From Pectobacterium aroidearum (GTDB lineage: Bacteria > Pseudomonadota > Gammaproteobacteria > Enterobacterales > Enterobacteriaceae): DNA of 64,000 nt. This document shows positions 1 through 64,000 of the stretch, piece after piece; position 1 is the first letter of the stretch; every line of letters starts with the position of its first letter. Location: NCBI RefSeq assembly GCF_015689195.1, contig NZ_CP065044.1, positions 682,001-746,000 of the forward strand, written 5' to 3'. Below the pieces are notes generated by a model, which worked only from the letters and a program-made list of their open reading frames with translations, was not told the origin of the DNA and made no database searches. A program made the translations under genes and the position numbers.

Positions 1-8
1 AAAGAGTC

Positions 9-1058
9 ATGCTTGTACACGCATATGGAGCCCATGCGGGCGATAAACCTCTTGAGTCGTTGCAGATTGTCCGCCGTGAGCCGGGAGCTCACGATGTTCA
101 GATTGAGATTGCGTACTGTGGTATCTGCCACTCGGACCTGCATCAGGTACGTGCCGAATGGGCAGGAACGCAGTTTCCCTGCGTGCCTGGCCATGAAATT
201 GTCGGGCGTGTGTCTGCGGTAGGGGCACATGTCACTGGCTTCAAGGCTGGCGATCTGGTGGGGATTGGTTGCATTGTGGACAGCTGTCGTCACTGTGAAG
301 AGTGCGATGATGGCTTAGAAAATTACTGCGATGGTATGGTCGGCACGTATAACGGCAAGACAACGGATGAGCCGGGTTGGACGTTCGGCGGCTATTCCCA
401 GCAGATCGTCGTACATGAACGTTACGTGCTGCGTGTTCGTCATCCTGAGACGGAACTGGCTGCTGTCGCCCCTCTGCTATGTGCGGGGATTACCACCTAT
501 TCGCCGCTGCGCCACTGGAATGCCGGTCCGGGTAAGAAGGTTGGCGTGGTGGGTATCGGCGGGCTTGGCCACATGGGGATCAAGCTGGCGCATGCCATGG
601 GTGCCTATGTTGTGGCGTTCACCACGTCTGAATCGAAACGTGAAGATGCGAAGGCGCTGGGCGCAAACGAGGTCGTGGTTTCCCGTAATGCTGAGGAAAT
701 GGCGGCGCACGCGAGCAGCTTCGATTTAATCCTGAATACCGTTGCCGCACCGCATGATTTGGATGCGTTTCTGGTGCTGTTGAAACGCGATGGTGCATTA
801 ACGCTGGTCGGTGCGCCTGCATCACCGCATCCTTCTCCCAACGTGTTCAACCTGATCATGAAACGCCGTACGGTGGCGGGATCGATGATTGGCGGCATTC
901 CTGAAACGCAGGAAATGCTGGATTTCTGTGCCGAGCACGGGATTGTCTCCGATATCGAGCTGATCCGCGCCGACGAAATCAATGAGGCCTATGAGCGGAT
1001 GCTCAAAGGCGATGTGAAATACCGCTTCGTCATTGATAACGCCACGCTGAACGCCTGA
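9..1058 (+). CDS. yahK: Zinc-dependent NADP-type alcohol/aldehyde reductase, YahK-like
   Basis: A 349-residue medium-chain dehydrogenase/reductase, the same length as E. coli YahK and alike throughout as I recall it. Family members reduce a broad range of aldehydes with NADPH in the cytosol. The N-terminal half has the catalytic zinc site (GICHSDLHQ near residue 38, PGHEIVGRV near 60) and the structural-zinc cysteines (CRHCEECDDGLENYC near 93-107). A Rossmann motif GIGGLGHMG follows near residue 182. The C-terminal half is complete to KYRFVIDN. The start is the ATG at 9; upstream promoter and ribosome site are cut off by the window edge. A strong hairpin follows the stop. The reaction is family knowledge; the physiological substrate is not visible. 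Confidence 0.93.
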   Translation: MLVHAYGAHAGDKPLESLQIVRREPGAHDVQIEIAYCGICHSDLHQVRAEWAGTQFPCVPGHEIVGRVSAVGAHVTGFKAGDLVGIGCIVDSCRHCEECDDGLENYCDGMVGTYNGKTTDEPGWTFGGYSQQIVVHERYVLRVRHPETELAAVAPLLCAGITTYSPLRHWNAGPGKKVGVVGIGGLGHMGIKLAHAMGAYVVAFTTSESKREDAKALGANEVVVSRNAEEMAAHASSFDLILNTVAAPHDLDAFLVLLKRDGALTLVGAPASPHPSPNVFNLIMKRRTVAGSMIGGIPETQEMLDFCAEHGIVSDIELIRADEINEAYERMLKGDVKYRFVIDNATLNA

Positions 1059-1066
1059 TTGGCCTC

Positions 1067-1102
1067 TGTCCCACAGCATTCGCTTTCTGGTGCTGTGGGA
1101 CA
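1067..1102 (+). terminator. 12-bp perfect stem-loop after yahK
   Basis: TGTCCCACAGCA at 1067-1078 is perfectly complemented by 1091-1102, with a 12-nt loop. It begins 9 bases after the yahK stop. There is no T-run behind it, so it may be a Rho-assisted terminator or an mRNA 3' end stabiliser. Confidence 0.5.
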
Positions 1103-1266
1103 GCCATTCACTGATTTATCACACCCTCTGCACCCTGATAAAAACCACACCATCGTAATTTCCTGTCACCAAAGACGTCGGGATGCGGTACTATTCGTCG
1201 GTACTGTTCATTGTTACACCAACGCGTTGATTTTCCTTCCCTATTACAGCGAAAAGACAGTTTAAA

Positions 1267-1809
1267 ATGGAAATTTATCTTGGTTTAGCTCTGGTTGGTT
1301 TGGTGGTGGTCTGGGCGATTTTTACCTACAACCGGTTGATATCTCTGCGACGTTTTAAAGATGAAGCCTGGAGCGGCATTGCGGTACAGCTGAAGCGCCG
1401 CCATGATTTGGCCCCCAATCTTCTGACGTTGGTTAAGCGCTACGCGCAGCACGAAAACGATCTGCTGGAAGCCATTTCACGTCAGCGCACCAGCCAGACT
1501 GGCAGCACGCGCCAAATTGCTCAGAATGAACGGGAATACTCAGGAACGCTGGGGCGTTTTTTTGCGCTGGCGGAAGCTTACCCTGACCTGAAAGCCAACC
1601 AAAACTTCCTCGCCTTGCAGCAATCGCTCTCTGAAATTGAAGAACAACTTCAGATGTCGCGCCGTTATTTCAATGCCACGGTGCGGGATTTCAATATTCA
1701 GGTGGAATCCTTCCCCAGCCTGCTCATTGCCAACCTGTTCCAGTTTAAAACCGAAACGTTCTTTGAACTGGAGAACCCCGCAGAGGGTGACGTTCCGCGG
1801 ATGGAGTGA
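1267..1809 (+). CDS. LemA family membrane-anchored protein
   Basis: A 180-residue LemA-family protein. One N-terminal membrane anchor (about residues 3-20) precedes a helical domain. Family signatures are present: AWSGIAVQLKRRHDLAPNLL near residue 36, YPDLKANQNFLALQ near 105, and SRRYFNATVRDFN near 130. Family topology puts the anchor in the inner membrane; the biochemical role of LemA proteins is not settled. The gene starts at ATG 1267 without a strong Shine-Dalgarno sequence. The DUF2207 gene begins 4 bases after its stop, a pairing seen in many bacteria, so the two very probably work together. Confidence 0.9.
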   Translation: MEIYLGLALVGLVVVWAIFTYNRLISLRRFKDEAWSGIAVQLKRRHDLAPNLLTLVKRYAQHENDLLEAISRQRTSQTGSTRQIAQNEREYSGTLGRFFALAEAYPDLKANQNFLALQQSLSEIEEQLQMSRRYFNATVRDFNIQVESFPSLLIANLFQFKTETFFELENPAEGDVPRME

Positions 1810-1813
1810 CGTG

Positions 1814-3946
1814 ATGGCAAAGTGGAAGGAGGCGCTGCGTCGTTGCGGCTGTCTGGTTTTACTCTGCTGGAGCGCTCTGGTTCAGGCAAACGCGCTGGAT
1901 AATACGTTTATCCCCGGTGTTAGCGCTGCGCCGGGAACAGCGGCTTCTCTTCGGGGGGCGGACGAACGTATTTTGCTGTTTGATTCGCAGGCCCATTTCC
2001 AGACAGATGGCACCATGCTGGTGGATGAGACCATTCAGGTACAGTCGACCGGAGAGCAAATCAAGCGAGGAATTTTCCGCACGCTACCGGTGGTCTGGCA
2101 TCGGCAGGACGGCAGTACGTTCCGGCTGGCGTACCAGATTAAACAGGTGCTGCGGGAGGGAGAACCTGAACGCAACAGCATTGATGACACGGGCGAGCAG
2201 ATTAAGATACTGATTGGCAGCGCCGATCGCCAACTGCAACCCGGTGTTCACCGCTACCGTATTCAGTATCAGGTGAGTAACCATTTCAGCCGCTTTCCTG
2301 ACTGGGATGAACTGTATTGGAACGTCACGGGCAATGGCTGGAGTTACCCCATAAATCAGGTGCGTTTTCGCCTGAACCTGCCGGATCAAGCCGCGTTTCT
2401 CTCTACCCGCGGCAAAGATACCCGCCTGCAATCGATTGATGTCTATACCGGTCCGGTGGGCAGGAAAGGTGATAATGCCCGTATTCTGGCAGATGGCAGC
2501 ATCGAGACGCTCGCGCCGCTGCATCCGGGGGAAGGGGTGACGGTCGCCTACACCTGGCCGCGGAGTATTCTGGCATCCGCCTCCGCACCGCAGGAAGACT
2601 CGCTGCTGGGGCATTGGCTCTCGCCCACGCTGAAAAGTGGCATACTGTGGTTTCCTCCCTTTCTGATCGTGGTTTACTACCTGTTTTGGTGGGGTAAGCA
2701 TATAACCCCCCTTTGCTTAACGAAACCCGCAGTCGTGCCGTTGTATAGCGTTCCCAATGACATTTATCCCGGCTATGTACGCTACCTCTGTCAACGAACC
2801 TACGATAATGTGGCTTTCTCCAGCGATATCCTGGATCTGGTTGCTAAGCGTGCGATTGCACTGACAAAAGTCATCCATAAGCCGAGAAAAAGCCGAAGTG
2901 GTATGACGCAGAGGCGAGAAGAGCAGTGGCTCACTCGCTTACCTGAAAGCGAATCCATGAAGCTGACCTCTGAGGATAAACAGCTCCTTAGCACTTTGTT
3001 TCCCGGCAAGACGAAGAAACTGGATATTACAGAAACCAGTATGCGTTCGGTGCCGATGCAGAAGGCGCGCAAGGCGCAGAAGGCGCATTATGAAAAAATG
3101 CACCCGACGCTGTTTTTATCGATTTCCGGCGCGGTGAGGTCGGGCATCGCCCTGACCCTGCTGGTTCCTGTGCTGTACGGCCTGTTCTTTGACCTTAGAG
3201 CGGCGATGAGCACGATTTTCTGCCTGCCTTTTCTGCTGTTCAGTACGCTGCTGTGTTTCAAGTTACTGAAATATGCACGCTATTCCGCGCTGCTACGCAA
3301 TAGCGAGAAAAGCAAAGTCTCGCTCTTTCTGGTGTTGGCGGGTTTCCTCTTCACATTGCCTTTTGGCCTTTCGCTGTTGCGCTTACTGACATCATCCCTG
3401 CTGCCGACAGACTATCGGGGGGCCTTATCGGTAAGCCTGTTACTGTGTCTGGGTTTCTTCTGCATCGTCCCGCGTCATACCCAGAAAGCATTGAATGGTC
3501 TGGCCGTAGCCAAAGGGATGACGCTGTATCTGCGCGCCGCAGAAGAGCGTCGTTATGAAACGTTGTATCCGCCCGATGAGCGAGTGACCCATTTTGAACG
3601 CATGCTGCCTTATGCGCTGGCATTGGGCGTGGGGGAAACCTGGGCGAACACCTTTGCCCAGTATCTGAAGCGTCACCAAATGGTTTCCGACGTGTTCTCC
3701 AGTACGCAGTGGGACGGTATTTCCCAGTTCAACAGCGCGTGTAGCGCCTCGTCAAGGACGGTGGTGAACTCCGGTTCTGGCGGTGGAGGCGGCAGTTCCA
3801 GTGGTTCGGGTTCTTCCGGCGGAGGCTCGTCGGGGGGGGGGGGCCGGCGGCGGTGGAGGCGGCGGGTGGTAAACATCATCAAGCACTGTGCTTTGGGGCA
3901 ACATTTCATCTGCGATGAACAAGGGAAAAAAGAAAATGATGGATAA
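1814..3946 (+). CDS. DUF2207 membrane protein, C-terminus frameshifted at a poly-G tract
   Basis: A large DUF2207 (YciQ-like) membrane protein, 710 residues as read. It has a signal peptide, an extracytoplasmic domain of about 240 residues, a transmembrane segment near residue 275, a cytoplasmic loop, and a cluster of four or so membrane helices around residues 440-560. It ends in a Gly/Ser-rich tail. The tail runs into 12 consecutive G at 3832-3843 and then changes to an Arg-rich sequence that stops at 3946, inside the next gene. With 11 G the reading frame would give a Gly-rich end with a final Trp and stop at 3872, the usual ending for this family. The tract is therefore either a sequencing or assembly indel or a length-variable switch. 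I chose ATG 1814, 4 bases after the LemA stop and just before the signal peptide; the frame stays open back to 1637 but overlaps the LemA gene. Confidence 0.85.
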   Translation: MAKWKEALRRCGCLVLLCWSALVQANALDNTFIPGVSAAPGTAASLRGADERILLFDSQAHFQTDGTMLVDETIQVQSTGEQIKRGIFRTLPVVWHRQDGSTFRLAYQIKQVLREGEPERNSIDDTGEQIKILIGSADRQLQPGVHRYRIQYQVSNHFSRFPDWDELYWNVTGNGWSYPINQVRFRLNLPDQAAFLSTRGKDTRLQSIDVYTGPVGRKGDNARILADGSIETLAPLHPGEGVTVAYTWPRSILASASAPQEDSLLGHWLSPTLKSGILWFPPFLIVVYYLFWWGKHITPLCLTKPAVVPLYSVPNDIYPGYVRYLCQRTYDNVAFSSDILDLVAKRAIALTKVIHKPRKSRSGMTQRREEQWLTRLPESESMKLTSEDKQLLSTLFPGKTKKLDITETSMRSVPMQKARKAQKAHYEKMHPTLFLSISGAVRSGIALTLLVPVLYGLFFDLRAAMSTIFCLPFLLFSTLLCFKLLKYARYSALLRNSEKSKVSLFLVLAGFLFTLPFGLSLLRLLTSSLLPTDYRGALSVSLLLCLGFFCIVPRHTQKALNGLAVAKGMTLYLRAAEERRYETLYPPDERVTHFERMLPYALALGVGETWANTFAQYLKRHQMVSDVFSSTQWDGISQFNSACSASSRTVVNSGSGGGGGSSSGSGSSGGGSSGGGGRRRWRRRVVNIIKHCALGQHFICDEQGKKENDG
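3832..3843 (+). repeat. Homopolymer of 12 G at the end of the DUF2207 gene
   Basis: Twelve consecutive G within a Gly/Ser codon run. The length decides the frame: 12 G gives stop 3946, 11 G gives stop 3872. Such tracts are prone to slipped-strand mispairing and to sequencing error. Confidence 0.95.
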
Positions 3947-5642
3947 GCATGTAAACGAAACCGAGGTTCCATCACAAGACGAGCTACGTATACGGGATGA
4001 AGCGCTGACAGCAATCAACAAATGGTTTGATACGCAGGAGCAAAGGGACGGACTTGATGAGATTATATCGCGCACAACATTGCAAGCGGGCATCCATCAC
4101 GATGTGATGCTGGATTATGCGCCGGGCCGTACGTCGATATCCCCGGAATCGAAGCGTGATGCCGACGGGGTATCTCCCGGCAGTCGCAAAGGGGCGCTGA
4201 GCGTCACGCAAATACAGGAAGAGGTGGTTCCGGCGCTGGCGCAGGCTATCGCACAGCGTGTTGAGAAACTGGCCGATACGGCGCTAATTGACTATCGATT
4301 CTGTTTTCGGGCTGTATTTCCGGCAACCGAAGGCCGCCTGCTGATTACACTGTTTACATTCACCAATGAGGTGAAAAAGCAGCGGCTGCTGGCGTCTATT
4401 CATGACTATATCGATCGATACCTTACGCATGGCAATGCGCCGACGGAGCAGCTGCAAACCTTCTTTTTGGCTCGCCACCTGCTTGATGTACAGCTCTTTC
4501 CCTCGCAGGATATCCGCTGGATCATGACTCAGTTTGAGCGCATTCAGCAGCGAAACGCAGGGAGTGCGGAATTATCAGAGCATCGACGCAATATTATCGG
4601 CGCATTAAAAAAGTGGGTAGAGCCGCAATTTCTGTTGCGGTATTGCGACGTGTCCCAGCCTAAGCAGTCCTTTCAACCGGTAAGCTATACCCTTAGACCT
4701 GGAATCAGTTTGGATTGGCAGGATTCACAAATGCTTCACCCCGTAGAACTCGTGCTCTATGCGGCAGTCATGATCCTGCGTTATGAACCTTCCTACAGTA
4801 AATCTCAGGCGCTGGAATATCTGGATATCGCGAAGCAGTTGGGTTATCCACGTGCAATCAGCATGATGGAAGAGGGAAGCGGTACGTTTGAGCAACAGCA
4901 GATTAACCTAAAGAATGACTGGGTTGAGTGCGTGGCGAATGACGTGTTTTCTACCATCACGATTCGTATTCGTAAGGAAAGCGCTGAAGCGTATGAGCAG
5001 GCGCTGAGCTTCATTACGCGGTTACTGGCGATCGGCTTTCCAAAGAGCTACAAGATCGTCCTGAAATCGTCGGTGCGACAGTACCTCCCCATCAAGGGGC
5101 TGGCAAAGTCAGATACTCATCGCTTTTTTGCTAACGCGTTGCAGTATGTCTCGAACTACCCGTTTCTTGAGGATTATGCTCGTGCAGCGATTGAGCAATT
5201 TGAATGGTATGCCGATTCGGAAGGTGAGAAGTGCTGTATGCCGGGAAGTTATGCGGTATTTGGGCTGGGTCTGGCCGATGCCGCGTATTTCCCGCTCGTA
5301 AAAGCGTATATGGAAAACGTGGATGATGAACATCAATCGGTACAGGATGGCTTCATTCGTGCGTTTTTCGATAAGCATGGCGTGACGACGCAGAACGTGG
5401 CGACGCTGGTTGCCTGCCTGAGCCATGCGACAGAAAGCCTAAAACTGAATATGTTACCTGCGCTAGAGGATGATGTGCTGTTCGAACAACTGGTCGAAGC
5501 GGTACGGGCGCAGGAGCCTGCCGTGATCGAACATATTGTGTATCTCATCTGGGGCAATACCAAGAAACTCGCCGCACTGGTGAAAAAATCGGAAGCGAAG
5601 CGCGGCGCGTTATTAACGTCGCTCATTCAGGCTTCGGCGTAA
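3936..5642 (+). CDS. Unknown 568-residue protein, third gene of the LemA/DUF2207 unit
   Basis: I do not recognise this protein with confidence; it may belong to an uncharacterised DUF family such as DUF6138. It has no signal peptide and no hydrophobic segment, and looks helical and cytoplasmic. The C-terminal third (residues about 380-560) reads like stacked helical repeats, with a CCMPGSYAVFGLGLAD stretch near residue 430. I prefer ATG 3936 (10 bases after AAGGG) or 3939; GTG 3888 and ATG 3915 are also in frame. It sits 63 bases after the expected DUF2207 stop at 3872, or overlaps that gene by 11 bases if the 12-G reading is used. Same strand and tight spacing argue for an operon. No function is proposed. 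Confidence 0.8.
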   Translation: MMDKHVNETEVPSQDELRIRDEALTAINKWFDTQEQRDGLDEIISRTTLQAGIHHDVMLDYAPGRTSISPESKRDADGVSPGSRKGALSVTQIQEEVVPALAQAIAQRVEKLADTALIDYRFCFRAVFPATEGRLLITLFTFTNEVKKQRLLASIHDYIDRYLTHGNAPTEQLQTFFLARHLLDVQLFPSQDIRWIMTQFERIQQRNAGSAELSEHRRNIIGALKKWVEPQFLLRYCDVSQPKQSFQPVSYTLRPGISLDWQDSQMLHPVELVLYAAVMILRYEPSYSKSQALEYLDIAKQLGYPRAISMMEEGSGTFEQQQINLKNDWVECVANDVFSTITIRIRKESAEAYEQALSFITRLLAIGFPKSYKIVLKSSVRQYLPIKGLAKSDTHRFFANALQYVSNYPFLEDYARAAIEQFEWYADSEGEKCCMPGSYAVFGLGLADAAYFPLVKAYMENVDDEHQSVQDGFIRAFFDKHGVTTQNVATLVACLSHATESLKLNMLPALEDDVLFEQLVEAVRAQEPAVIEHIVYLIWGNTKKLAALVKKSEAKRGALLTSLIQASA

Positions 5643-5666
5643 TCTTAAACGTAATGACGACAATCA

Positions 5667-5695
5667 CAGGGTAAGGCCGCGGGTGCCTTACCCTG
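5667..5695 (+). terminator. 11-bp stem-loop between the unknown gene and the dehydrogenase
   Basis: CAGGGTAAGGC (5667-5677) pairs perfectly with 5685-5695 around a 7-nt loop. The next gene's ribosome site AAGGA follows directly, so it could end upstream transcription or be part of a structured leader. There is no T-run. Confidence 0.45.
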
Positions 5696-5710
5696 CTAAG
5701 GAACGTGCTT

Positions 5711-6637
5711 ATGACCGCTATTCTGCTGCTGGACTCGCGTGCCGATGAGATCGGCTCTGTCTTAAATCATAATGCGCCGGAGCTTGAGCTGGTGCTATCA
5801 AACGGTACGGCGGAGCAGGCGGCGAGCTGTCCGATCTGGCTGGGTGAACCGGATACCGCAGCGGCATTGCTGGCTCAAGGGGCTAAACCAACGTGGCTAC
5901 AGTCTACGTGGGCAGGGTTCAAGCCGCTGCTGGCTGAAGGGTTGCCGCGCGATTACCGTCTAAGCCGCGCCGTCGGCGTGTTTGGACAGCCGATAGCCGA
6001 ATATGTGATTGCCTATATGCTCAGGCATGAGCTACGTCTGGGGGAACGGCAAGCCAGTCAGGAAGAACGGCGTTGGGATCACCGTTTACCGGGATCGCTG
6101 GCGGATAAGAAGGTGCTGATTGTCGGTGCGGGAGAGATCGGCTGCGAGGTTGCAGGCTTTCTACGGCCTTTTGGCGTCGAGTTATACGGCATCGTCAGCA
6201 CGCCAAGGCAGCGACCTGATTTTAAACGGGTCATGAGCTTAGCAGAGCTACCCGCCGCGATGCCGACAGCCGATTATGTCATCAACCTTCTTCCTGATAC
6301 GTCGGCCACCACCGATATCTATGATGCCCGTTTGTTTGCAGCGATGAAGCCTTCGGCGCTGTTTATTAATGTCGGGCGTGGTAGTGCCGTGGTGGATGAT
6401 GATTTACAAGCGGCGCTGCGTGACGGACAAATTGCGGGAGCCGTGCTGGATGTATTCAGACAAGAGCCGTTGCCGTACAGCCACCCGTTCTGGAACACGC
6501 CGAACCTGACATTGACGGCGCACATTGCCGGGCCGATGGTGCCGGGACTAATGGGACGCTTATTTCTGGATAATCTCGCTCGCTTTCATGCGGATAATAC
6601 GCTGCGTGGCGAGGTGGATTTTAATCGCGAATATTAA
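5711..6637 (+). CDS. D-2-hydroxyacid dehydrogenase (NAD-dependent)
   Basis: A 308-residue member of the D-isomer-specific 2-hydroxyacid dehydrogenase family, which interconverts 2-keto acids and D-2-hydroxy acids with NAD(P)H in the cytosol. The nucleotide-binding motif VLIVGAGEIGCEV lies near residue 140. Catalytic residues expected for the family are visible: Arg in NVGRGSAVVDD, Glu in FRQEPLPYSHP, and His in TAHIAGP. Start ATG 5711 has AAGGA 7 bases upstream; GTG 5705 is less likely. Within the family it resembles GhrA-like glyoxylate/hydroxypyruvate reductases, but the substrate cannot be read from sequence. Confidence 0.87.
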   Translation: MTAILLLDSRADEIGSVLNHNAPELELVLSNGTAEQAASCPIWLGEPDTAAALLAQGAKPTWLQSTWAGFKPLLAEGLPRDYRLSRAVGVFGQPIAEYVIAYMLRHELRLGERQASQEERRWDHRLPGSLADKKVLIVGAGEIGCEVAGFLRPFGVELYGIVSTPRQRPDFKRVMSLAELPAAMPTADYVINLLPDTSATTDIYDARLFAAMKPSALFINVGRGSAVVDDDLQAALRDGQIAGAVLDVFRQEPLPYSHPFWNTPNLTLTAHIAGPMVPGLMGRLFLDNLARFHADNTLRGEVDFNREY

Positions 6638-6662
6638 ATAATTACTTGGCGAATTATAAATT

Positions 6663-6703
6663 AATGAGTTAATTGTTATTGATATAATTTCAATTAACTC
6701 ATT
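6663..6703 (+). terminator. AT-rich 13-bp perfect stem-loop
   Basis: AATGAGTTAATTG (6663-6675) pairs perfectly with 6691-6703 around a 15-nt loop, shortly after the dehydrogenase stop. It probably ends that transcript. The rest of 6704-6858 is AT-rich leader for the next gene, with TAAGGAA at 6844-6850 as ribosome site. Confidence 0.5.
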
Positions 6704-6858
6704 TAAAAAGTTTCATTTTAAATATTTTTGTAAAAATTTATTGAGATTATATCGCGTGTCGGTGTAATACTACTCTCGCTAAGAATCAATATTAGTTAAT
6801 TTTTAAATAATAAGTCTGCGTTCTATTTGAGAATACTCAAAAATAAGGAAATCTTGGG

Positions 6859-8337
6859 ATGAAATATCATCGTTTGAATTTATGTCTTGCGGCAGCAGGA
6901 CTGGCATTCTGTATGAGCTCAGCGCTTGCTGAAACCAGCGTTTCTGTCGAAGTTAAGGATATAGGGAAACTGCAAAAGAAAGGTACGGTTTCTGCCTTTA
7001 ATGCGCCCAGCAGTATACAAGCACATGCTGCAAGTAATTATAAATTTCACAAAGCGGAAAATGAGGGCGTTGTCGTTATTTCCCCTAATGCATCAACTGC
7101 GCAGACTGATGCAAAAAGCGCACAAAAGAAATCGTTATCAAGCACCCAAGCTCTTGCTAATGACTCCACGTTCACCCCTTTGTGTCCCACCCTTGCTGTA
7201 AATTCAATTTATACGCTGGATGGGCTGCAAAGTGGAGGTAGCGCCTGTTATCACTTTGAAATTACTCAGCGTTCTAAAACAACCGCTTTCGTCGTAGGCA
7301 TGAGTCCTGAAACAGATATTGCACTCAGCTTGATGCGCGATGATGGCCAGAATAATGTGACGGCAATTAATTATTCAAATCAAGCGGGAAATGCTGATGA
7401 AGCTACGTTAGATTTAACTCCGCCGGGACACTATTACTGGTTTATGGAGGCCAATACGGCTGATGGCTCCGGTTTTAATTTTGGCGCTATCGTTAATACG
7501 AATGTTGATGACTATGAGCTAAATGATATTCCTTCTCTGGCCACCCCTATGTCTGATAGTTTGAGGGAAGTCGAGGCTAACTCTGATAGCGATTCTGATG
7601 CGGATTATTATGCATTTACAGCAACCCGTGGCCAGCATGTTTTACTTCGCTTTAATGGCGTAACGAGCGGCACCAATAACAACTGGTTACTGGCGTCTTC
7701 CTCCGATGGGGGCAATACCTGGACAACCCGTAATACCGGACAGGATATTACTATCATTCCATCTCAGCCGAATGAGAAAGTTTTGGTGAGAGTGCTGCCT
7801 AATCCATCAAAATTACCGACCGTTTCTCAGAAATATAAGCTAACTTTGGGCTCCAAAATTGTTCAGTTTAGCCATTCTGTGTCGGGGGAAAGCACCGTTC
7901 TGCGTATCCCTAGTTCTGCACCGACAGCTTATGGTTTTATGACCACGCAAGCCTATCGGGATGTGACCTGGGGAGTGACGATGGCGGATTCCACCGGAGC
8001 GGGTATTCCAAATATTGTGGCAATTCTTATACTCGACCAACGAGAAAACAATGGTGAGTTAGAGTTTAATGCTGCCAACGCTCACGGAATAATAACGGAT
8101 GCAAACGGCAAGGCTTCTGGGTCTGTGAAATTGGATAACTGTTATGCTGATTACACGACACAGTTCCAAGACTACAGCCAGGGTTATATTAATACGTGGA
8201 GAACAACCTACGATGTGGGTGCATGGCGTATTGAAGTCCCGGCTCAGAGCGGTGTTGGTGTAGGCGGAAATAATGTCACTCACGTCACCTTCGGGCACAT
8301 TTGTAAGCAAACCTTGCTGAAAAGTGTGAAATCCTGA
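6859..8337 (+). CDS. Secreted protein with PPC-like beta domains
   Basis: A 492-residue exported protein of unknown role. It has a clear Sec signal peptide (cleavage near ALA-ET, residue 25). Region 115-210 resembles a bacterial pre-peptidase C-terminal (PPC) domain, with a YTLDGLQSG...CYHFEI start and a GHYYWFMEA strand. A second comparable block begins near residue 220 (DYELNDIPSLATPM). Residues about 360-480 form another beta-rich domain (YRDVTWGVTMADSTGAGIPN) that looks like an immunoglobulin-like fold. No protease or other catalytic domain is visible, so it may be an accessory or binding protein. The gene stands alone between two hairpins and is AT-richer than its housekeeping neighbours, consistent with accessory content. 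Confidence 0.75.
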   Translation: MKYHRLNLCLAAAGLAFCMSSALAETSVSVEVKDIGKLQKKGTVSAFNAPSSIQAHAASNYKFHKAENEGVVVISPNASTAQTDAKSAQKKSLSSTQALANDSTFTPLCPTLAVNSIYTLDGLQSGGSACYHFEITQRSKTTAFVVGMSPETDIALSLMRDDGQNNVTAINYSNQAGNADEATLDLTPPGHYYWFMEANTADGSGFNFGAIVNTNVDDYELNDIPSLATPMSDSLREVEANSDSDSDADYYAFTATRGQHVLLRFNGVTSGTNNNWLLASSSDGGNTWTTRNTGQDITIIPSQPNEKVLVRVLPNPSKLPTVSQKYKLTLGSKIVQFSHSVSGESTVLRIPSSAPTAYGFMTTQAYRDVTWGVTMADSTGAGIPNIVAILILDQRENNGELEFNAANAHGIITDANGKASGSVKLDNCYADYTTQFQDYSQGYINTWRTTYDVGAWRIEVPAQSGVGVGGNNVTHVTFGHICKQTLLKSVKS

Positions 8338-8359
8338 TACGCATGAGCAAGTGAAATAT

Positions 8360-8422
8360 CAGGCCGCCTTAATGTCAGGCGGTCTGGCTGTGGAGGCGGG
8401 CTCATGGCTTCACCTCCACAGC
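8360..8422 (+). terminator. Tandem stem-loops after the secreted protein gene
   Basis: Two hairpins in series: CAGGCCGCCT (8360-8369) with AGGCGGTCTG (8377-8386), then GCTGTGGAGG (8387-8396) with a perfect partner at 8413-8422. No clear T-run follows. From 8423 to 8641 I see nothing else except the presumed tRNA promoter. Confidence 0.45.
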
Positions 8423-8641
8423 GATGTTGCTGATACGATATTGCTGATACAGTGTGCGGCAATGTTTTTCAGCGAAAAGAGCTTGCCACGCTAAGTTGAT
8501 TGGTACATAATGCTGACCGTTGAATCGCTTGGTTAGTAAATAGTGATTAAATTCATTAGGTTACGTGTGATTCAGTAGGGTTTTATGGATTCTCATTTCA
8601 GTGTGGTTTGCTGAAGTAAGAGATAATAAATCCGATTCTAT

Positions 8642-8717
<76 letters not shown>

Positions 8718-9215
8718 AAATTCTTCATCATCCTCGTTACTCTCTTCTTTAATTCGACAGCGTGTTTGTACCCCTCTTGGTATCGTCTTTACTCTCATTA
8801 AATATCTACGCTTCTTCAGGAATTCAGCGCCTGTTTGACAATCCAGCGGAAAGCCAGATCGAATATATCACTTAACATTCCGAACCCAAGGAGTCTATGA
8901 CCACTCTGTCACTGGTTTCCTCCAGAGCCCCATTCCATATCAGTTAATAGTGCTTATTTTTATATAGAGGATAATAACGATTTCATCTTATCATTATAAT
9001 GAAATATTAGTTTGGTGACTGTGTCGCTTTTATTCCTTTTTCATCAAAAAAGTAAAAATAATATTTTGTTTTTTATCTGTTGTAGGCGATCTTTTACGTC
9101 TTATTTTGTTTATTACTCTTCTTTTTTAATAACTTGATGTTAATCTCTCAGCTTTTTTAAATAATTCCTGTTGTGATATAAAAACATTTCTATTTTTTCT
9201 TTTAAAAGGGATTGT
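8718..9215. other. AT-rich intergenic DNA downstream of tRNA-Gly
   Basis: Almost 500 bases without a convincing gene; the second half (8940-9215) is strongly AT-rich. I found no integrase and no direct repeat of the tRNA 3' end by eye. It probably carries the leader and promoter of the small exported protein at 9216. Confidence 0.5.
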
Positions 9216-9668
9216 ATGGAAATTTTAAAATATCTTTCGGCTACAGCTTTACTTCCCCTATGTTTGTTTGTCGGTACAGCGCATGCACTTGATGGTTCTT
9301 ATACGAGTGGGGATATGAAAAGAATGGATGTTCATTCTGCAAATATTTGGAACCAGTTTACTTTTCCCATATCTCCGGGCGTTGCTCCTCCTGCTAACAC
9401 AAAAGTAAATATAATATATTGGAATTATGGGCTAGGTCGACTTCAGGTCGGGAACAAAGGAGCACTGACGGTCTATTTATGTCAGGGCAATACATCGACG
9501 TGCATCAATATTTCCGATATGCAGTCTGGTTCAACGACTGCATTTAAGTATAAGTCGGCTACCATACCATTCTTCTTATATTATCGCGTGGATAGCAAAT
9601 CAATAATCGGTACTATTTATGGTTCTGGCCCTACACAGCTCACCGTAAATTGGACCGATCGCTGGTGA
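9216..9668 (+). CDS. Small exported protein resembling FlhE
   Basis: 150 residues with a signal peptide cleaved near AHA-LD (residue 24). The mature part follows the pattern I remember for FlhE, the periplasmic flagellar accessory protein: a W-Y pair (IYWNYGLGRLQV), a two-cysteine strand (LTVYLCQGNTSTCINI), a hydrophobic PFFLYYRV strand, and an end reading GSGPTQLTVNW. FlhE normally sits after flhA in a flagellar cluster, so this would be a paralogue or a relative with another partner. AT-rich, beside a tRNA, with its own hairpin; likely acquired. The FlhE resemblance is pattern-based and needs a profile search. Confidence 0.6.
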   Translation: MEILKYLSATALLPLCLFVGTAHALDGSYTSGDMKRMDVHSANIWNQFTFPISPGVAPPANTKVNIIYWNYGLGRLQVGNKGALTVYLCQGNTSTCINISDMQSGSTTAFKYKSATIPFFLYYRVDSKSIIGTIYGSGPTQLTVNWTDRW

Positions 9669-9712
9669 AAATGAATCTGACTGCAATTTAATGCCTGTGG
9701 TGTGACTTGACG

Positions 9713-9767
9713 TTAATATCATGTGCAGGGGTTTACATCGTAAATATAGAATTCCTGCACATATTAA
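9713..9767 (+). terminator. Stem-loop after the FlhE-like gene
   Basis: ATGTGCAGG (9721-9729) pairs perfectly with 9754-9762, extended on the outside by TTAAT/ATTAA. The loop is 24 nt. The remaining gap to 9988 holds the likely promoter of the exporter operon but no motif I can name. Confidence 0.5.
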
Positions 9768-9988
9768 TAGTTAAGCGTAGGTATTATTTAACTGAAAATT
9801 AATTCATTGGTTGGTTTTATTATTTCCCGAGTGTCGAAAAAGTAAATGGCTCACGATGGTTTAACACGGACGTTACACGGTGATGCGTTGAATTAATGAA
9901 GAACGTGCTTTCAATGGTTTTCCTAAAGCGTAAACAGTAGGATAATTCGATTAATGTGATGCTTTCGGGGATCAGCAAAGAGGCAAGG

Positions 9989-10690
9989 ATGTCTGATGAA
10001 AGAATAACGGATCTGATCTGTTTACAAGGTATTTCACACACCTACAGTATCGGTGCTTCCTCTCAATCGGTGCTGCACAATATTTCACTGTCTATTCCTA
10101 CCGGGCAAAGCTGCGCGATTGTGGGCGCATCGGGTTCTGGTAAAAGCACCTTGCTTAACATCATCGGCTTGCTCGATCAGCCTGTCTCGGGGCGTTTACT
10201 GCTCGCAGGGCAGGACATGTCTCAGGCAAGTGCTGATGAACGTGCGATCGTGCGTAATCAGGTTATTGGCTTTGTCTTCCAGAGTTTTAATTTACTGCCG
10301 CGCCTGGATGCGTTGGATAACGTTGCGCTTCCTCTGACCTACCGCGGCGTCTCGCGTCAGGCCGCTCGTCAAGCCGCACAGATACAGCTGGCGCGCGTCG
10401 GGCTTGCAGAGCGAACTCACCATCGGCCTGCCGACCTGTCTGGTGGTCAACGTCAGCGGGTGGCTATTGCGCGGGCGCTGGTCGGTGAACCTGCGCTTCT
10501 GTTGGCGGATGAACCGACCGGCAACCTCGACAGCCAAACGGCTGATGACATCATCACGCTCTTGCTGGCATTGAACCGCGAACAGGGGACGACGCTCGTG
10601 ATGGTGACGCATGACGAAGGCATGGCCTGCCGTATGGCGCGGCGCATTCATGTGCAGGATGGCCGAATCCATGAGGTAAACCATGTCTGA
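9989..10690 (+). CDS. ABC exporter ATPase subunit (MacB/LolD type)
   Basis: A 233-residue ATP-binding subunit of the LolD/MacB-N type. Walker A GASGSGKST is near residue 38, the signature LSGGQRQR near 143, and Walker B LLLADEPTGNLD near 163, followed by the switch region VMVTHD. I chose ATG 9989 (GAGG 5 bases upstream); GTG 9956 and ATG 9959 would only add a short non-conserved leader. It overlaps the permease start by 8 bases, so the two are translationally coupled. ATP hydrolysis here should drive the mechanotransmission permease encoded next. Confidence 0.9.
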   Translation: MSDERITDLICLQGISHTYSIGASSQSVLHNISLSIPTGQSCAIVGASGSGKSTLLNIIGLLDQPVSGRLLLAGQDMSQASADERAIVRNQVIGFVFQSFNLLPRLDALDNVALPLTYRGVSRQAARQAAQIQLARVGLAERTHHRPADLSGGQRQRVAIARALVGEPALLLADEPTGNLDSQTADDIITLLLALNREQGTTLVMVTHDEGMACRMARRIHVQDGRIHEVNHV

Positions 10691-11921
10691 CCCTCGCTCA
10701 CGGATGGAAGCGGGGCAAGGCCACTATGGTCCTTCGCTACAACAGCGTCTGCTTGAGCCGTTGAACAGCCTTATTCTTCTGGGACGGCGTGCCGTTCTGG
10801 CTCTCCTTGGAATTGCGGTGGGATGTGGATCTGTTGTCGCTTTGCTTAATATCGGGCACAACGCGGAAGCCGAAGCCATGGGCGTATTCAGAGGAATGGG
10901 TAGCGATCTGCTGGTTGCCACCGTGCAGAATCGGGTAGGCAGCCATGCTACCGGCTCGGCTCCGGCAGACTTGGATATCCCCGTTTTGCGCCAAAATTTG
11001 CCTGATATTAAGGCGGCAACCGCGCTAATTATTACCTCTACCGAAGCACGGCTGCGTGGCCGTTCACTGAGCACCATGGTGGTGGGTAGCCGGGCTGAAC
11101 TGTCGGACGTGCTAGGGCTGACGCTCGCGCAGGGTCGCTACCTGAGTGATTTCGATGAGCAAAGTACCTATATCGTGTTGGGGGCGAATGTTGCGGAACA
11201 ATGGGCATCGCAGGGGGGCACCGCTGCCTTGGGTGAACGCGTGCAGGTGGGAGGATACCTGTTTGAGATCGTCGGAATCCTTCAGCCGCAGGGGCACAAC
11301 CCTTTGGTGCCTGTCTCGGTTGATGATTCTATCCTGATGCCGATCTCTGGCATGCGTCGCGTCATGCCTGCCCCACAAATCGTCAGCGTAATTGCACGTA
11401 ACCACAACAGCGATACGCTGGTGCAAACGGGCTCACAGTTAAAGGATTACTTGGTTCCTCTGATGCCGAAACTGGATATCGATGTGCAAATTCCACAGCA
11501 GCTACTGGAGGGAATGGCACAGCAGTCGAGGATGTTTTCGTGGCTGCTGGCGGGGTTGGGAGGGATTTCCCTGCTGGTTGGTGGGGTCGGGGTGATGAAT
11601 GTCATGGTGATGAATGTGTCCGAGCGACGTCGTGAAATCGGTGTTCGTATGGCGCTAGGTGCGCGGCCGCGTGATATTGCGGGGCTATTTTTACTGGAGG
11701 CTGTGGTGTTATCCGCTTGCGGAGCCTTGATCGGGGCGGTGTGTGGCATCGCGGCGGCGTGGCTGTTTGTCTTTTTTTCAGGCTGGTCAGCCTTTTCACT
11801 TTCGGCATTGTCACTTCCCCTCGGTATTGGTAGTTCATTGGCGATTGGCCTGTTTTTTGGGCTTAACCCGGCGATGACCGCAGCACGCCTTGAACCCGTA
11901 CAGGCGCTACGCGATGCGTAA
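10683..11921 (+). CDS. ABC exporter permease (MacB-like, FtsX fold)
   Basis: A 412-residue permease with the MacB/FtsX layout: one membrane helix near residues 35-55, a large periplasmic domain (about 60-275), and three C-terminal helices. GVGVMNVMVMNVSERRREIG near residue 302 and RMALGARPRDIAGLF after it are family hallmarks. In MacB the ATPase and permease are fused; here they are separate genes. Start overlaps the ATPase stop by 8 bases; the end overlaps the outer-membrane channel gene by 8 bases. The substrate is unknown; relatives export macrolides, toxins or peptides, or extrude lipoproteins. Confidence 0.9.
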   Translation: MSDPRSRMEAGQGHYGPSLQQRLLEPLNSLILLGRRAVLALLGIAVGCGSVVALLNIGHNAEAEAMGVFRGMGSDLLVATVQNRVGSHATGSAPADLDIPVLRQNLPDIKAATALIITSTEARLRGRSLSTMVVGSRAELSDVLGLTLAQGRYLSDFDEQSTYIVLGANVAEQWASQGGTAALGERVQVGGYLFEIVGILQPQGHNPLVPVSVDDSILMPISGMRRVMPAPQIVSVIARNHNSDTLVQTGSQLKDYLVPLMPKLDIDVQIPQQLLEGMAQQSRMFSWLLAGLGGISLLVGGVGVMNVMVMNVSERRREIGVRMALGARPRDIAGLFLLEAVVLSACGALIGAVCGIAAAWLFVFFSGWSAFSLSALSLPLGIGSSLAIGLFFGLNPAMTAARLEPVQALRDA

Positions 11922-13380
11922 ATCTATCTTGTGTTTACTGATTTTGTTTTCTGCTCATGAAGGGTATGCGGAAACGGCGTTGAATCCTTCTCAGGCGACG
12001 CGGCAGGGTCAGGCGACAGTCAGTACATCGTTAAATGCACAAACGATCGATCTCACGCTGAGCGATGCCATTTATCTTGGGTTACGCGACAATCGCGCGA
12101 TCCGTAGCGCCTATCTGGATCGTATCGCACAGAAATTTGATCTTCGGGTGGCGGAGGATCGTTTTACCCCCAAACTGTCGCTGACGGGCAGTTACCTTTC
12201 CAACCGTAACCAAAGCGATCGTTACCGGCAGGGGAATCTGACGCCGACGTCAACCTTGCTCACACCGTATGGCACTCGTTTCAGTCTCGGCTGGACCTAC
12301 CGCCACACGCAGGCTGATAACGCCGGGCTGTCGCGTAACGATGGTGCCAACATTACTGTGATCCAACCTTTGCTTCGCGGTGCAGGTAAAGATGTTACGA
12401 CTGCGCCGGTTCACATTGCACAACTGACTGAACAGTTAAATCGTCTGGCGCTGAAATCTACGGTTTCACAGACGATTACGCAGATTATCACCGCTTATCG
12501 GGAACTGTTGCGCTCACAGGAGCAATTGCAAATCGCTCGTGATGCGCTGGCGCGGGCGCGCCAGTTGGTTGAGGTCAACCGTGCAATGATTGCCGCTGGA
12601 CGCATGGCCGAATTTGAAATTGTGCAAACCGAAGCTGAAGTGGCTACACAGGAACTGGCGCATGAAGAAGCCAGAAACCAGTTGGATACCGCCCGTCTTG
12701 CGCTGCTGCAACTTCTGGCGTTGGATTTAAATACGCTGATTGTGGCAACGGATGCCATGCAGGCACAGCGCGTTGAGGTGAATGCTGCGCAGGCGTTGAA
12801 GCAGGCCGAAGCCTCTCGGCCCGCTTATCTGGCACAGATCATTGCTAACGAGCAGGCGGCGCTCGGTCTGGCGGTTGCACGTAACGATCGCCTGTGGGAT
12901 GTCTCGTTGGTCGGGGGCGCGAGTCAGGTACGCGACCGCGCGGCACAGAGCAGCACCTCACGTACCTGGGAGAATTATGTTGGCGTTCAGGTGGAGATTC
13001 CTATTGGCGATCTGAGTACCCGTCAGGCGGAGGTTCAGGCGCGAGTGAATGTGCGCAATCAGCACATCCAACTGGATGAAGTCAGGCAGCAGCTTGAACG
13101 CGATGTCACCAATGCGGTACGTGATATCGGTACGCGCTGGCGGCAGTTTGAGATTTCCCAACGTGCGCGGGATTTGTCGCGCCGCAAGCTGGAAATTGAG
13201 CGGGAAAAGCTCACCGTTGGGCGTTCCAGTAACTTTCAGGTGCTGAGCTTTGAGAACGATTTACGCAACGCTGAAAATGCCCGCCTCAATGCGCTTATCA
13301 GCTACCTTAATGCGCAGGCTGAACTGGATGAGACGCTGGGCACCACATTACAAAGCTGGGATATCGCACTCAATGATTAG
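11914..13380 (+). CDS. TolC-family outer membrane efflux channel
   Basis: A 488-residue outer-membrane factor. A signal peptide ends near GYA-ET (residue 19); two coiled-coil-rich halves follow (about 150-270 and 360-470), as in the internal duplication of TolC proteins. Start ATG 11914 overlaps the permease stop by 8 bases; TTG 11890 is an in-frame upstream alternative without a signal peptide. The end overlaps the fusion-protein gene by 8 bases. Having its own channel means this exporter need not borrow the housekeeping TolC. Confidence 0.88.
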   Translation: MRKSILCLLILFSAHEGYAETALNPSQATRQGQATVSTSLNAQTIDLTLSDAIYLGLRDNRAIRSAYLDRIAQKFDLRVAEDRFTPKLSLTGSYLSNRNQSDRYRQGNLTPTSTLLTPYGTRFSLGWTYRHTQADNAGLSRNDGANITVIQPLLRGAGKDVTTAPVHIAQLTEQLNRLALKSTVSQTITQIITAYRELLRSQEQLQIARDALARARQLVEVNRAMIAAGRMAEFEIVQTEAEVATQELAHEEARNQLDTARLALLQLLALDLNTLIVATDAMQAQRVEVNAAQALKQAEASRPAYLAQIIANEQAALGLAVARNDRLWDVSLVGGASQVRDRAAQSSTSRTWENYVGVQVEIPIGDLSTRQAEVQARVNVRNQHIQLDEVRQQLERDVTNAVRDIGTRWRQFEISQRARDLSRRKLEIEREKLTVGRSSNFQVLSFENDLRNAENARLNALISYLNAQAELDETLGTTLQSWDIALND

Positions 13381-14632
13381 GCATCACTTTCTGTCTCGCC
13401 GGCGTCACCTGATGGCGCTGTTGCTGATCGCCGCACTTGGCGTGCTCAGTTGGCTGCTGGCAGGGCGTACGAACGAACGGGAAAGCGCGCCTCAGGGGCA
13501 ATGGCTCGCTGTTCAGCCTCAGTTGCTGGAAAATCAGCTCGGGCTGGTTGGGCGAATCGAGGCCGCGACGCAGACAACGCTGGCGGCGCCTTTTGAAGGC
13601 ATTATCCGTGAGGTATTGGTACGTGAGGGGCAACGCGTCGAAAAAGGGCAAACGTTACTGCTACTGGATCCTGGACAGATTGAGATCCAGTTACGTCAGG
13701 CGCAGGCTGACGTGCTCAAGACGCAGCGCGAGGTACAAACGCTCAGGCAGTGGGAACAAAGCGCGGAGGTGTCGCGTGCGCGTCGCGCGGTAAGCTCAGC
13801 CCGGTCAACGTTTAACAATACGCAAGCCAATCTTCGCGATACCCAGACGTTGTTTGAACGCGGCATCGTCGCGCGTATGGAAGTTGATACGCTAAAGCAG
13901 CAAATTCGCTCACAGGAGCAGGACCTGAACGCGGCGCAGGAGGAACTGAAAACGGTACTGGCGCGTGGGAACGGTGAGGATCGCAAGATTGCAGAGATGG
14001 AACTGACGAATGCACAGGTGCGCTATCAGACGCTGGCTGTGCAGGTTGAACGGCAAATCGTCAAGGCCCCGTTTAGCGGTTTTGTCGTGCGCCCCGCTAC
14101 GCCTGATAACGGCAAACCTGTGGTTATCCAAGCCGGTTTGCTGGTCAGTCAGGGGGCGCCGCTGTTTGGTGTCATTGCTCAGGATCGTTTTCAGGTGGCA
14201 ACCCGGGTAGAGGAAACTGACCTGCACCAGCTGCAAGAGGGGATGGCGGTTAACGTGACAGGGGATGGTTTTGCCGGACAAACGCTGACGGGCAAGGTTA
14301 CGTCGATTGATATGCAGGCCGATGCTGCTGATATGTCAGGCAGCGGTGCTTACTATGATGTGGTGGTGTCGCTCGATACGCCGTTGGCAGACTTAAGACA
14401 AAACATTCGACTGGGGATGAGCGCGCGGCTGGCTATTATTGTTTATCGCAACGAGCAGGGCATCGCGGTGCCTGCACAGGCTGTACGTACTGACGAGAAT
14501 GGCGATGCCTATGTGATTTACCGTCCGACCGCTGATGCTCCGCCAAAGAAAATCAACGTGACGCTGGGGAAAACGGTGGCGCAGGGCGTAGAGATCGCCG
14601 GGCTGGAAGCGGGCGAGGTGCAGATTCCTTAG
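13373..14632 (+). CDS. Periplasmic membrane-fusion protein (HlyD/MacA type)
   Basis: A 419-residue adaptor. It has an N-terminal anchor (residues about 13-30) and a lipoyl half-motif LAAPFEGIIREVLVREGQRV near 70. A long coiled coil of about 110 residues follows (roughly 100-215), then the second lipoyl half (IVKAPFSGFVVRP) and a beta-barrel domain. It should bridge the permease and the outer-membrane channel. Start ATG 13373 overlaps the channel stop; in-frame upstream starts from 13250 lie inside the channel gene. The order ATPase-permease-channel-adaptor, with three 8-base overlaps, differs from macA-macB. Confidence 0.9.
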   Translation: MIRHHFLSRRRHLMALLLIAALGVLSWLLAGRTNERESAPQGQWLAVQPQLLENQLGLVGRIEAATQTTLAAPFEGIIREVLVREGQRVEKGQTLLLLDPGQIEIQLRQAQADVLKTQREVQTLRQWEQSAEVSRARRAVSSARSTFNNTQANLRDTQTLFERGIVARMEVDTLKQQIRSQEQDLNAAQEELKTVLARGNGEDRKIAEMELTNAQVRYQTLAVQVERQIVKAPFSGFVVRPATPDNGKPVVIQAGLLVSQGAPLFGVIAQDRFQVATRVEETDLHQLQEGMAVNVTGDGFAGQTLTGKVTSIDMQADAADMSGSGAYYDVVVSLDTPLADLRQNIRLGMSARLAIIVYRNEQGIAVPAQAVRTDENGDAYVIYRPTADAPPKKINVTLGKTVAQGVEIAGLEAGEVQIP

Positions 14633-14809
14633 TCACTTATTTGAGTCTTGCGTCAGCCATGAGAAAGGCTCTACGGACACCACGTTAGCATTGAACGATA
14701 TACGTGTTTCACCAAATATCCGAAGGGTACGATCATCCAGATCCGCAGGCAGCGGTGATTCGATGCTAAAGTAGAAGGTTCATTTATCTGTATCGCTAAA
14801 GGATTTGCC

Positions 14810-16459
14810 ATGCCTGCCAGTTCTCCATCGTTAAGGTTCTATCTGATCATTGGCCTGCTCCAGGGGCTTTTATTTGTTGCCGCGCTTGAAATGGAAGAGA
14901 GCGTGCTTCAGATCATGCTGATAACGATGGCTGCAGTGGGCGGAGTGAGTCTGCAATTGCTGGAACGCACGCTCTTTGTGAAAAAGACGTGGCTTTGGGG
15001 CGGTGCGTTGACCGTGCTGATGACGGCGATTAGTGGCTGGGTTTTCTATGACAGTGGGCGATACCAACTGCCTGATTCCTGGATACTGTGTGGCATCCTG
15101 TTCGGTTATATCTGCTGTACGTTCATTTGCAGTTGGTCCACCCGTGAAGGGCGATGGCCGTCTTATGAAGCGATCTGTAAACACGCCTGGAACAATATTT
15201 TTACTGTGTTGCTGGCCTGGCTAGTGGCTCTGGTGGTCGTTCTCTTGCTCGTACTGTGCAGCATGTTGTTCAGCATGCTGGGGTTCCGGGTGGTGAGTAA
15301 AGTACTTTGGCATTATCGGTTTTATATGCTGCTCTTGCCGGTGGTGTTTTCTGTCGGCATGTATATTGGAATGACCAAAGAAGCGGTTGTTGGGCTGCTG
15401 TGTGGGATTCTGCTATCGGCTTGCCGCTTCCTGCTGCCCCTTAGTGCACTGATTACCGTGGTTTTCACCTTGACCCTGCCTTTTAGCGGTCTGGAACCGA
15501 TATGGAATACCGGCCGTTCTACCGTCATTCTTCTATGCCTGATGGGCGTAAACCTCTTTTTGATTAACTGCGCCTCTCAGGATGATAACGAGGGGCGCAC
15601 TTATCCTGCTGTGTTACGTGGGCTGGTTAACGCCAGCGTGTTGTGTCTGCCTGTGTTGGTGGCGTTGGCGGGCTATTCCAGCTGGCTGCGCATCGAACAG
15701 TATGGTCTGACGCCTGTTCGTTTTCAGTCGATCTTCGTAGTGACGATTGCAATGCTTTACAGTCTGGCGATGGTGTGGGCTGTCGTTCGCCGTTCTGGCG
15801 TCTGGTTAGGGAGTTTACGTACAAGCAATCCGCTGCTCGCGGCTATCATCTGCGTTCTGGTGATATTGCTGCATACACCGCTGTTAAGCCCAGAAGCCTT
15901 TAGCGCGAGGAATCAGGTTCAGCGTTTGCTTAATGGAAAAACGCCGATCGATGATTTTGATCTGTGGGCGCTGCGCGATGAGTTAGGCACGGCAGGCAGG
16001 AAGCAGTTTAACTGGCTGGCCGAAGAATTGAAGCAAGACCGAATTCTTGATGCGGCAGGGCGACAGGCACTGCGCGATCGGCTGCAGGGGCGACCTGCAC
16101 AAGTCCGCCCCGTTCAGGTTGAGTGGGTGGGGCCGTTGGAAGACGGGGTCGAAAGCATGCTGCAGGGCGATAATCTGGGTAATCAGTGCAGGGAAATGGC
16201 TTGCCTGCTCTTTGCCATTGATTTGACCGGCGATGGTCATAACGAAGTGCTCGTTTTTCCCCGAGTGGGCTGGGGAAATGGTGGGAAGATCCTCGCCCGT
16301 GATGAAAAGGGACAGTGGCAGATTGCGGCCAGTATGTTTGGCGCGATAGGGACGGAAAAACTGGTCGCACTGGTGAAAGATGGCAAGGTTGAAGCCGTCG
16401 CCCCACGCTTCAAGACGATCAGGATCGGGGATCAGAATATGGAGATCACCTATCCCTGA
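14810..16459 (+). CDS. DUF4153 multi-pass membrane protein with a soluble C-terminal domain
   Basis: A 549-residue protein. The first 370 residues contain about 10-12 hydrophobic helices and match the DUF4153 layout. Residues about 385-549 are soluble. This tail contains LFAIDLTGDGHNEVLVF near residue 472, an Asp-rich loop like the calcium-binding loops of FG-GAP/VCBS or EF-hand-like repeats, and ends in beta-strands. The function is unknown; DUF4153 proteins are sometimes found near transport or envelope genes. ATG 14810 follows AAAGGA. The TGA stop at 16457-16459 lies at the very edge of the MITE-like repeat, so the repeat may have replaced the original 3' end. Confidence 0.8.
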   Translation: MPASSPSLRFYLIIGLLQGLLFVAALEMEESVLQIMLITMAAVGGVSLQLLERTLFVKKTWLWGGALTVLMTAISGWVFYDSGRYQLPDSWILCGILFGYICCTFICSWSTREGRWPSYEAICKHAWNNIFTVLLAWLVALVVVLLLVLCSMLFSMLGFRVVSKVLWHYRFYMLLLPVVFSVGMYIGMTKEAVVGLLCGILLSACRFLLPLSALITVVFTLTLPFSGLEPIWNTGRSTVILLCLMGVNLFLINCASQDDNEGRTYPAVLRGLVNASVLCLPVLVALAGYSSWLRIEQYGLTPVRFQSIFVVTIAMLYSLAMVWAVVRRSGVWLGSLRTSNPLLAAIICVLVILLHTPLLSPEAFSARNQVQRLLNGKTPIDDFDLWALRDELGTAGRKQFNWLAEELKQDRILDAAGRQALRDRLQGRPAQVRPVQVEWVGPLEDGVESMLQGDNLGNQCREMACLLFAIDLTGDGHNEVLVFPRVGWGNGGKILARDEKGQWQIAASMFGAIGTEKLVALVKDGKVEAVAPRFKTIRIGDQNMEITYP

Positions 16460-16723
16460 TCCCGTCCTACTTCAAGCTGCATGTGCGTTGGCTACGTTCA
16501 GTCACCCGAATCACTTACTGGTGTAAGCTCATCGGGATGAAATGAGAGACATCCTGTCTCTCACCGAAGGCCAGCCAATGGCTGGTCAAATTCATTCCCG
16601 ATGAATTTGTCCCTCGCTTGCCGCGTTATTCGGCCTTAGGCCTCATCCCTTCGGGATCAGCGCAAGCGCTGTTCAAAAACGCCTCGTCGTTTTTGTCCTG
16701 CAACTCGAATTATTTAGGGTATA
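16457..16723 (+). repeat. MITE-like intergenic repeat, long copy
   Basis: About 267 bases, nearly identical over most of its length to the reverse complement of 45423-45620. The left end is worn (TCCCGTCCTACTTCAAG against TATACCCGTCATACTTCAAG in the other copy); the right end, AATTATTTAGGGTATA, is intact. It contains nested palindromes: GAGAGACA...TGTCTCTC, CCAGCCAATGGCTGG, and AATTCAT...ATGAATT. Compared with the other copy it carries about 70 extra bases before the right end (from about 16624). It encodes no protein; a non-autonomous transposable element is the simplest reading. Confidence 0.8.
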
Positions 16724-16735
16724 GCTAGTAGGTAT
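16721..16735 (+). promoter_or_regulatory. Possible OxyR half-site upstream of ahpC
   Basis: ATAGCTAGTAGGTAT fits the OxyR half-site pattern ATAGnTnnnAnCTAT at nine of ten fixed positions. The second half-site expected 7 bases further is poor. It starts on the last bases of the repeat. ahpCF is under OxyR in enterobacteria, so the location makes sense. Confidence 0.35.
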
Positions 16736-16765
16736 TGCTTATTGATTCGATAAAGACAACGGATT

Positions 16766-16781
16766 GGTGATAGCGATCACA
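16766..16781 (+). promoter_or_regulatory. CRP-like palindrome upstream of ahpC
   Basis: GGTGA-N6-TCACA matches the CRP consensus TGTGA-N6-TCACA at nine of ten positions. It is centred about 52 bases before the ahpC start codon. Another regulator with a similar palindrome is possible. Confidence 0.35.
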
Positions 16782-16825
16782 TTTCTGTACTTTAGCCACA
16801 TGCGAAAACACATGAGGATAAAGTG

Positions 16826-17389
16826 ATGTCAGTAATCAATACCCAAGTTAAACCATTCAAAAACATGGCTTTCAAAGACGGTCAATTCATCGAAGTGACC
16901 GAGAAGAATATCGAAGGCAAATGGAGCGTATTCTTCTTCTATCCGGCTGACTTTACGTTTGTCTGCCCGACCGAACTGGGTGATGTCGCTGACTACTACG
17001 ACGAATTCCAACAGCGTGGCGTGGAAATCTACTCTGTTTCCACCGACACCCACTTCACGCACAAAGCGTGGCACAGCAGCTCTGAAACGATTGGCAAAAT
17101 CAAATACACCATGATCGGTGACCCAACTGGCCAGCTGACGCGTAACTTTGAAAACATGCGCGAAGCAGAAGGTCTGGCCGACCGCGGTACGTTCATCGTT
17201 GACCCACAGGGCATCATCCAGGCGGTAGAGATCACGGCTGAAGGTATTGGCCGCGATGCATCTGACCTGCTGCGTAAAGTGAAAGCGGCTCAGTACGTTG
17301 CTTCTCACCCAGGCGAAGTCTGCCCGGCTAAGTGGAAAGAAGGCGAGGCTACACTGGCACCGTCTCTGGACCTGGTTGGCAAAATCTAA
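16826..17389 (+). CDS. ahpC: Alkyl hydroperoxide reductase, peroxiredoxin subunit AhpC
   Basis: A 187-residue typical 2-Cys peroxiredoxin, near-identical to E. coli AhpC and of the same length. The peroxidatic cysteine is C47 (DFTFVCPTE) and the resolving cysteine C166 ([10 protein letters not shown]). It reduces organic hydroperoxides, peroxynitrite and low hydrogen peroxide in the cytosol and is recycled by AhpF, encoded next. ATG 16826 has GAGG 8 bases upstream; the in-frame GTG one codon earlier is less likely. Tandem hairpins behind the gene suggest that ahpC is expressed above ahpF. Confidence 0.99.
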
Positions 17390-17420
17390 GCTAACACCTC
17401 GGAAAACATAGCGGTTTTTG

Positions 17421-17469
17421 TCGGGTGCGTTGCACCCGATTTTTCTGGCCCGGTTTTTTGGGGCCAGAA
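17421..17469 (+). terminator. Tandem hairpins between ahpC and ahpF
   Basis: TCGGGTGC (17421-17428) pairs perfectly with 17432-17439 around a 3-nt loop and is followed by five T, a textbook intrinsic terminator. A second hairpin, TCTGGCCC (17445-17452) with GGGCCAGA (17462-17469), follows at once. Together they probably act as a partial terminator, limiting ahpF transcription or stabilising ahpC mRNA. Confidence 0.8.
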
Positions 17470-17518
17470 CCCTGCACGATTTTGACGTTGTACCCACTTG
17501 CCTAATTAAGGACGACCA

Positions 17519-19081
17519 ATGCTCGACAATACGATGAAAGTCCAGTTGAAAGCCTATCTGGAAAAATTAACCAAACCTGTTGAGTTGATTGCGACTCTGG
17601 ATGACTCCGCGAAATCTGCTGAAGTCAGAACCTTGCTGACTGAAATCGCTGAGCTGTCTGAACGGGTAAGTTTTGTTGAAAAGAATGAGTTAGCAGTACG
17701 TAAGCCTTCATTCCTGATTACCAATCCAGGTTCCCAGAGCGGCCCGCGTTTTGCCGGTGCGCCAATGGGACATGAGTTTACCTCCCTGATTCTGGCGTTA
17801 TTGCAGGTGGGCGGCCATCCGTCGAAAGAAGCGAAAGAATTACTCGATCAAATCCGTAATCTTGACGGTGCGTTCCACTTTGAAACGTATTACTCGCTTT
17901 CCTGCCACAACTGCCCGGACGTGGTGCAGGCACTGAATTTAATGGCGGTGCTGAATCCGAATATCACCCATACCGCGATTGACGGTGGTGTGTTTCAGGA
18001 TGAGATCCAAAGCCGCAATGTCATGGGCGTTCCGACCGTTTTCCTGAACGGCGAACACTTTAGTCAGGGGCGGACGAGCCTCGCAGAGATTGTGACTAAA
18101 ATCGATACCGGCGCGGGCGCTAAGCAGGTCGAGAAGCTGAACCAGCGTGACGTCTATGACGTGTTAATCATCGGTAGCGGCCCAGCAGGGGCAGCCGCGG
18201 CGGTTTATTCGGCGCGTAAAGGTATTCGTACCGGTTTGGTCGGTGAACGTTTTGGCGGTCAGGTATTGGATACGGTTGATATCGAAAACTACATTTCCGT
18301 TCCGAAAACGGAAGGTGCCAAACTGGCGACCGCGCTGAAGAGCCATGTTGATGACTACGATGTTGATGTGATCGATGCGCAGAGTGCAGAAGCCCTAATT
18401 CCCGGTGGCGAACCCGGCAAGCCGCATCAGGTGATAACCGTATCCGGTGCGACGCTGAAGGCGCGTAGCGTGATTATTGCAACCGGCGCGCGCTGGAGAA
18501 ACATGAATGTACCCGGCGAAGATCAGTACCGTACGCGTGGCGTAACGTACTGTCCGCACTGTGACGGTCCGCTGTTTAAAGGCAAGCACGTCGCGGTGAT
18601 TGGCGGCGGGAACTCCGGTGTGGAAGCGGCTATCGATCTGGCTGGCGTGGTGAAACATGTCACGCTGCTTGAGTTTGCACCGGAACTGAAAGCGGATTCG
18701 GTATTGCAGGACAAAGTGCGTAGCCTGCCGAACGTTGACATCATTCTGAATGCGCAAACCACAGAAGTGAAAGGCGATGGACAGAAGGTCACGGGGCTGA
18801 GCTACAAAGATCGTATTACCGATACGGTGCACGATTTAGCGCTGGAAGGGATCTTCGTGCAGATTGGCCTGCTGCCTAACACCCACTGGCTGGAAGGGAC
18901 GGTAGCCAGAAACCGCATCGGTGAAATTGAGATCGATGCCAAATGCGAAACCAGCGTGAAAGGGGTCTTTGCTGCCGGCGACTGTACGACCGTGCCGTAC
19001 AAGCAAATCATCATTGCGACGGGTGAAGGTGCAAAAGCGTCCCTGAGCGCCTTTGACTACCTGATTAGAACTCGTGCGTAA
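17519..19081 (+). CDS. ahpF: Alkyl hydroperoxide reductase flavoprotein AhpF
   Basis: A 520-residue FAD/NADH disulfide reductase that transfers electrons from NADH to AhpC. The N-terminal tandem thioredoxin-like domain carries the CHNC redox pair near residue 129. FAD binding follows ([19 protein letters not shown] near 215). The thioredoxin-reductase-type active site CPHCDGP is near 345, then the NADH site [10 protein letters not shown]. It ends with [16 protein letters not shown], the second FAD motif. Start ATG 17519 follows AAGGA. Length equals the E. coli protein within a residue. Confidence 0.99.
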
Positions 19082-19149
19082 TATCGGCCTATGGGAGAGG
19101 GACGCATCTGCCTCTCTCCTGCTGCTTTGACGATGACCTTTACTTTCCG

Positions 19150-19187
19150 CGCGGCGATGTCTCAAAAGAGGCGTCGCCGCGTTTTTT
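19150..19187 (+). terminator. Intrinsic terminator after ahpF
   Basis: CGCGGCGA (19150-19157) pairs with TCGCCGCG (19174-19181), followed by six T. A second, imperfect stem (GGAGAGG at 19094 with CCTCTCTCC) lies nearer the stop. Confidence 0.8.
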
Positions 19188-19594
19188 CGCCTCAAAATTT
19201 TCCTTTCGATCGTAAAAATTAGATCTCAGCCCTTGCCAAGGGACAATAAGAAATTCATAATGCTGGCCGCTCTGTGCTATTGCACGTTTTTGCTGTCTAC
19301 ACAGCATTGTATTTCGAGCGTTGGCGTTACCTCAATCCACACCATTTTTTATCAGTTAATACAAAAAATCATATTCTTCTTAACAGACTTATCCACAGGC
19401 TGTTCGTTGGTTATTTAGTAATCACGCTATGTTGTTGATAAAATACTGTAGGGTATCTTATTGATATCTATTTATAAATTTTACTTATAAAATATTATAA
19501 CGATCGCTTGTACTTTTTGTGACAGTTGATTGGCAACGGTTTTTTTATTTATTCACAGCGCGTGCGACAAACTAATGACAACGGTTTGAGCGAC
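19188..19594. other. AT-rich gene-free region with one DnaA-box sequence
   Basis: About 400 bases between convergent ahpF and queG, strongly AT-rich from 19320 to 19560. TTATCCACA at 19389-19397 is a perfect DnaA-box consensus, but I see only one, with no cluster. No supported gene: a 61-codon open frame at 19233-19418 has no family resemblance or ribosome site. Confidence 0.5.
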
Positions 19595-20734
19595 TCACGC
19601 ATCGCGCGGTAATCCTTTCTCGACTGCACGAATAAGTCGTTTTTTCTGTGTAGAATGGACGTCAATTTCCAGCGATGCGCGGCGTTCCAACTGCTGGCGA
19701 ATCGCCCAGTGGATATGTTCATCCAACAGTTCGCTTTCACCCAGACGGGTTTGCAGTGCCAGCACGATACTATCCTGATAGGGAGCATTCCCCAGCGCGA
19801 CGGCAATATTGCGTAGCCAGCGGAGATGACCGATACGCCGGATCGGTGACCCTTCCGTAATTCGCAGAAATTTCTCTTCATTCCAGCCGAATAGCGTCAG
19901 CAGCTCCGGCGTGTGCAGCGCGGCACGCGGGCTGAAATCAGCCTCGTCGGTGAGCTGTGAAAACCGATTCCACGGGCAAATAAGCTGACAGTCGTCGCAG
20001 CCATAGATGCGATTGCCCATTAGCGGACGGAATTCTTCAGGAATCGGACCTTCCAATTCAATGGTCAGATAGGAAATACAGCGGCGGGCATCGACGGTAT
20101 ACGGTGCGACAATCGCACCTGTTGGGCAGGTGGTCATGCAGGCGACACAGCGGCCGCACTGTTCTTCTTGTGGTCGATCGACGGGCAGAGGTAAATCGAT
20201 CAGCAGTTCACCGAGAAAGAACCAGGAACCCGCTTCTCTGTTCAGGATTAGTGAGTGTTTACCAACCCAGCCCAGCCCGGCTTTCGCAGCCAAAGGGCGC
20301 TCCATAATGGGCGCGGAATCGACAAAGGGACGGAAATTCAATTCACCGCAGTATTCCTGGATCTGATCGCCGAGTTTTTTCAGCCGCTGGCGTAATAGCT
20401 TGTGGTAATCGCGGCCCAGCGCATAGCGGCTAACGTAGCCGAGTTCCGGGTTTTTTAAGGTGCTGGCGAACGCGGCTTTGGCGGGCAGATAATTCATACG
20501 AACGCTAATGACGCGCAGTGTGCCGGGTAGCAGCTCATGCGGACGTGCCCGCAGCATGCCATGACGCGCCATCCAGTCCATTTCTCCGTGGTATTGCTTA
20601 TCCAGCCAGTCTTGAAGCCGAGGCTCTTCTGCGGACAAATCGGTGTCGCAGATACCGACCTGCTGGAACCCTAATTCCTGTCCCCATTGTTTGATGTGTT
20701 GCGCTAATTCATTGAGATCGTAGGGGTATGACAT
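19595..20734 (-). CDS. queG: Epoxyqueuosine reductase QueG
   Basis: 379 residues, equal to E. coli QueG. A cobalamin-dependent iron-sulfur enzyme, it performs the last step of queuosine synthesis on tRNA, reducing epoxyqueuosine to queuosine. Two 4Fe-4S cluster motifs are visible: CGRCVACMTTCPTGAI near residue 190 and CDDCQLICPWNRF near 245. The C-terminal region holds HEAT-like helices. I chose the start at 20734 (MSYPYDLNELAQHIKQWG, matching the E. coli N-terminus); an in-frame start at 20776 would add 14 non-conserved residues. It is transcribed divergently from the gene at 20902. Confidence 0.96.
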   Translation of the reverse strand: MSYPYDLNELAQHIKQWGQELGFQQVGICDTDLSAEEPRLQDWLDKQYHGEMDWMARHGMLRARPHELLPGTLRVISVRMNYLPAKAAFASTLKNPELGYVSRYALGRDYHKLLRQRLKKLGDQIQEYCGELNFRPFVDSAPIMERPLAAKAGLGWVGKHSLILNREAGSWFFLGELLIDLPLPVDRPQEEQCGRCVACMTTCPTGAIVAPYTVDARRCISYLTIELEGPIPEEFRPLMGNRIYGCDDCQLICPWNRFSQLTDEADFSPRAALHTPELLTLFGWNEEKFLRITEGSPIRRIGHLRWLRNIAVALGNAPYQDSIVLALQTRLGESELLDEHIHWAIRQQLERRASLEIDVHSTQKKRLIRAVEKGLPRDA

Positions 20735-20901
20735 GGGGAACCGTAAAAATGTACTGTATTGTCTCGATTTTATCACAAAGTCCCGGTATCACCGTGGAAC
20801 AGAAGAAAGCTGTCGATAAAAAGTACAGATAAAGTTTTTGAGACTGCCGTCGATATTTTAAAAATAGCATCGCACCAATTATAAAACTCTGGGGGCTCTA
20901 C

Positions 20902-21786
20902 ATGGAAATGGCACCATTGTCCTTTTATCGCACCACGATTCACGGCTTGGATCTCAGCATTGATGTTAATCAACGGCAGGCTGCACAGCTGGTTAACGTG
21001 GATAAATCGGCGATGACCCTTGATGTTGAACAGATACAAATTAGTCAGGAAGGGCGGAAACAGTTACAAGACGATATTATATCGCAACCGGCCCACCGTT
21101 TTTTCTCCTCTGATATCGACAATGCATTGTCACAGGCGCTAGCCGATCAGCCCGAGCAGGTGTCTCAGGCGGTTTACCGTATCATCGATGAAAATCTTAT
21201 GAATAGCTCAGCGTTGAATGGAGAACAGCGTCAAGCCTCGTTAGCGCTGGGGCTTTCTCAGGCTGCTTATCTGGCTGAACACTATATCAATGACGAGCAG
21301 AAACAATCCTTTCTGGATGCGATGAAACAAATCGCCGCAATTTCGCAGACGCGGACGACGGACGAAAAAGGCAATGTCTCTTATTACAATCCTCCTTCAT
21401 ACATACCCGGAACGACGGAATATAAGGTGGACTGGAGTGCGATTATGAAAGAGAAAGAGCCGGAGAAATATGAGAAGTATCGGGAAGCGCTCGAATCCGG
21501 TGATGCTGTAAAAGGGTTAGAGGAATTTATAAGCTTCGTCAGCACTGCCGCCATTAAACATCCTGACTGGGGACGTGAGTATCAGAACAACGCTGCCCGA
21601 CAGGTTAACGAGCTGAAGCAAGCAGAAATAAGCAATCCATTTGCGGATATTGATTTGTCCACCCCATCTGGCTTTATGTCGGGCGCGCTTGAGGTATTAA
21701 AAAACGCTTTTAATGAACCAACGCTGCAATACGCGGTAAAGCGGATCGACCAGTTCTTTGCCTCGCTGCCTGATATTTCTCGCTAA
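20902..21786 (+). CDS. Unknown 294-residue protein between queG and nnr
   Basis: I do not recognise this protein. It has no signal peptide and no membrane segment; it is acidic and helical. Near residue 42 it reads VEQIQISQEGRKQLQDD, a phrase common near the start of flagellar or secretion-associated proteins, but that is weak evidence. Residues about 145-160 carry a Tyr/Pro-rich stretch (YYNPPSYIPGTTEY). In E. coli queG and nnr are divergent neighbours with nothing between them, so this gene is an insertion in an otherwise conserved block. A GGGGG run 7 bases before the ATG could act as ribosome site. Confidence 0.72.
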   Translation: MEMAPLSFYRTTIHGLDLSIDVNQRQAAQLVNVDKSAMTLDVEQIQISQEGRKQLQDDIISQPAHRFFSSDIDNALSQALADQPEQVSQAVYRIIDENLMNSSALNGEQRQASLALGLSQAAYLAEHYINDEQKQSFLDAMKQIAAISQTRTTDEKGNVSYYNPPSYIPGTTEYKVDWSAIMKEKEPEKYEKYREALESGDAVKGLEEFISFVSTAAIKHPDWGREYQNNAARQVNELKQAEISNPFADIDLSTPSGFMSGALEVLKNAFNEPTLQYAVKRIDQFFASLPDISR

Positions 21787-21878
21787 TACACCTTGATCAT
21801 CTGCCCGTTCTCTCTGGCGAAGCGGGACAGACCTTGCTAACTTGAAATGCATGTTCCATGCCGTTGATGGAGAACAAC

Positions 21879-23423
21879 ATGCATCACGCCACTGAGCCTT
21901 ATCGGCTCGATACGGCAGAAACCACATTGCCTGATTCGGTGTTTTACGCCGAGTGGCTACGCCATGAAGAAGCCAGGGCAGCCGCCGAATCAGGGATTTC
22001 GCTGTGGGCGCTCATGCAGCGTGCGGGAGACGCCGCATTTCAGGTGGCGCGCCAATGCTACCCCTCTGCTCGACGCTGGCGAGTTCTGGCCGGACACGGC
22101 AACAATGGTGGCGATGGATATGTGGTCGCCAGTTTGGCCATGGCGGCGGGCATTGACGTGGATGTTGTTGCCTGTGCCAGCGATAAGCCATTGCCCGATG
22201 ACGCTCGCCTTGCCCGCCAGCGCTGGCTGGAGCAGGGCGGGCGTGTTCAGGATGTGAATGCGCAGGATGCTGATTCGCCGTGGCCAGAAGGGATCGATCT
22301 CATCGTTGATGGCCTGCTCGGCACCGGGCTTTCCGCTGCTCCGCGTGCACCCTATGCTGCGTTAATCACGCAGGCAAATGCTTATCCCGCCCCTATCGTT
22401 TCACTGGATATTCCCTCTGGATTACATGCCGAAACCGGCGCTTGTGCTGGCGTTGCGATCTGCGCGGCGCAGACGGTGACGTTTATCGCGCTGAAACCGG
22501 GCTTACTGACTGGCCGTGCTCGTGAACAGGTTGGGAAATTACATTACCACTCGCTAGGCTTACAGACATGGCTGGATGACCAAACCGCACCGATACGGCG
22601 ACTGACTGCGGCGCAGCTTGCCAAATGGTTGTCTCCTCGACCAGCCGGACAACATAAAGGCGATAACGGTAGGCTGCTGGTGGTGGGCGGCAACACTGGC
22701 CTGGGTGGCGCGGTATTGATGGCCGCCGATGCGGCGTTACACAGCGGCGCAGGCTTAGTGCGAGTACTTACTCACAAACAGTATCAATCGGCGTTTCTCA
22801 CGGCCCGGCCTGAGTTAATGGTGCAGGAGCTGACGACAGATACCTTGCGTCAGGGGCTGGAATGGGCGGATGTCGTCGTGATTGGGCCCGGTCTAGGACA
22901 GGATGAATGGGGTAAAAGCGCGCTGCGTCTGGCAGAAAATTGTAACAAACCCATGTTATGGGATGCGGATGCGCTTAACCTGCTGGCAATCAATCCGCAT
23001 AAGCGGCAGAATCGCGTGCTGACACCTCACCCCGGCGAGGCTGCACGTTTACTGAATTGCCGTGTCTCTGATATTGAAAGTGATCGCTTACTTGCGGTGA
23101 CACGGTTGGTAAAACGCTATGGTGGCGTTGTTGTGTTAAAAGGGGCGGGAACGGTGATTGCCAGCGAGCGAGACGAGATTGCCATTGCTGATGTAGGAAA
23201 CCCAGGCATGGCGACAGGTGGCATGGGAGATGTGCTGTCAGGTATTGTCGGCGGTTTGCTGGCACAAAAGCTCTCGCTGTATGATGCGGCTTGTGCCGGG
23301 TGTGTTGTACACGGTGCGGCGGCCGATTGGTTGGCGGCACGACGCGGGACCCGAGGTATGCTGGCAACCGATTTACTGCCGGTGCTGTTTCGATATGTTA
23401 ATCCCGAGCGGATGTGTTTATAG
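21879..23423 (+). CDS. nnr: Bifunctional NAD(P)HX epimerase / ADP-dependent dehydratase
   Basis: 514 residues against 515 in E. coli YjeF/Nnr. The N-terminal half (to about 220) is the epimerase (GHGNNGGDGYVVASLA near 75); the C-terminal half is the ribokinase-like dehydratase (HPGEAARLL near 390, GNPGMATGGMGDVLSGI near 445). It repairs hydrated NADH/NADPH in the cytosol. ATG 21879 has GGAGA 5 bases upstream and is preferred to ATG 21858 or 21866. It heads the nnr-tsaE-amiB-mutL-miaA-hfq-hflX-hflKC superoperon. Confidence 0.96.
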   Translation: MHHATEPYRLDTAETTLPDSVFYAEWLRHEEARAAAESGISLWALMQRAGDAAFQVARQCYPSARRWRVLAGHGNNGGDGYVVASLAMAAGIDVDVVACASDKPLPDDARLARQRWLEQGGRVQDVNAQDADSPWPEGIDLIVDGLLGTGLSAAPRAPYAALITQANAYPAPIVSLDIPSGLHAETGACAGVAICAAQTVTFIALKPGLLTGRAREQVGKLHYHSLGLQTWLDDQTAPIRRLTAAQLAKWLSPRPAGQHKGDNGRLLVVGGNTGLGGAVLMAADAALHSGAGLVRVLTHKQYQSAFLTARPELMVQELTTDTLRQGLEWADVVVIGPGLGQDEWGKSALRLAENCNKPMLWDADALNLLAINPHKRQNRVLTPHPGEAARLLNCRVSDIESDRLLAVTRLVKRYGGVVVLKGAGTVIASERDEIAIADVGNPGMATGGMGDVLSGIVGGLLAQKLSLYDAACAGCVVHGAAADWLAARRGTRGMLATDLLPVLFRYVNPERMCL

Positions 23424-23460
23424 CCGATGTTTTTAGGACTTATGTTTTTAGAACAATAGA

Positions 23461-23943
23461 ATGAAAAAAATAGTCTTACTTCTGCCGGATGAGGCAGCCA
23501 CTATCTCATTAGGCACGGCGCTGGCGAAAGCCTGTGACGGCGCTTGTGTTATCCACCTTTATGGCGATCTTGGCGCGGGGAAAACGACGTTTAGTCGTGG
23601 ATTCCTACAGGCGCGCGGTCATCAGGGCAATGTCAAAAGCCCCACTTATACGCTGGTAGAGCCTTATGCGTTATCGCCGCTGGCTGTCTACCACTTTGAT
23701 CTCTATCGACTGGCCGACCCGGAAGAGTTGGAGTTTATGGGGATCCGTGATTATTTGACGCAGGACGCCATTTGTCTGATTGAATGGCCGCAACAGGGCG
23801 CAGGCGTGCTGCCCGATGCGGATATCGAACTGCATCTGCGCTATCAGGATCAAGGCCGACAGGCTGAACTGTCCGCGGTCTCTGCGGCAGGAGACGCAAT
23901 GTTACAACGTTTTTCTCTTCAGCCAGGAACAACAGAATCATGA
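23461..23943 (+). CDS. tsaE: tRNA t6A threonylcarbamoyl transferase ATPase TsaE
   Basis: A 160-residue P-loop ATPase needed with TsaB and TsaD to make N6-threonylcarbamoyladenosine on ANN-decoding tRNAs. Walker [15 protein letters not shown] is near residue 38; [10 protein letters not shown] near 60 and [17 protein letters not shown] near 78 are family signatures. Its TGA overlaps the amiB ATG by 4 bases (ATGA), indicating translational coupling. Confidence 0.96.
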
Positions 23944-25613
23944 TGAGTCGTATGGTTACGCTGTTCATCGGCGTATGGCTGTTGCTGGCAGGGGCGGCGT
24001 GGGCAGCGAATCTGTCGGACATTAAGGTAGACAATGCCTCAGGTCAGGCCACGGTGCGCCTGAGTTTTAGCGGTCAGCCTATTTATGCTTTTTTCCCTCT
24101 AAGTAACCCTGCCAGAGTGGTCATTGATATTCGTCAGACCGGCGTCATTCAAGGCCTGCCGTTGGATTTCAGCGGGCAAAACCTGATTAAGCGTGTGCGT
24201 ACCAGCAATGCGCAGGATGCACAAAGCCTGCGTTTGGTGCTGGATTTGACTCAGGCGGCCAAAACGCGAGCGGTGACGCAAAAAGAAGGATCGGGCTACG
24301 TTGTGGTTTTCACCATCACCGGTGATAAAGCGAAAACGGTACCAGTCTCAGCGCCTCCGGCTTCGCGGCAGCAAAATAGCGCACCGGCAGAGCCCGCCAA
24401 AAATCCGTTTACCAATAAACCTACCGTGGTCGTTAGTAGCAGTTCGTCATCGACTACCCGTGCGCCGGTTCGGCAGGGGAATGAACGTGTTGTTGTGGCG
24501 ATTGATGCCGGTCACGGCGGGCAGGATCCTGGGGCGATTGGCCCGAACGGTCTGAGGGAGAAAAATGTCACCATTTCTATCGCCCGTAAGCTACAAGCCT
24601 TACTGAATAGCGACCCAGCCTTTAAAGGTGTGCTGACGCGCGACGGCGACTACTTTATTTCCGTCATGGGACGTTCGGACGTGGCGCGCAAGCAGGGGGC
24701 GAACCTGTTAGTGTCGATTCACGCGGATGCCGCGCCGAATCGTAATGCCAAAGGTGCCTCCGTTTGGGTGCTGTCCAACCGCCGTGCGAACAGCGAAATG
24801 GCAAACTGGCTGGAACAGCACGAGAAACAGTCTGAACTGTTGGGCGGCGCGGGCGATCTGTTAGCGAACAGCAGCGCCGATCCTTACCTCAGTCAGGCGG
24901 TACTGGATCTGCAATTTGGTCACTCCCAGCGTGTGGGATATGACGTGGCGACGAAAGTACTGCGCGAACTCCAGCGTGTCGGCGGGCTGCATAAACGACG
25001 CCCTGAGCACGCCAGTTTAGGGGTATTGCGTTCGCCGGATATTCCTTCTCTGCTGGTGGAAACCGGATTTATCAGTAACGTTGCAGAAGAGCGACTGCTG
25101 GGCAGTAACGATTATCAGGAAAAAATCGCCAACGCGATTTATCAGGGGCTGAGGGGGTACTTCCAAACGCACCCGATGCAATCCCTCCCAAAGCAGGAAA
25201 GCCGCCCACTACAGTCGGCGGCAAGTGATACTGCAACGTCGAGTGGTAACGTCAGCACAGCAAAAGCAAGTGCGGGCAGCACGCGTCATACCGTTGCGCG
25301 TGGCGAAACACTTTCTTCCATTGCGCGGCGTTATGGCGTCAGCCTCGCAGCCATGCGTGATGTGAATAAGCTGAATAAGGATATCGTCTGGGTTGGACAG
25401 CGCCTGAATATTCCGGCGACAGGGACGAAACAGACGGCATCAACCCCAGCGCCCAAAAAGGCAGCGCCAGTGAAGCATAAGGTCGTAAAGGGTGATAGCC
25501 TGAGTGCGATCGCTGCCCGTTACGGTGTCAGCATGAAAGATATCCAACAGGCGAATAATATGCGTTCCGGCACGGTACAACTGGGGCAAACGCTGATTAT
25601 TCCGTCCGCCTGA
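23940..25613 (+). CDS. amiB: N-acetylmuramoyl-L-alanine amidase AmiB with two LysM domains
   Basis: A 557-residue periplasmic zinc amidase that splits septal peptidoglycan during cell separation, normally activated by EnvC. Order of parts: signal peptide (to about residue 22), AMIN domain (about 25-125), Ser/Pro-rich linker, and an amidase_3 domain. The amidase starts [17 protein letters not shown] near 183, holds SIHADAAPN near 260 and ends at LVETGFISN near 375. Two LysM repeats follow ([18 protein letters not shown] and [18 protein letters not shown]). E. coli AmiB is about 445 residues with one LysM, so this form is longer with one extra binding module. Confidence 0.95.
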
Positions 25614-25664
25614 TGCTTCATGCTGACGATGTCGAGAGATTGAGGATTGTAAGAGGGATACGCC

Positions 25665-27674
25665 ATGCCGATTCAGGTGTTGCCACCGCAGTTGGCTAAC
25701 CAGATTGCCGCCGGAGAAGTGGTTGAGCGTCCGGCTTCGGTCGTGAAGGAGCTGGTGGAAAACAGTCTGGATGCAGGGGCAACCCGGATTGATATCGACA
25801 TCGAGCGCGGTGGGGCGAAGCTGATTCGTATCCGTGATAACGGCTCGGGCATCGGAAAGGATGAGTTAACGCTGGCGCTGGCGCGCCATGCGACCAGCAA
25901 AATTGCGACGCTCGACGATCTGGAAGCGATCGTCAGCATGGGCTTTCGTGGCGAAGCGCTGGCGAGTATCAGTTCTGTCTCCCGCTTAACCCTGACATCA
26001 CGCACCGCTGAACAATCCGAAGCCTGGCAAGCCTACGCCGAAGGGCGCGACATGGCGGTGACGGTCAAGCCTGCCGCCCATCCTGTTGGCACTACGCTGG
26101 AAGTGCTGGATCTGTTTTATAACACGCCCGCCCGCCGCAAATTCATGCGTACCGAGAAAACCGAATTCACGCATATTGATGAGGTGGTGCGCCGCATTGC
26201 GCTGGCGCGTTTCGATGTCGCGATTACGCTGCATCATAACGGTAAGCTGATACGACAATATCGTGCGGCACCGGATAAAAGTCAGTATGAACGCCGTTTA
26301 GGCAACATCTGCGGGGCGACCTTCCTGCAACATGCGCTGGCGGTCTCCTGGCAGCATGGCGATCTCACCATTCATGGTTGGGTGGCCGATCCGGTTGGCG
26401 CTAAACAGCTGCCGGATATGCAGTATTGCTACGTGAACCAGCGCATGATGCGCGACCGGCTCATCAATCACGCTATCCGACAGGCTTATCAGGATCAGCT
26501 TAGCGACGATCAGCAGCCCGCCTATGTATTGTATCTGGAGATCGACCCGCATCAGGTGGATGTCAATGTGCATCCCGCCAAGCATGAGGTGCGGTTCCAT
26601 CAGGCGCGTCTGGTGCATGATTTTATCTATCAGGCGGTGATGTCCGTTTTGCAACAGGCATCCACGCCGGGACTCGGCATGACATCGCCGGAGACTGGGA
26701 AGCCCGTGCAATGGCAGCAGGAAAATCGTCCTGCTGCTGGCGAAAACCATTTTGCCCAGCCGCCGCGTACCGATAACTCCCCATCGTATGGCGGGAAAAC
26801 GCCGCGCGCGGGCCATTCTGGCCAGGCGAAAGAATCTACCTATTCCGGCTATCAACCGGAGAATCCGTACCAGAAAAAACAGGGCGATCTGTATAAGGCG
26901 TTGCTGCAACCAGCGGATGGCGCGGCAGGTGCGTCAAACCCGTCTGGTGAGCATATTTCTGTACCGGCGAATCGCGTTATGCCGCCAGAGACGGTGGTGC
27001 TGCCGACGGCATCACACGATTCCCCCCCAAATCGAATCGCGCCGGATGCTACAACCAGCCGTAACCAGCCACGCGCGCCGATTGAGTCGCCGCTGGAAAG
27101 CCAATCGAACGGTTTCGGGCGCGTATTGACGGTTTATCCGCCGTGCTACGCGCTGTTGGAGTACCATAAGGGGCTGGCGATGCTGTCGCTTTCGGTTGCT
27201 GAGCGCCATCTGAAGGTGGTGCAGTTGACGCCGTCGGAAGAGGGGCTGCGGGCGCAGCCGTTATTGATTCCGCAACGTCTGACGTTGAGTAAATCTGAGC
27301 TGAGCGTGTTGTCTGCGCATCACGCTTTGCTGGCGCGTTTTGGTATTGATGTCTTGGTTGAGTCACAGCGTGCAACGCTGCGTGCTGTACCTTTACCATT
27401 GCGCCAACAAAATTTACAAAACTTGATCTCCGAACTGATAGGCTATCTGGCCAACTATCAGACGGTTGAGACACAGCAGGTGGAACCTGGTGAATTAGCA
27501 TCGTGGATGGCAACGCGATTGCAGAGTGAGCAGGAAAGCTGGAGCCATTCTCAGGCCATACAATTACTGGCGGATGTCGAGCGGCTTTGTCCGCAGTTGG
27601 CGAAAGCGCCGCCGTCTGAACTTTTATATATGATGGACATCCATGATGCCATCAAGGCTTTAAAGCATGAGTGA
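25665..27674 (+). CDS. mutL: DNA mismatch repair protein MutL
   Basis: 669 residues, longer than E. coli MutL (615), the excess lying in the disordered middle. The N-terminal GHKL ATPase (about 1-330) has motifs [16 protein letters not shown] and [10 protein letters not shown]. The linker (about 340-480) is rich in Pro, Gln, Ser and Asn. The C-terminal dimerisation domain (about 480-669) shows no DQHAAHERI-like endonuclease motif, as expected for an organism with MutH. It couples MutS recognition to MutH nicking. Its end overlaps miaA by 8 bases. Confidence 0.97.
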
Positions 27675-28608
27675 TGTAGAAAAAGCGTCGTTGCCGCCTG
27701 CCATTTTTATCATGGGGCCAACGGCGTCAGGAAAAACGGCATTGGCAATGGCGTTAAGAGAATATTTGCCAGTAGAGTTGATTAGCGTAGATTCCGCCCT
27801 CATTTATAAAGGCATGGATATCGGGACTGCGAAACCGAGTGCGGAAGAGCTGGCATTGGCACCGCATCGGTTAATCGACATTCTCGACCCAGCGGAATCT
27901 TATTCTGCGGCCGATTTTCGCCGCGATGCGCTACGTGAGATGGCGGAAATTACCGCCGCCGGGCGCATTCCCCTTCTGGTTGGGGGGACGATGCTGTATT
28001 TCAAGGCACTGCTGGAGGGGCTTTCTCCTCTGCCGCCAGCCGATGCTGCCGTGCGCCAGCGCATTGAAGAACAGGCAAAAGAAGTCGGCTGGGAAGCGAT
28101 GCATCGGCAGCTTAGTGAGATCGATCCGATAGCTGCAATTCGGATTCATCCAAATGATCCGCAGAGACTCTCGCGAGCACTGGAAGTTTTTTTCGTTTCA
28201 GGTAACACTTTAACTGAACTGACAAAAACGTCTGGCGACGCGCTGCCCTATCAGGTTCATCAGTTTGCTATCGCCCCGGCGACACGTGAATTGTTGCATC
28301 AGCGAATTGAACAGCGTTTTCATCAGATGTTGGCGGCGGATTTTGAGAGAGAAGCCCGGTTATTATTTGCCCGGCAAGACCTTCATACGGATATGCCCTC
28401 TATTCGTTGCGTTGGTTATCGCCAGATGTGGTCATATTTATCCGGTGAAATTGATTACGATGAAATGGTTTATCGGGGAATTTGTGCGACGCGTCAGCTA
28501 GCGAAGCGCCAAATGACCTGGCTACGCGGTTGGGATGATGTCTGCTGGCTGGATAGCGAAAAACCGACTGAAGCACTGGACAAGGTAATAGAGGTTGTTA
28601 GTGCATAG
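27667..28608 (+). CDS. miaA: tRNA dimethylallyltransferase MiaA
   Basis: 313 residues. It transfers a dimethylallyl group to A37 of tRNAs reading UNN codons, the first step to ms2i6A. P-loop [11 protein letters not shown] is near residue 18; [16 protein letters not shown] and [10 protein letters not shown] are diagnostic. ATG 27667 overlaps the mutL stop. A small hairpin and short intergenic space separate it from hfq, which probably also has its own promoters here as in E. coli. Confidence 0.97.
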
Positions 28609-28667
28609 GTTGGGTGATTGTGTACAATCGGTGAGTCTCAGCGTGCAAGTTTTTACACCGTTATTTT

Positions 28668-28687
28668 AGAGCCGTAGGGCTCTTTGT
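28668..28687 (+). terminator. Weak hairpin between miaA and hfq
   Basis: AGAGCC (28668-28673) pairs with GGCTCT (28678-28683) around a 4-nt loop, followed by TTGTT. Short stem and poor T-run; it may attenuate read-through into hfq. Confidence 0.35.
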
Positions 28688-28719
28688 TACAAACAACATA
28701 CAAATAAGGAAAATATAGA

Positions 28720-29019
28720 ATGGCTAAGGGGCAATCTTTGCAAGATCCGTTCTTGAACGCTTTGCGTCGTGAACGTGTTCCGGTTTCGATTTATTTGGTG
28801 AACGGTATTAAGCTGCAAGGTCAGATCGAATCTTTCGATCAGTTCGTGATTTTGTTGAAAAACACGGTAAGTCAGATGGTTTATAAGCACGCCATCTCTA
28901 CAGTTGTTCCCTCTCGTCCTGTATCTCACCATAGCAACAATCCAGGCGGCGGCAGCAATTATCACGGTAACAACACGGCGGCTTCGCAGCAGTCGCAGGA
29001 AGCTGATGACGCCGAATAA
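28720..29019 (+). CDS. hfq: RNA chaperone Hfq
   Basis: 99 residues. The Sm1 core ([20 protein letters not shown]) and Sm2 motif ([15 protein letters not shown], with the K-H pair near 56-57) match E. coli Hfq almost exactly. The hydrophilic C-terminal tail is rich in Asn, Gly and His and is the variable part. Hexameric; pairs small RNAs with mRNA targets. A good terminator follows. Confidence 0.99.
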
Positions 29020-29034
29020 GGCGTATTGTCAATT

Positions 29035-29091
29035 CACCACGGCGCGGGAGAGCTGGACGCATCGCTCGGCTCCTTCGCTGTGGTGTTTTTT
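29035..29091 (+). terminator. Terminator between hfq and hflX
   Basis: CACCACGGC (29035-29043) pairs with GCTGTGGTG (29077-29085, one wobble), followed by six T. The 33-nt interior holds further short complementarity. It likely makes hfq partly monocistronic. Confidence 0.65.
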
Positions 29092-29113
29092 GCTCGTTTA
29101 AGAGGTTACTCGC

Positions 29114-30394
29114 TTGTTTGACCGTTATGAATCAGGTGAACGGGCCATATTAGTTCATATTTTTTTCTCGCAAGATAGAGATACTGACGATCTGCTGGAG
29201 TTTGAATCTCTGGTTTCTTCTGCCGGTATTGAATCCTTGCAGGTAGTGACTGGTAGCCGTAAGGCACCTCACCCCAAGTATTTTGTCGGGGAAGGTAAAG
29301 CCGAAGAAATTGCTCATGTAGTCAAAGAAACCGGCGCGTTTGTCGTGCTGTTTGATCATGCGCTGACGCCAGCTCAGGAACGTAATCTGGAGCGTTTGTG
29401 CGAGTGCCGGGTGATCGATCGTACCGGACTGATTTTAGATATTTTTGCCCAGCGTGCGCGTACTCACGAGGGGAAATTACAGGTAGAACTGGCACAGCTG
29501 CGCCACCTTGCGACCCGATTGGTTCGCGGTTGGACGCACCTTGAACGCCAGAAAGGCGGTATTGGTTTGCGTGGCCCGGGTGAAACCCAGCTTGAAACCG
29601 ACCGTCGTTTATTACGTAACCGTATCACTCAGATACTGTCGCGTCTTGAACGGGTAGAAAAACAGCGTGAACAGGGACGGCGGTCACGGGTTCGCGCCGA
29701 TGTGCCCACCGTGTCGCTGGTGGGCTATACCAATGCGGGTAAATCCACGCTGTTTAACAAGATTACATCGGCGGGCGTCTATGCCGCCGATCAGTTATTT
29801 GCCACACTGGATCCAACATTGCGTCGCATTGAAGTGGATGATGTCGGTGATACAGTGCTGGCGGATACCGTAGGTTTTATCCGGCAGTTGCCCCACGATT
29901 TGGTGGCTGCGTTTAAAGCTACATTACAGGAAACACGTCAGGCCTCATTGCTGTTGCACGTTGTTGATGCCGCCGATCCTCGTCTTGACGAGAACATCGA
30001 AGCGGTTAATGACGTACTGGCGGAAATCGAGGCGGATGAAATACCTGCGCTGTTGGTAATGAACAAGATTGATATGCTGGATGATTTCGTTCCGCGTATC
30101 GATCGCAACGAAGAGAATCTACCGGTACGGGTCTGGCTTTCAGCACAGACTGGTGACGGTATTCCGTTGCTATTTCAGGCATTGACTGAGCGGCTTTCCG
30201 GGGAAATCGCACAATATACCTTGCACCTTCCCCCGCAGGCAGGACGCTTGCGTAGTCGTTTTTACCAGCTTCAGGCAATAGAAAAAGAATGGATTGAAGA
30301 GGATGGGCAAATTGGTCTGGTTATTCGTATGCCGATTGCTGACTGGCGCCGCCTCTGCAAAAAAGAGCAGGAACTGATGGACTATATTGTCTGA
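29114..30394 (+). CDS. hflX: Ribosome-associated GTPase HflX
   Basis: 426 residues with an unusual TTG start at 29114 (AGAGG 8 bases upstream); the resulting N-terminus MFDRY matches E. coli HflX. N-terminal HflX domain, a Gly-rich linker ([20 protein letters not shown] near 158), then the GTPase domain with G1 [11 protein letters not shown] near 202, G3 DTVGFI and G4 NKID. It rescues or splits stalled ribosomes, notably in heat stress. Confidence 0.97.
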
Positions 30395-30490
30395 TTTGAC
30401 TGGCAAAAACAGTCTGAACGGTGAAATAGTCTGACGGACTCTGGGATATTGAACCTGAAGAACACCTATCATAAAGAATGGAGCTAAAAC

Positions 30491-31753
30491 ATGGCGTGGA
30501 ATCAGCCCGGTAATAACGGACAAGACCGCGACCCGTGGGGGAGCAGCAGCAATAATGGCGGCAACTCTGGCGGAAATAACAATAAAGGTGGCCGAGATCA
30601 GGGGCCGCCGGATCTGGACGACATCTTCCGTAAACTGAGCAAAAAACTCAGCGATCTGGGTGGCGGAAAAGGTTCTGGCTCAAGCAACAGCGGAAATTCT
30701 GGCGGCCCAGCTCTGGGTGGTCGGATCGTCGGTATCGCTGCCGTCGCTGCGGTTGTCATTTGGGCTGCTACGGGTTTCTATACCATTAAAGAAGCGGAAC
30801 GCGGTGTCGTAACGCGCTTTGGTAAATTTAGCCATTTGGTTGGGCCTGGTCTTAACTGGAAACCGACCTTCATCGACTCTGTTCGCGCAGTGAACGTTGA
30901 GTCGGTGCGTGAACTGGCGACGTCGGGCGTGATGTTGACGTCAGACGAGAACGTCGTGCGCGTTGAAATGAACGTGCAGTATCGTGTCACGCAGCCAGAA
31001 CAATATCTGTTCAGCGTAACCAATGCGGATGACAGCCTGCGTCAGGCCACTGACAGTGCGCTGCGCGGCGTTATTGGTAAGTACACGATGGACAAAATTT
31101 TGACAGAAGGCCGTACCATTGTGCGTACGGATACCCAGCGTGTACTGGAAGAAACCGTTCGTCCGTACAACATGGGTGTCACGCTGCTGGACGTCAACTT
31201 CCAGACCGCGCGTCCGCCGGAGGAAGTGAAAGCCGCGTTTGATGATGCGATTGCCGCACGTGAAAACGAACAGCAATATATTCGTGAAGCGGAAGCTTAC
31301 GCGAACGAAGTGCAGCCGCGTGCTAACGGTCAGGCTCAGCGTATTCTGGAAGAGTCTCGCGCTTACAAAACCCGTACCGTTCTGGAAGCTCAGGGTGAAG
31401 TTGCCCGTTTCGCCAGAGTTTTACCGGAATATAAAGCCGCGCCGGAAATCACCCGCGAGCGTCTGTATATCGAAACGATGGAACGCGTGCTGAGCCATAC
31501 CCGCAAAGTGCTGGTCAATGACAAGGGGGGCAACCTGATGGTGCTGCCGTTGGATCAGATGCTGCGTGGACAAGGCGGTGAAAATACGCAAAGCAACAGC
31601 AATAACAGCAGCGCTAGCCCACTGCGTCTGCCCACTGGCAGCAGCGGTGCAGCGAATAGCAACCAGACGCGCAGCAGTAACAATGGAAATATCATGGATC
31701 AGCGCAGAGCAAATGCGCAGCGTGATGACTTCACTCGAGTAGGGAGAGAATAA
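30491..31753 (+). CDS. hflK: FtsH modulator HflK
   Basis: 420 residues. A Gly/Asn-rich cytoplasmic leader (about 1-75, PPDLDDIFRKLSKKL) precedes one membrane helix (about 80-97) and an SPFH/band-7 domain in the periplasm (about 98-350). The Ser/Asn-rich tail is variable. With HflC it forms a large membrane cage around FtsH and modulates its proteolysis. Only 3 bases separate it from hflC. Confidence 0.97.
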   Translation: MAWNQPGNNGQDRDPWGSSSNNGGNSGGNNNKGGRDQGPPDLDDIFRKLSKKLSDLGGGKGSGSSNSGNSGGPALGGRIVGIAAVAAVVIWAATGFYTIKEAERGVVTRFGKFSHLVGPGLNWKPTFIDSVRAVNVESVRELATSGVMLTSDENVVRVEMNVQYRVTQPEQYLFSVTNADDSLRQATDSALRGVIGKYTMDKILTEGRTIVRTDTQRVLEETVRPYNMGVTLLDVNFQTARPPEEVKAAFDDAIAARENEQQYIREAEAYANEVQPRANGQAQRILEESRAYKTRTVLEAQGEVARFARVLPEYKAAPEITRERLYIETMERVLSHTRKVLVNDKGGNLMVLPLDQMLRGQGGENTQSNSNNSSASPLRLPTGSSGAANSNQTRSSNNGNIMDQRRANAQRDDFTRVGRE

Positions 31754-31756
31754 TCG

Positions 31757-32752
31757 ATGCGTAAGCCCTTACTATTTATCCTGATCCTGGTACTGATGGT
31801 GGTCTATGCGTCACTGTTTGTGGTGCAGGAAGGCCAGCGCGGCATTGTGATGCGCTTTGGCAAAGTATTGCGTGATGACGAGAATAAGCCGCTGATTTAT
31901 GCACCGGGATTGCAGTTCAAGATTCCGTTTATCGACTCAGTGAAAATGTTGGACGCGCGTATCCAGACGATGGAAAACCAGGCTGACCGCTTTATCACTA
32001 AAGAGCAGAAAGACCTGATCGTCGATTCTTACCTTAAATGGCGTATCAGCGATTTCAGCCGCTACTATCTGGCAACGGGCGGTGGCGACATCTCTCAGGC
32101 TGAAGTGCTGTTGAAACGTAAATTCAGTGACCGTCTGCGTTCTGAGATTGGTCGTCTGGATGTGAAAGGCATTGTTACCGACTCACGTGGTCAACTGATG
32201 TCTGACGTGCGTGAAGCGCTGAATACCGGTACGGGTGAAACCACCGAAGCCGATAATGCGATTGCTTCTGCTGCTGCGCGCGTTGAGAAAGAAACGACGG
32301 GCAACGAACCTCACATCAACCCTAACAGCATGGCTGCGCTGGGTATTGAGGTTATCGATGTGCGAATTAAGCAAATCAACCTGCCAACAGAAGTTTCTGA
32401 CGCGATTTACCAGCGTATGCGTGCAGAGCGTGAAGCGGTAGCGCGTCGCCACCGTTCACAAGGTCAGGAAGAAGCTGAAAAGCTGAAAGCGGCGGCAGAC
32501 TATGAAGTCACTCGTACGCTGGCTGAAGCTGAACGTCAGGGACGTATCACCCGTGGTGAAGGGGATGCCGAAGCGGCGAAACTGTTTGCGAACGCATTCA
32601 GTGAAGATCCTGACTTCTACGCTTTTGTTCGTAGCCTGCGCGCGTATGAAAGCAGCTTCAGTAATAATCAGGATGTGATGGTTCTCAGCCCGGATAGCGA
32701 CTTCTTCCGCTATATGAAGTCACCGGATAGCAGCATGGCACCACGCCGCTGA
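31757..32752 (+). CDS. hflC: FtsH modulator HflC
   Basis: 331 residues, near the E. coli length. One N-terminal membrane helix (about 4-20), then an SPFH domain (VQEGQRGIVMRFGKVL near 23) and a long coiled-coil region (about 215-280, AEREAVARRHRSQGQEEAEK). Partner of HflK. Transcription ends at the strong hairpin after the stop. Confidence 0.97.
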   Translation: MRKPLLFILILVLMVVYASLFVVQEGQRGIVMRFGKVLRDDENKPLIYAPGLQFKIPFIDSVKMLDARIQTMENQADRFITKEQKDLIVDSYLKWRISDFSRYYLATGGGDISQAEVLLKRKFSDRLRSEIGRLDVKGIVTDSRGQLMSDVREALNTGTGETTEADNAIASAAARVEKETTGNEPHINPNSMAALGIEVIDVRIKQINLPTEVSDAIYQRMRAEREAVARRHRSQGQEEAEKLKAAADYEVTRTLAEAERQGRITRGEGDAEAAKLFANAFSEDPDFYAFVRSLRAYESSFSNNQDVMVLSPDSDFFRYMKSPDSSMAPRR

Positions 32753-32777
32753 TAGTCATTAACTGACGTTTTTCATC

Positions 32778-32807
32778 AAGCCCGGGTTCTTTCTCGGGCT
32801 TTTTTTT
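32778..32807 (+). terminator. Intrinsic terminator after hflC
   Basis: AAGCCCG (32778-32784) pairs with CGGGCTT around an 11-nt interior, followed by a run of T. It ends the nnr-to-hflC superoperon. Confidence 0.85.
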
Positions 32808-32877
32808 GTCATTTGCTGGCAGAGAAATATCCAAAGGCTTGTCCTGCTCAAATCGGATGCAGGAAAAAGGGGTTGTT

Positions 32878-33078
32878 ATGAATTCAACGATTTGGCTGGC
32901 ACTTGGGCTGGTTTTGGTGCTCGAAGGATTGGGGCCGCTGCTGTTTCCTCGTCTCTGGCGGCGTATGATTTTGGGTATAGCGCAGTTGCCGGATAATGTT
33001 TTACGCCGTTTTGGCGGCGGAATAGTTGTTGCTGGGTGCGTGATCTACTACATGTTGCGTAGCCGGATGGGGAGCTAA
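32878..33078 (+). CDS. yjeT: Small membrane protein YjeT (DUF2065)
   Basis: 66 residues with two hydrophobic segments (about 4-22 and 46-61). Matches E. coli YjeT over nearly its whole length (MNSTIWLALGLVLVLEGLGP; LRRFGGGIVVAGCVIYYML). Function unknown. Start ATG 32878 has AGGAAAAAGGGG upstream. It lies between hflC and purA exactly as in E. coli. Confidence 0.93.
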   Translation: MNSTIWLALGLVLVLEGLGPLLFPRLWRRMILGIAQLPDNVLRRFGGGIVVAGCVIYYMLRSRMGS

Positions 33079-33096
33079 AATTAAGCGGAAAAATGT

Positions 33097-33112
33097 GCGC
33101 AATCGTGTGCTA
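33097..33112 (+). promoter_or_regulatory. Possible PurR operator upstream of purA
   Basis: GCGCAATCGTGTGCTA matches the PurR palindrome ACGCAAACGTTTGCGT at 11 of 16 positions, including the central CG, about 65 bases before the purA start. purA is a known PurR target in E. coli. Confidence 0.4.
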
Positions 33113-33144
33113 AAAGTACTGAAAGCATCCAAATGAGATGGTAG

Positions 33145-34476
<1,332 letters not shown>

Positions 34477-34506
34477 TTGCGCCACTCTTAGTGAGTGGAG
34501 TGCATA

Positions 34507-34538
34507 TGAAAAAGGACGGGATTCCCGTCCTTTTTGCT
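34507..34538. terminator. Bidirectional terminator between purA and mpl
   Basis: GGACGGG (34514-34520) pairs with CCCGTCC (34524-34530), with A-rich sequence on the left and TTTTT on the right, so it works on both strands for these convergent genes. Confidence 0.85.
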
Positions 34539-34586
34539 ATCTACCGTTTAACCGCTGTGGTGTGAACAACAACGGTTTCTGACTCG

Positions 34587-35972
34587 TTATTCCTGAGCGT
34601 CTTTCATCTTCTGCGCTTTTTTCTTCAGACCATCTAACAGCTTGTTGTGGATGTTGCTAAATCCGCCGTTGCTCATTACAAGAATATGGTCGCCTGGCTG
34701 TGCGGTCTTGACGATGTTTTCTACCAGCGTATCGATATCCGCGCTCCAATGAGCAGGCTGTACGCAGGCTTCCGCGACTTCGACGACCTGCCACGGAATA
34801 TGGGCTGGCTGGAAGAGGAAAACTTCATCGGCGCGGCCTAATGACGGCGCCAGCTCATTTTTGCACATTCCCAATTTCATGGTGTTTGAACGAGGTTCAA
34901 GTACGGCCAAAATACGCGCCGTGCCGCCAACCTTGCTGCGTAGTGCCGACAGCGTCGCCAGAATCGCAGTCGGGTGATGTGCAAAATCGTCATACACCGT
35001 GACGCCATGTTCCGTACCGCGTAATTCAAGGCGACGACGTGCGTTGATAAATCCTCCCAGCGCGCGGCAGGCATCTTCGGGCAGTACGCCGACATGATGT
35101 GCAGCGGCAATGGCCATCAACCCGTTGTGCATATTGTGTTCGCCCACCAGCTTCCAATGGACTTCACCGACGAGTTCATTGTTCAGGTAAACCTGATATT
35201 GGCTAGCATCAATCGACACTTTTTGTGCACGCCATGTGCCTTCTTCGCCAACCAGTTCCTGCTCGCTCCAGCATCCCATTCCCATCACCTGTTTGAGGTT
35301 AAGGTCGTTGGTTGGCAGAATGATCTTCCCGCTGCCGGGCACCAGCCGCACAAGATGGTGGAACTGTTTCTGAATGGCTTTCAGATCGTCAAAGATGTCG
35401 GCGTGATCGAACTCAAGGTTGTTGAGCACCAGTGTTCTGGGGCAGTAATGTACGAATTTGGAACGTTTGTCGAAGAACGCACAGTCGTATTCATCGGCTT
35501 CGATCACCATGAATGGGCTGTCACCCAACCGTGCTGAAACGGTAAAGTTGCCGGGAACGCCACCGATCACAAACCCGGGCTGATAGCCACAATCTTCCAG
35601 AATCCAGGTGACCATCCCCGCCGTGGTGGTTTTGCCATGAGTACCCGCAACGGCAATCACCCAGCGATCGCGTAGTACATGATCATGCAGCCACTGTGGG
35701 CCGGAAACATAAGGTAATCCTTGTTCCAGTACGGCTTCGACGCACGGGTTTCCACGCGTCATCGCATTACCGATGATGACCAAATCAGGGGCGGGGGTAA
35801 GCTGCGCTGGATCGTAGCCCTGAATCAGCGTGATTCCCTGCTCTTCAAGTAAGGTACTCATGGGAGGATAAACATTTGCATCTGAGCCCGTGACGTCGTG
35901 CCCCAGTGAACGAGCAAGCAGGGCAAGGCCACCCATAAAGGTGCCACAGATACCTAAAATATGAATACGCAT
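34587..35972 (-). CDS. mpl: Murein peptide ligase Mpl
   Basis: 461 residues (E. coli 457). It ligates the recovered tripeptide L-Ala-gamma-D-Glu-meso-Dap to UDP-MurNAc in peptidoglycan recycling. Mur-ligase layout: N-terminal Rossmann domain (MRIHILGICGTFMGG), ATP loop GTHGKTTTAG near residue 110, central DEYDCAFFDKRSKF, and C-terminal domain (YDDFAHHPTAILATL). I chose the start at 35972, which gives the conserved N-terminus; an in-frame GTG at 36005 would add 11 residues. Divergent from fbp, as in E. coli. Confidence 0.96.
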   Translation of the reverse strand: MRIHILGICGTFMGGLALLARSLGHDVTGSDANVYPPMSTLLEEQGITLIQGYDPAQLTPAPDLVIIGNAMTRGNPCVEAVLEQGLPYVSGPQWLHDHVLRDRWVIAVAGTHGKTTTAGMVTWILEDCGYQPGFVIGGVPGNFTVSARLGDSPFMVIEADEYDCAFFDKRSKFVHYCPRTLVLNNLEFDHADIFDDLKAIQKQFHHLVRLVPGSGKIILPTNDLNLKQVMGMGCWSEQELVGEEGTWRAQKVSIDASQYQVYLNNELVGEVHWKLVGEHNMHNGLMAIAAAHHVGVLPEDACRALGGFINARRRLELRGTEHGVTVYDDFAHHPTAILATLSALRSKVGGTARILAVLEPRSNTMKLGMCKNELAPSLGRADEVFLFQPAHIPWQVVEVAEACVQPAHWSADIDTLVENIVKTAQPGDHILVMSNGGFSNIHNKLLDGLKKKAQKMKDAQE

Positions 35973-36141
35973 ACATTTTCCATCTTCACAGTGAGTCTGC
36001 GTCACATTCTAACGCTATGAATCCACCATAAGAAATGGATTTGACTAGGTACTCACTTTCTCTTTGGGCTACACTGCATGCGCAAACGTTGGCGGTGCAG
36101 AAATGAAACCGCTTTTCATCCGTAGATTCTGGAATAGTGTT

Positions 36142-37146
36142 ATGAAAACGTTAGGCGAATTTATCGTCGAAAAACAGCACGATTTCTCTCACGCCACAGG
36201 TGAGCTTACCGCGCTGCTGTCTGCTATTAAACTGGGTGCCAAGATTATTCACCGTGATATCAATAAAGCGGGTCTGGTTGATATTCTGGGTGCCAGCGGC
36301 ATTTCTAATGTCCAGGGCGAAGTACAGATGAAGCTCGATCTGTATGCCAATGAGAAACTGAAAGCGGCATTAAAAGCACGTGGTGAAGTGGCAGGTATCG
36401 CCTCCGAAGAAGAAGACGAAATTGTTATCTTTGAAGGTGATAAGGCGGAAAATGCCAAGTATGTGGTTCTGATGGACCCGCTGGACGGCTCGTCGAATAT
36501 TGATGTGAACGTCTCTGTCGGTACGATTTTCTCTATTTATCGCCGTATTACGCCGCTGGGAACCTCCGTCACGGAAGCGGACTTCTTGCAGCCGGGTAGC
36601 CAGCAGGTTGCTGCGGGTTACATCGTTTACGGTTCTTCAACCATGCTGGTGTACACCACGGGTCACGGCGTTCACGCTTTTACCTACGATCCGTCACTCG
36701 GTGTATTCTGTCTCTCGCATGAAAAAGTTTGCTTCCCGGAAAAAGGGAATATGTATTCCATCAACGAAGGGAACTACATCAAGTTTCCTGTCGGCGTGAA
36801 GAAATACATCAAATACTGTCAGGAGCAGGATGAAGAGACGCAGCGTCCTTATACGTCGCGTTATATCGGCTCACTGGTTGCAGATTTCCACCGTAACCTG
36901 CTGAAAGGCGGAATCTACCTGTATCCGAGCACGGCGAGCTATCCGAAAGGCAAACTACGTTTGCTGTACGAATGCAACCCGATGGCGTTTCTGGCGGAGC
37001 AGGCAGGCGGTAAAGCTAGCGACGGTAAAAACCGTATTCTGGATATCACGCCAGAGAAACTGCATCAGCGCTCACCGTTCTTTGTGGGAACGGAATCCAT
37101 GGTTGATGATGTGGAACGTTTCATCCGTGAATTTCCCGATGCCTAA
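36142..37146 (+). CDS. fbp: Fructose-1,6-bisphosphatase class I
   Basis: 334 residues (E. coli 332). Gluconeogenic hydrolysis of fructose 1,6-bisphosphate to fructose 6-phosphate. Metal site EEEDE near 96-100 and [15 protein letters not shown] near 112; substrate site [21 protein letters not shown] near 265. Start ATG 36142 gives [11 protein letters not shown], the conserved beginning; an earlier in-frame start at 36064 is not conserved. Confidence 0.97.
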
Positions 37147-37155
37147 TTAACGCTG

Positions 37156-37188
37156 TCCCGTGTTGGTGGGTGATCTGCCAACGCGGGA
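37156..37188. terminator. Hairpin between convergent fbp and ruvX
   Basis: TCCCGTGTTGG (37156-37166) pairs with CCAACGCGGGA (37178-37188) with one G-T wobble. Poor T-run on either side. Confidence 0.5.
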
Positions 37189-37249
37189 TAACGGCTTATG
37201 GCGTGCTGCTCAGTACGCCATTTTTGTGGCTCGCCACAACCCGCGTTTT

Positions 37250-37669
37250 TTAGTGTTGTGCCTCGAACCAGCTTTCCAGAATAATTACCGCAGAAGCCGC
37301 ATCTACGCTCCCTTTATCCAGCGCTTTAAAGCCGCCGCGTTCGAAGAGATCGGCACGTGCTTCCACCGTACTCAACCGTTCATCGTGTAGCGCAATCGCG
37401 ACGCCAAAACGGCCATGCAGTCGGTTAGCAAACTTCCTCGCCCGTGCTGTTAGCGGCTGCTCGGTGCCATCCATGTTGAGCGGTAGGCCGACGACGACCA
37501 GATCGGGCTGCCATTCCGACAACAGCTTCTCCACTTTTTGCCAGTCTGGGATCCCTTCCTGCGCTTTGAACGATGTTAGCGGGCGCGCTGTACCGGTAAT
37601 CTCCTGACCGATGGCGACACCGATACTTTTTGTCCCAAAATCAAAGGCAAGAATGGTTCTGCTCTTCAT
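37250..37669 (-). CDS. ruvX: RuvX/YqgF, RNase H-fold nuclease for rRNA processing
   Basis: 139 residues, E. coli length 138. RNase H/RuvC fold: strand [16 protein letters not shown] carries the first catalytic Asp; [16 protein letters not shown] and [12 protein letters not shown] carry further acidic residues. Implicated in 16S rRNA 5' maturation. Its ATG overlaps the stop of yqgE by one base, so the pair is co-translated. Confidence 0.95.
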
Positions 37670-38232
37670 CAGGCATGTCCCGCTTCGGTCGAGATATTAT
37701 GAATATCGATACCCAACTTTCTGGCCGCCGCTCGCCAGCGTTCCGCAATCGGCGTGTGGAACAGAATGTCTTTATCGGCTGGCGTTGTCAGCCAGGCATT
37801 TTCTAACAGTTCTTCTTCCAACTGACCGTTCTCCCAAGCCGAATAACCTAAGGCGACCAGCGTATTTTCCGGCTGACTCGGCGTGCCTAACGTTTCCAGC
37901 ACGTCTTTTGACGTGGTGATCATCGTGTCTTCAGAGATGCTGATGCTGGAACCAAAGCCAGGGCAGGGCGTATGCAGGATAAAGCCACGGTCGTCCGCCA
38001 GTGGGCCGCCCATGAAGACGGGTTTATCCAATCGAATGGCAGGATCGCGTGGTGTCGGATCTATTTTTAGCTTTTTCAGCACATTTTCCACAGAAAACTG
38101 ATCCATCGGTTTGTTGATGATCAGCCCCATGGCTCCGTCTTCATTATGTTCGCAGATATAGACCACCGAACGTTTAAATACAGAGTCCTGTAGTGCTGGC
38201 ATAGCAATGAGGAAGTGATGCTGTAAATTCAT
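37669..38232 (-). CDS. yqgE: YqgE/AlgH family protein
   Basis: 187 residues, like E. coli YqgE. DUF179 signatures: [20 protein letters not shown] at the start, GLIINKP near 38, [13 protein letters not shown] near 80, and [21 protein letters not shown] near 128. Function not settled; related AlgH influences alginate genes in Pseudomonas. Always next to ruvX in enterobacteria. Confidence 0.95.
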
Positions 38233-38269
38233 TATGTATTTTTATCGATATCCGTCAGCGTTGGAGAAA

Positions 38270-38290
38270 CGGCCCGTGTTGCGCGGGCCG
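38270..38290 (-). terminator. Hairpin after gshB
   Basis: CGGCCCG (38270-38276) pairs with CGGGCCG (38284-38290) around 7 nt. On the minus strand it is followed by TTTCTCC, a weak T-run. Confidence 0.5.
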
Positions 38291-38315
38291 AGTGGTGTGC
38301 CTGGTGTCTCTGGTA

Positions 38316-39275
38316 TTAGCGGGTACGTGCAGCCAGACGTTTTTCAATCGCGTCCATCAGCATGCCGGTGATGGAGACATCCGGGTAGGCCGCTTCGATT
38401 TCACGCACGCAGGTCGGGCTGGTGACGTTAATTTCTGTCAGACGGTCGCCGATGATGTCCAGACCGACGAAAATCAGGCCTTTAGCTTTTAACGTTGGAG
38501 CAACGTCGCGGGCGATTTTCCAGTCGCTTTCGGTCAGCGGACGGGCTTCACCACGACCACCGGCTGCCAGGTTACCGCGTGTCTCACCGCTTTTTGGGAT
38601 ACGCGCCAGGCAGTAGGGAACGGGTTCGCCATCGACCACCAGCACGCGTTTGTCGCCGTCTTTAATCGCAGGCAGGTAGTTTTGTGCCATGCAGTAGCGG
38701 GTAGCGTGTTCGGTCAGCGTTTCGATGATGACCGAGACGTTGGCGTCATCCTGCTTCAAACGGAAGATAGACGCGCCGCCCATGCCGTCCAGCGGCTTGA
38801 GAATGACATCGCCATGTTTTTCATGGAATTGACGCAGTTTATCCGCACGGCGTGTGACGAGCGTGTCGGGGGTCAGATGCGGGAACCAGGCGGTGAACAG
38901 CTTCTCGTTGCAATCACGCAGGCTTTGCGGTTTGTTGACGATCAGTGTGCCTTTCTCTTCTGCACGTTCCAGAATATAGGTGGCGTAGATGAACTCCGTA
39001 TCGAACGGTGGATCTTTACGCATCAGCACCACGTCCAACTCTTCCAGCGCAATGTCCTGTTCGCTGGAGAAATCGTACCAGCCATCGTAATCATACTGGA
39101 CGCTCAGGCGACGCGTTGTGGCACGGGCAACACCCGCGTGCATATAGAGATCGTTCATCTCCATATAATGCAGTTCCCAACCACGGCGCTGTGCTTCCAG
39201 CAACATGGCAAAGCTGGTGTCTTTCTTGATATTGATGGTGTCAATCGGGTCCATCACGATACCGAGTTTGATCAT
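38316..39275 (-). CDS. gshB: Glutathione synthetase GshB
   Basis: 319 residues (E. coli 316). ATP-grasp ligase adding glycine to gamma-glutamylcysteine. N-terminal signature MIKLGIVMDPIDTINIKKDTSFAM; ATP-grasp parts VILKPLDGMGGASIFR near 150, GGRGEARPLTESD near 225, and INVTSPTCVREIE near 283. The start has GGAGAAAAG upstream. It lies 11 bases after the rsmE stop. Confidence 0.97.
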   Translation of the reverse strand: MIKLGIVMDPIDTINIKKDTSFAMLLEAQRRGWELHYMEMNDLYMHAGVARATTRRLSVQYDYDGWYDFSSEQDIALEELDVVLMRKDPPFDTEFIYATYILERAEEKGTLIVNKPQSLRDCNEKLFTAWFPHLTPDTLVTRRADKLRQFHEKHGDVILKPLDGMGGASIFRLKQDDANVSVIIETLTEHATRYCMAQNYLPAIKDGDKRVLVVDGEPVPYCLARIPKSGETRGNLAAGGRGEARPLTESDWKIARDVAPTLKAKGLIFVGLDIIGDRLTEINVTSPTCVREIEAAYPDVSITGMLMDAIEKRLAARTR

Positions 39276-39286
39276 TCTTTTCTCCT

Positions 39287-40021
39287 TTACCCCAAATCGC
39301 CGAAACGTACCTGTAAGGCGGTCATGGCGGTGAGTGCAGTGGTTTCTGTGCGCAAAACGCGTGGCCCCAACAGGATATCAGTGAATCCGTGTTCTGAGGT
39401 CATGGTAATTTCACTGGCGGTCAGTCCGCCTTCCGGGCCGATCAGCAGCCTGACCCGATCGACTGGCAGCGGCAGCGTATTAATACTCTGTGTGGCGCGC
39501 GGGTGCAGATTTAATTTCAATGCACTGTCTTGTTCCGCACACCAGGCTTCCAGCGTCATCGCTGGCCGCACCAGCGGCACACAGTTGCGGCCAGACTGTT
39601 CACAGGCGGCGATCGCGATTTTCTGCCACTGGTTAATTTTTTTCTCCATACGCTCGGCATCCAGTTTTACGCCACAGCGTTCAGAAAGCAGCGGGGTAAT
39701 CACATTGACGCCCAGCTCGATGGATTTCTGGATAGTAAATTCCATCTTTTCGCCGCGCGACATCACCTGTCCCAGATGTAAATGTAGGGGCGATTCTTTA
39801 TTTTCCAACTTACCTGCTGTGAAGTGAACGCGCACACTCTTTTTGCCTGCCGCGATGATTTCCGCATCAAAGACATGATTGCTGCCATCAAACAACTGCA
39901 ATGCCTGGCCCGTATTCATGCGTAACACGCGACCAACATGGTTGGCGGCATCGTCGCTCAGTTCGACTTCACCGCCGTTAAGGGGGAGCGTATCGGGATG
40001 AAAAATGCGTGGTACTCGCAT
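39287..40021 (-). CDS. rsmE: 16S rRNA m3U1498 methyltransferase RsmE
   Basis: 244 residues (E. coli 243). An N-terminal PUA-like domain (about 1-70) leads to a SPOUT-knot methyltransferase domain with [15 protein letters not shown] near 193 and [17 protein letters not shown] near 217 for SAM binding. Start at 40021 gives MRVPRIFH, the conserved beginning. Confidence 0.96.
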
Positions 40022-40074
40022 GCTGAATTCAGACCTTTGAATGAAATTAATTGGCACAAGAACGCTAGAAACAG

Positions 40075-40106
40075 GCAAAACCACCGTCATATGACGGCGG
40101 TTTTGC
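40075..40106 (-). terminator. Terminator after endA
   Basis: A 32-base near-perfect palindrome, GCAAAACC...GGTTTTGC, with inner arms CCGTCAT/ATGACGG and one mismatched pair. T-rich flanks on both strands make it active in either direction; it lies between endA and rsmE. Confidence 0.75.
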
Positions 40107-40138
40107 TGGAAATAGATTCGCTATAGTAGGTAGACGAA

Positions 40139-40837
40139 CTAGCGCTGGCAAGCTTGTTGAACGTAGGGATTCGGGTTTCCCTGTTTTGCAGCGATGCGTT
40201 GATTGCGGGTACATTCCCACTGCGTGACCGGATACTGCTTATCCCAGGCTTCGAACAACTGGGTTTGTTGATTGGACAGGCGTAACTGATAGCGGTCACG
40301 CATGTAGAAATAGGTACGAGCGATCTGGCCACGGGCGCGAGCAGGCGGTTCTGCCAGATTATTTTTGAAATCGACCTTCATCTCGCATTGCCCGTATTGG
40401 GATGTGCCACCGTTCCACTGTCCATACATGGCATTACCGCGATCGCCGTTGACCTCGCCGATAGCGGGTTGCAGGTTATGCAAGTCGGTTTCCATCTCAC
40501 GGTAGACGGGGTCGCTGCTACAGTTCTTTCTGCCGCCATCCTGCCAACACTGGCGCTGATGGCCGAACTGCCAGGCGGGTACAACATGCTCCCACTCGAT
40601 ACGGCTGGCACGCTGTTCATTTTTTCTGACCTGATAGCCGCAAGATTCAAGATCGGGCGTGCCTTTCTTGCCCTGCCACGTAATCTTGCAGCCGCAGTAG
40701 AACGAACCCGGCGCATCCCGGTTAATGTCGACAGCGGCGGCTTTTGCCTGCGAAAAATTATTGATGTTCTGACCTAACGCGGCAGCCGAAAACAGACCCG
40801 CGCTAACGGCGGAGATAGCGAGAATTTTGCGTAGCAT
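40139..40837 (-). CDS. endA: Periplasmic endonuclease I EndA
   Basis: 232 residues with a signal peptide (to about residue 22, ALG-QN). Non-specific double-strand DNA endonuclease of the beta-beta-alpha-metal type; the catalytic region is [13 protein letters not shown] near 80. Eight or so cysteines in the mature part fit disulfide bonds in the periplasm ([20 protein letters not shown]). Same neighbours as in E. coli. Confidence 0.95.
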
Positions 40838-40933
40838 ATTCCAAATAATCCACAGGCTGTAAAATTGGCAGACTACCGGATGTCTCGTCGGCAGGCAAAT
40901 GCAAAAACAGTTTTTAAAACTGGAAATTCTCTT

Positions 40934-41446
40934 TTAAATAGAACTTTTTACATCATGACGTAAGGTTTTTCCGCAACGACGGCAGCGATATTCTGTTTCG
41001 CCGCGCAGCACCCGATTGTGCCGGCGGATCGTCAGTTCATGTCGTTGGCAATCACACAGATAAGTGAAGGTTTTCCCCTGTACAGATTGCACTGCAAACC
41101 GATGCGTGCGTTTTGCCGGAACACGCAGGACGCTTTCCATCATCCAACGCCACTCTTTGCCATGCGGCGCGACGCGGCCAAAACGCGCGTAAACCAGCAG
41201 ATGAGCCAGCTCATGAGGCACCACCTCATCGATAAAAGCCTGCTGATTTTCCTGTAGCAACACGGGATTCAGTCGAATTTCCCAGTGTTGCAGCCAGGCC
41301 GTGCCTGCCGTAGCGCCGCGCTGCTGGTAACTTACCGTGGGTTCGGTGTAGTCCGTCTGCAAGGTGAGGTTGGCCTGCTGCAATTTATCACGCAGGCAGC
41401 GCATCACAGCCTGATGGCTGGCAATGGGAATTCGGGGAGTGTTCAT
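40934..41446 (-). CDS. sprT: SprT family zinc metalloprotease-like protein
   Basis: 170 residues. The HExxH zinc motif is in [16 protein letters not shown] near residue 66, followed by [12 protein letters not shown]-terminal zinc-ribbon is indicated by CDCQ and CRRCG. Related to eukaryotic Spartan; bacterial role unclear. Start at 41446 ([15 protein letters not shown]) fits the family; 41458 is an alternative. galP, which separates metK from sprT in E. coli, is absent. Confidence 0.94.
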
Positions 41447-41517
41447 TTCTGTGAGCATAAATTGAGTGGCGGGGAGACGCAATAGGTGAAGCGGAGGGAA
41501 ATCAGGGGGAATCAGAA

Positions 41518-41546
41518 TGAAAAACGGCGAATTTTCATTCGCCGTC
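41518..41546 (-). terminator. Intrinsic terminator after metK
   Basis: On the minus strand, GACGGCGAAT (41546-41537) pairs with ATTCGCCGT (41532-41524) around GAAA, followed by four T. Confidence 0.8.
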
Positions 41547-41569
41547 TTGGTCTTTGTTGCATCGCCGGA

Positions 41570-42721
41570 TTACAGACCTGCAGCTTCACGCAGCTGTGCG
41601 GCTTTGTCCGTTTTTTCCCATGGGAAATGTTCACGGCCAAAGTGACCATAAGCTGCCGTTTCTTGATAAATCGGATGCAGCAGATCCAGCATCTGGATTA
41701 AACCGTAAGGGCGCAGATCGAAGAATTCGCGCACCAGCAGCGTCAACTGCTCGGTGGACACTTTCTCTGTGCCGAAGGTTTCGATCATGATAGAGGTTGG
41801 CTCAGCCACGCCGATAGCGTAGGACACCTGAATCTCGCAGCGATCGGCCAGACCGGCAGCGACGATATTTTTGGCGACATAGCGTGCGGCATAAGCTGCA
41901 GAACGGTCTACTTTAGACGGATCCTTACCGGAGAACGCCCCGCCACCGTGACGCGCTGCGCCACCGTAGGTATCAACGATGATTTTACGACCAGTCAAAC
42001 CACAGTCACCCATCGGGCCGCCGATAACAAAGCGTCCGGTTGGGTTGATGAAATATTTGGTATTGGCAGACAGCCACTCAGCAGGCAGAACCGGTTTGAT
42101 GATCTCTTCCATCACCGCTTCATGCAGATCTTTCTGGCTGATCTCTTCTGAATGCTGGGTAGACAGTACCACGGCATCAATACCGGCAATCTTGCCATCG
42201 TCGTACAGGAACGTAACCTGGCTTTTTGCATCTGGGCGCAGCCACGGCAGAGAACCGCTCTTGCGGACTTCTGACTGGCGCTGAACCAGACGGTGTGCAT
42301 AAGTCACAGGCGCTGGCATCAGTACGTCGGTTTCGTTGGTCGCGTAGCCGAACATCAGGCCCTGGTCACCAGCACCTTGTTCCAGTGGGTCGCGGCGGTC
42401 AACGCCTTGATTGATGTCAGGAGATTGCTTGCCAATTGCGCTCAATACGGCACAAGAGTTGGCATCAAAGCCCATTTCAGAATTGACATAACCGATATCG
42501 CGCACGGTACGACGGGTAATTTCTTCAATATCGACCCAGGCGCTGGTGGTGATTTCGCCACCGACTAACACCATTCCGGTCTTTACATAAGTCTCACAAG
42601 CGACACGCGCTTTTGGGTCTTGCTCCAGAATGGCGTCGAGAACCGCATCAGAAATCTGGTCAGCAATTTTATCAGGATGTCCTTCAGAGACTGACTCGGA
42701 CGTAAAAAGGTGTTTAGCCAT
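41570..42721 (-). CDS. metK: S-adenosylmethionine synthetase MetK
   Basis: 383 residues (E. coli 384). It makes SAM from ATP and methionine. Signatures: [21 protein letters not shown] at the start, GEITTSAW near 55, [12 protein letters not shown] near 115, and [19 protein letters not shown] near 257. Start at 42721 ([10 protein letters not shown]) is conserved; in-frame codons up to 42790 are not. A MetJ-like operator lies upstream. Confidence 0.98.
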
Positions 42722-42776
42722 GAGTTTCTTTACCTTCAAATCAAAGCCGTTAAGCAGTGTATCAGTTAATCGGTAT

Positions 42777-42800
42777 AGACGGATTAACATCTGGATGGCT
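42777..42800 (-). promoter_or_regulatory. Possible MetJ operator upstream of metK
   Basis: Three adjacent 8-base units, AGACGGAT TAACATCT GGATGGCT, match the met box AGACGTCT at 6, 5 and 5 of 8 positions. Tandem weak met boxes about 55-80 bases from the start codon fit MetJ repression of metK. Confidence 0.4.
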
Positions 42801-43438
42801 ATTCTAGGTCACCTTTTGGTCTCAGTGCCAGTAGTTTTTCGCATTAGCTCGCCATCGTCCTTTTATCATCGGCCATTTTTTCTTTTACAAGAGATGACTG
42901 GTGGTAATTTTCATTTTGCTTTTCCAGCAGCATGTCGGTATAAACGGCGATCTGTAGCGGTATGGTGTACGCCGCGACATGGTGAATTTCTTATTGATAG
43001 CTGACCGCATAGCCTGCGGCGCACGTGGAGGTGGTAGGATTAATGATCCGTTGTTTACTGAGTATATTGCGTTCGCAATATGTCCCTTTTGACGCTACCG
43101 CGTCAGCGACTCAACCCTTCTTTTCCGTTTCTCGACGTTGCCTGTCTTTAAATTCGACACAGGACTCCAGGGCTGGTTAATCTGCCTGTTATTCTTTCTG
43201 CCAGAAGTGTTTAGCGCCTTTCTGGTCACGTTCGCCCGGTGGTTTTCACAACGAGTTTTATCGACCCGTAACACGGAGCCTGACAACGTGTTTTACACTA
43301 ATAAGAGTAATAAAGTGACGGCATACTGCACTACGCCGGTTTTTTCACTGTCGATGCCGCATGTTGCAGGTATGCTCATGTGGGCTGTTTATTCAGGTAC
43401 TGATGTGATCAGCAGTCTAGAAAAAGAAGAGGTTCGTT
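42801..43438. other. Divergent metK-speA intergenic region and long speA leader
   Basis: Over 600 bases without a well-supported gene. It must hold the metK and speA promoters. A 45-codon frame from ATG about 43034 has GGAGG nearby but no known family. Near 43283-43318 the frame reads TCFTL...stop, which recalls the end of the small E. coli protein YqgB just upstream of speA, but no matching start is open. The 102-codon open frame beginning at TTG 43138 overlaps the speA start and is not supported. Confidence 0.4.
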
Positions 43439-45421
43439 ATGTCTGACGACATGATTCATCACGGCTCGTCAGCGACGGGTAAACATGAAAATTTGCGCTC
43501 TATGCAGGAGGTTGCCATGAATGACCGTAATGCCAGCGAAATGCTTCGTACCTACAATATTGCCTGGTGGGGCAATAATTACTATGACGTCAATGAGCTT
43601 GGCCACATTAGCGTGTGCCCGGATCCTGACGTACCAGAAGCTCGCGTCGATCTGGCCAGACTGGTCAAAGATATGCAGAGGGATAACCATCAGCGCCTGC
43701 CTGCGCTGTTCTGCTTTCCGCAAATTCTTCAGCATCGCCTGCGTTCTATTAACGCTGCGTTTAAACAGGCTCGCGAATCATTTGGCTATGAAGGCGGTTA
43801 CTTTCTGGTTTATCCGATCAAGGTTAACCAGCATCGCCGCGTCATTGAGTCACTGGCTAATTCCGGAGAACCGTTAGGGCTGGAAGCGGGTTCAAAAGCC
43901 GAGCTGATGGCGGTACTGGGTCATGCCGGTATGACGCGCACCGTGATTGTGTGTAACGGCTACAAAGACCGTGAATACATCCGTCTGGCACTGATCGGCG
44001 AAAAGCTGGGCCACAAGGTTTATCTGGTCATCGAGAAGATGTCTGAAATTCGTCTGGTGCTGGAAGAGGCCGAGCGTTTGAATGTGGTGCCACGTCTTGG
44101 CGTCCGCGCTCGTCTGGCGTCTCAGGGATCGGGCAAATGGCAATCCAGCGGCGGCGAAAAATCCAAGTTTGGTTTGGCGGCGATTCAGGTGCTGCAACTG
44201 GTTGAGATGCTGCGTGAAGCCGGGAAGCTGGATAGCCTGCAACTGCTGCATTTCCATCTGGGCTCCCAGTTGGCAAATATCCGTGACATCGCGACGGGCG
44301 TGCGTGAATCCGCGCGCTTCTATGTCGAGCTGCATAAGCTGGGCGTGAATATCCAGTGCTTTGACGTCGGTGGCGGCTTAGGCGTGGATTATGAAGGCAC
44401 GCGCTCTCAGTCCGATTGTTCAGTGAACTATGGCCTGAACGAGTACGCCAACAACGTGATTTGGGGTATCGGCGATGCCTGTAACGAACACGGGTTGCCG
44501 CATCCGACGGTGATCACCGAATCCGGCCGTGCAGTAACCGCGCACCATACCGTGTTGGTTTCCAATATCATCGGTGTGGAACGCAACGAGTTCAGTGAAC
44601 CAACCGAGCCGGAAGAAGATGCGCCGCGCGCGCTGGAGAGTCTGTGGTCGACCTGGAAGGAAATCAAGCAGCCGGGGAAACGCCGTTCGCTGCGTGAGTG
44701 GCTGCACGACAGCCAGATGGATTTGCACGATGTGCATACCCAGTACACGCACGGTATGTTGGATCTGACACAGCGTGCCAAAGCAGAGCAGCTTTATCTG
44801 AGCATCTGTCAGATGATTCAGGAGCAGTTGGATCCGAGCAACCGCGCACACCGGCCGGTGATTGATGAATTACAGGAACGCATGGCTGACAAGCTGTATG
44901 TCAACTTCTCGCTGTTCCAATCCATGCCGGACGCATGGGGTATCGATCAGCTGTTCCCAGTACTGCCGCTGGAAGGGCTAGATAAACCGCCTGAGCGTCG
45001 TGCTGTGCTGCTGGATATCACCTGTGATTCTGATGGCACGATCGATCATTATGTCGATGGCGACGGAATCGCGACGACGATGCCAATGCCGCCTTACGAT
45101 CCAGAAAATCCGCCGCTGCTGGGCTTCTTTATGGTCGGCGCCTATCAGGAAATTCTGGGGAACATGCATAACCTGTTCGGTGATACGTCCACCGTTGACG
45201 TGTTTGTCTTCCAGGATGGTACGGTTGAGATTGAAGAATCCGACGAAGGCAATACGGTTGCCGACATGCTGGAGTATGTGCAGCTTGACCCTAAAGTGCT
45301 GATGACTCGCTTCCGCGATCAGGTTAAAGAAACCGATCTGGATGCGGAGCTTCAGGCACAGTTCATGGAAGAGTTTGAAACCGGGTTGTACGGCTATACT
45401 TATTTGGAAGATGAAGAATAA
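43439..45421 (+). CDS. speA: Biosynthetic arginine decarboxylase SpeA
   Basis: 660 residues (E. coli 658). A PLP enzyme converting arginine to agmatine for polyamine synthesis. The PLP-lysine motif is [17 protein letters not shown] near residue 125; [14 protein letters not shown] near 305 and the C-terminal [19 protein letters not shown] near 525 fit the family. Start ATG 43439 (MSDDM) matches E. coli, with AGAGG upstream. Agmatinase speB, expected downstream, is not here. Confidence 0.97.
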
Positions 45422-45422
45422 G

Positions 45423-45620
<198 letters not shown>

Positions 45621-45631
45621 TGACTGAGTAA

Positions 45632-45662
45632 AAAGGGATGCGAGTGAGCATCCCTTTTTTTC
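45632..45662. terminator. Bidirectional terminator between speA and the LuxR-type gene
   Basis: AAAGGGATGC (45632-45641) pairs perfectly with 45648-45657 around 6 nt, then more T. A-rich left flank makes it work on both strands. Confidence 0.85.
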
Positions 45663-45671
45663 GGCTATCGT

Positions 45672-46289
45672 TCAGATAAGCGAATTACTTATATTGATAT
45701 CGGTTGCTGGCTTGGGAAGGGAATCAAATTCTTCAATGACGCTGTCCTTGAAGATAATCTTGGCAATTAGCAGTAAAGAGTTTTTATCCTGAACGCCATA
45801 TTTATTCAGTAATCGTGATTTGCTGTTCAGTACTGATTTCTTATTTAATCCAATGATATCGGCAATCGCTTCCGCGGTGTAGCCCGCACACCAATACTGG
45901 AATACGGCATATTCAGACTTTGACAACCTGACGGGACTGAATAAACGGCGATCGTGAAGGTGGACGAAATCGAGTAATTTATAAAAAGAATCGATGGCAG
46001 CTGACTTTGAAATAAGAATCGTTTTTTCGTCAATGCACACGGGAGGGTGATTGGGGGAATTATTGATGATAACGAACGACGCCGCCATATTATAAAAGTG
46101 AGTTCTTATCGACTCGTAGTATTCCTCAAAGCCCTCACTGCTACCGTCAATGATGAAAATACATTTTTTCTTTCCTTGCTGCAGCGTAAACCTGTTGACG
46201 GGTTTTATCGAGAGCATAGGGATACTGGATAGGATTTCCCGTAATCCTACCGTGGTAAAATTGCATTTACTGAAAATTCTCACATCCAT
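45672..46289 (-). CDS. Orphan LuxR-type (RcsA/BglJ-like) transcription regulator
   Basis: About 205 residues. The N-terminal part (about 1-120) has the alternating pattern of a receiver-like domain, with IFIIDGSS near 47 but no clear set of acidic phosphoacceptor residues, so phosphorylation is doubtful. The C-terminal part (about 132-190) is a LuxR/GerE helix-turn-helix (SKSEYAVFQYWCAGYTAEAI, DIIGLNKKSVLNSKSRLLNKYG). Layout resembles RcsA, BglJ and similar enterobacterial auxiliary regulators. I prefer the start at 46289 (MDVRIFSK). AT-rich compared with its neighbours; probably acquired. No sensor kinase is nearby. Confidence 0.8.
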   Translation of the reverse strand: MDVRIFSKCNFTTVGLREILSSIPMLSIKPVNRFTLQQGKKKCIFIIDGSSEGFEEYYESIRTHFYNMAASFVIINNSPNHPPVCIDEKTILISKSAAIDSFYKLLDFVHLHDRRLFSPVRLSKSEYAVFQYWCAGYTAEAIADIIGLNKKSVLNSKSRLLNKYGVQDKNSLLLIAKIIFKDSVIEEFDSLPKPATDINISNSLI

Positions 46290-46303
46290 GATTTTTAACA
46301 CAT

Positions 46304-46733
46304 ATGAGTTTATTGTCTGAAAGGGGCCACAAACCAATAATTGCTGCTGATGTTATCCAGTTATTAAGAAATCGCGATCCTGAAATGCCTTTAAATCGCT
46401 AAAAAGATGGAGCCTCTAGAGAAACCCGTGAAAGAGACAACCGGTTTATCATATATCTATATGATCCAACTGGAAAAATTTTTATTGGTTTAACATAGTA
46501 TGCTTGATTTATTGGTTTATTTCTATCTTTAAATACAGGGGGTTACCCCAACATTCCTGTTTATTACGACGTAGGTCTCTGCGCTAATCGTGTTTACCTG
46601 TTTGTCGGTATGCTGCCGCATTCGTGGATTACGGCTTCTGGCATCTGGAAATCCACCGAGTTTCGTTTCTTAAAAAGAGAACAGAAAGTTAATAAGATTG
46701 AAAATAGCTATCTATTTGTCATCTATTAATTCT
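46304..46733 (+). pseudogene. Possible decayed coding DNA between the LuxR-type gene and loiP
   Basis: From ATG 46304 a frame reads MSLLSERGHKPIIAADVIQL and on to a TAA at 46400. It then stays open past that stop for 31 more codons (including DNRFIIYLYDPTGKIFIGLT) to TAG 46496. In another frame, about 74 codons are open up to TAA near 46731 (YYDVGLCANRVYLFVGMLP). None is intact and I recognise no family. These may be remnants of one or two genes, or chance open frames. Confidence 0.3.
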
Positions 46734-46829
46734 TCAATCCTATCATCATGACGATAGCGGGATGTAAAGATGGCAGTTACGTGACAGCTTACAGCGAATA
46801 TGAGGGGGATGATAGTGGTCGGATGACTA

Positions 46830-46860
46830 GCGGGCAATTGAGATTTTTTCAATTGCCCGC
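46830..46860 (-). terminator. 12-bp hairpin after loiP
   Basis: GCGGGCAATTGA (46830-46841) pairs perfectly with 46849-46860 around a 7-nt loop. It lies 35 bases beyond the loiP stop; no T-run outside the stem on the minus strand. Confidence 0.6.
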
Positions 46861-46895
46861 GGTGTGCTTGCCTGGTGAGTCATCAGAACGCAGGG

Positions 46896-47648
46896 TTACT
46901 TCTCGGCAGCAATACGTTCACGAATGTGTTTGGCGCGACCTTCAGATGAAGGGTGGGAATCAAACATGCTGCTCTCATGGCCCGCATCAAGTTTGGCGAG
47001 TTTCTCAAAGCTGCTTGCCAGACCTTCCCGATTGATGCCGCGTTTCTTCAGCAAATCAAAGGAGTAATCATCTGCCTGTGTTTCCTGCGTTTGAGAGAAC
47101 TGGGAATTAACCAGTTTTTCTCCCAGATCGGCTAGCTGAGATTGTGACAGAGACGCCGCCACGCCGCCCGCAGAGGCGATGGCAGTACGAGCAGCCGTTG
47201 CCGCGTAGGCAACCTGCATCGCTTTACGCGTGTGTCCCAGCGCAACGTGACCCATTTCGTGGCCGAGAACGCCTTCCACTTCATTGTCGTTCATCATGTC
47301 CATCAGGCCGCTATACACCCGGATACAGCCGTTAGCCATTGCCCAGGCGTTAACGTCTTTTGTCAGATAAACCTTGTAGTTGGCTGGTGTACCGTTGATG
47401 TCATGACCCAGCGCATCCGCAATTTTATTCAGGCGCTGTGTGTACTTGCTGTCGGCAGGGGCAATTTTTGCCTCTTTGTCCATTTGCTCACAGGACTGAT
47501 TGCTGAGTGATTTAACATCAACATCGCTGAGCGTTGCCGCCTGAAACGCCTGAGCACCGGACTGCATTAAGGTATTGGTGTTTAAGTTCTGGCAGCCAGT
47601 CAGCAACGTTGCTACACACAGCGCCAGCACAGAAGAACGAATTGCCAT
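46896..47648 (-). CDS. loiP: Outer-membrane lipoprotein metalloprotease LoiP (YggG)
   Basis: 250 residues (E. coli 252). A lipoprotein signal ends in the lipobox LLTGC (Cys near 19). The M48 zinc protease motif is GHEMGHVALGH near 133, with the third-ligand region QADDYSFDLLKKRG near 195. In E. coli it acts at the outer membrane, induced by low osmolarity. I prefer the start at 47648, 9 bases after GGGAG; an ATG three codons earlier touches the Shine-Dalgarno. Confidence 0.94.
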   Translation of the reverse strand: MAIRSSVLALCVATLLTGCQNLNTNTLMQSGAQAFQAATLSDVDVKSLSNQSCEQMDKEAKIAPADSKYTQRLNKIADALGHDINGTPANYKVYLTKDVNAWAMANGCIRVYSGLMDMMNDNEVEGVLGHEMGHVALGHTRKAMQVAYAATAARTAIASAGGVAASLSQSQLADLGEKLVNSQFSQTQETQADDYSFDLLKKRGINREGLASSFEKLAKLDAGHESSMFDSHPSSEGRAKHIRERIAAEK

Positions 47649-48057
47649 AAAAATCATCTCCCTACGATGGTGTTCGTTTTTAGTATGAAAGAAAATCGGC
47701 TATAAACTACCCGAAAACGACATTGAGAAATAGATCGGAAAATCTGATTTATCTTTTTTACGGTAGCCCGTAGGCGATGTATTTTGTTTCTGGGCGTTCC
47801 GAAAAGGTGCGTCGAATAAAGGTAAACCCACTAGAAAACATCGCGTATAGCGCTGTAATCAACTGCACAATTGGTAAAAGAACCGTCATTGATTCGTCAG
47901 CCGATAAATCCCTGTTTTTTGCTCACGGTTCCATGTGCATTCGCTACATTTTTCATGTACATTTGTAATCATATTTATTTTGTCATTCTTGTTTAACTTG
48001 TTGATTTTTATTGGTTTTACAGGAAAGGCAGTCGTTCAATCCGATCTGGAGTCAAGC
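47649..48057. other. Divergent promoter region of loiP and tktA
   Basis: About 400 bases, AT-rich near 47940-48020. It should carry promoters for both genes; I could not fix individual boxes. A 63-codon open frame at 47777 shows no family resemblance. Confidence 0.45.
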
Positions 48058-50052
48058 ATGTCCTCTCGTAAAGAACTTGCCAATGCTATCCGCGCGCTGA
48101 GCATGGATGGGGTGCAGAAAGCCAAATCCGGTCACCCGGGCGCACCGATGGGCATGGCCGATATCGCCGAAGTCCTGTGGCGCGATTACCTCAACCATAA
48201 TCCGGCCAACCCTAACTGGGCCAACCGCGACCGCTTCGTGCTGTCCAACGGCCACGCGTCCATGCTGATTTACAGCCTGCTGCATCTCTCCGGCTACGAC
48301 CTGCCGATTGAAGAACTGAAAAACTTCCGCCAGCTGCACTCCAAAACGCCGGGTCACCCGGAATACGGCTACACCGCCGGCGTCGAAACCACCACCGGCC
48401 CGCTGGGTCAGGGGATTGCCAACGCGGTCGGGATGGCGATTGCCGAACGCACGCTGGCGGCGCAGTTCAACCGTCCGGGCCACGAGATTGTCGACCACCA
48501 CACCTACGCCTTCCTCGGCGACGGCTGCATGATGGAAGGGATTTCCCACGAAGTCTGCTCGCTGGCCGGTACCATGAAGCTCGGCAAGCTGACCGCGTTT
48601 TATGATGACAACGGCATCTCCATCGACGGCCACGTTGAAGGCTGGTTTACCGACGATACCGCCGCCCGTTTTGAAGCCTACGGCTGGCACGTGGTGCGCG
48701 GCGTGGACGGCCACGATGCGGACGCCATCAAGCGTGCCATCGGTGAAGCCCAGCTGGTGACCGACAAGCCGTCGCTGCTGATGTGCAAAACCGTGATTGG
48801 TTTTGGTTCACCGAACAAGGCCGGTACGCACGATTCGCACGGTGCGCCGCTGGGCGATGCAGAAGTCGCCGCCTCCCGCGAACAGCTGGGCTGGACCCAC
48901 GCGCCGTTTGAGATTCCTGCTGATATCTATGCCGCCTGGGATGCCAAACCAGCCGGTCAGCGTAAGGAAGCGGCCTGGAACGAAGCGTTTGCTGCCTACG
49001 CCAGCGCATACCCGGAACTGGCTGCCGAGTTCACACGCCGCACCGGCGGTGCACTGCCGGCCAGCTGGCAGGCGGACGCCCAGAAATTTATCGAAGACCT
49101 GCAGGCCAACCCGGCGAAAATTGCCAGCCGCAAAGCCTCACAGAACGCGCTGGAAGCCTACGGCAAACTGCTGCCGGAATTCCTGGGCGGTTCGGCCGAC
49201 CTGGCACCGAGCAACCTGACCATCTGGTCCGGCTCGGTATCGCTGGATAAAGACCACGCGGGTAACTACATCCACTACGGCGTGCGCGAATTCGGCATGA
49301 CGGCGATTGCCAACGGGATTGCGCTGCATGGTGGCTTTGTGCCGTACACCGCGACCTTCCTGATGTTTGTGGAATATGCCCGTAACGCGGTACGTATGGC
49401 CGCGCTGATGAAAATCCGCAGCATCTACGTCTACACCCACGACTCCATCGGTCTGGGCGAAGACGGTCCGACGCACCAGCCGGTTGAACAGCTGGCCAGC
49501 CTGCGCGTGACACCGAACATGAGCAACTGGCGTCCGGCAGACCAGGTGGAAACGGCGGTGGCGTGGAAATACGCCATTGAGCGTCAGGACGGCCCGACGT
49601 CACTCATCCTGTCCCGTCAGAATCTGGCGCAGCAGCCACGTACTGCTGAGCAGCTGGCGAACGTGGCGAAAGGCGGCTACGTGCTGAAAGACAGCGACGG
49701 TCAGCCGGAGCTTATCCTGATTGCCACCGGCTCTGAAGTCGAGCTGGCTGTCGGCGCGTATGACAAGCTGACTGCCGCAGGCCGCAAGGTGCGTGTGGTG
49801 TCGATGCCGTCAACGGATGCATTCGACAAGCAGGATGCAGCCTACCGTGAAGCGGTGCTGCCGAAAGCGGTATCGGCACGCGTGGCGATTGAAGCGGGTA
49901 TCGCGGACTACTGGTTCAAGTATGTGGGCCTGAACGGCGCGATTGTCGGCATGACGAGCTTCGGCGAATCGGCTCCGGCGGAGCTGCTGTTTGAAGAGTT
50001 CGGCTTCACCGTCGATAACGTGGTGGAAAAAGCGCAGGCGCTGCTTAAGTAA
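48058..50052 (+). CDS. tktA: Transketolase TktA
   Basis: 664 residues (E. coli 663). A thiamine-diphosphate enzyme of the non-oxidative pentose phosphate pathway. TPP motif [18 protein letters not shown] near 154 and the transketolase motif [17 protein letters not shown] near 470. Start ATG 48058 with GGAG 6 bases upstream gives the conserved [17 protein letters not shown]; a longer in-frame beginning from 47935 is not conserved. The gene is visibly richer in G+C and in C/G-ending codons than its neighbours. Confidence 0.98.
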
Positions 50053-50079
50053 TTACGCCGCGTTAACCCCGATATGAGA

Positions 50080-50110
50080 AGCCGTCAGCTAACGCTGGCG
50101 GCTTTTTTTC
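50080..50110 (+). terminator. Intrinsic terminator after tktA
   Basis: AGCCGTCAGC (50080-50089) pairs with GCTGGCGGCT (50094-50103, one wobble), then seven T. The remaining 50111-50366 is leader for epd; I see no firm motif there. Confidence 0.88.
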
Positions 50111-50366
50111 ATCTTGAATTTAACTTCCCTCTCGATGCGCGTTGTCTGCCTCTCAGATATGGTTTTTTCATTTTTATGACGCAGGTCACTCTTCTGGCGT
50201 GTGCCAGACGAGAATATTTCTTTTATACGTTAATTCGTTTATTCTAGCTGAAGCGTTTCAGTTGTTGTGCTGACGGTGTTTCGCCAGGGGTTCTCTGGTG
50301 TCTAAGAAGGGTATATTCTATGCGCTGGGTAACCCTGCCATGACATAAGGAACCACAAGGAACGCC

Positions 50367-51383
50367 ATGACGATCCGTATTGCGATAAACGGTTTTGGCC
50401 GCATTGGCCGCAGTGTTTTACGTGCGTTGTATGAATCAGGCCGCCGAGCCGAGATTACCGTTGTGGCTATTAATGAGCTGGCAAGCGCGGAAGGTATGGC
50501 GCATTTGCTCAAGTACGACTCCAGCCACGGCCGTTTTTCGTGGGATGTGCGTCAGGAGTGTGACCAGCTTTATGTCGGTGATGATTGTATTCGTCTGTTA
50601 CATCAGGCAGAGATTCAGGCATTGCCCTGGCGAGAACTCGGTGTAGATATCGTACTGGATTGCAGCGGTGTTTACGGTAGCCGGGAAGATGGCGAAGCCC
50701 ATCTGGCGGCAGGTGCGAAGAAAGTGCTGTTTTCTCATCCGGGAACGGCGGATTTGGATGCGACGGTGGTGTTTGGCGTCAATCATCAGCAGTTGGAACG
50801 TGAGCATCGTATTGTTTCCAATGCGTCCTGTACGACCAACTGCATTATCCCGGTGATCAAATTACTGGATGATGCCTTCGGGATCGAAAATGGCACGGTG
50901 ACGACGATTCACTCATCCATGAACGATCAACCGGTGATCGATGCTTATCATCACGATCTGCGGCGTACACGTGCCGCCAGCCAGTCGATCATTCCGGTAG
51001 ATACCAAGCTGTCGGCGGGGATCACCCGTATTTTTCCGCAGTTTGTCGATCGTTTTGAGGCGATATCGGTGCGGGTGCCGACGATTAACGTCACGGCAAT
51101 TGACCTGAGCGTTAGCGTCAGGAAAGCCGTAAACGTGAATGAAATTAATGCACTATTGCAAAAATCAGCGCACGAGTCGTTTCGTGGTATAGTTGATTAT
51201 ACTGAATTGCCATTAGTGTCAGCTGATTTTAACCACGATCCGCACAGTGCCATTGTTGACGGCACGCAGACACGGGTCAGTGGTCAGCATCTGATTAAAA
51301 CATTGGTCTGGTGCGATAACGAATGGGGCTTTGCCAACCGGATGTTGGATACAACACGGGCGATGGCAGCCTGCGGTTTCTAG
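50367..51383 (+). CDS. epd: D-erythrose-4-phosphate dehydrogenase Epd
   Basis: 338 residues, GAPDH family. It oxidises erythrose 4-phosphate to 4-phosphoerythronate, the first step of pyridoxal phosphate synthesis. NAD-binding [19 protein letters not shown] at the start; catalytic Cys in [10 protein letters not shown] near 154. Upstream tktA helps supply the substrate; pgk and fbaA follow as in E. coli. Confidence 0.95.
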
Positions 51384-51455
51384 TACGACGGTGGCGATCA
51401 GGGGTCGCTATCTCGCTCAAGCAACTTTAAAAGAGAATCAACAAGAGGATTCACC

Positions 51456-52619
51456 ATGTCTGTAATTAAGATGACCGATCTGGATCTGGCTGGTAAACGT
51501 GTTCTTATTCGTGCGGATCTGAACGTACCAGTAAAAGAAGGGAAAGTGACGTCTGATGCGCGCATCCGTGCCTCTCTGCCGACCATCGAAATCGCTCTGA
51601 AACAAGGCGCTCGCGTTATGGTCACTTCCCACCTGGGACGTCCGACCGAAGGCGAATACAACGAAGAATTTTCTCTGCTGCCTGTTGTGGACTACCTGAA
51701 AGAGAAACTGTCTTCTCCTGTACGTCTGGCGAAAGACTATCTTGATGGTGTTGATGTCGCTGAAGGCGAGCTGGTTGTACTGGAAAACGTTCGTTTTAAC
51801 AAAGGCGAGAAGAAAGACGACGAAGTCCTGTCCAAGAAATACGCTGCGCTGTGCGATGTGTTCGTGATGGACGCTTTCGGTACTGCACACCGTGCGCAGG
51901 CTTCAACCCACGGCGTGGGTAAATTTGCGCCTATCGCCTGTGCGGGCCCGCTGCTGTCTGGTGAGCTGGAAGCGCTGGGTAAAGCATTGAGCGAACCAGC
52001 ACGTCCGATGGTCGCTATCGTAGGTGGTTCTAAAGTTTCCACCAAACTGACCGTACTGGATTCCCTGTCTAAAATCGCCGATCAGCTGATCGTCGGTGGT
52101 GGTATCGCCAACACCTTCGTTGCCGCACAAGGCCACAACGTGGGTAAATCTCTGTACGAAGCCGATCTGATTCCTGAAGCGAAGAAGCTGCTGGAAACCT
52201 GCGATATTCCTGTGCCGAGCGATGTGCGTGTTGCGTCAGAATTCTCTGAAACTGCAACTGCAACGCTGAAGTCTGTTACGGCAATCAAAGACGAAGAGCA
52301 GATTCTGGATCTGGGTGATGTTTCCGCTGAGCGTCTGGCTGAAATTCTGAAGAATGCCAAGACCATCCTGTGGAATGGCCCGGTTGGCGTCTTCGAATTC
52401 CCGAATTTCCGTAAAGGAACCGAGACTATCGCTCGTGCTATCGCAGAGAGTGATGCGTTCTCTATCGCAGGCGGCGGCGATACGCTGGCTGCGATCGATC
52501 TGTTTGGTATTGCTGACAAAATCTCCTACATTTCTACCGGTGGTGGCGCATTCCTGGAGTTCGTTGAAGGGAAAAAACTGCCTGCAGTAGTTATGCTGGA
52601 AGAACGCGCTAAACAGTAA
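51456..52619 (+). CDS. pgk: Phosphoglycerate kinase
   Basis: 387 residues, as in E. coli. Signature [17 protein letters not shown] near 15, [14 protein letters not shown] near 56, and the ATP-site [13 protein letters not shown] near 345. Interconverts 1,3-bisphosphoglycerate and 3-phosphoglycerate with ADP/ATP. AAGAGGA precedes the ATG. Confidence 0.98.
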
Positions 52620-52652
52620 TTTAAGGTAAGGGCTGCTTTTTCCCTTTCCTGT

Positions 52653-52695
52653 GGTTGTCTTGGCATGCCGTTATGGATGTCGTGCCGAGACAACC
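52653..52695 (+). other. 15-bp stem-loop between pgk and fbaA
   Basis: GGTTGTCTTGGCATG (52653-52667) pairs with 52681-52695 using two G-T wobbles around a 13-nt loop. No T-run follows, so processing or stabilisation of the pgk-fbaA message is more likely than termination. Confidence 0.55.
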
Positions 52696-52754
52696 TGTCG
52701 ATTTAACATCGATTTCTCTAACCCCTCCACGGCCAACGAAACGGGACACGTAAC

Positions 52755-53831
52755 ATGTCTAAAATTTTTGATTTCGTAAAACCCGGTGTCATCACTGGTG
52801 ATGACGTTCAGAAAGTTTTCGCAGTAGCAAAAGAAAACCAATTCGCTTTGCCAGCAGTGAACTGTGTCGGTACCGACTCAATCAATGCTGTGCTGGAAGC
52901 CGCAGCCAAAGTACGTGCGCCGGTCATTGTTCAGTTCTCTAACGGCGGTGCAGCATTCATCGCGGGTAAAGGCCTGAAAGCAGAAGGTCAGCAGGCGGCA
53001 ATTTTGGGAGCGATTTCTGGCGCTCATCATGTGCATCAAATGGCGGAACACTACGGTGTGCCAGTCATTCTGCACACCGACCACTGCGCGAAGAAATTGC
53101 TGCCGTGGATCGATGGCCTGCTGGACGCGGGTGAAAAACACTTTGCTGCTACTGGCAAACCGCTGTTCTCTTCTCACATGATTGACCTGTCTGAAGAGTC
53201 GCTGGAAGAGAATATCGAGATCTGTTCTAAGTATTTGGCTCGTATGGCCAAAATCGATATGACTCTGGAAATCGAACTGGGTTGTACCGGTGGCGAAGAA
53301 GACGGTGTGGATAACAGCCACATGGACGCCTCAGCGCTGTACACCCAGCCGGAAGACGTTGACTACGCGTACACCAAGCTGAACGCGATCAGCCCACGTT
53401 TCACCATCGCTGCTTCTTTCGGTAACGTGCATGGCGTATACAAGCCAGGTAACGTGAAACTGACTCCGACCATCCTGCGCGACTCTCAGGAATATGTTTC
53501 CAAGAAACATAACCTGCCGCACAACAGCCTGGACTTCGTGTTCCACGGTGGTTCTGGTTCCAGCGCTCAGGAAATCAAAGACTCCGTTAGCTACGGCGTA
53601 GTGAAAATGAACATCGATACCGACACCCAGTGGGCTACGTGGGAAGGTATTCTGAAATATTACAAAGATAACGAAGCTTATCTGCAAGGCCAATTGGGCA
53701 ACCCGAAAGGCGAAGATCAGCCGAACAAGAAATACTATGACCCGCGCGTGTGGCTGCGTTCCGCGCAGGCGAGCATGGTTACGCGTCTGGAGCAGGCTTT
53801 CAAAGAGCTGAATGCTGTTGATGTGCTGTAA
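52755..53831 (+). CDS. fbaA: Fructose-bisphosphate aldolase class II
   Basis: 358 residues. Zinc-dependent aldolase splitting fructose 1,6-bisphosphate. Zinc ligands are in VILHTDHCAKKLL near 108 and NVHGVYKPGNVKL near 226; the K+/phosphate site GGSGSS is near 265. Distal gene of the epd-pgk-fbaA glycolytic group; strong terminator behind. Confidence 0.98.
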   Translation: MSKIFDFVKPGVITGDDVQKVFAVAKENQFALPAVNCVGTDSINAVLEAAAKVRAPVIVQFSNGGAAFIAGKGLKAEGQQAAILGAISGAHHVHQMAEHYGVPVILHTDHCAKKLLPWIDGLLDAGEKHFAATGKPLFSSHMIDLSEESLEENIEICSKYLARMAKIDMTLEIELGCTGGEEDGVDNSHMDASALYTQPEDVDYAYTKLNAISPRFTIAASFGNVHGVYKPGNVKLTPTILRDSQEYVSKKHNLPHNSLDFVFHGGSGSSAQEIKDSVSYGVVKMNIDTDTQWATWEGILKYYKDNEAYLQGQLGNPKGEDQPNKKYYDPRVWLRSAQASMVTRLEQAFKELNAVDVL

Positions 53832-53860
53832 GTCAGACAACGTAAACATGATTTGATGCT

Positions 53861-53887
53861 AAGGCTCCTACGGGAGCCTTAATTTTT
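53861..53887 (+). terminator. Intrinsic terminator after fbaA
   Basis: AAGGCTCC (53861-53868) pairs with GGAGCCTT (53873-53880) around 4 nt, then AATTTTT. Confidence 0.88.
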
Positions 53888-53956
53888 GGTACCGATGTTG
53901 CGGTTTTAGATGTGGACGTTATGCTTTCCCAGTGATTAAAAAACAGGAGCGTTTAA

Positions 53957-54808
53957 ATGGAAGAACTTAATACGGGATTGGATCAGGCAGGGAACTGGTT
54001 GGTGGCACATCAGAACTTGTTTTTGCAGTATGCCGTGAATATTGTCGCCGCATTAGTGATCCTTATTGTTGGTTTGGTGATCGCGCGGATCGTCTCTGGC
54101 ACCATCAATAAACTGATGATTAGTCGTTCTATTGATTCAACCGTGGCCGATTTCCTGTCTGCGCTGGTGCGTTATGGCATTATCGCGTTCACGCTGATTG
54201 CCGTATTGAGCCGGGTTGGCGTGCAGACAGCATCGGTGATTGCTGTGCTGGGTGCCGCAGGTTTGGCCGTCGGTCTGGCATTGCAGGGGTCGTTAGCCAA
54301 CTTTGCTGCGGGCGTTTTGCTGGTGATTTTCCGGCCTTTCCGTACCGGCGAATGGGTGGACTTGGGCGGCGTGTCTGGCTCCGTCACACAGGTACAGATC
54401 TTCTCGACGACGCTGCGCACCTCTGACGGCAAAATTATCGTGGTGCCGAATGGCAAGATCATCGCTGGCAACATCATCAACAGCTCGCGTGAGCCGGATC
54501 GCCGTACCGAAATTATTGTCGGTGTGGCTTATGATGCCGATATCGACGTGGTGAAAAAGCTGCTGGGCGATATTATCGCTGCCGATGGACGTATCCAGCA
54601 CGACAAGGGGGTTACGATTCGCCTGAATGAAATGGCGGCGTCATCGCTGAATTTTGTGGTGTGGGTGTGGACAACCAACGGCAACGCACAGGCGGTGTAT
54701 TGGGATCTGCTGGAAAGCTTTAAACGCGCGCTGGATGAGCACCGTATTGGTATTCCTTATCCGCAGATGGATGTACATTTACACCAGGTTCAGGAACGCG
54801 CTGAATAA
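53957..54808 (+). CDS. mscS: Small-conductance mechanosensitive channel MscS
   Basis: 283 residues (E. coli 286). Three N-terminal helices, with the pore-lining TM3 [20 protein letters not shown] near 98 and its kink [11 protein letters not shown] cytoplasmic beta/alpha vestibule follows. Heptameric safety valve of the inner membrane under hypo-osmotic shock. Follows fbaA as in E. coli. Confidence 0.97.
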
Positions 54809-54820
54809 TATGTTGTATCA

Positions 54821-54840
54821 CAGGGGCCGGACGGCCCCTG
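54821..54840. terminator. GC-rich hairpin between mscS and yiaS
   Basis: CAGGGGCC (54821-54828) pairs with GGCCCCTG (54833-54840) around 4 nt. Convergent genes share it; T-runs are poor. Confidence 0.6.
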
Positions 54841-54854
54841 ATTGATCCCTGCTT

Positions 54855-55556
54855 CTATTGTCCGTAATAGGCATCTTTCCCATGCTTACGCAGGTAGTGC
54901 TTATCCAGCAGAACTTGCTGCATAGCGGTAATACCTGGCGTCAGCTGGCGTGAAAAAATGCCCATATAGGCTATCTCCTCTAGTACCACCGCATTATGTA
55001 CCGCATTATGTGCGTCTTTTCCCCAGGCGAATGGGCCGTGTGCATTGACTAACACGGCTGGGATGTCTGTTGGGCTGATACCGCGCTGGCGGAATGTTTC
55101 TATAATCACGTTGCCTGTTTCCTGCTCATAGTGCTGGGCAATTTCGTCCTGTGTCATCAATCGCGTGCAGGGGATGGTTCCGTAGAAATAGTCGGCATGC
55201 GTGGTGCCCCAGGCCGGGAGATCCAGCCCCGCCTGTGCCCAGATGGTGGCGTGGCGCGAGTGCGTATGGACAATGCCGCCAATCTCGGTAAAAGCGCGGT
55301 ATAACGCCAGATGTGTCGCCGTATCCGAGGAGGGCTTTTTGTTACCTTCGATGGTCTGTCCAGAGGCAAGATCGACCACAACCATGTCATCTACGACCAT
55401 ATGTTCGTACTCCACACCTGATGGTTTGATGACCACTAGACCGCGGTCGCGATCGACGACGCTGACGTTACCCCAGGTAAACGTCACCAGATGGTGACGC
55501 GGTAAATCCAGATTCGCTTCCAGAACCTGTTGCTTAAGCTGTTGTAACGTTAGCAT
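54855..55556 (-). CDS. yiaS: L-ribulose-5-phosphate 4-epimerase (YiaS/SgbE/UlaF type)
   Basis: 233 residues of the class II aldolase/AraD family. Converts L-ribulose 5-phosphate to D-xylulose 5-phosphate. Signatures: [21 protein letters not shown] near 27, zinc ligands in [15 protein letters not shown] near 95, and [12 protein letters not shown] near 168. Last gene of the yia operon; its start overlaps the yiaR stop by 7 bases. AraD proper is excluded only by context. Confidence 0.93.
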
Positions 55557-56410
55557 GACATTCCCCCTTGTTGCATTTTCTGCTCGATCCAGCGGCGCGC
55601 CTGAACGATCTCAGCGACCGGTTCATCAGCTTTCTCCGTCCACATTTCAATCAGGAAAGCGCCACGATAGTTGAGTGTTTTCAACGTGCTAAAAACAGAA
55701 ATAAAATCCACACAGCCCTCGCCGAATGGTACGTCGCGGAACTGCCCGGGTGAGGTTGCGGTAACCGCCAAGGTGTCTTTCAGATGGATAGCGGCGATGC
55801 GATCGATACCCAGCTGTAATTCTTGCGTGACATTGTTGCCCCAGGCGCTGAGGTTGCCGACGTCCGGGTAGACGGTAAACCACGGTGAAGCCAGGCAGGC
55901 ATCCCAGGCTTTCCATTTACTGATAGAGTTCATAAAGGCGGTGTCCATGATCTCCACGGATAGCATCACCTGCGCGGCGGCGGCGCGTTCAACCGCCCAT
56001 TGCATACCTTCGGTAAAACGCGCGAGCGTGCCTTCATCTTGCTGCTCGTAATAGACGTCATACCCCGCTAGCTGAATGGTGCGGATGCCCACGTCGTTGG
56101 CCAGTTGAATGGCCTGCTCCATGATCGTAAAGGCACGCTGGCGCAGTGCTTCATCATGGCTGCCGAACGGAAAACGCCGATGCCCGGACAAGCACATCGA
56201 AGGGATACGAATGCCGGTTTCCAGCATCGCATTGACCAGAGAAAGCCGCTGTTCCTTACTCCATAGCAGGCGGGCCAGACGCTCATCGCTTTCGTCTACC
56301 GACATTTCAACAAAGTCAAAACCACAGGCCTTTGCTAGCGCTAAGCGCTCTGGCCAGGTCAGGTGTTTCGGCAGGGCTTTTTCATAAATACCTAATGGGT
56401 GTTGGCGCAT
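55550..56410 (-). CDS. yiaR: L-xylulose-5-phosphate 3-epimerase (YiaR/SgbU)
   Basis: 286 residues, equal to E. coli SgbU. TIM-barrel of the xylose-isomerase-like family; converts L-xylulose 5-phosphate to L-ribulose 5-phosphate. [12 protein letters not shown] near 33, [10 protein letters not shown] near 117, [15 protein letters not shown] near 155 and GEGCVDF near 233 match SgbU closely. Start at 56410 gives [13 protein letters not shown]; in-frame codons to 56434 are not conserved. Confidence 0.94.
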
Positions 56411-56411
56411 A

Positions 56412-57068
56412 TTAAGGCCTCCAGATGGCGTCAATGGCGGCGCGGAATTGGCGAGCCGAGTCTACTGGGTCAGGAGCATCCGCCAGCGCCCGTCCGGTAA
56501 TGAATGCCGTGACGGCGATATCGCTGAAAAGCGGCAGATCCGAGGGGGTAATCCCTCCGGTAATAGAGAGTTCGATGCCGAGGTCAGAAAGGGCTTTCAT
56601 CGTGTCCAGATCCTGCTGGCCCCAGGTTTGACCGCTGGCCTGCGCATCGCGCCCACGGTGGTAAATTGCCTGTTTGATGCCCAGTGCGCGCCACGCTTTG
56701 GCGTCTTCCAGCGTCCAGCGACCGAAGAGCTCAATCTGGATCTCTCCCCGATAACGCTCTGCCACTTCCAGCGCGCTAGCCATAGTGGGCAAAGGCGCGG
56801 CGCAGATGACGGTCATCCAGTTTGCGCCGTGGGAAAAGGCTTGCTCCGCCAGCGTGGCGCCCGCGTCAGCGACTTTCAGATCGGCCACCAGCACATGGTG
56901 AGGGCAGCGCTCGCGTAATTGGCTGACGGTCTGGATACCTGCGCTGATGCACAAAATGGTGCCCGCTTCGATGATGTCAACATAGGGGTGGAGTCGCTCC
57001 ACGATGGTGAGTGCGGCATCCAGTCGGGTGTGGTCGAGCGCCAGTTGCAGGCGGGGTTGCGTTGTCAT
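56412..57068 (-). CDS. yiaQ: 3-keto-L-gulonate-6-phosphate decarboxylase (YiaQ/SgbH)
   Basis: 218 residues, OMP-decarboxylase suprafamily. Converts 3-keto-L-gulonate 6-phosphate to L-xylulose 5-phosphate and CO2. LQLALDH at the start, [17 protein letters not shown] near 62 (DxKxxD motif) and [16 protein letters not shown] near 136. One base separates it from yiaR. Its start overlaps the lyxK stop by 4 bases. Confidence 0.94.
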
Positions 57069-58573
57069 GGGTTCTCCTTACCGGCGGGTTGCAGCGCTTT
57101 TAACGCGTCGACGAGCGCCTGATAGTGTTGGTATTTTTTGTCGTAGGCCGTGCGAGCTTGTTCATCTGGGGTAAGGCGTGTAATCCGTGGTGAGAACGCC
57201 CGCTGAGCAGCGGTGATATCGCTAAAAGCACCGCTGCCGACCATCGCCGCCATTGCTGCACCCAGACAGCCGGTTTCTTCTACCTGTGGGAGTTCGACAG
57301 GCAGGCCGCTGACGTCCGCAAACATCTGCATCCAGGGGACAGACTTGGCTGGGCCGCCGGTGATGCGCAACGCGTCCACGTTAGGGAAACGCTGACGCAT
57401 ACGATTCAGGTGCGCCATGTGGCAGAACACCACACCTTCGTAAATAGCCTGAACGAGATGTTCGCGCCGGTGGAACGCTTGCAGGCCGTAGAAGCTGGCA
57501 CTGAGCCCCAATCCGGCGTTGGAACCATATAAAAAGGGAACAAACAGCAGGTGACTGCCCGCTTTAGGAAGATGAGAAACCCAGTGATTGAGCTGAGCAT
57601 AATCGACCCCTAAACCGTCACTCAGTCCCCATTGTTGGCAGAACCATTCCAGATTGGCAGCAGACGTAGGGCTGGCTTCATGCACGATGTAGCGTCCTGC
57701 TTCCGCATGGCGGCCATAAACGAAGGGATGGTCGTAGCCATCGGCGAGGGTGTCGGTGATGCCGCTGGTTACTGACCATGTCCCCATGACGGCATTGAGT
57801 CGAGTCTCGTCCTGAAGGCCTGCGCACAGGGCAGTGGAAACCACGTCGAATAACCCACCGACGACGGGGGTTCCCGCCCTCAGTCCGGTTAGCTGTGCTG
57901 CTTCTGGGGTAATTCGGCCTGCGATATCTGTAGAACCGATGATTGGAGGTAGGGCGCTGACGATTTCCGCAATCCCAAGTTGTTCTGCCAGTGCAGGATC
58001 GTAGTGGCCTGTGTCCATGTTGTAGAGGTTGGATTCGGAGATATTGGTTTCTTCACAAGCCCGTTCTCCGGTCAGGCAGAAACGCAGGTAGTCGTGCGCC
58101 ATGAACAGCGTGCCGATTTGTGCATAGCGTGTCGGCTGGTGGTCTTTGAGCCACCGCAGTAGCGAAACCGGATGGCCTGTCCACAGCGTCTGGCGGGTCT
58201 GAGGATAGAGCGCTTGCGGTATCCCTGCTTGCTGCCACGCCAGAACCTGTTCACGCGCGCGCTGATCGGATGACAGAATCGCATGGCCTAGTGGTTTGTC
58301 ATGCTTATCCAGCAAGAATAACCCTTTGCCTTGGGCGGAGATCCCCACGCCGGAAATTGCGCTAGCGGAGAGTGCCGTTCTGTCCAGCAGTTCACGAATA
58401 ACCTCGGCAGCGGTCTGCCACAGGGTATGCATATCGCGTTCTGCCCAACCGGGTTGCGGTGTGGTAATCGGCAGATTGTGGCGTGCAATGCCGTACTCCG
58501 TTCCGGTGACGTCATAGATCCCGGCTTTGATAAAGGTTCCGCCGCAGTCGAGCCCCAGAAAATAATCTGTCAT
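57065..58573 (-). CDS. lyxK: L-xylulose / 3-keto-L-gulonate kinase, FGGY family
   Basis: 502 residues (E. coli LyxK 498). FGGY kinase: LGLDCGGTFIKAGIYDVTG at the start, first-domain substrate region to about 240, second domain with GGLFDVV near 242 and ITGGPAKSVPWMQM near 402. In the yia pathway it phosphorylates 3-keto-L-gulonate and/or L-xylulose. Overlaps the transporter stop by 4 bases. Confidence 0.92.
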   Translation of the reverse strand: MTDYFLGLDCGGTFIKAGIYDVTGTEYGIARHNLPITTPQPGWAERDMHTLWQTAAEVIRELLDRTALSASAISGVGISAQGKGLFLLDKHDKPLGHAILSSDQRAREQVLAWQQAGIPQALYPQTRQTLWTGHPVSLLRWLKDHQPTRYAQIGTLFMAHDYLRFCLTGERACEETNISESNLYNMDTGHYDPALAEQLGIAEIVSALPPIIGSTDIAGRITPEAAQLTGLRAGTPVVGGLFDVVSTALCAGLQDETRLNAVMGTWSVTSGITDTLADGYDHPFVYGRHAEAGRYIVHEASPTSAANLEWFCQQWGLSDGLGVDYAQLNHWVSHLPKAGSHLLFVPFLYGSNAGLGLSASFYGLQAFHRREHLVQAIYEGVVFCHMAHLNRMRQRFPNVDALRITGGPAKSVPWMQMFADVSGLPVELPQVEETGCLGAAMAAMVGSGAFSDITAAQRAFSPRITRLTPDEQARTAYDKKYQHYQALVDALKALQPAGKENP

Positions 58574-59871
58574 GCTGCCTCCGTAGACTCATCGCAGCGC
58601 GGTGGCAGCATCATGGCCAGTACGGCGGCAATCGCCAGTGAGATAGCCAGACTGTAGACGCCAACGTCTTTGTTAAAGGTTGAAATCAGGACGCCGACCA
58701 TATAAGGGCCGCAGAAGCCACCGAGATTGCCAAGCGCATTAATGACACCGCGAGCGCCGCCAGCGACTTCGGCATCAAACAACTTGGGAGGAATAGTCCA
58801 GAACACCCCCGCGGCGGCCTGAATGAAGACGCCGCAGCCGACTAGCGCGGCATAGGACCACCAGATATGGCTTTTGAGCAAAACGGACAGTGCCATGCAA
58901 ATGGCGAAACAGGCGAGTGGTAACGCGACGAAGACCTTACGTTTTCCTGAGTTATCGGACAGGTAGGAGATAGTGAACATACCGAGGATTGCCCCGATAT
59001 AAGGCAAAATAGCCAGAATGCCGACCTGTTCCATATTGCCATTGGTCAGCCCTTTCAGGATGGTGGGTAACCACAGGGTGTAGCCGTAAATTCCTGTCTG
59101 GTAAAAGAAATTCACCAAAATTAACTGCCACATCAACTTTTCGCGCAATACCCGACTGAGGGAAGCATTGCGGACAGTTTTGCCTTGCAGGGCCGCTTGT
59201 TCTTCCTGCAACGTGTTGATCAGATACTCTTTTTCTGCCTGTGAAATCCATTTTGCTTCCTGCGGGCGGTTGCTAATGGTAAACCACCACAGCAGCATAA
59301 CGACCAGCGAAACCCCTCCCTCCACCAGAAACAGCATGCGCCAATCCCAGGTTGTGATGACCCAGCCAGAAAGCGGGGCGGTCAAAATGCCGGCGATGGG
59401 TACAAACATGATGACAATCGCGTTGGCGCGGCCACGCTCTTTATCGGGGAACCAGTTGCTGATCATCGTGAGTACCACCGGGAGCATACCGCCTTCGGAT
59501 ACCCCCAGCGCAAAGCGCAAAAACAGCAACTGATACTGATTGGTCACCAGACCGGTTAACACCGAAATGACGGCCCAGGCCAGCAGTGACCAGCCGATAA
59601 ACTTTTTACCGTTGCCGTGTACGGCGAGTTTGCCGCCCGGCACTTGTAAAAACAGATAGCCGATAAAGAAGATCCCGCCTGCGAGTCCGGCCATCGATGC
59701 CGTAATACCCAATTCGTCATCCATACCGCCCGGCATCGCGAAGGCAATATTGACGCGATCCATATAGGAAATAATGCAGGTAATCAAAATGGGCGGTACG
59801 ATCCGCAACCAGCGTAATCGAGGAATATTTGCCGCTGTGCGCTGGCTAGAAGAAACCGTGGCTGTATTCAT
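58570..59871 (-). CDS. MFS transporter of the yia operon (YiaX2-like, ACS family)
   Basis: 433 residues, twelve predicted helices, anion:cation symporter type (YMDRVNIAFAMPGGMDDELG near 40, GVSEGGMLPVVLTMISNWFP near 130). E. coli has the TRAP transporter YiaMNO here; Klebsiella oxytoca has MFS genes (yiaX1, yiaX2), so this operon is of the Klebsiella kind. It probably imports a sugar acid such as 2,3-diketo-L-gulonate. ATP-independent. Confidence 0.88.
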   Translation of the reverse strand: MNTATVSSSQRTAANIPRLRWLRIVPPILITCIISYMDRVNIAFAMPGGMDDELGITASMAGLAGGIFFIGYLFLQVPGGKLAVHGNGKKFIGWSLLAWAVISVLTGLVTNQYQLLFLRFALGVSEGGMLPVVLTMISNWFPDKERGRANAIVIMFVPIAGILTAPLSGWVITTWDWRMLFLVEGGVSLVVMLLWWFTISNRPQEAKWISQAEKEYLINTLQEEQAALQGKTVRNASLSRVLREKLMWQLILVNFFYQTGIYGYTLWLPTILKGLTNGNMEQVGILAILPYIGAILGMFTISYLSDNSGKRKVFVALPLACFAICMALSVLLKSHIWWSYAALVGCGVFIQAAAGVFWTIPPKLFDAEVAGGARGVINALGNLGGFCGPYMVGVLISTFNKDVGVYSLAISLAIAAVLAMMLPPRCDESTEAA

Positions 59872-59992
59872 ATCACTTTATCCTTCAACATGTTGCGTGC
59901 ATGACGTGCTTCATTTTGGGCTTTTTCGCGCGTAGCAATCCCCGCACATGCCCGCAGGCATGTGTCGCGTTACATGGAAAAATCAGAAACGA

Positions 59993-61479
<1,487 letters not shown>

Positions 61480-61523
61480 AACGCGTCTCCATGACGATAG
61501 TTAGATTGCTTTTTGTTCGTCAT

Positions 61524-61548
61524 ATTTCATTATGCGAAATTGCATTTC
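61524..61548 (-). promoter_or_regulatory. Possible operator in front of yiaK
   Basis: Three arms ATTTC (61524-61528), GAAAT (61536-61540) and ATTTC (61544-61548) make two overlapping inverted repeats with 7- and 3-base spacers. Located about 45-70 bases before yiaK. The IclR-family repressor YiaJ controls yia genes elsewhere; no yiaJ is in this window. Confidence 0.4.
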
Positions 61549-61691
61549 AAATAAATGCTATACCTGTGCTTGCATGAAGTCAAAACGAGAGGGGGTTAAA
61601 TTTTGTTTGAAAAACAAGTGGTTATTTTAATGTGGTGACTTTGTGATCGGTGCCGCATTTTGGGCGGTACGCGGAATACAGGCGTGAGAAA

Positions 61692-61715
61692 GCAGGGGGA
61701 GAGACTCCCCCCCCT
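61692..61715 (-). terminator. GC-rich hairpin after the SMP-30 gene
   Basis: GGGGGAG (61695-61701) pairs with CTCCCCC around 3 nt, within an 8-C run (61707-61714). On the minus strand it follows the SMP-30 gene by about 25 bases; T-run weak. Confidence 0.4.
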
Positions 61716-61739
61716 GTTAACTACCCCACAGGCGTGGTT

Positions 61740-62585
61740 TTACCGGTACGATTCTACCCCGATGCGGTAAAGCGACGTCGTTGCCGTGATGTACAGTTCA
61801 TTCCCTTCTGGTCCGCCGATAGTGCAGTTGGATACACACTCCGGTACGTCTATTTTGCCGATCTGATGGCCATCGGGACGAAAAATCAGGATGCCGTCAG
61901 CGCAACTGCAAAATAGGTTGCCAGTGCGATCAACACAGAAGCCATCGGGAATGCCCGGCTCTACGCGGGCAAAAAACTGTCCCGCCCCCAGATGCTTTCC
62001 CTCAACCGGATAAATTCGCAGATCGCGGCGACCCAGCGTTGGGAAATCAATAATCGACATGTCTGCAACATATAAATGTGTTTCATCCGGCGAAAATGCC
62101 AACCCATTCGGGCGTTGGAGATCGCTGGCCGCGATGCTGAGTGAGCCATCGCGCGGATCGAAACAGTAGACGTAGCAGCCAATGACCTGGCTTTCTGATT
62201 TGTAGCCTTCGTCATCGCTGGTAATGCCGTAGGGGGGATCGGTAAACCAGATCGTGCCATCGCTACGGATCGCCACATCGTTTGGCGAGTTGAAGCGTTT
62301 CCCATCAATGCGGTCAACCAAGACGCGAATATCGCCATTATTCTCACGACGGCTGATACCGCGCCGGCCATGCTCGCAGCTCACGACGCGTCCTTGCGCA
62401 TCAAGTGCATTGCCGTTTGCGTAGTGGGATGGAAAACGCCAGAGAGCGACGTCGCCATTACGCGACCAGATAAACATCCGGTTTCCTTTTACATCGCTAA
62501 AGACCACAGCATCCTGCTGCGGCAACCATACTGGGCCTTCGGCCCAGATGGCGGGAGAACACAGACGCTCAAGTTGTTGTGTCAT
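61740..62585 (-). CDS. SMP-30/gluconolactonase family protein
   Basis: 281 residues, six-bladed beta-propeller lactonase family. Likely metal ligands lie in WAEGPVWL near 14, NSPNDVAIRSDGTIWFTDPP near 100, RPNGLAFSPDETHLYVAD near 157 and PDGFCVDRTG near 213. No signal peptide, so cytosolic. It would open a sugar lactone; next to the yia operon a role in feeding linear sugar acid to YiaK is plausible (inference). It lies 14 bases after the ABC binding-protein gene, so probably in that operon. Confidence 0.87.
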   Translation of the reverse strand: MTQQLERLCSPAIWAEGPVWLPQQDAVVFSDVKGNRMFIWSRNGDVALWRFPSHYANGNALDAQGRVVSCEHGRRGISRRENNGDIRVLVDRIDGKRFNSPNDVAIRSDGTIWFTDPPYGITSDDEGYKSESQVIGCYVYCFDPRDGSLSIAASDLQRPNGLAFSPDETHLYVADMSIIDFPTLGRRDLRIYPVEGKHLGAGQFFARVEPGIPDGFCVDRTGNLFCSCADGILIFRPDGHQIGKIDVPECVSNCTIGGPEGNELYITATTSLYRIGVESYR

Positions 62586-62599
62586 GCCGGGTTCTCCAC

Positions 62600-63700
62600 T
62601 TATTTCACACCCCAGATTGCCCGGTAATGGCCTTGATAATCATTTTGCGGGTCATACAGGTTGTTATTACCGCCATCGTTCGCGATGTTTTCGGCTGTCA
62701 CCAAATGTGCCGGGGTGACATAACCAGAAGGCGGTTGTTTGGCAAAGGCGCGGTTAAACTCATCCAGCAACTGCCAGCCGTGCAGCTTCAGAGGCTCGGG
62801 AACGGTGGCGGATTGGCTATCACCAGAGCGAATACGTTGATAGGCAGAGATGGAACCATCGCCAGCCGAAATGTTATACGGTGCATTTTTACCGCCTTTC
62901 CCGGCCGTTTTTAACGATGGCGCCATGAAATCAAAATACAGGTCGTTAATGGCCAGCGAATACTGGAAGCTGTCGCCATATTTCTGCAACAGACTAAACG
63001 TCATGGCAGGCATGCGGTTTGCGGTATCGGCGAGCGGTGTATCGATGAATTCCACTACCTTGCAACCACTGCATTTACCGATTTCGTCTTTCATGACATT
63101 GGCTTTATCAAGCGCGATTTGATAAAGGGAGTCGGTAAAGATTAAGACATTGGCTTTTCCACCTGATTTTACGACGGCGTATTGCGCGGCGATGCGGGCG
63201 ACGTCATTCGAATCGGATGTCACGTTGTAGAAAATATCGTATTTAGGCAGGGGACCCGGCTCAGGTACGGCATGCCATGCAGTCAGAATAATGCCTTGTT
63301 GAATGGCTTTCTTCAGCGGGATTTTGGCGACATTCGGGTTCCAACCGCCAATAACAATGCCATCTGGCTTCTGAGCGATCGCCTGATTGAGTGAGGCCAA
63401 CTGATCTTTGACCGAGCCGCCACCGTCCAACGTTTCCAGCTTCCAGCCTGCGGCTTTGGCTGCTTCGCTCAGCCCTTGCTGTACGCCTTGAACGCCGCCA
63501 TTTTTCATATCGGAGGCAATAAAAATAATCTTCTTATTCGGCTGTAACTGTGGCCCCTGAGTCGGGCCGTCCCACTGCGTGCTGCTGGCGGTCGCTTTTG
63601 CAACGGCTGCCGTTGCCTGATCGAGATAGCTGTCAGCCCATGTTGGCTGGCTGCTTAATAACACGGTGGTCAGTCCTGATAACAGCAAAAAACGTTTCAT
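62600..63700 (-). CDS. Sugar ABC transporter periplasmic binding protein
   Basis: 366 residues. Signal peptide (to about residue 22, WA-DS). Periplasmic-binding protein of the ribose/xylose-like class (Peripla_BP_4): IIFIASDMKNGGVQGVQQGL near 53, GIVIGGWNPN near 112, and C-terminal ISAGDGSISAYQRIRSGDSQ near 285. Ligand probably a pentose, sugar acid or lactone. 14 bases after the permease gene; its ATPase must lie beyond the right edge. Confidence 0.88.
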   Translation of the reverse strand: MKRFLLLSGLTTVLLSSQPTWADSYLDQATAAVAKATASSTQWDGPTQGPQLQPNKKIIFIASDMKNGGVQGVQQGLSEAAKAAGWKLETLDGGGSVKDQLASLNQAIAQKPDGIVIGGWNPNVAKIPLKKAIQQGIILTAWHAVPEPGPLPKYDIFYNVTSDSNDVARIAAQYAVVKSGGKANVLIFTDSLYQIALDKANVMKDEIGKCSGCKVVEFIDTPLADTANRMPAMTFSLLQKYGDSFQYSLAINDLYFDFMAPSLKTAGKGGKNAPYNISAGDGSISAYQRIRSGDSQSATVPEPLKLHGWQLLDEFNRAFAKQPPSGYVTPAHLVTAENIANDGGNNNLYDPQNDYQGHYRAIWGVK

Positions 63701-63714
63701 AGGGTGTGCTCCTG

Positions 63715-63999
63715 TTAGGGATGTGTCACGTTATGGTTATTGTTTTCCGGTGGCGTGTTTTTCTGATGAGAAGGCTCCTGGTGGTGGCGCTGGGGTGTGT
63801 CAGCCTGACGGCGTTGTACGGCTTTTTGATTCAGTAAGCGGCGGCGCTGGGCATAGCCTGCCAGCGTGATGGAGAGCAGCAGCGTGGCTCCGTTAAATAA
63901 CGGTTCAACCCAGAATTCGCCGCCAAATTGCTGGATACCGGCGATGCCAATCGCAAGAATGGCGATGCCGATAACCGTTCCCCAGACGTTAACTCGGCC
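63715..63999 (-). CDS. Sugar ABC transporter permease, C-terminal part (cut by window edge)
   Basis: 94 codons and stop of a gene running off the right edge. Reads GRVNVWGTVIGIAILAIGIA then LFNGATLLLSITLAGYAQRR, the last helices of an RbsC/AraH-type (BPD_transp_2) permease. The tail after that is unusually hydrophilic (Gln, His, Asn, Pro-rich, about 45 residues). It sits directly before the binding-protein gene. Confidence 0.85.
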   Translation of the reverse strand, partial: GRVNVWGTVIGIAILAIGIAGIQQFGGEFWVEPLFNGATLLLSITLAGYAQRRRLLNQKAVQRRQADTPQRHHQEPSHQKNTPPENNNHNVTHP

Positions 64000-64000
64000 G

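Follow-up and report, generated by a model that had tools for sequence, protein, structure and literature searches.

What are the two related palindromic sequences that lie between genes in the window (the whole 64,000-nucleotide stretch of Pectobacterium aroidearum DNA analysed here), and is their folded form maintained? The original prediction called them MITE-like, which is the right kind of element, but the family is already known: both are ERICs (also IRU or RU-1), and an unknown MITE was rejected as an explanation. Copy 2 without its insert is identical at 107 of 127 positions to the 127-bp ERIC consensus of E. coli (as printed in PMC2759123), compared with a mean identity of 57% and a maximum of 71% for 200 shuffles, and a 24-nt core pattern allowing up to three mismatches has two matches in the window and none in any of 100 shuffles. 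The 127-bp core and, it appears, the terminal repeats are those of ERICs, the difference being that the window copies hold hairpin inserts. Both copies lie between genes and vary in presence between related genomes, as ERICs do. The predicted bounds of copy 2 (198 bp, TATACCC...GGGTATA) proved exact and both of its terminal ends are present; copy 1 ends at 16723 as predicted, and its opposite end is a truncated ERIC end, where the flank CCCGTCCTAC abuts the ERIC directly at TTCAAG and the terminal repeat has been lost. The TA target duplication is clear at an ERIC near panC of E. coli, and the empty site corresponding to copy 2 in one genome (G490) has diverged. The copy-2 query matched 5375 of 5426 E. 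coli genomes, and in 558 of these a match at one place spans 80% or more of the query. Insertions within ERICs are not new as such, a 1997 note by Sharp reportedly bearing that title. In the accessible part of PMC3696847, a phrase on insertions within ERICs occurs once.

Table 1. Positions in the window of the two ERIC copies, their inserts and the neighbouring features.
Feature	Position	Strand	Remarks
549-aa ORF upstream of copy 1	14810..16459	+	no NCBIfam match at E 0.001
ERIC copy 1, inserts at sites A and B	16461..16723	-	from sequence, core TATACCCTAAAT.. read on the - strand; terminal repeat lost at 16461-16471
Site-B insert of copy 1, 71 bp	16539..16609	-	three predicted hairpins and a possible one of 2 bp; carries the compensatory A-T pair; R2 57.6 bits, E 7e-12
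Site-A insert of copy 1, 69 bp	16627..16695	-	four predicted hairpins, first and last loops without GGA; R2 46.6 bits, E 3e-9
ahpC, downstream of copy 1	16823..17389	+	
speA, biosynthetic arginine decarboxylase, upstream of copy 2	43439..45421	+	
ERIC copy 2, single site-B insert	45423..45620	+	directly after the speA stop codon (45421)
Site-B insert of copy 2, 71 bp	45468..45538	+	three hairpins predicted, first and last loops with GGA; R2 58.6 bits, E 4e-12
Terminator-like hairpin and T run behind copy 2	45635..45661	+	read from the sequence; absent from the pattern-scan list

Sequence comparison confirmed that the structure common to both copies is an ERIC core with one insert. Inserts of about 66-77 bp occupy three fixed places in the ERIC core, which in the P. 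aroidearum genome lie near positions 27 (site A), 45 (site B) and 83-88 (site C) of the 127 bp, alone or combined; copy 2 has a B insert, and copy 1 has an A insert as well as a B insert. The roughly 70 extra bases that had been noticed in the longer copy are therefore real but constitute a second insert of 69 bp at a different site, and the proposal of at least two size classes holds as to number (there are more than two) but not as to kind, the size classes being combinations of modules inserted at three sites; a single element with two length variants was rejected. Among 50 ERICs of this genome with a well-matched core, assigned by automatic segmentation and drawn from searches aimed partly at inserts, 20 have no insert, nine have C, five A, four A and C, three B, two B and C, two all three and one A and B, and four are mixed or truncated. 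The 34 ERIC inserts that were aligned (a set from which redundant copies, identical or nearly so, truncated A inserts of 22 nt and the shortened C insert of L007 were excluded) begin with ACAA after a G (ACAAA in 33) and are read in the same direction within the ERIC. Each folds as a chain of hairpins, four in many of them; B inserts of the window type form three, and in these hairpin 3 of the chain is no longer than 2 bp. Some short ERICs (L069, L071, L074, and L283 in genome G485) lack the intervening core, and their A insert seems to be joined directly to a C insert, apparently by recombination or deletion between two modules; one of these (L074, G000:C1:681836-681915) lies just ahead of the window start.

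The change cited in the original prediction, from AATTCAT/ATGAATT to AATTCGT/ACGAATT in the first hairpin, is present, but of 36 B-type ERIC insert loci 35 have G-C at this pair and one, copy 1, has A-T, so that it represents a single event and says little by itself. Maintenance of the fold is borne out instead by strong covariation that extends far beyond the two copies. In an alignment of 43 mostly non-ERIC cassettes, made without structure and folded with RNAalifold, four hairpins were found with 94.4% of cells paired; 17 of 20 pairs had two-sided changes, and doubly changed cells numbered 217, compared with 63 (sd 7) after shuffling and 22-46 when the structure was slid. The 34 ERIC inserts alone, treated in the same way, gave three hairpins and 73 doubly changed yet paired cells, compared with 27 (sd 5) shuffled and 2-13 slid; the four window-type B sequences are unpaired in the third hairpin of this consensus. 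The contrasts with shuffles are not probabilities, because shuffling does not keep relatedness. The 43 cassettes were chosen from 80 matches by leaving out ERIC inserts already used, near-identical copies, variants of 83-85 nt, matches with E weaker than 1e-5 and a few others; three of them are carried by ERICs (L108, L115, L145). There is very strong evidence, taken over many species, that the paired fold of this module family is kept.

Two covariance models, R1 from the 34 ERIC inserts only and R2 from 39 non-ERIC cassettes (the 43 minus the three ERIC-borne ones and L153), connect the inserts to sequences known by other names. R2 detected each of the window's three inserts (E 3e-9 to 4e-12) and an ERIC insert of E. 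coli (56.8 bits). The best-characterised match of the family is the small RNA RrB of E. coli, located between the two rrnB terminators, which scores 44.3 bits with R1 (E 8.7e-12) and 78.4 bits with R2 (E 6e-18). Thus the model of ERIC inserts finds RrB and the model of other cassettes finds the window inserts, a shared hairpin module with the core of the tRNA-linked repeats (TLRs) RrA/B/F. The term tRNA-linked repeat is used in the accessible parts of PMC8144298 and PMC9245011, the former counting RrA/B/F among such repeats. At locus L334 (439-515) the module is itself the rrnB T1-T2 spacer, a segment also present in many cloning vectors. In E. coli, the RtT and argQZYV regions gave weak matches to R2 (20-26 bits), and the argX-hisR-leuT-proM region gave none. 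Of the TLRs of stable-RNA operons, to which the module is homologous, RrA/B/F of the rrn T1-T2 spacer are its clearest relatives and RtT a weaker one. Two tyrosine-tRNA trailer copies in the P. aroidearum genome are RtT RNA (RF00391; 99.8 and 99.5 bits) with the module inside, whereas in an Rfam scan of the window the inserts reached the gathering score of no family, RtT included, and only a tRNA was found. Several cassettes match AaHKsRNA22 (RF02902) below its threshold (30.9-35.0 bits, against 39.8).

The module is widespread. R1 found 95 places at E of 1 or less in the 5.0-Mb contig that contains the window, and within the order it matched 36 of the 119 genomes (E of 0.001 or less); within the class R2 matched 151 of the 369 genomes (E of 1e-4 or less), and in the phylum, other classes included, 59 of 249. 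Because only the best candidates of each genome were scored (for example, 12 in the R2 search of the class), counts per genome are at least the values given. Genomes of family f219 are among the matches outside the class, and the loci L312 and L315 were scanned with Rfam. Confinement of the inserts to ERICs was rejected: many R1 places are free or tandem, in a palindrome resembling YPAL or RU-2, ahead of terminators or in tRNA-Tyr trailers. The module is at the centre of the palindrome in seven repeats of this genome (L137-L142, L144) that resemble by eye, rather than by alignment score, the RU-2 of Yersinia and Erwinia carotovora in Table 1b of PMC2759123; the RU-2 of Y. pestis printed there is without the module. 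At six other loci of the same genome (L146, L147, L150, L154-L156) the module directly precedes a terminator-like hairpin and is flanked on each side by CATAAAAAA or a variant close to it, and in other genomes (L118, L125, L129) it lies within or beside a palindrome, TTACTTTTCTTTGGCGA..AAGAAAAGTAACTGG. The suspicion that tRNA genes were false matches of the models was also rejected, since ARAGORN, run on 23 and 20 loci, found no tRNA at the cassettes themselves, and tRNAs beside some of them.

A tRNA or tmRNA gene lies within 300 nt upstream of 36 of 156 family matches (from 176, minus four duplicates of a place and 16 weaker or odd ones), on the same strand in 35, of which 31 are at 42-97 nt. 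In 28 of the 31 tRNA- or tmRNA-trailing cases, what follows the cassette is a duplicate of the upstream gene's own 3' end, and 29 of 31 trailing copies fit that gene more closely than they fit the other tRNAs of the set. At two loci (L212, L215) the module is about 80 nt behind a tmRNA gene, and a copy of the tmRNA 3' end follows in L212 but not in L215. Most tRNA-trailing cassettes sit in a T-loop (GGTTCGA/cassette/ATCC), RrB sits in a copy of the 5S end (GGA/cassette/ACTGCC), and ERIC B sites read AAGGA or GTGA/cassette/ATCC, so that the left junction is GA in each of these hosts. The window inserts share with RrA/B/F the hairpin module, the GA left junction and, in the B inserts, GGA in the first and last loops. 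Unlike the TLRs, which follow a tRNA or rRNA gene and end in 18-19 bp of its 3' end, they are placed behind speA and before ahpC rather than in a tRNA or rRNA operon, and they lie in ERIC arms rather than ending with the 3' end of an upstream stable-RNA gene. Complementarity of the flanks, which would put the cassette at a hairpin tip, is slight (-7.06 versus -6.45, sd 0.21).

Genomes with and without the module can be compared at the same place. At the copy-2 locus, a genome of the same species (G487) and two others (G485, G491) have the same ERIC minus exactly 71 bp, with unambiguous junctions and zero target duplication, and G490 has no ERIC; one gain in the lineage of the window is simpler than several losses. 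Of 18 genomes of the genus, 17 are without an ERIC at the copy-1 locus, including G487, which has an empty site; in G485 the ERIC at this place is another one, shortened, which has inserts other than those of copy 1 and is bordered by the same additional AGCTAGT. At panC of E. coli, for which L158 and four further regions were compared, BL21 and APEC37 are without an ERIC, strain 100117 has an ERIC with its TA duplication and no insert, and L158 and L317 have an ERIC plus insert at the same ERIC position in both. In genome G364, a host repeat is present in at least nine copies with the module, and both joined flanks of the repeat without it were matched in 39 of the best 40 candidates scored, three of which were read.

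The reading preferred here, held with somewhat better than even confidence, is that both window sequences are ERICs carrying an RNA hairpin module of about 70 nt, of CsrA/Rsm type, nested in a MITE. It has to be weighed against explanations in which the present distribution or the paired stems arise at the DNA level. A serious alternative, though one given less than even chances, is that homologous recombination or gene conversion carried the inserts from one ERIC to another, old insert-bearing alleles being copied while the module itself no longer moves. The use of the same ERIC position by B inserts of P. aroidearum and of E. coli is consistent with this, as are the ERICs in which A runs into C (L069, L071, L074) and the shortened ERIC of G485, with its other inserts and the same AGCTAGT, at the copy-1 locus; at copy 2 the 218 nt on the left show a 2.3% difference from G487 and the 262 nt on the right show none, and the insert of copy 2 possibly came by gene conversion from another ERIC. 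Recombination leaves unexplained how modules first entered three sites of the ERIC and how they came to be in tRNA, 5S, YPAL-like and G364 repeats.

It is rather unlikely that the module is a mobile unit of DNA, the hairpins of its single strand being recognised by a putative site-specific or HUH-type transposase that inserts it behind GA without target duplication; stems and GGA loops would then be kept for the enzyme and not as RNA. Orthologous ERICs that differ by exactly 71 bp with neither duplication nor junction ambiguity, host repeats that exist with and without the module, the absence of strand bias beside protein genes (see below), and the GA left junction at ERIC sites A, B and C, in tRNA T-loops (GGTTCGA/ATC) and in the 5S-end copy at RrB, with a third host repeat agreeing to within a base, all point in this direction. 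Weighing against it, the left-junction sequence beyond GA varies, the identical dispersed copies in G364 and G240 lie inside larger host repeats and so can have been dispersed by the host, and the 35 of 36 same-strand placements behind tRNA genes fit an RNA role as well. Near-perfect hairpins are substrates for quasi-palindrome correction, in which template switching makes paired changes with no selection for the fold. That such hairpin-templated mutation accounts for the covariation is improbable: many stems are indeed perfectly paired, but neutral correction would not be expected to leave distant genomes with hairpins alike in number, spacing and loop sequence and with CAAA/TTTG nearly constant.

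The loops are what connects the preferred reading, an ERIC-borne RNA module, to CsrA. According to the accessible part of PMC7652899, CsrA recognises RUACARGGAUGU with ANGGAN in a hairpin loop, and the dimer bridges sites 10-63 nt apart. Of 133 distinct cassettes, taken from the same 156 family matches, 122 fold with at least three hairpins, and among these GGA is in the first loop of 112, the last loop of 112 and the second loop of two; the CsrB-like pattern CA.?GGA.G occurs within the final 35 nt in 111 of 133 cassettes, compared with 6 of 130 flank windows and none of 133 reverse complements, and the spacing from GGA to GGA is mostly 45-57 nt. Because R2 itself prefers GGA, a fairer figure comes from the 39 cassettes on which it was built, which were found with the GGA-poor R1: GGA is in the first loop of 34 and the last loop of 29. 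The predicted folds of the window B inserts have the loops CGGGA (first) and CAGGATG (last), and the A insert of copy 1 has GGA in neither. Among the 34 ERIC inserts of this genome, GGA is in the first loop of eight (none of 13 A, four of six B and four of 15 C inserts) and the last-hairpin motif is in four, all B, and a general CsrA role of ERIC inserts is weakened because most are without GGA. CsrB, CsrC, RsmY and RsmZ likewise have GGA in hairpin loops; here there are two sites per module, nested in repeats, and in an Rfam scan of 12 loci none of these four RNAs scored over threshold (only RsmY at 21.4 bits, threshold 57). In the accessible part of PMC8144298, RrB is reported to bind CsrA and Hfq in vitro, the CsrA shift being lost in a mutant with three GGAs changed; mutants of RrA/B/F are without clear phenotype there, and the 19 TLRs of E. 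coli tRNA operons are predicted not to bind CsrA.

How might such a module act? The fold is probably maintained as RNA, with stems that change freely yet stay paired and first and last hairpin loops that mostly keep GGA, the CsrA/RsmA recognition motif. If the ERIC were transcribed in the right direction, a B module could hold a CsrA dimer on its two loops, with an effect on that transcript or titration of CsrA as the possible consequence; this would not be expected of the A insert of copy 1, which lacks GGA. Judged from sequence together with the RrB experiments, an RNA role through CsrA/Rsm is suggested by the loops, by the sense position of modules behind stable-RNA genes and by copy 2, which is in sense between the speA stop codon and a terminator-like hairpin; counted against it are the loss of GGA from most ERIC inserts, the even distribution of strands beside protein genes, and cassette-bearing genomes in which no csrA was matched. 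At copy 1, the inserts are antisense to both neighbours, making an RNA role unlikely there. Strand bias beside protein genes was looked for and not found (++ 12, -- 15, convergent 29) in a tally that used a crude ORF caller and excluded 54 of 131 loci as lying inside a called ORF, and was dropped as a proof of RNA role. A search for csrA in the 151 cassette-bearing genomes gave no match in 14, one of them 100% complete, so that csrA as a strict requirement was rejected; the division of genomes with and without csrA is 137 to 14 in cassette-bearing genomes versus 175 to 43 (Fisher p 0.008). At seven loci (L163, L169, L174, L177, L178, L228, L240) csrA is within the stretch fetched, several having the order csrA, tRNA-Ser, tRNA-Arg with the module behind the tRNA, which could reflect a link to CsrA or merely the habit of following tRNAs. 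Table 2 of PMC8144298, in the part accessible, has a "speA chip-SEQ" entry among high-scoring candidates for CsrA binding in E. coli; its agreement with the position of copy 2 behind speA may be coincidence.

ERICs, TLRs, RtT and RrB are each already known. A literature search whose coverage excluded most subscription journals found no paper linking ERIC inserts to TLRs or RrB, and the word ERIC occurs 0 times in the accessible part of PMC8144298. A bolder proposal, which must be regarded as doubtful, is that one RNA-type module, found widely across the class and perhaps beyond it in the phylum, is mobile and enters other repeats and duplicated ends of tRNA, tmRNA and 5S genes at a precise point behind GA, thereby spreading paired GGA-loop docking sites for CsrA/Rsm, and that ERIC inserts, TLRs, RtT and RrA/B/F are one family with its own insertion machinery. 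If the preferred reading is right, ERIC inserts are relatives of CsrA-binding small RNAs, and Rfam and TLR families now held apart would become joined. There would be a precise insertion rule that can be tested (behind GA, with no duplication), with alleles of presence and absence ready in E. coli, and one of the commonest enterobacterial repeats could bring regulatory RNA modules to new genes.
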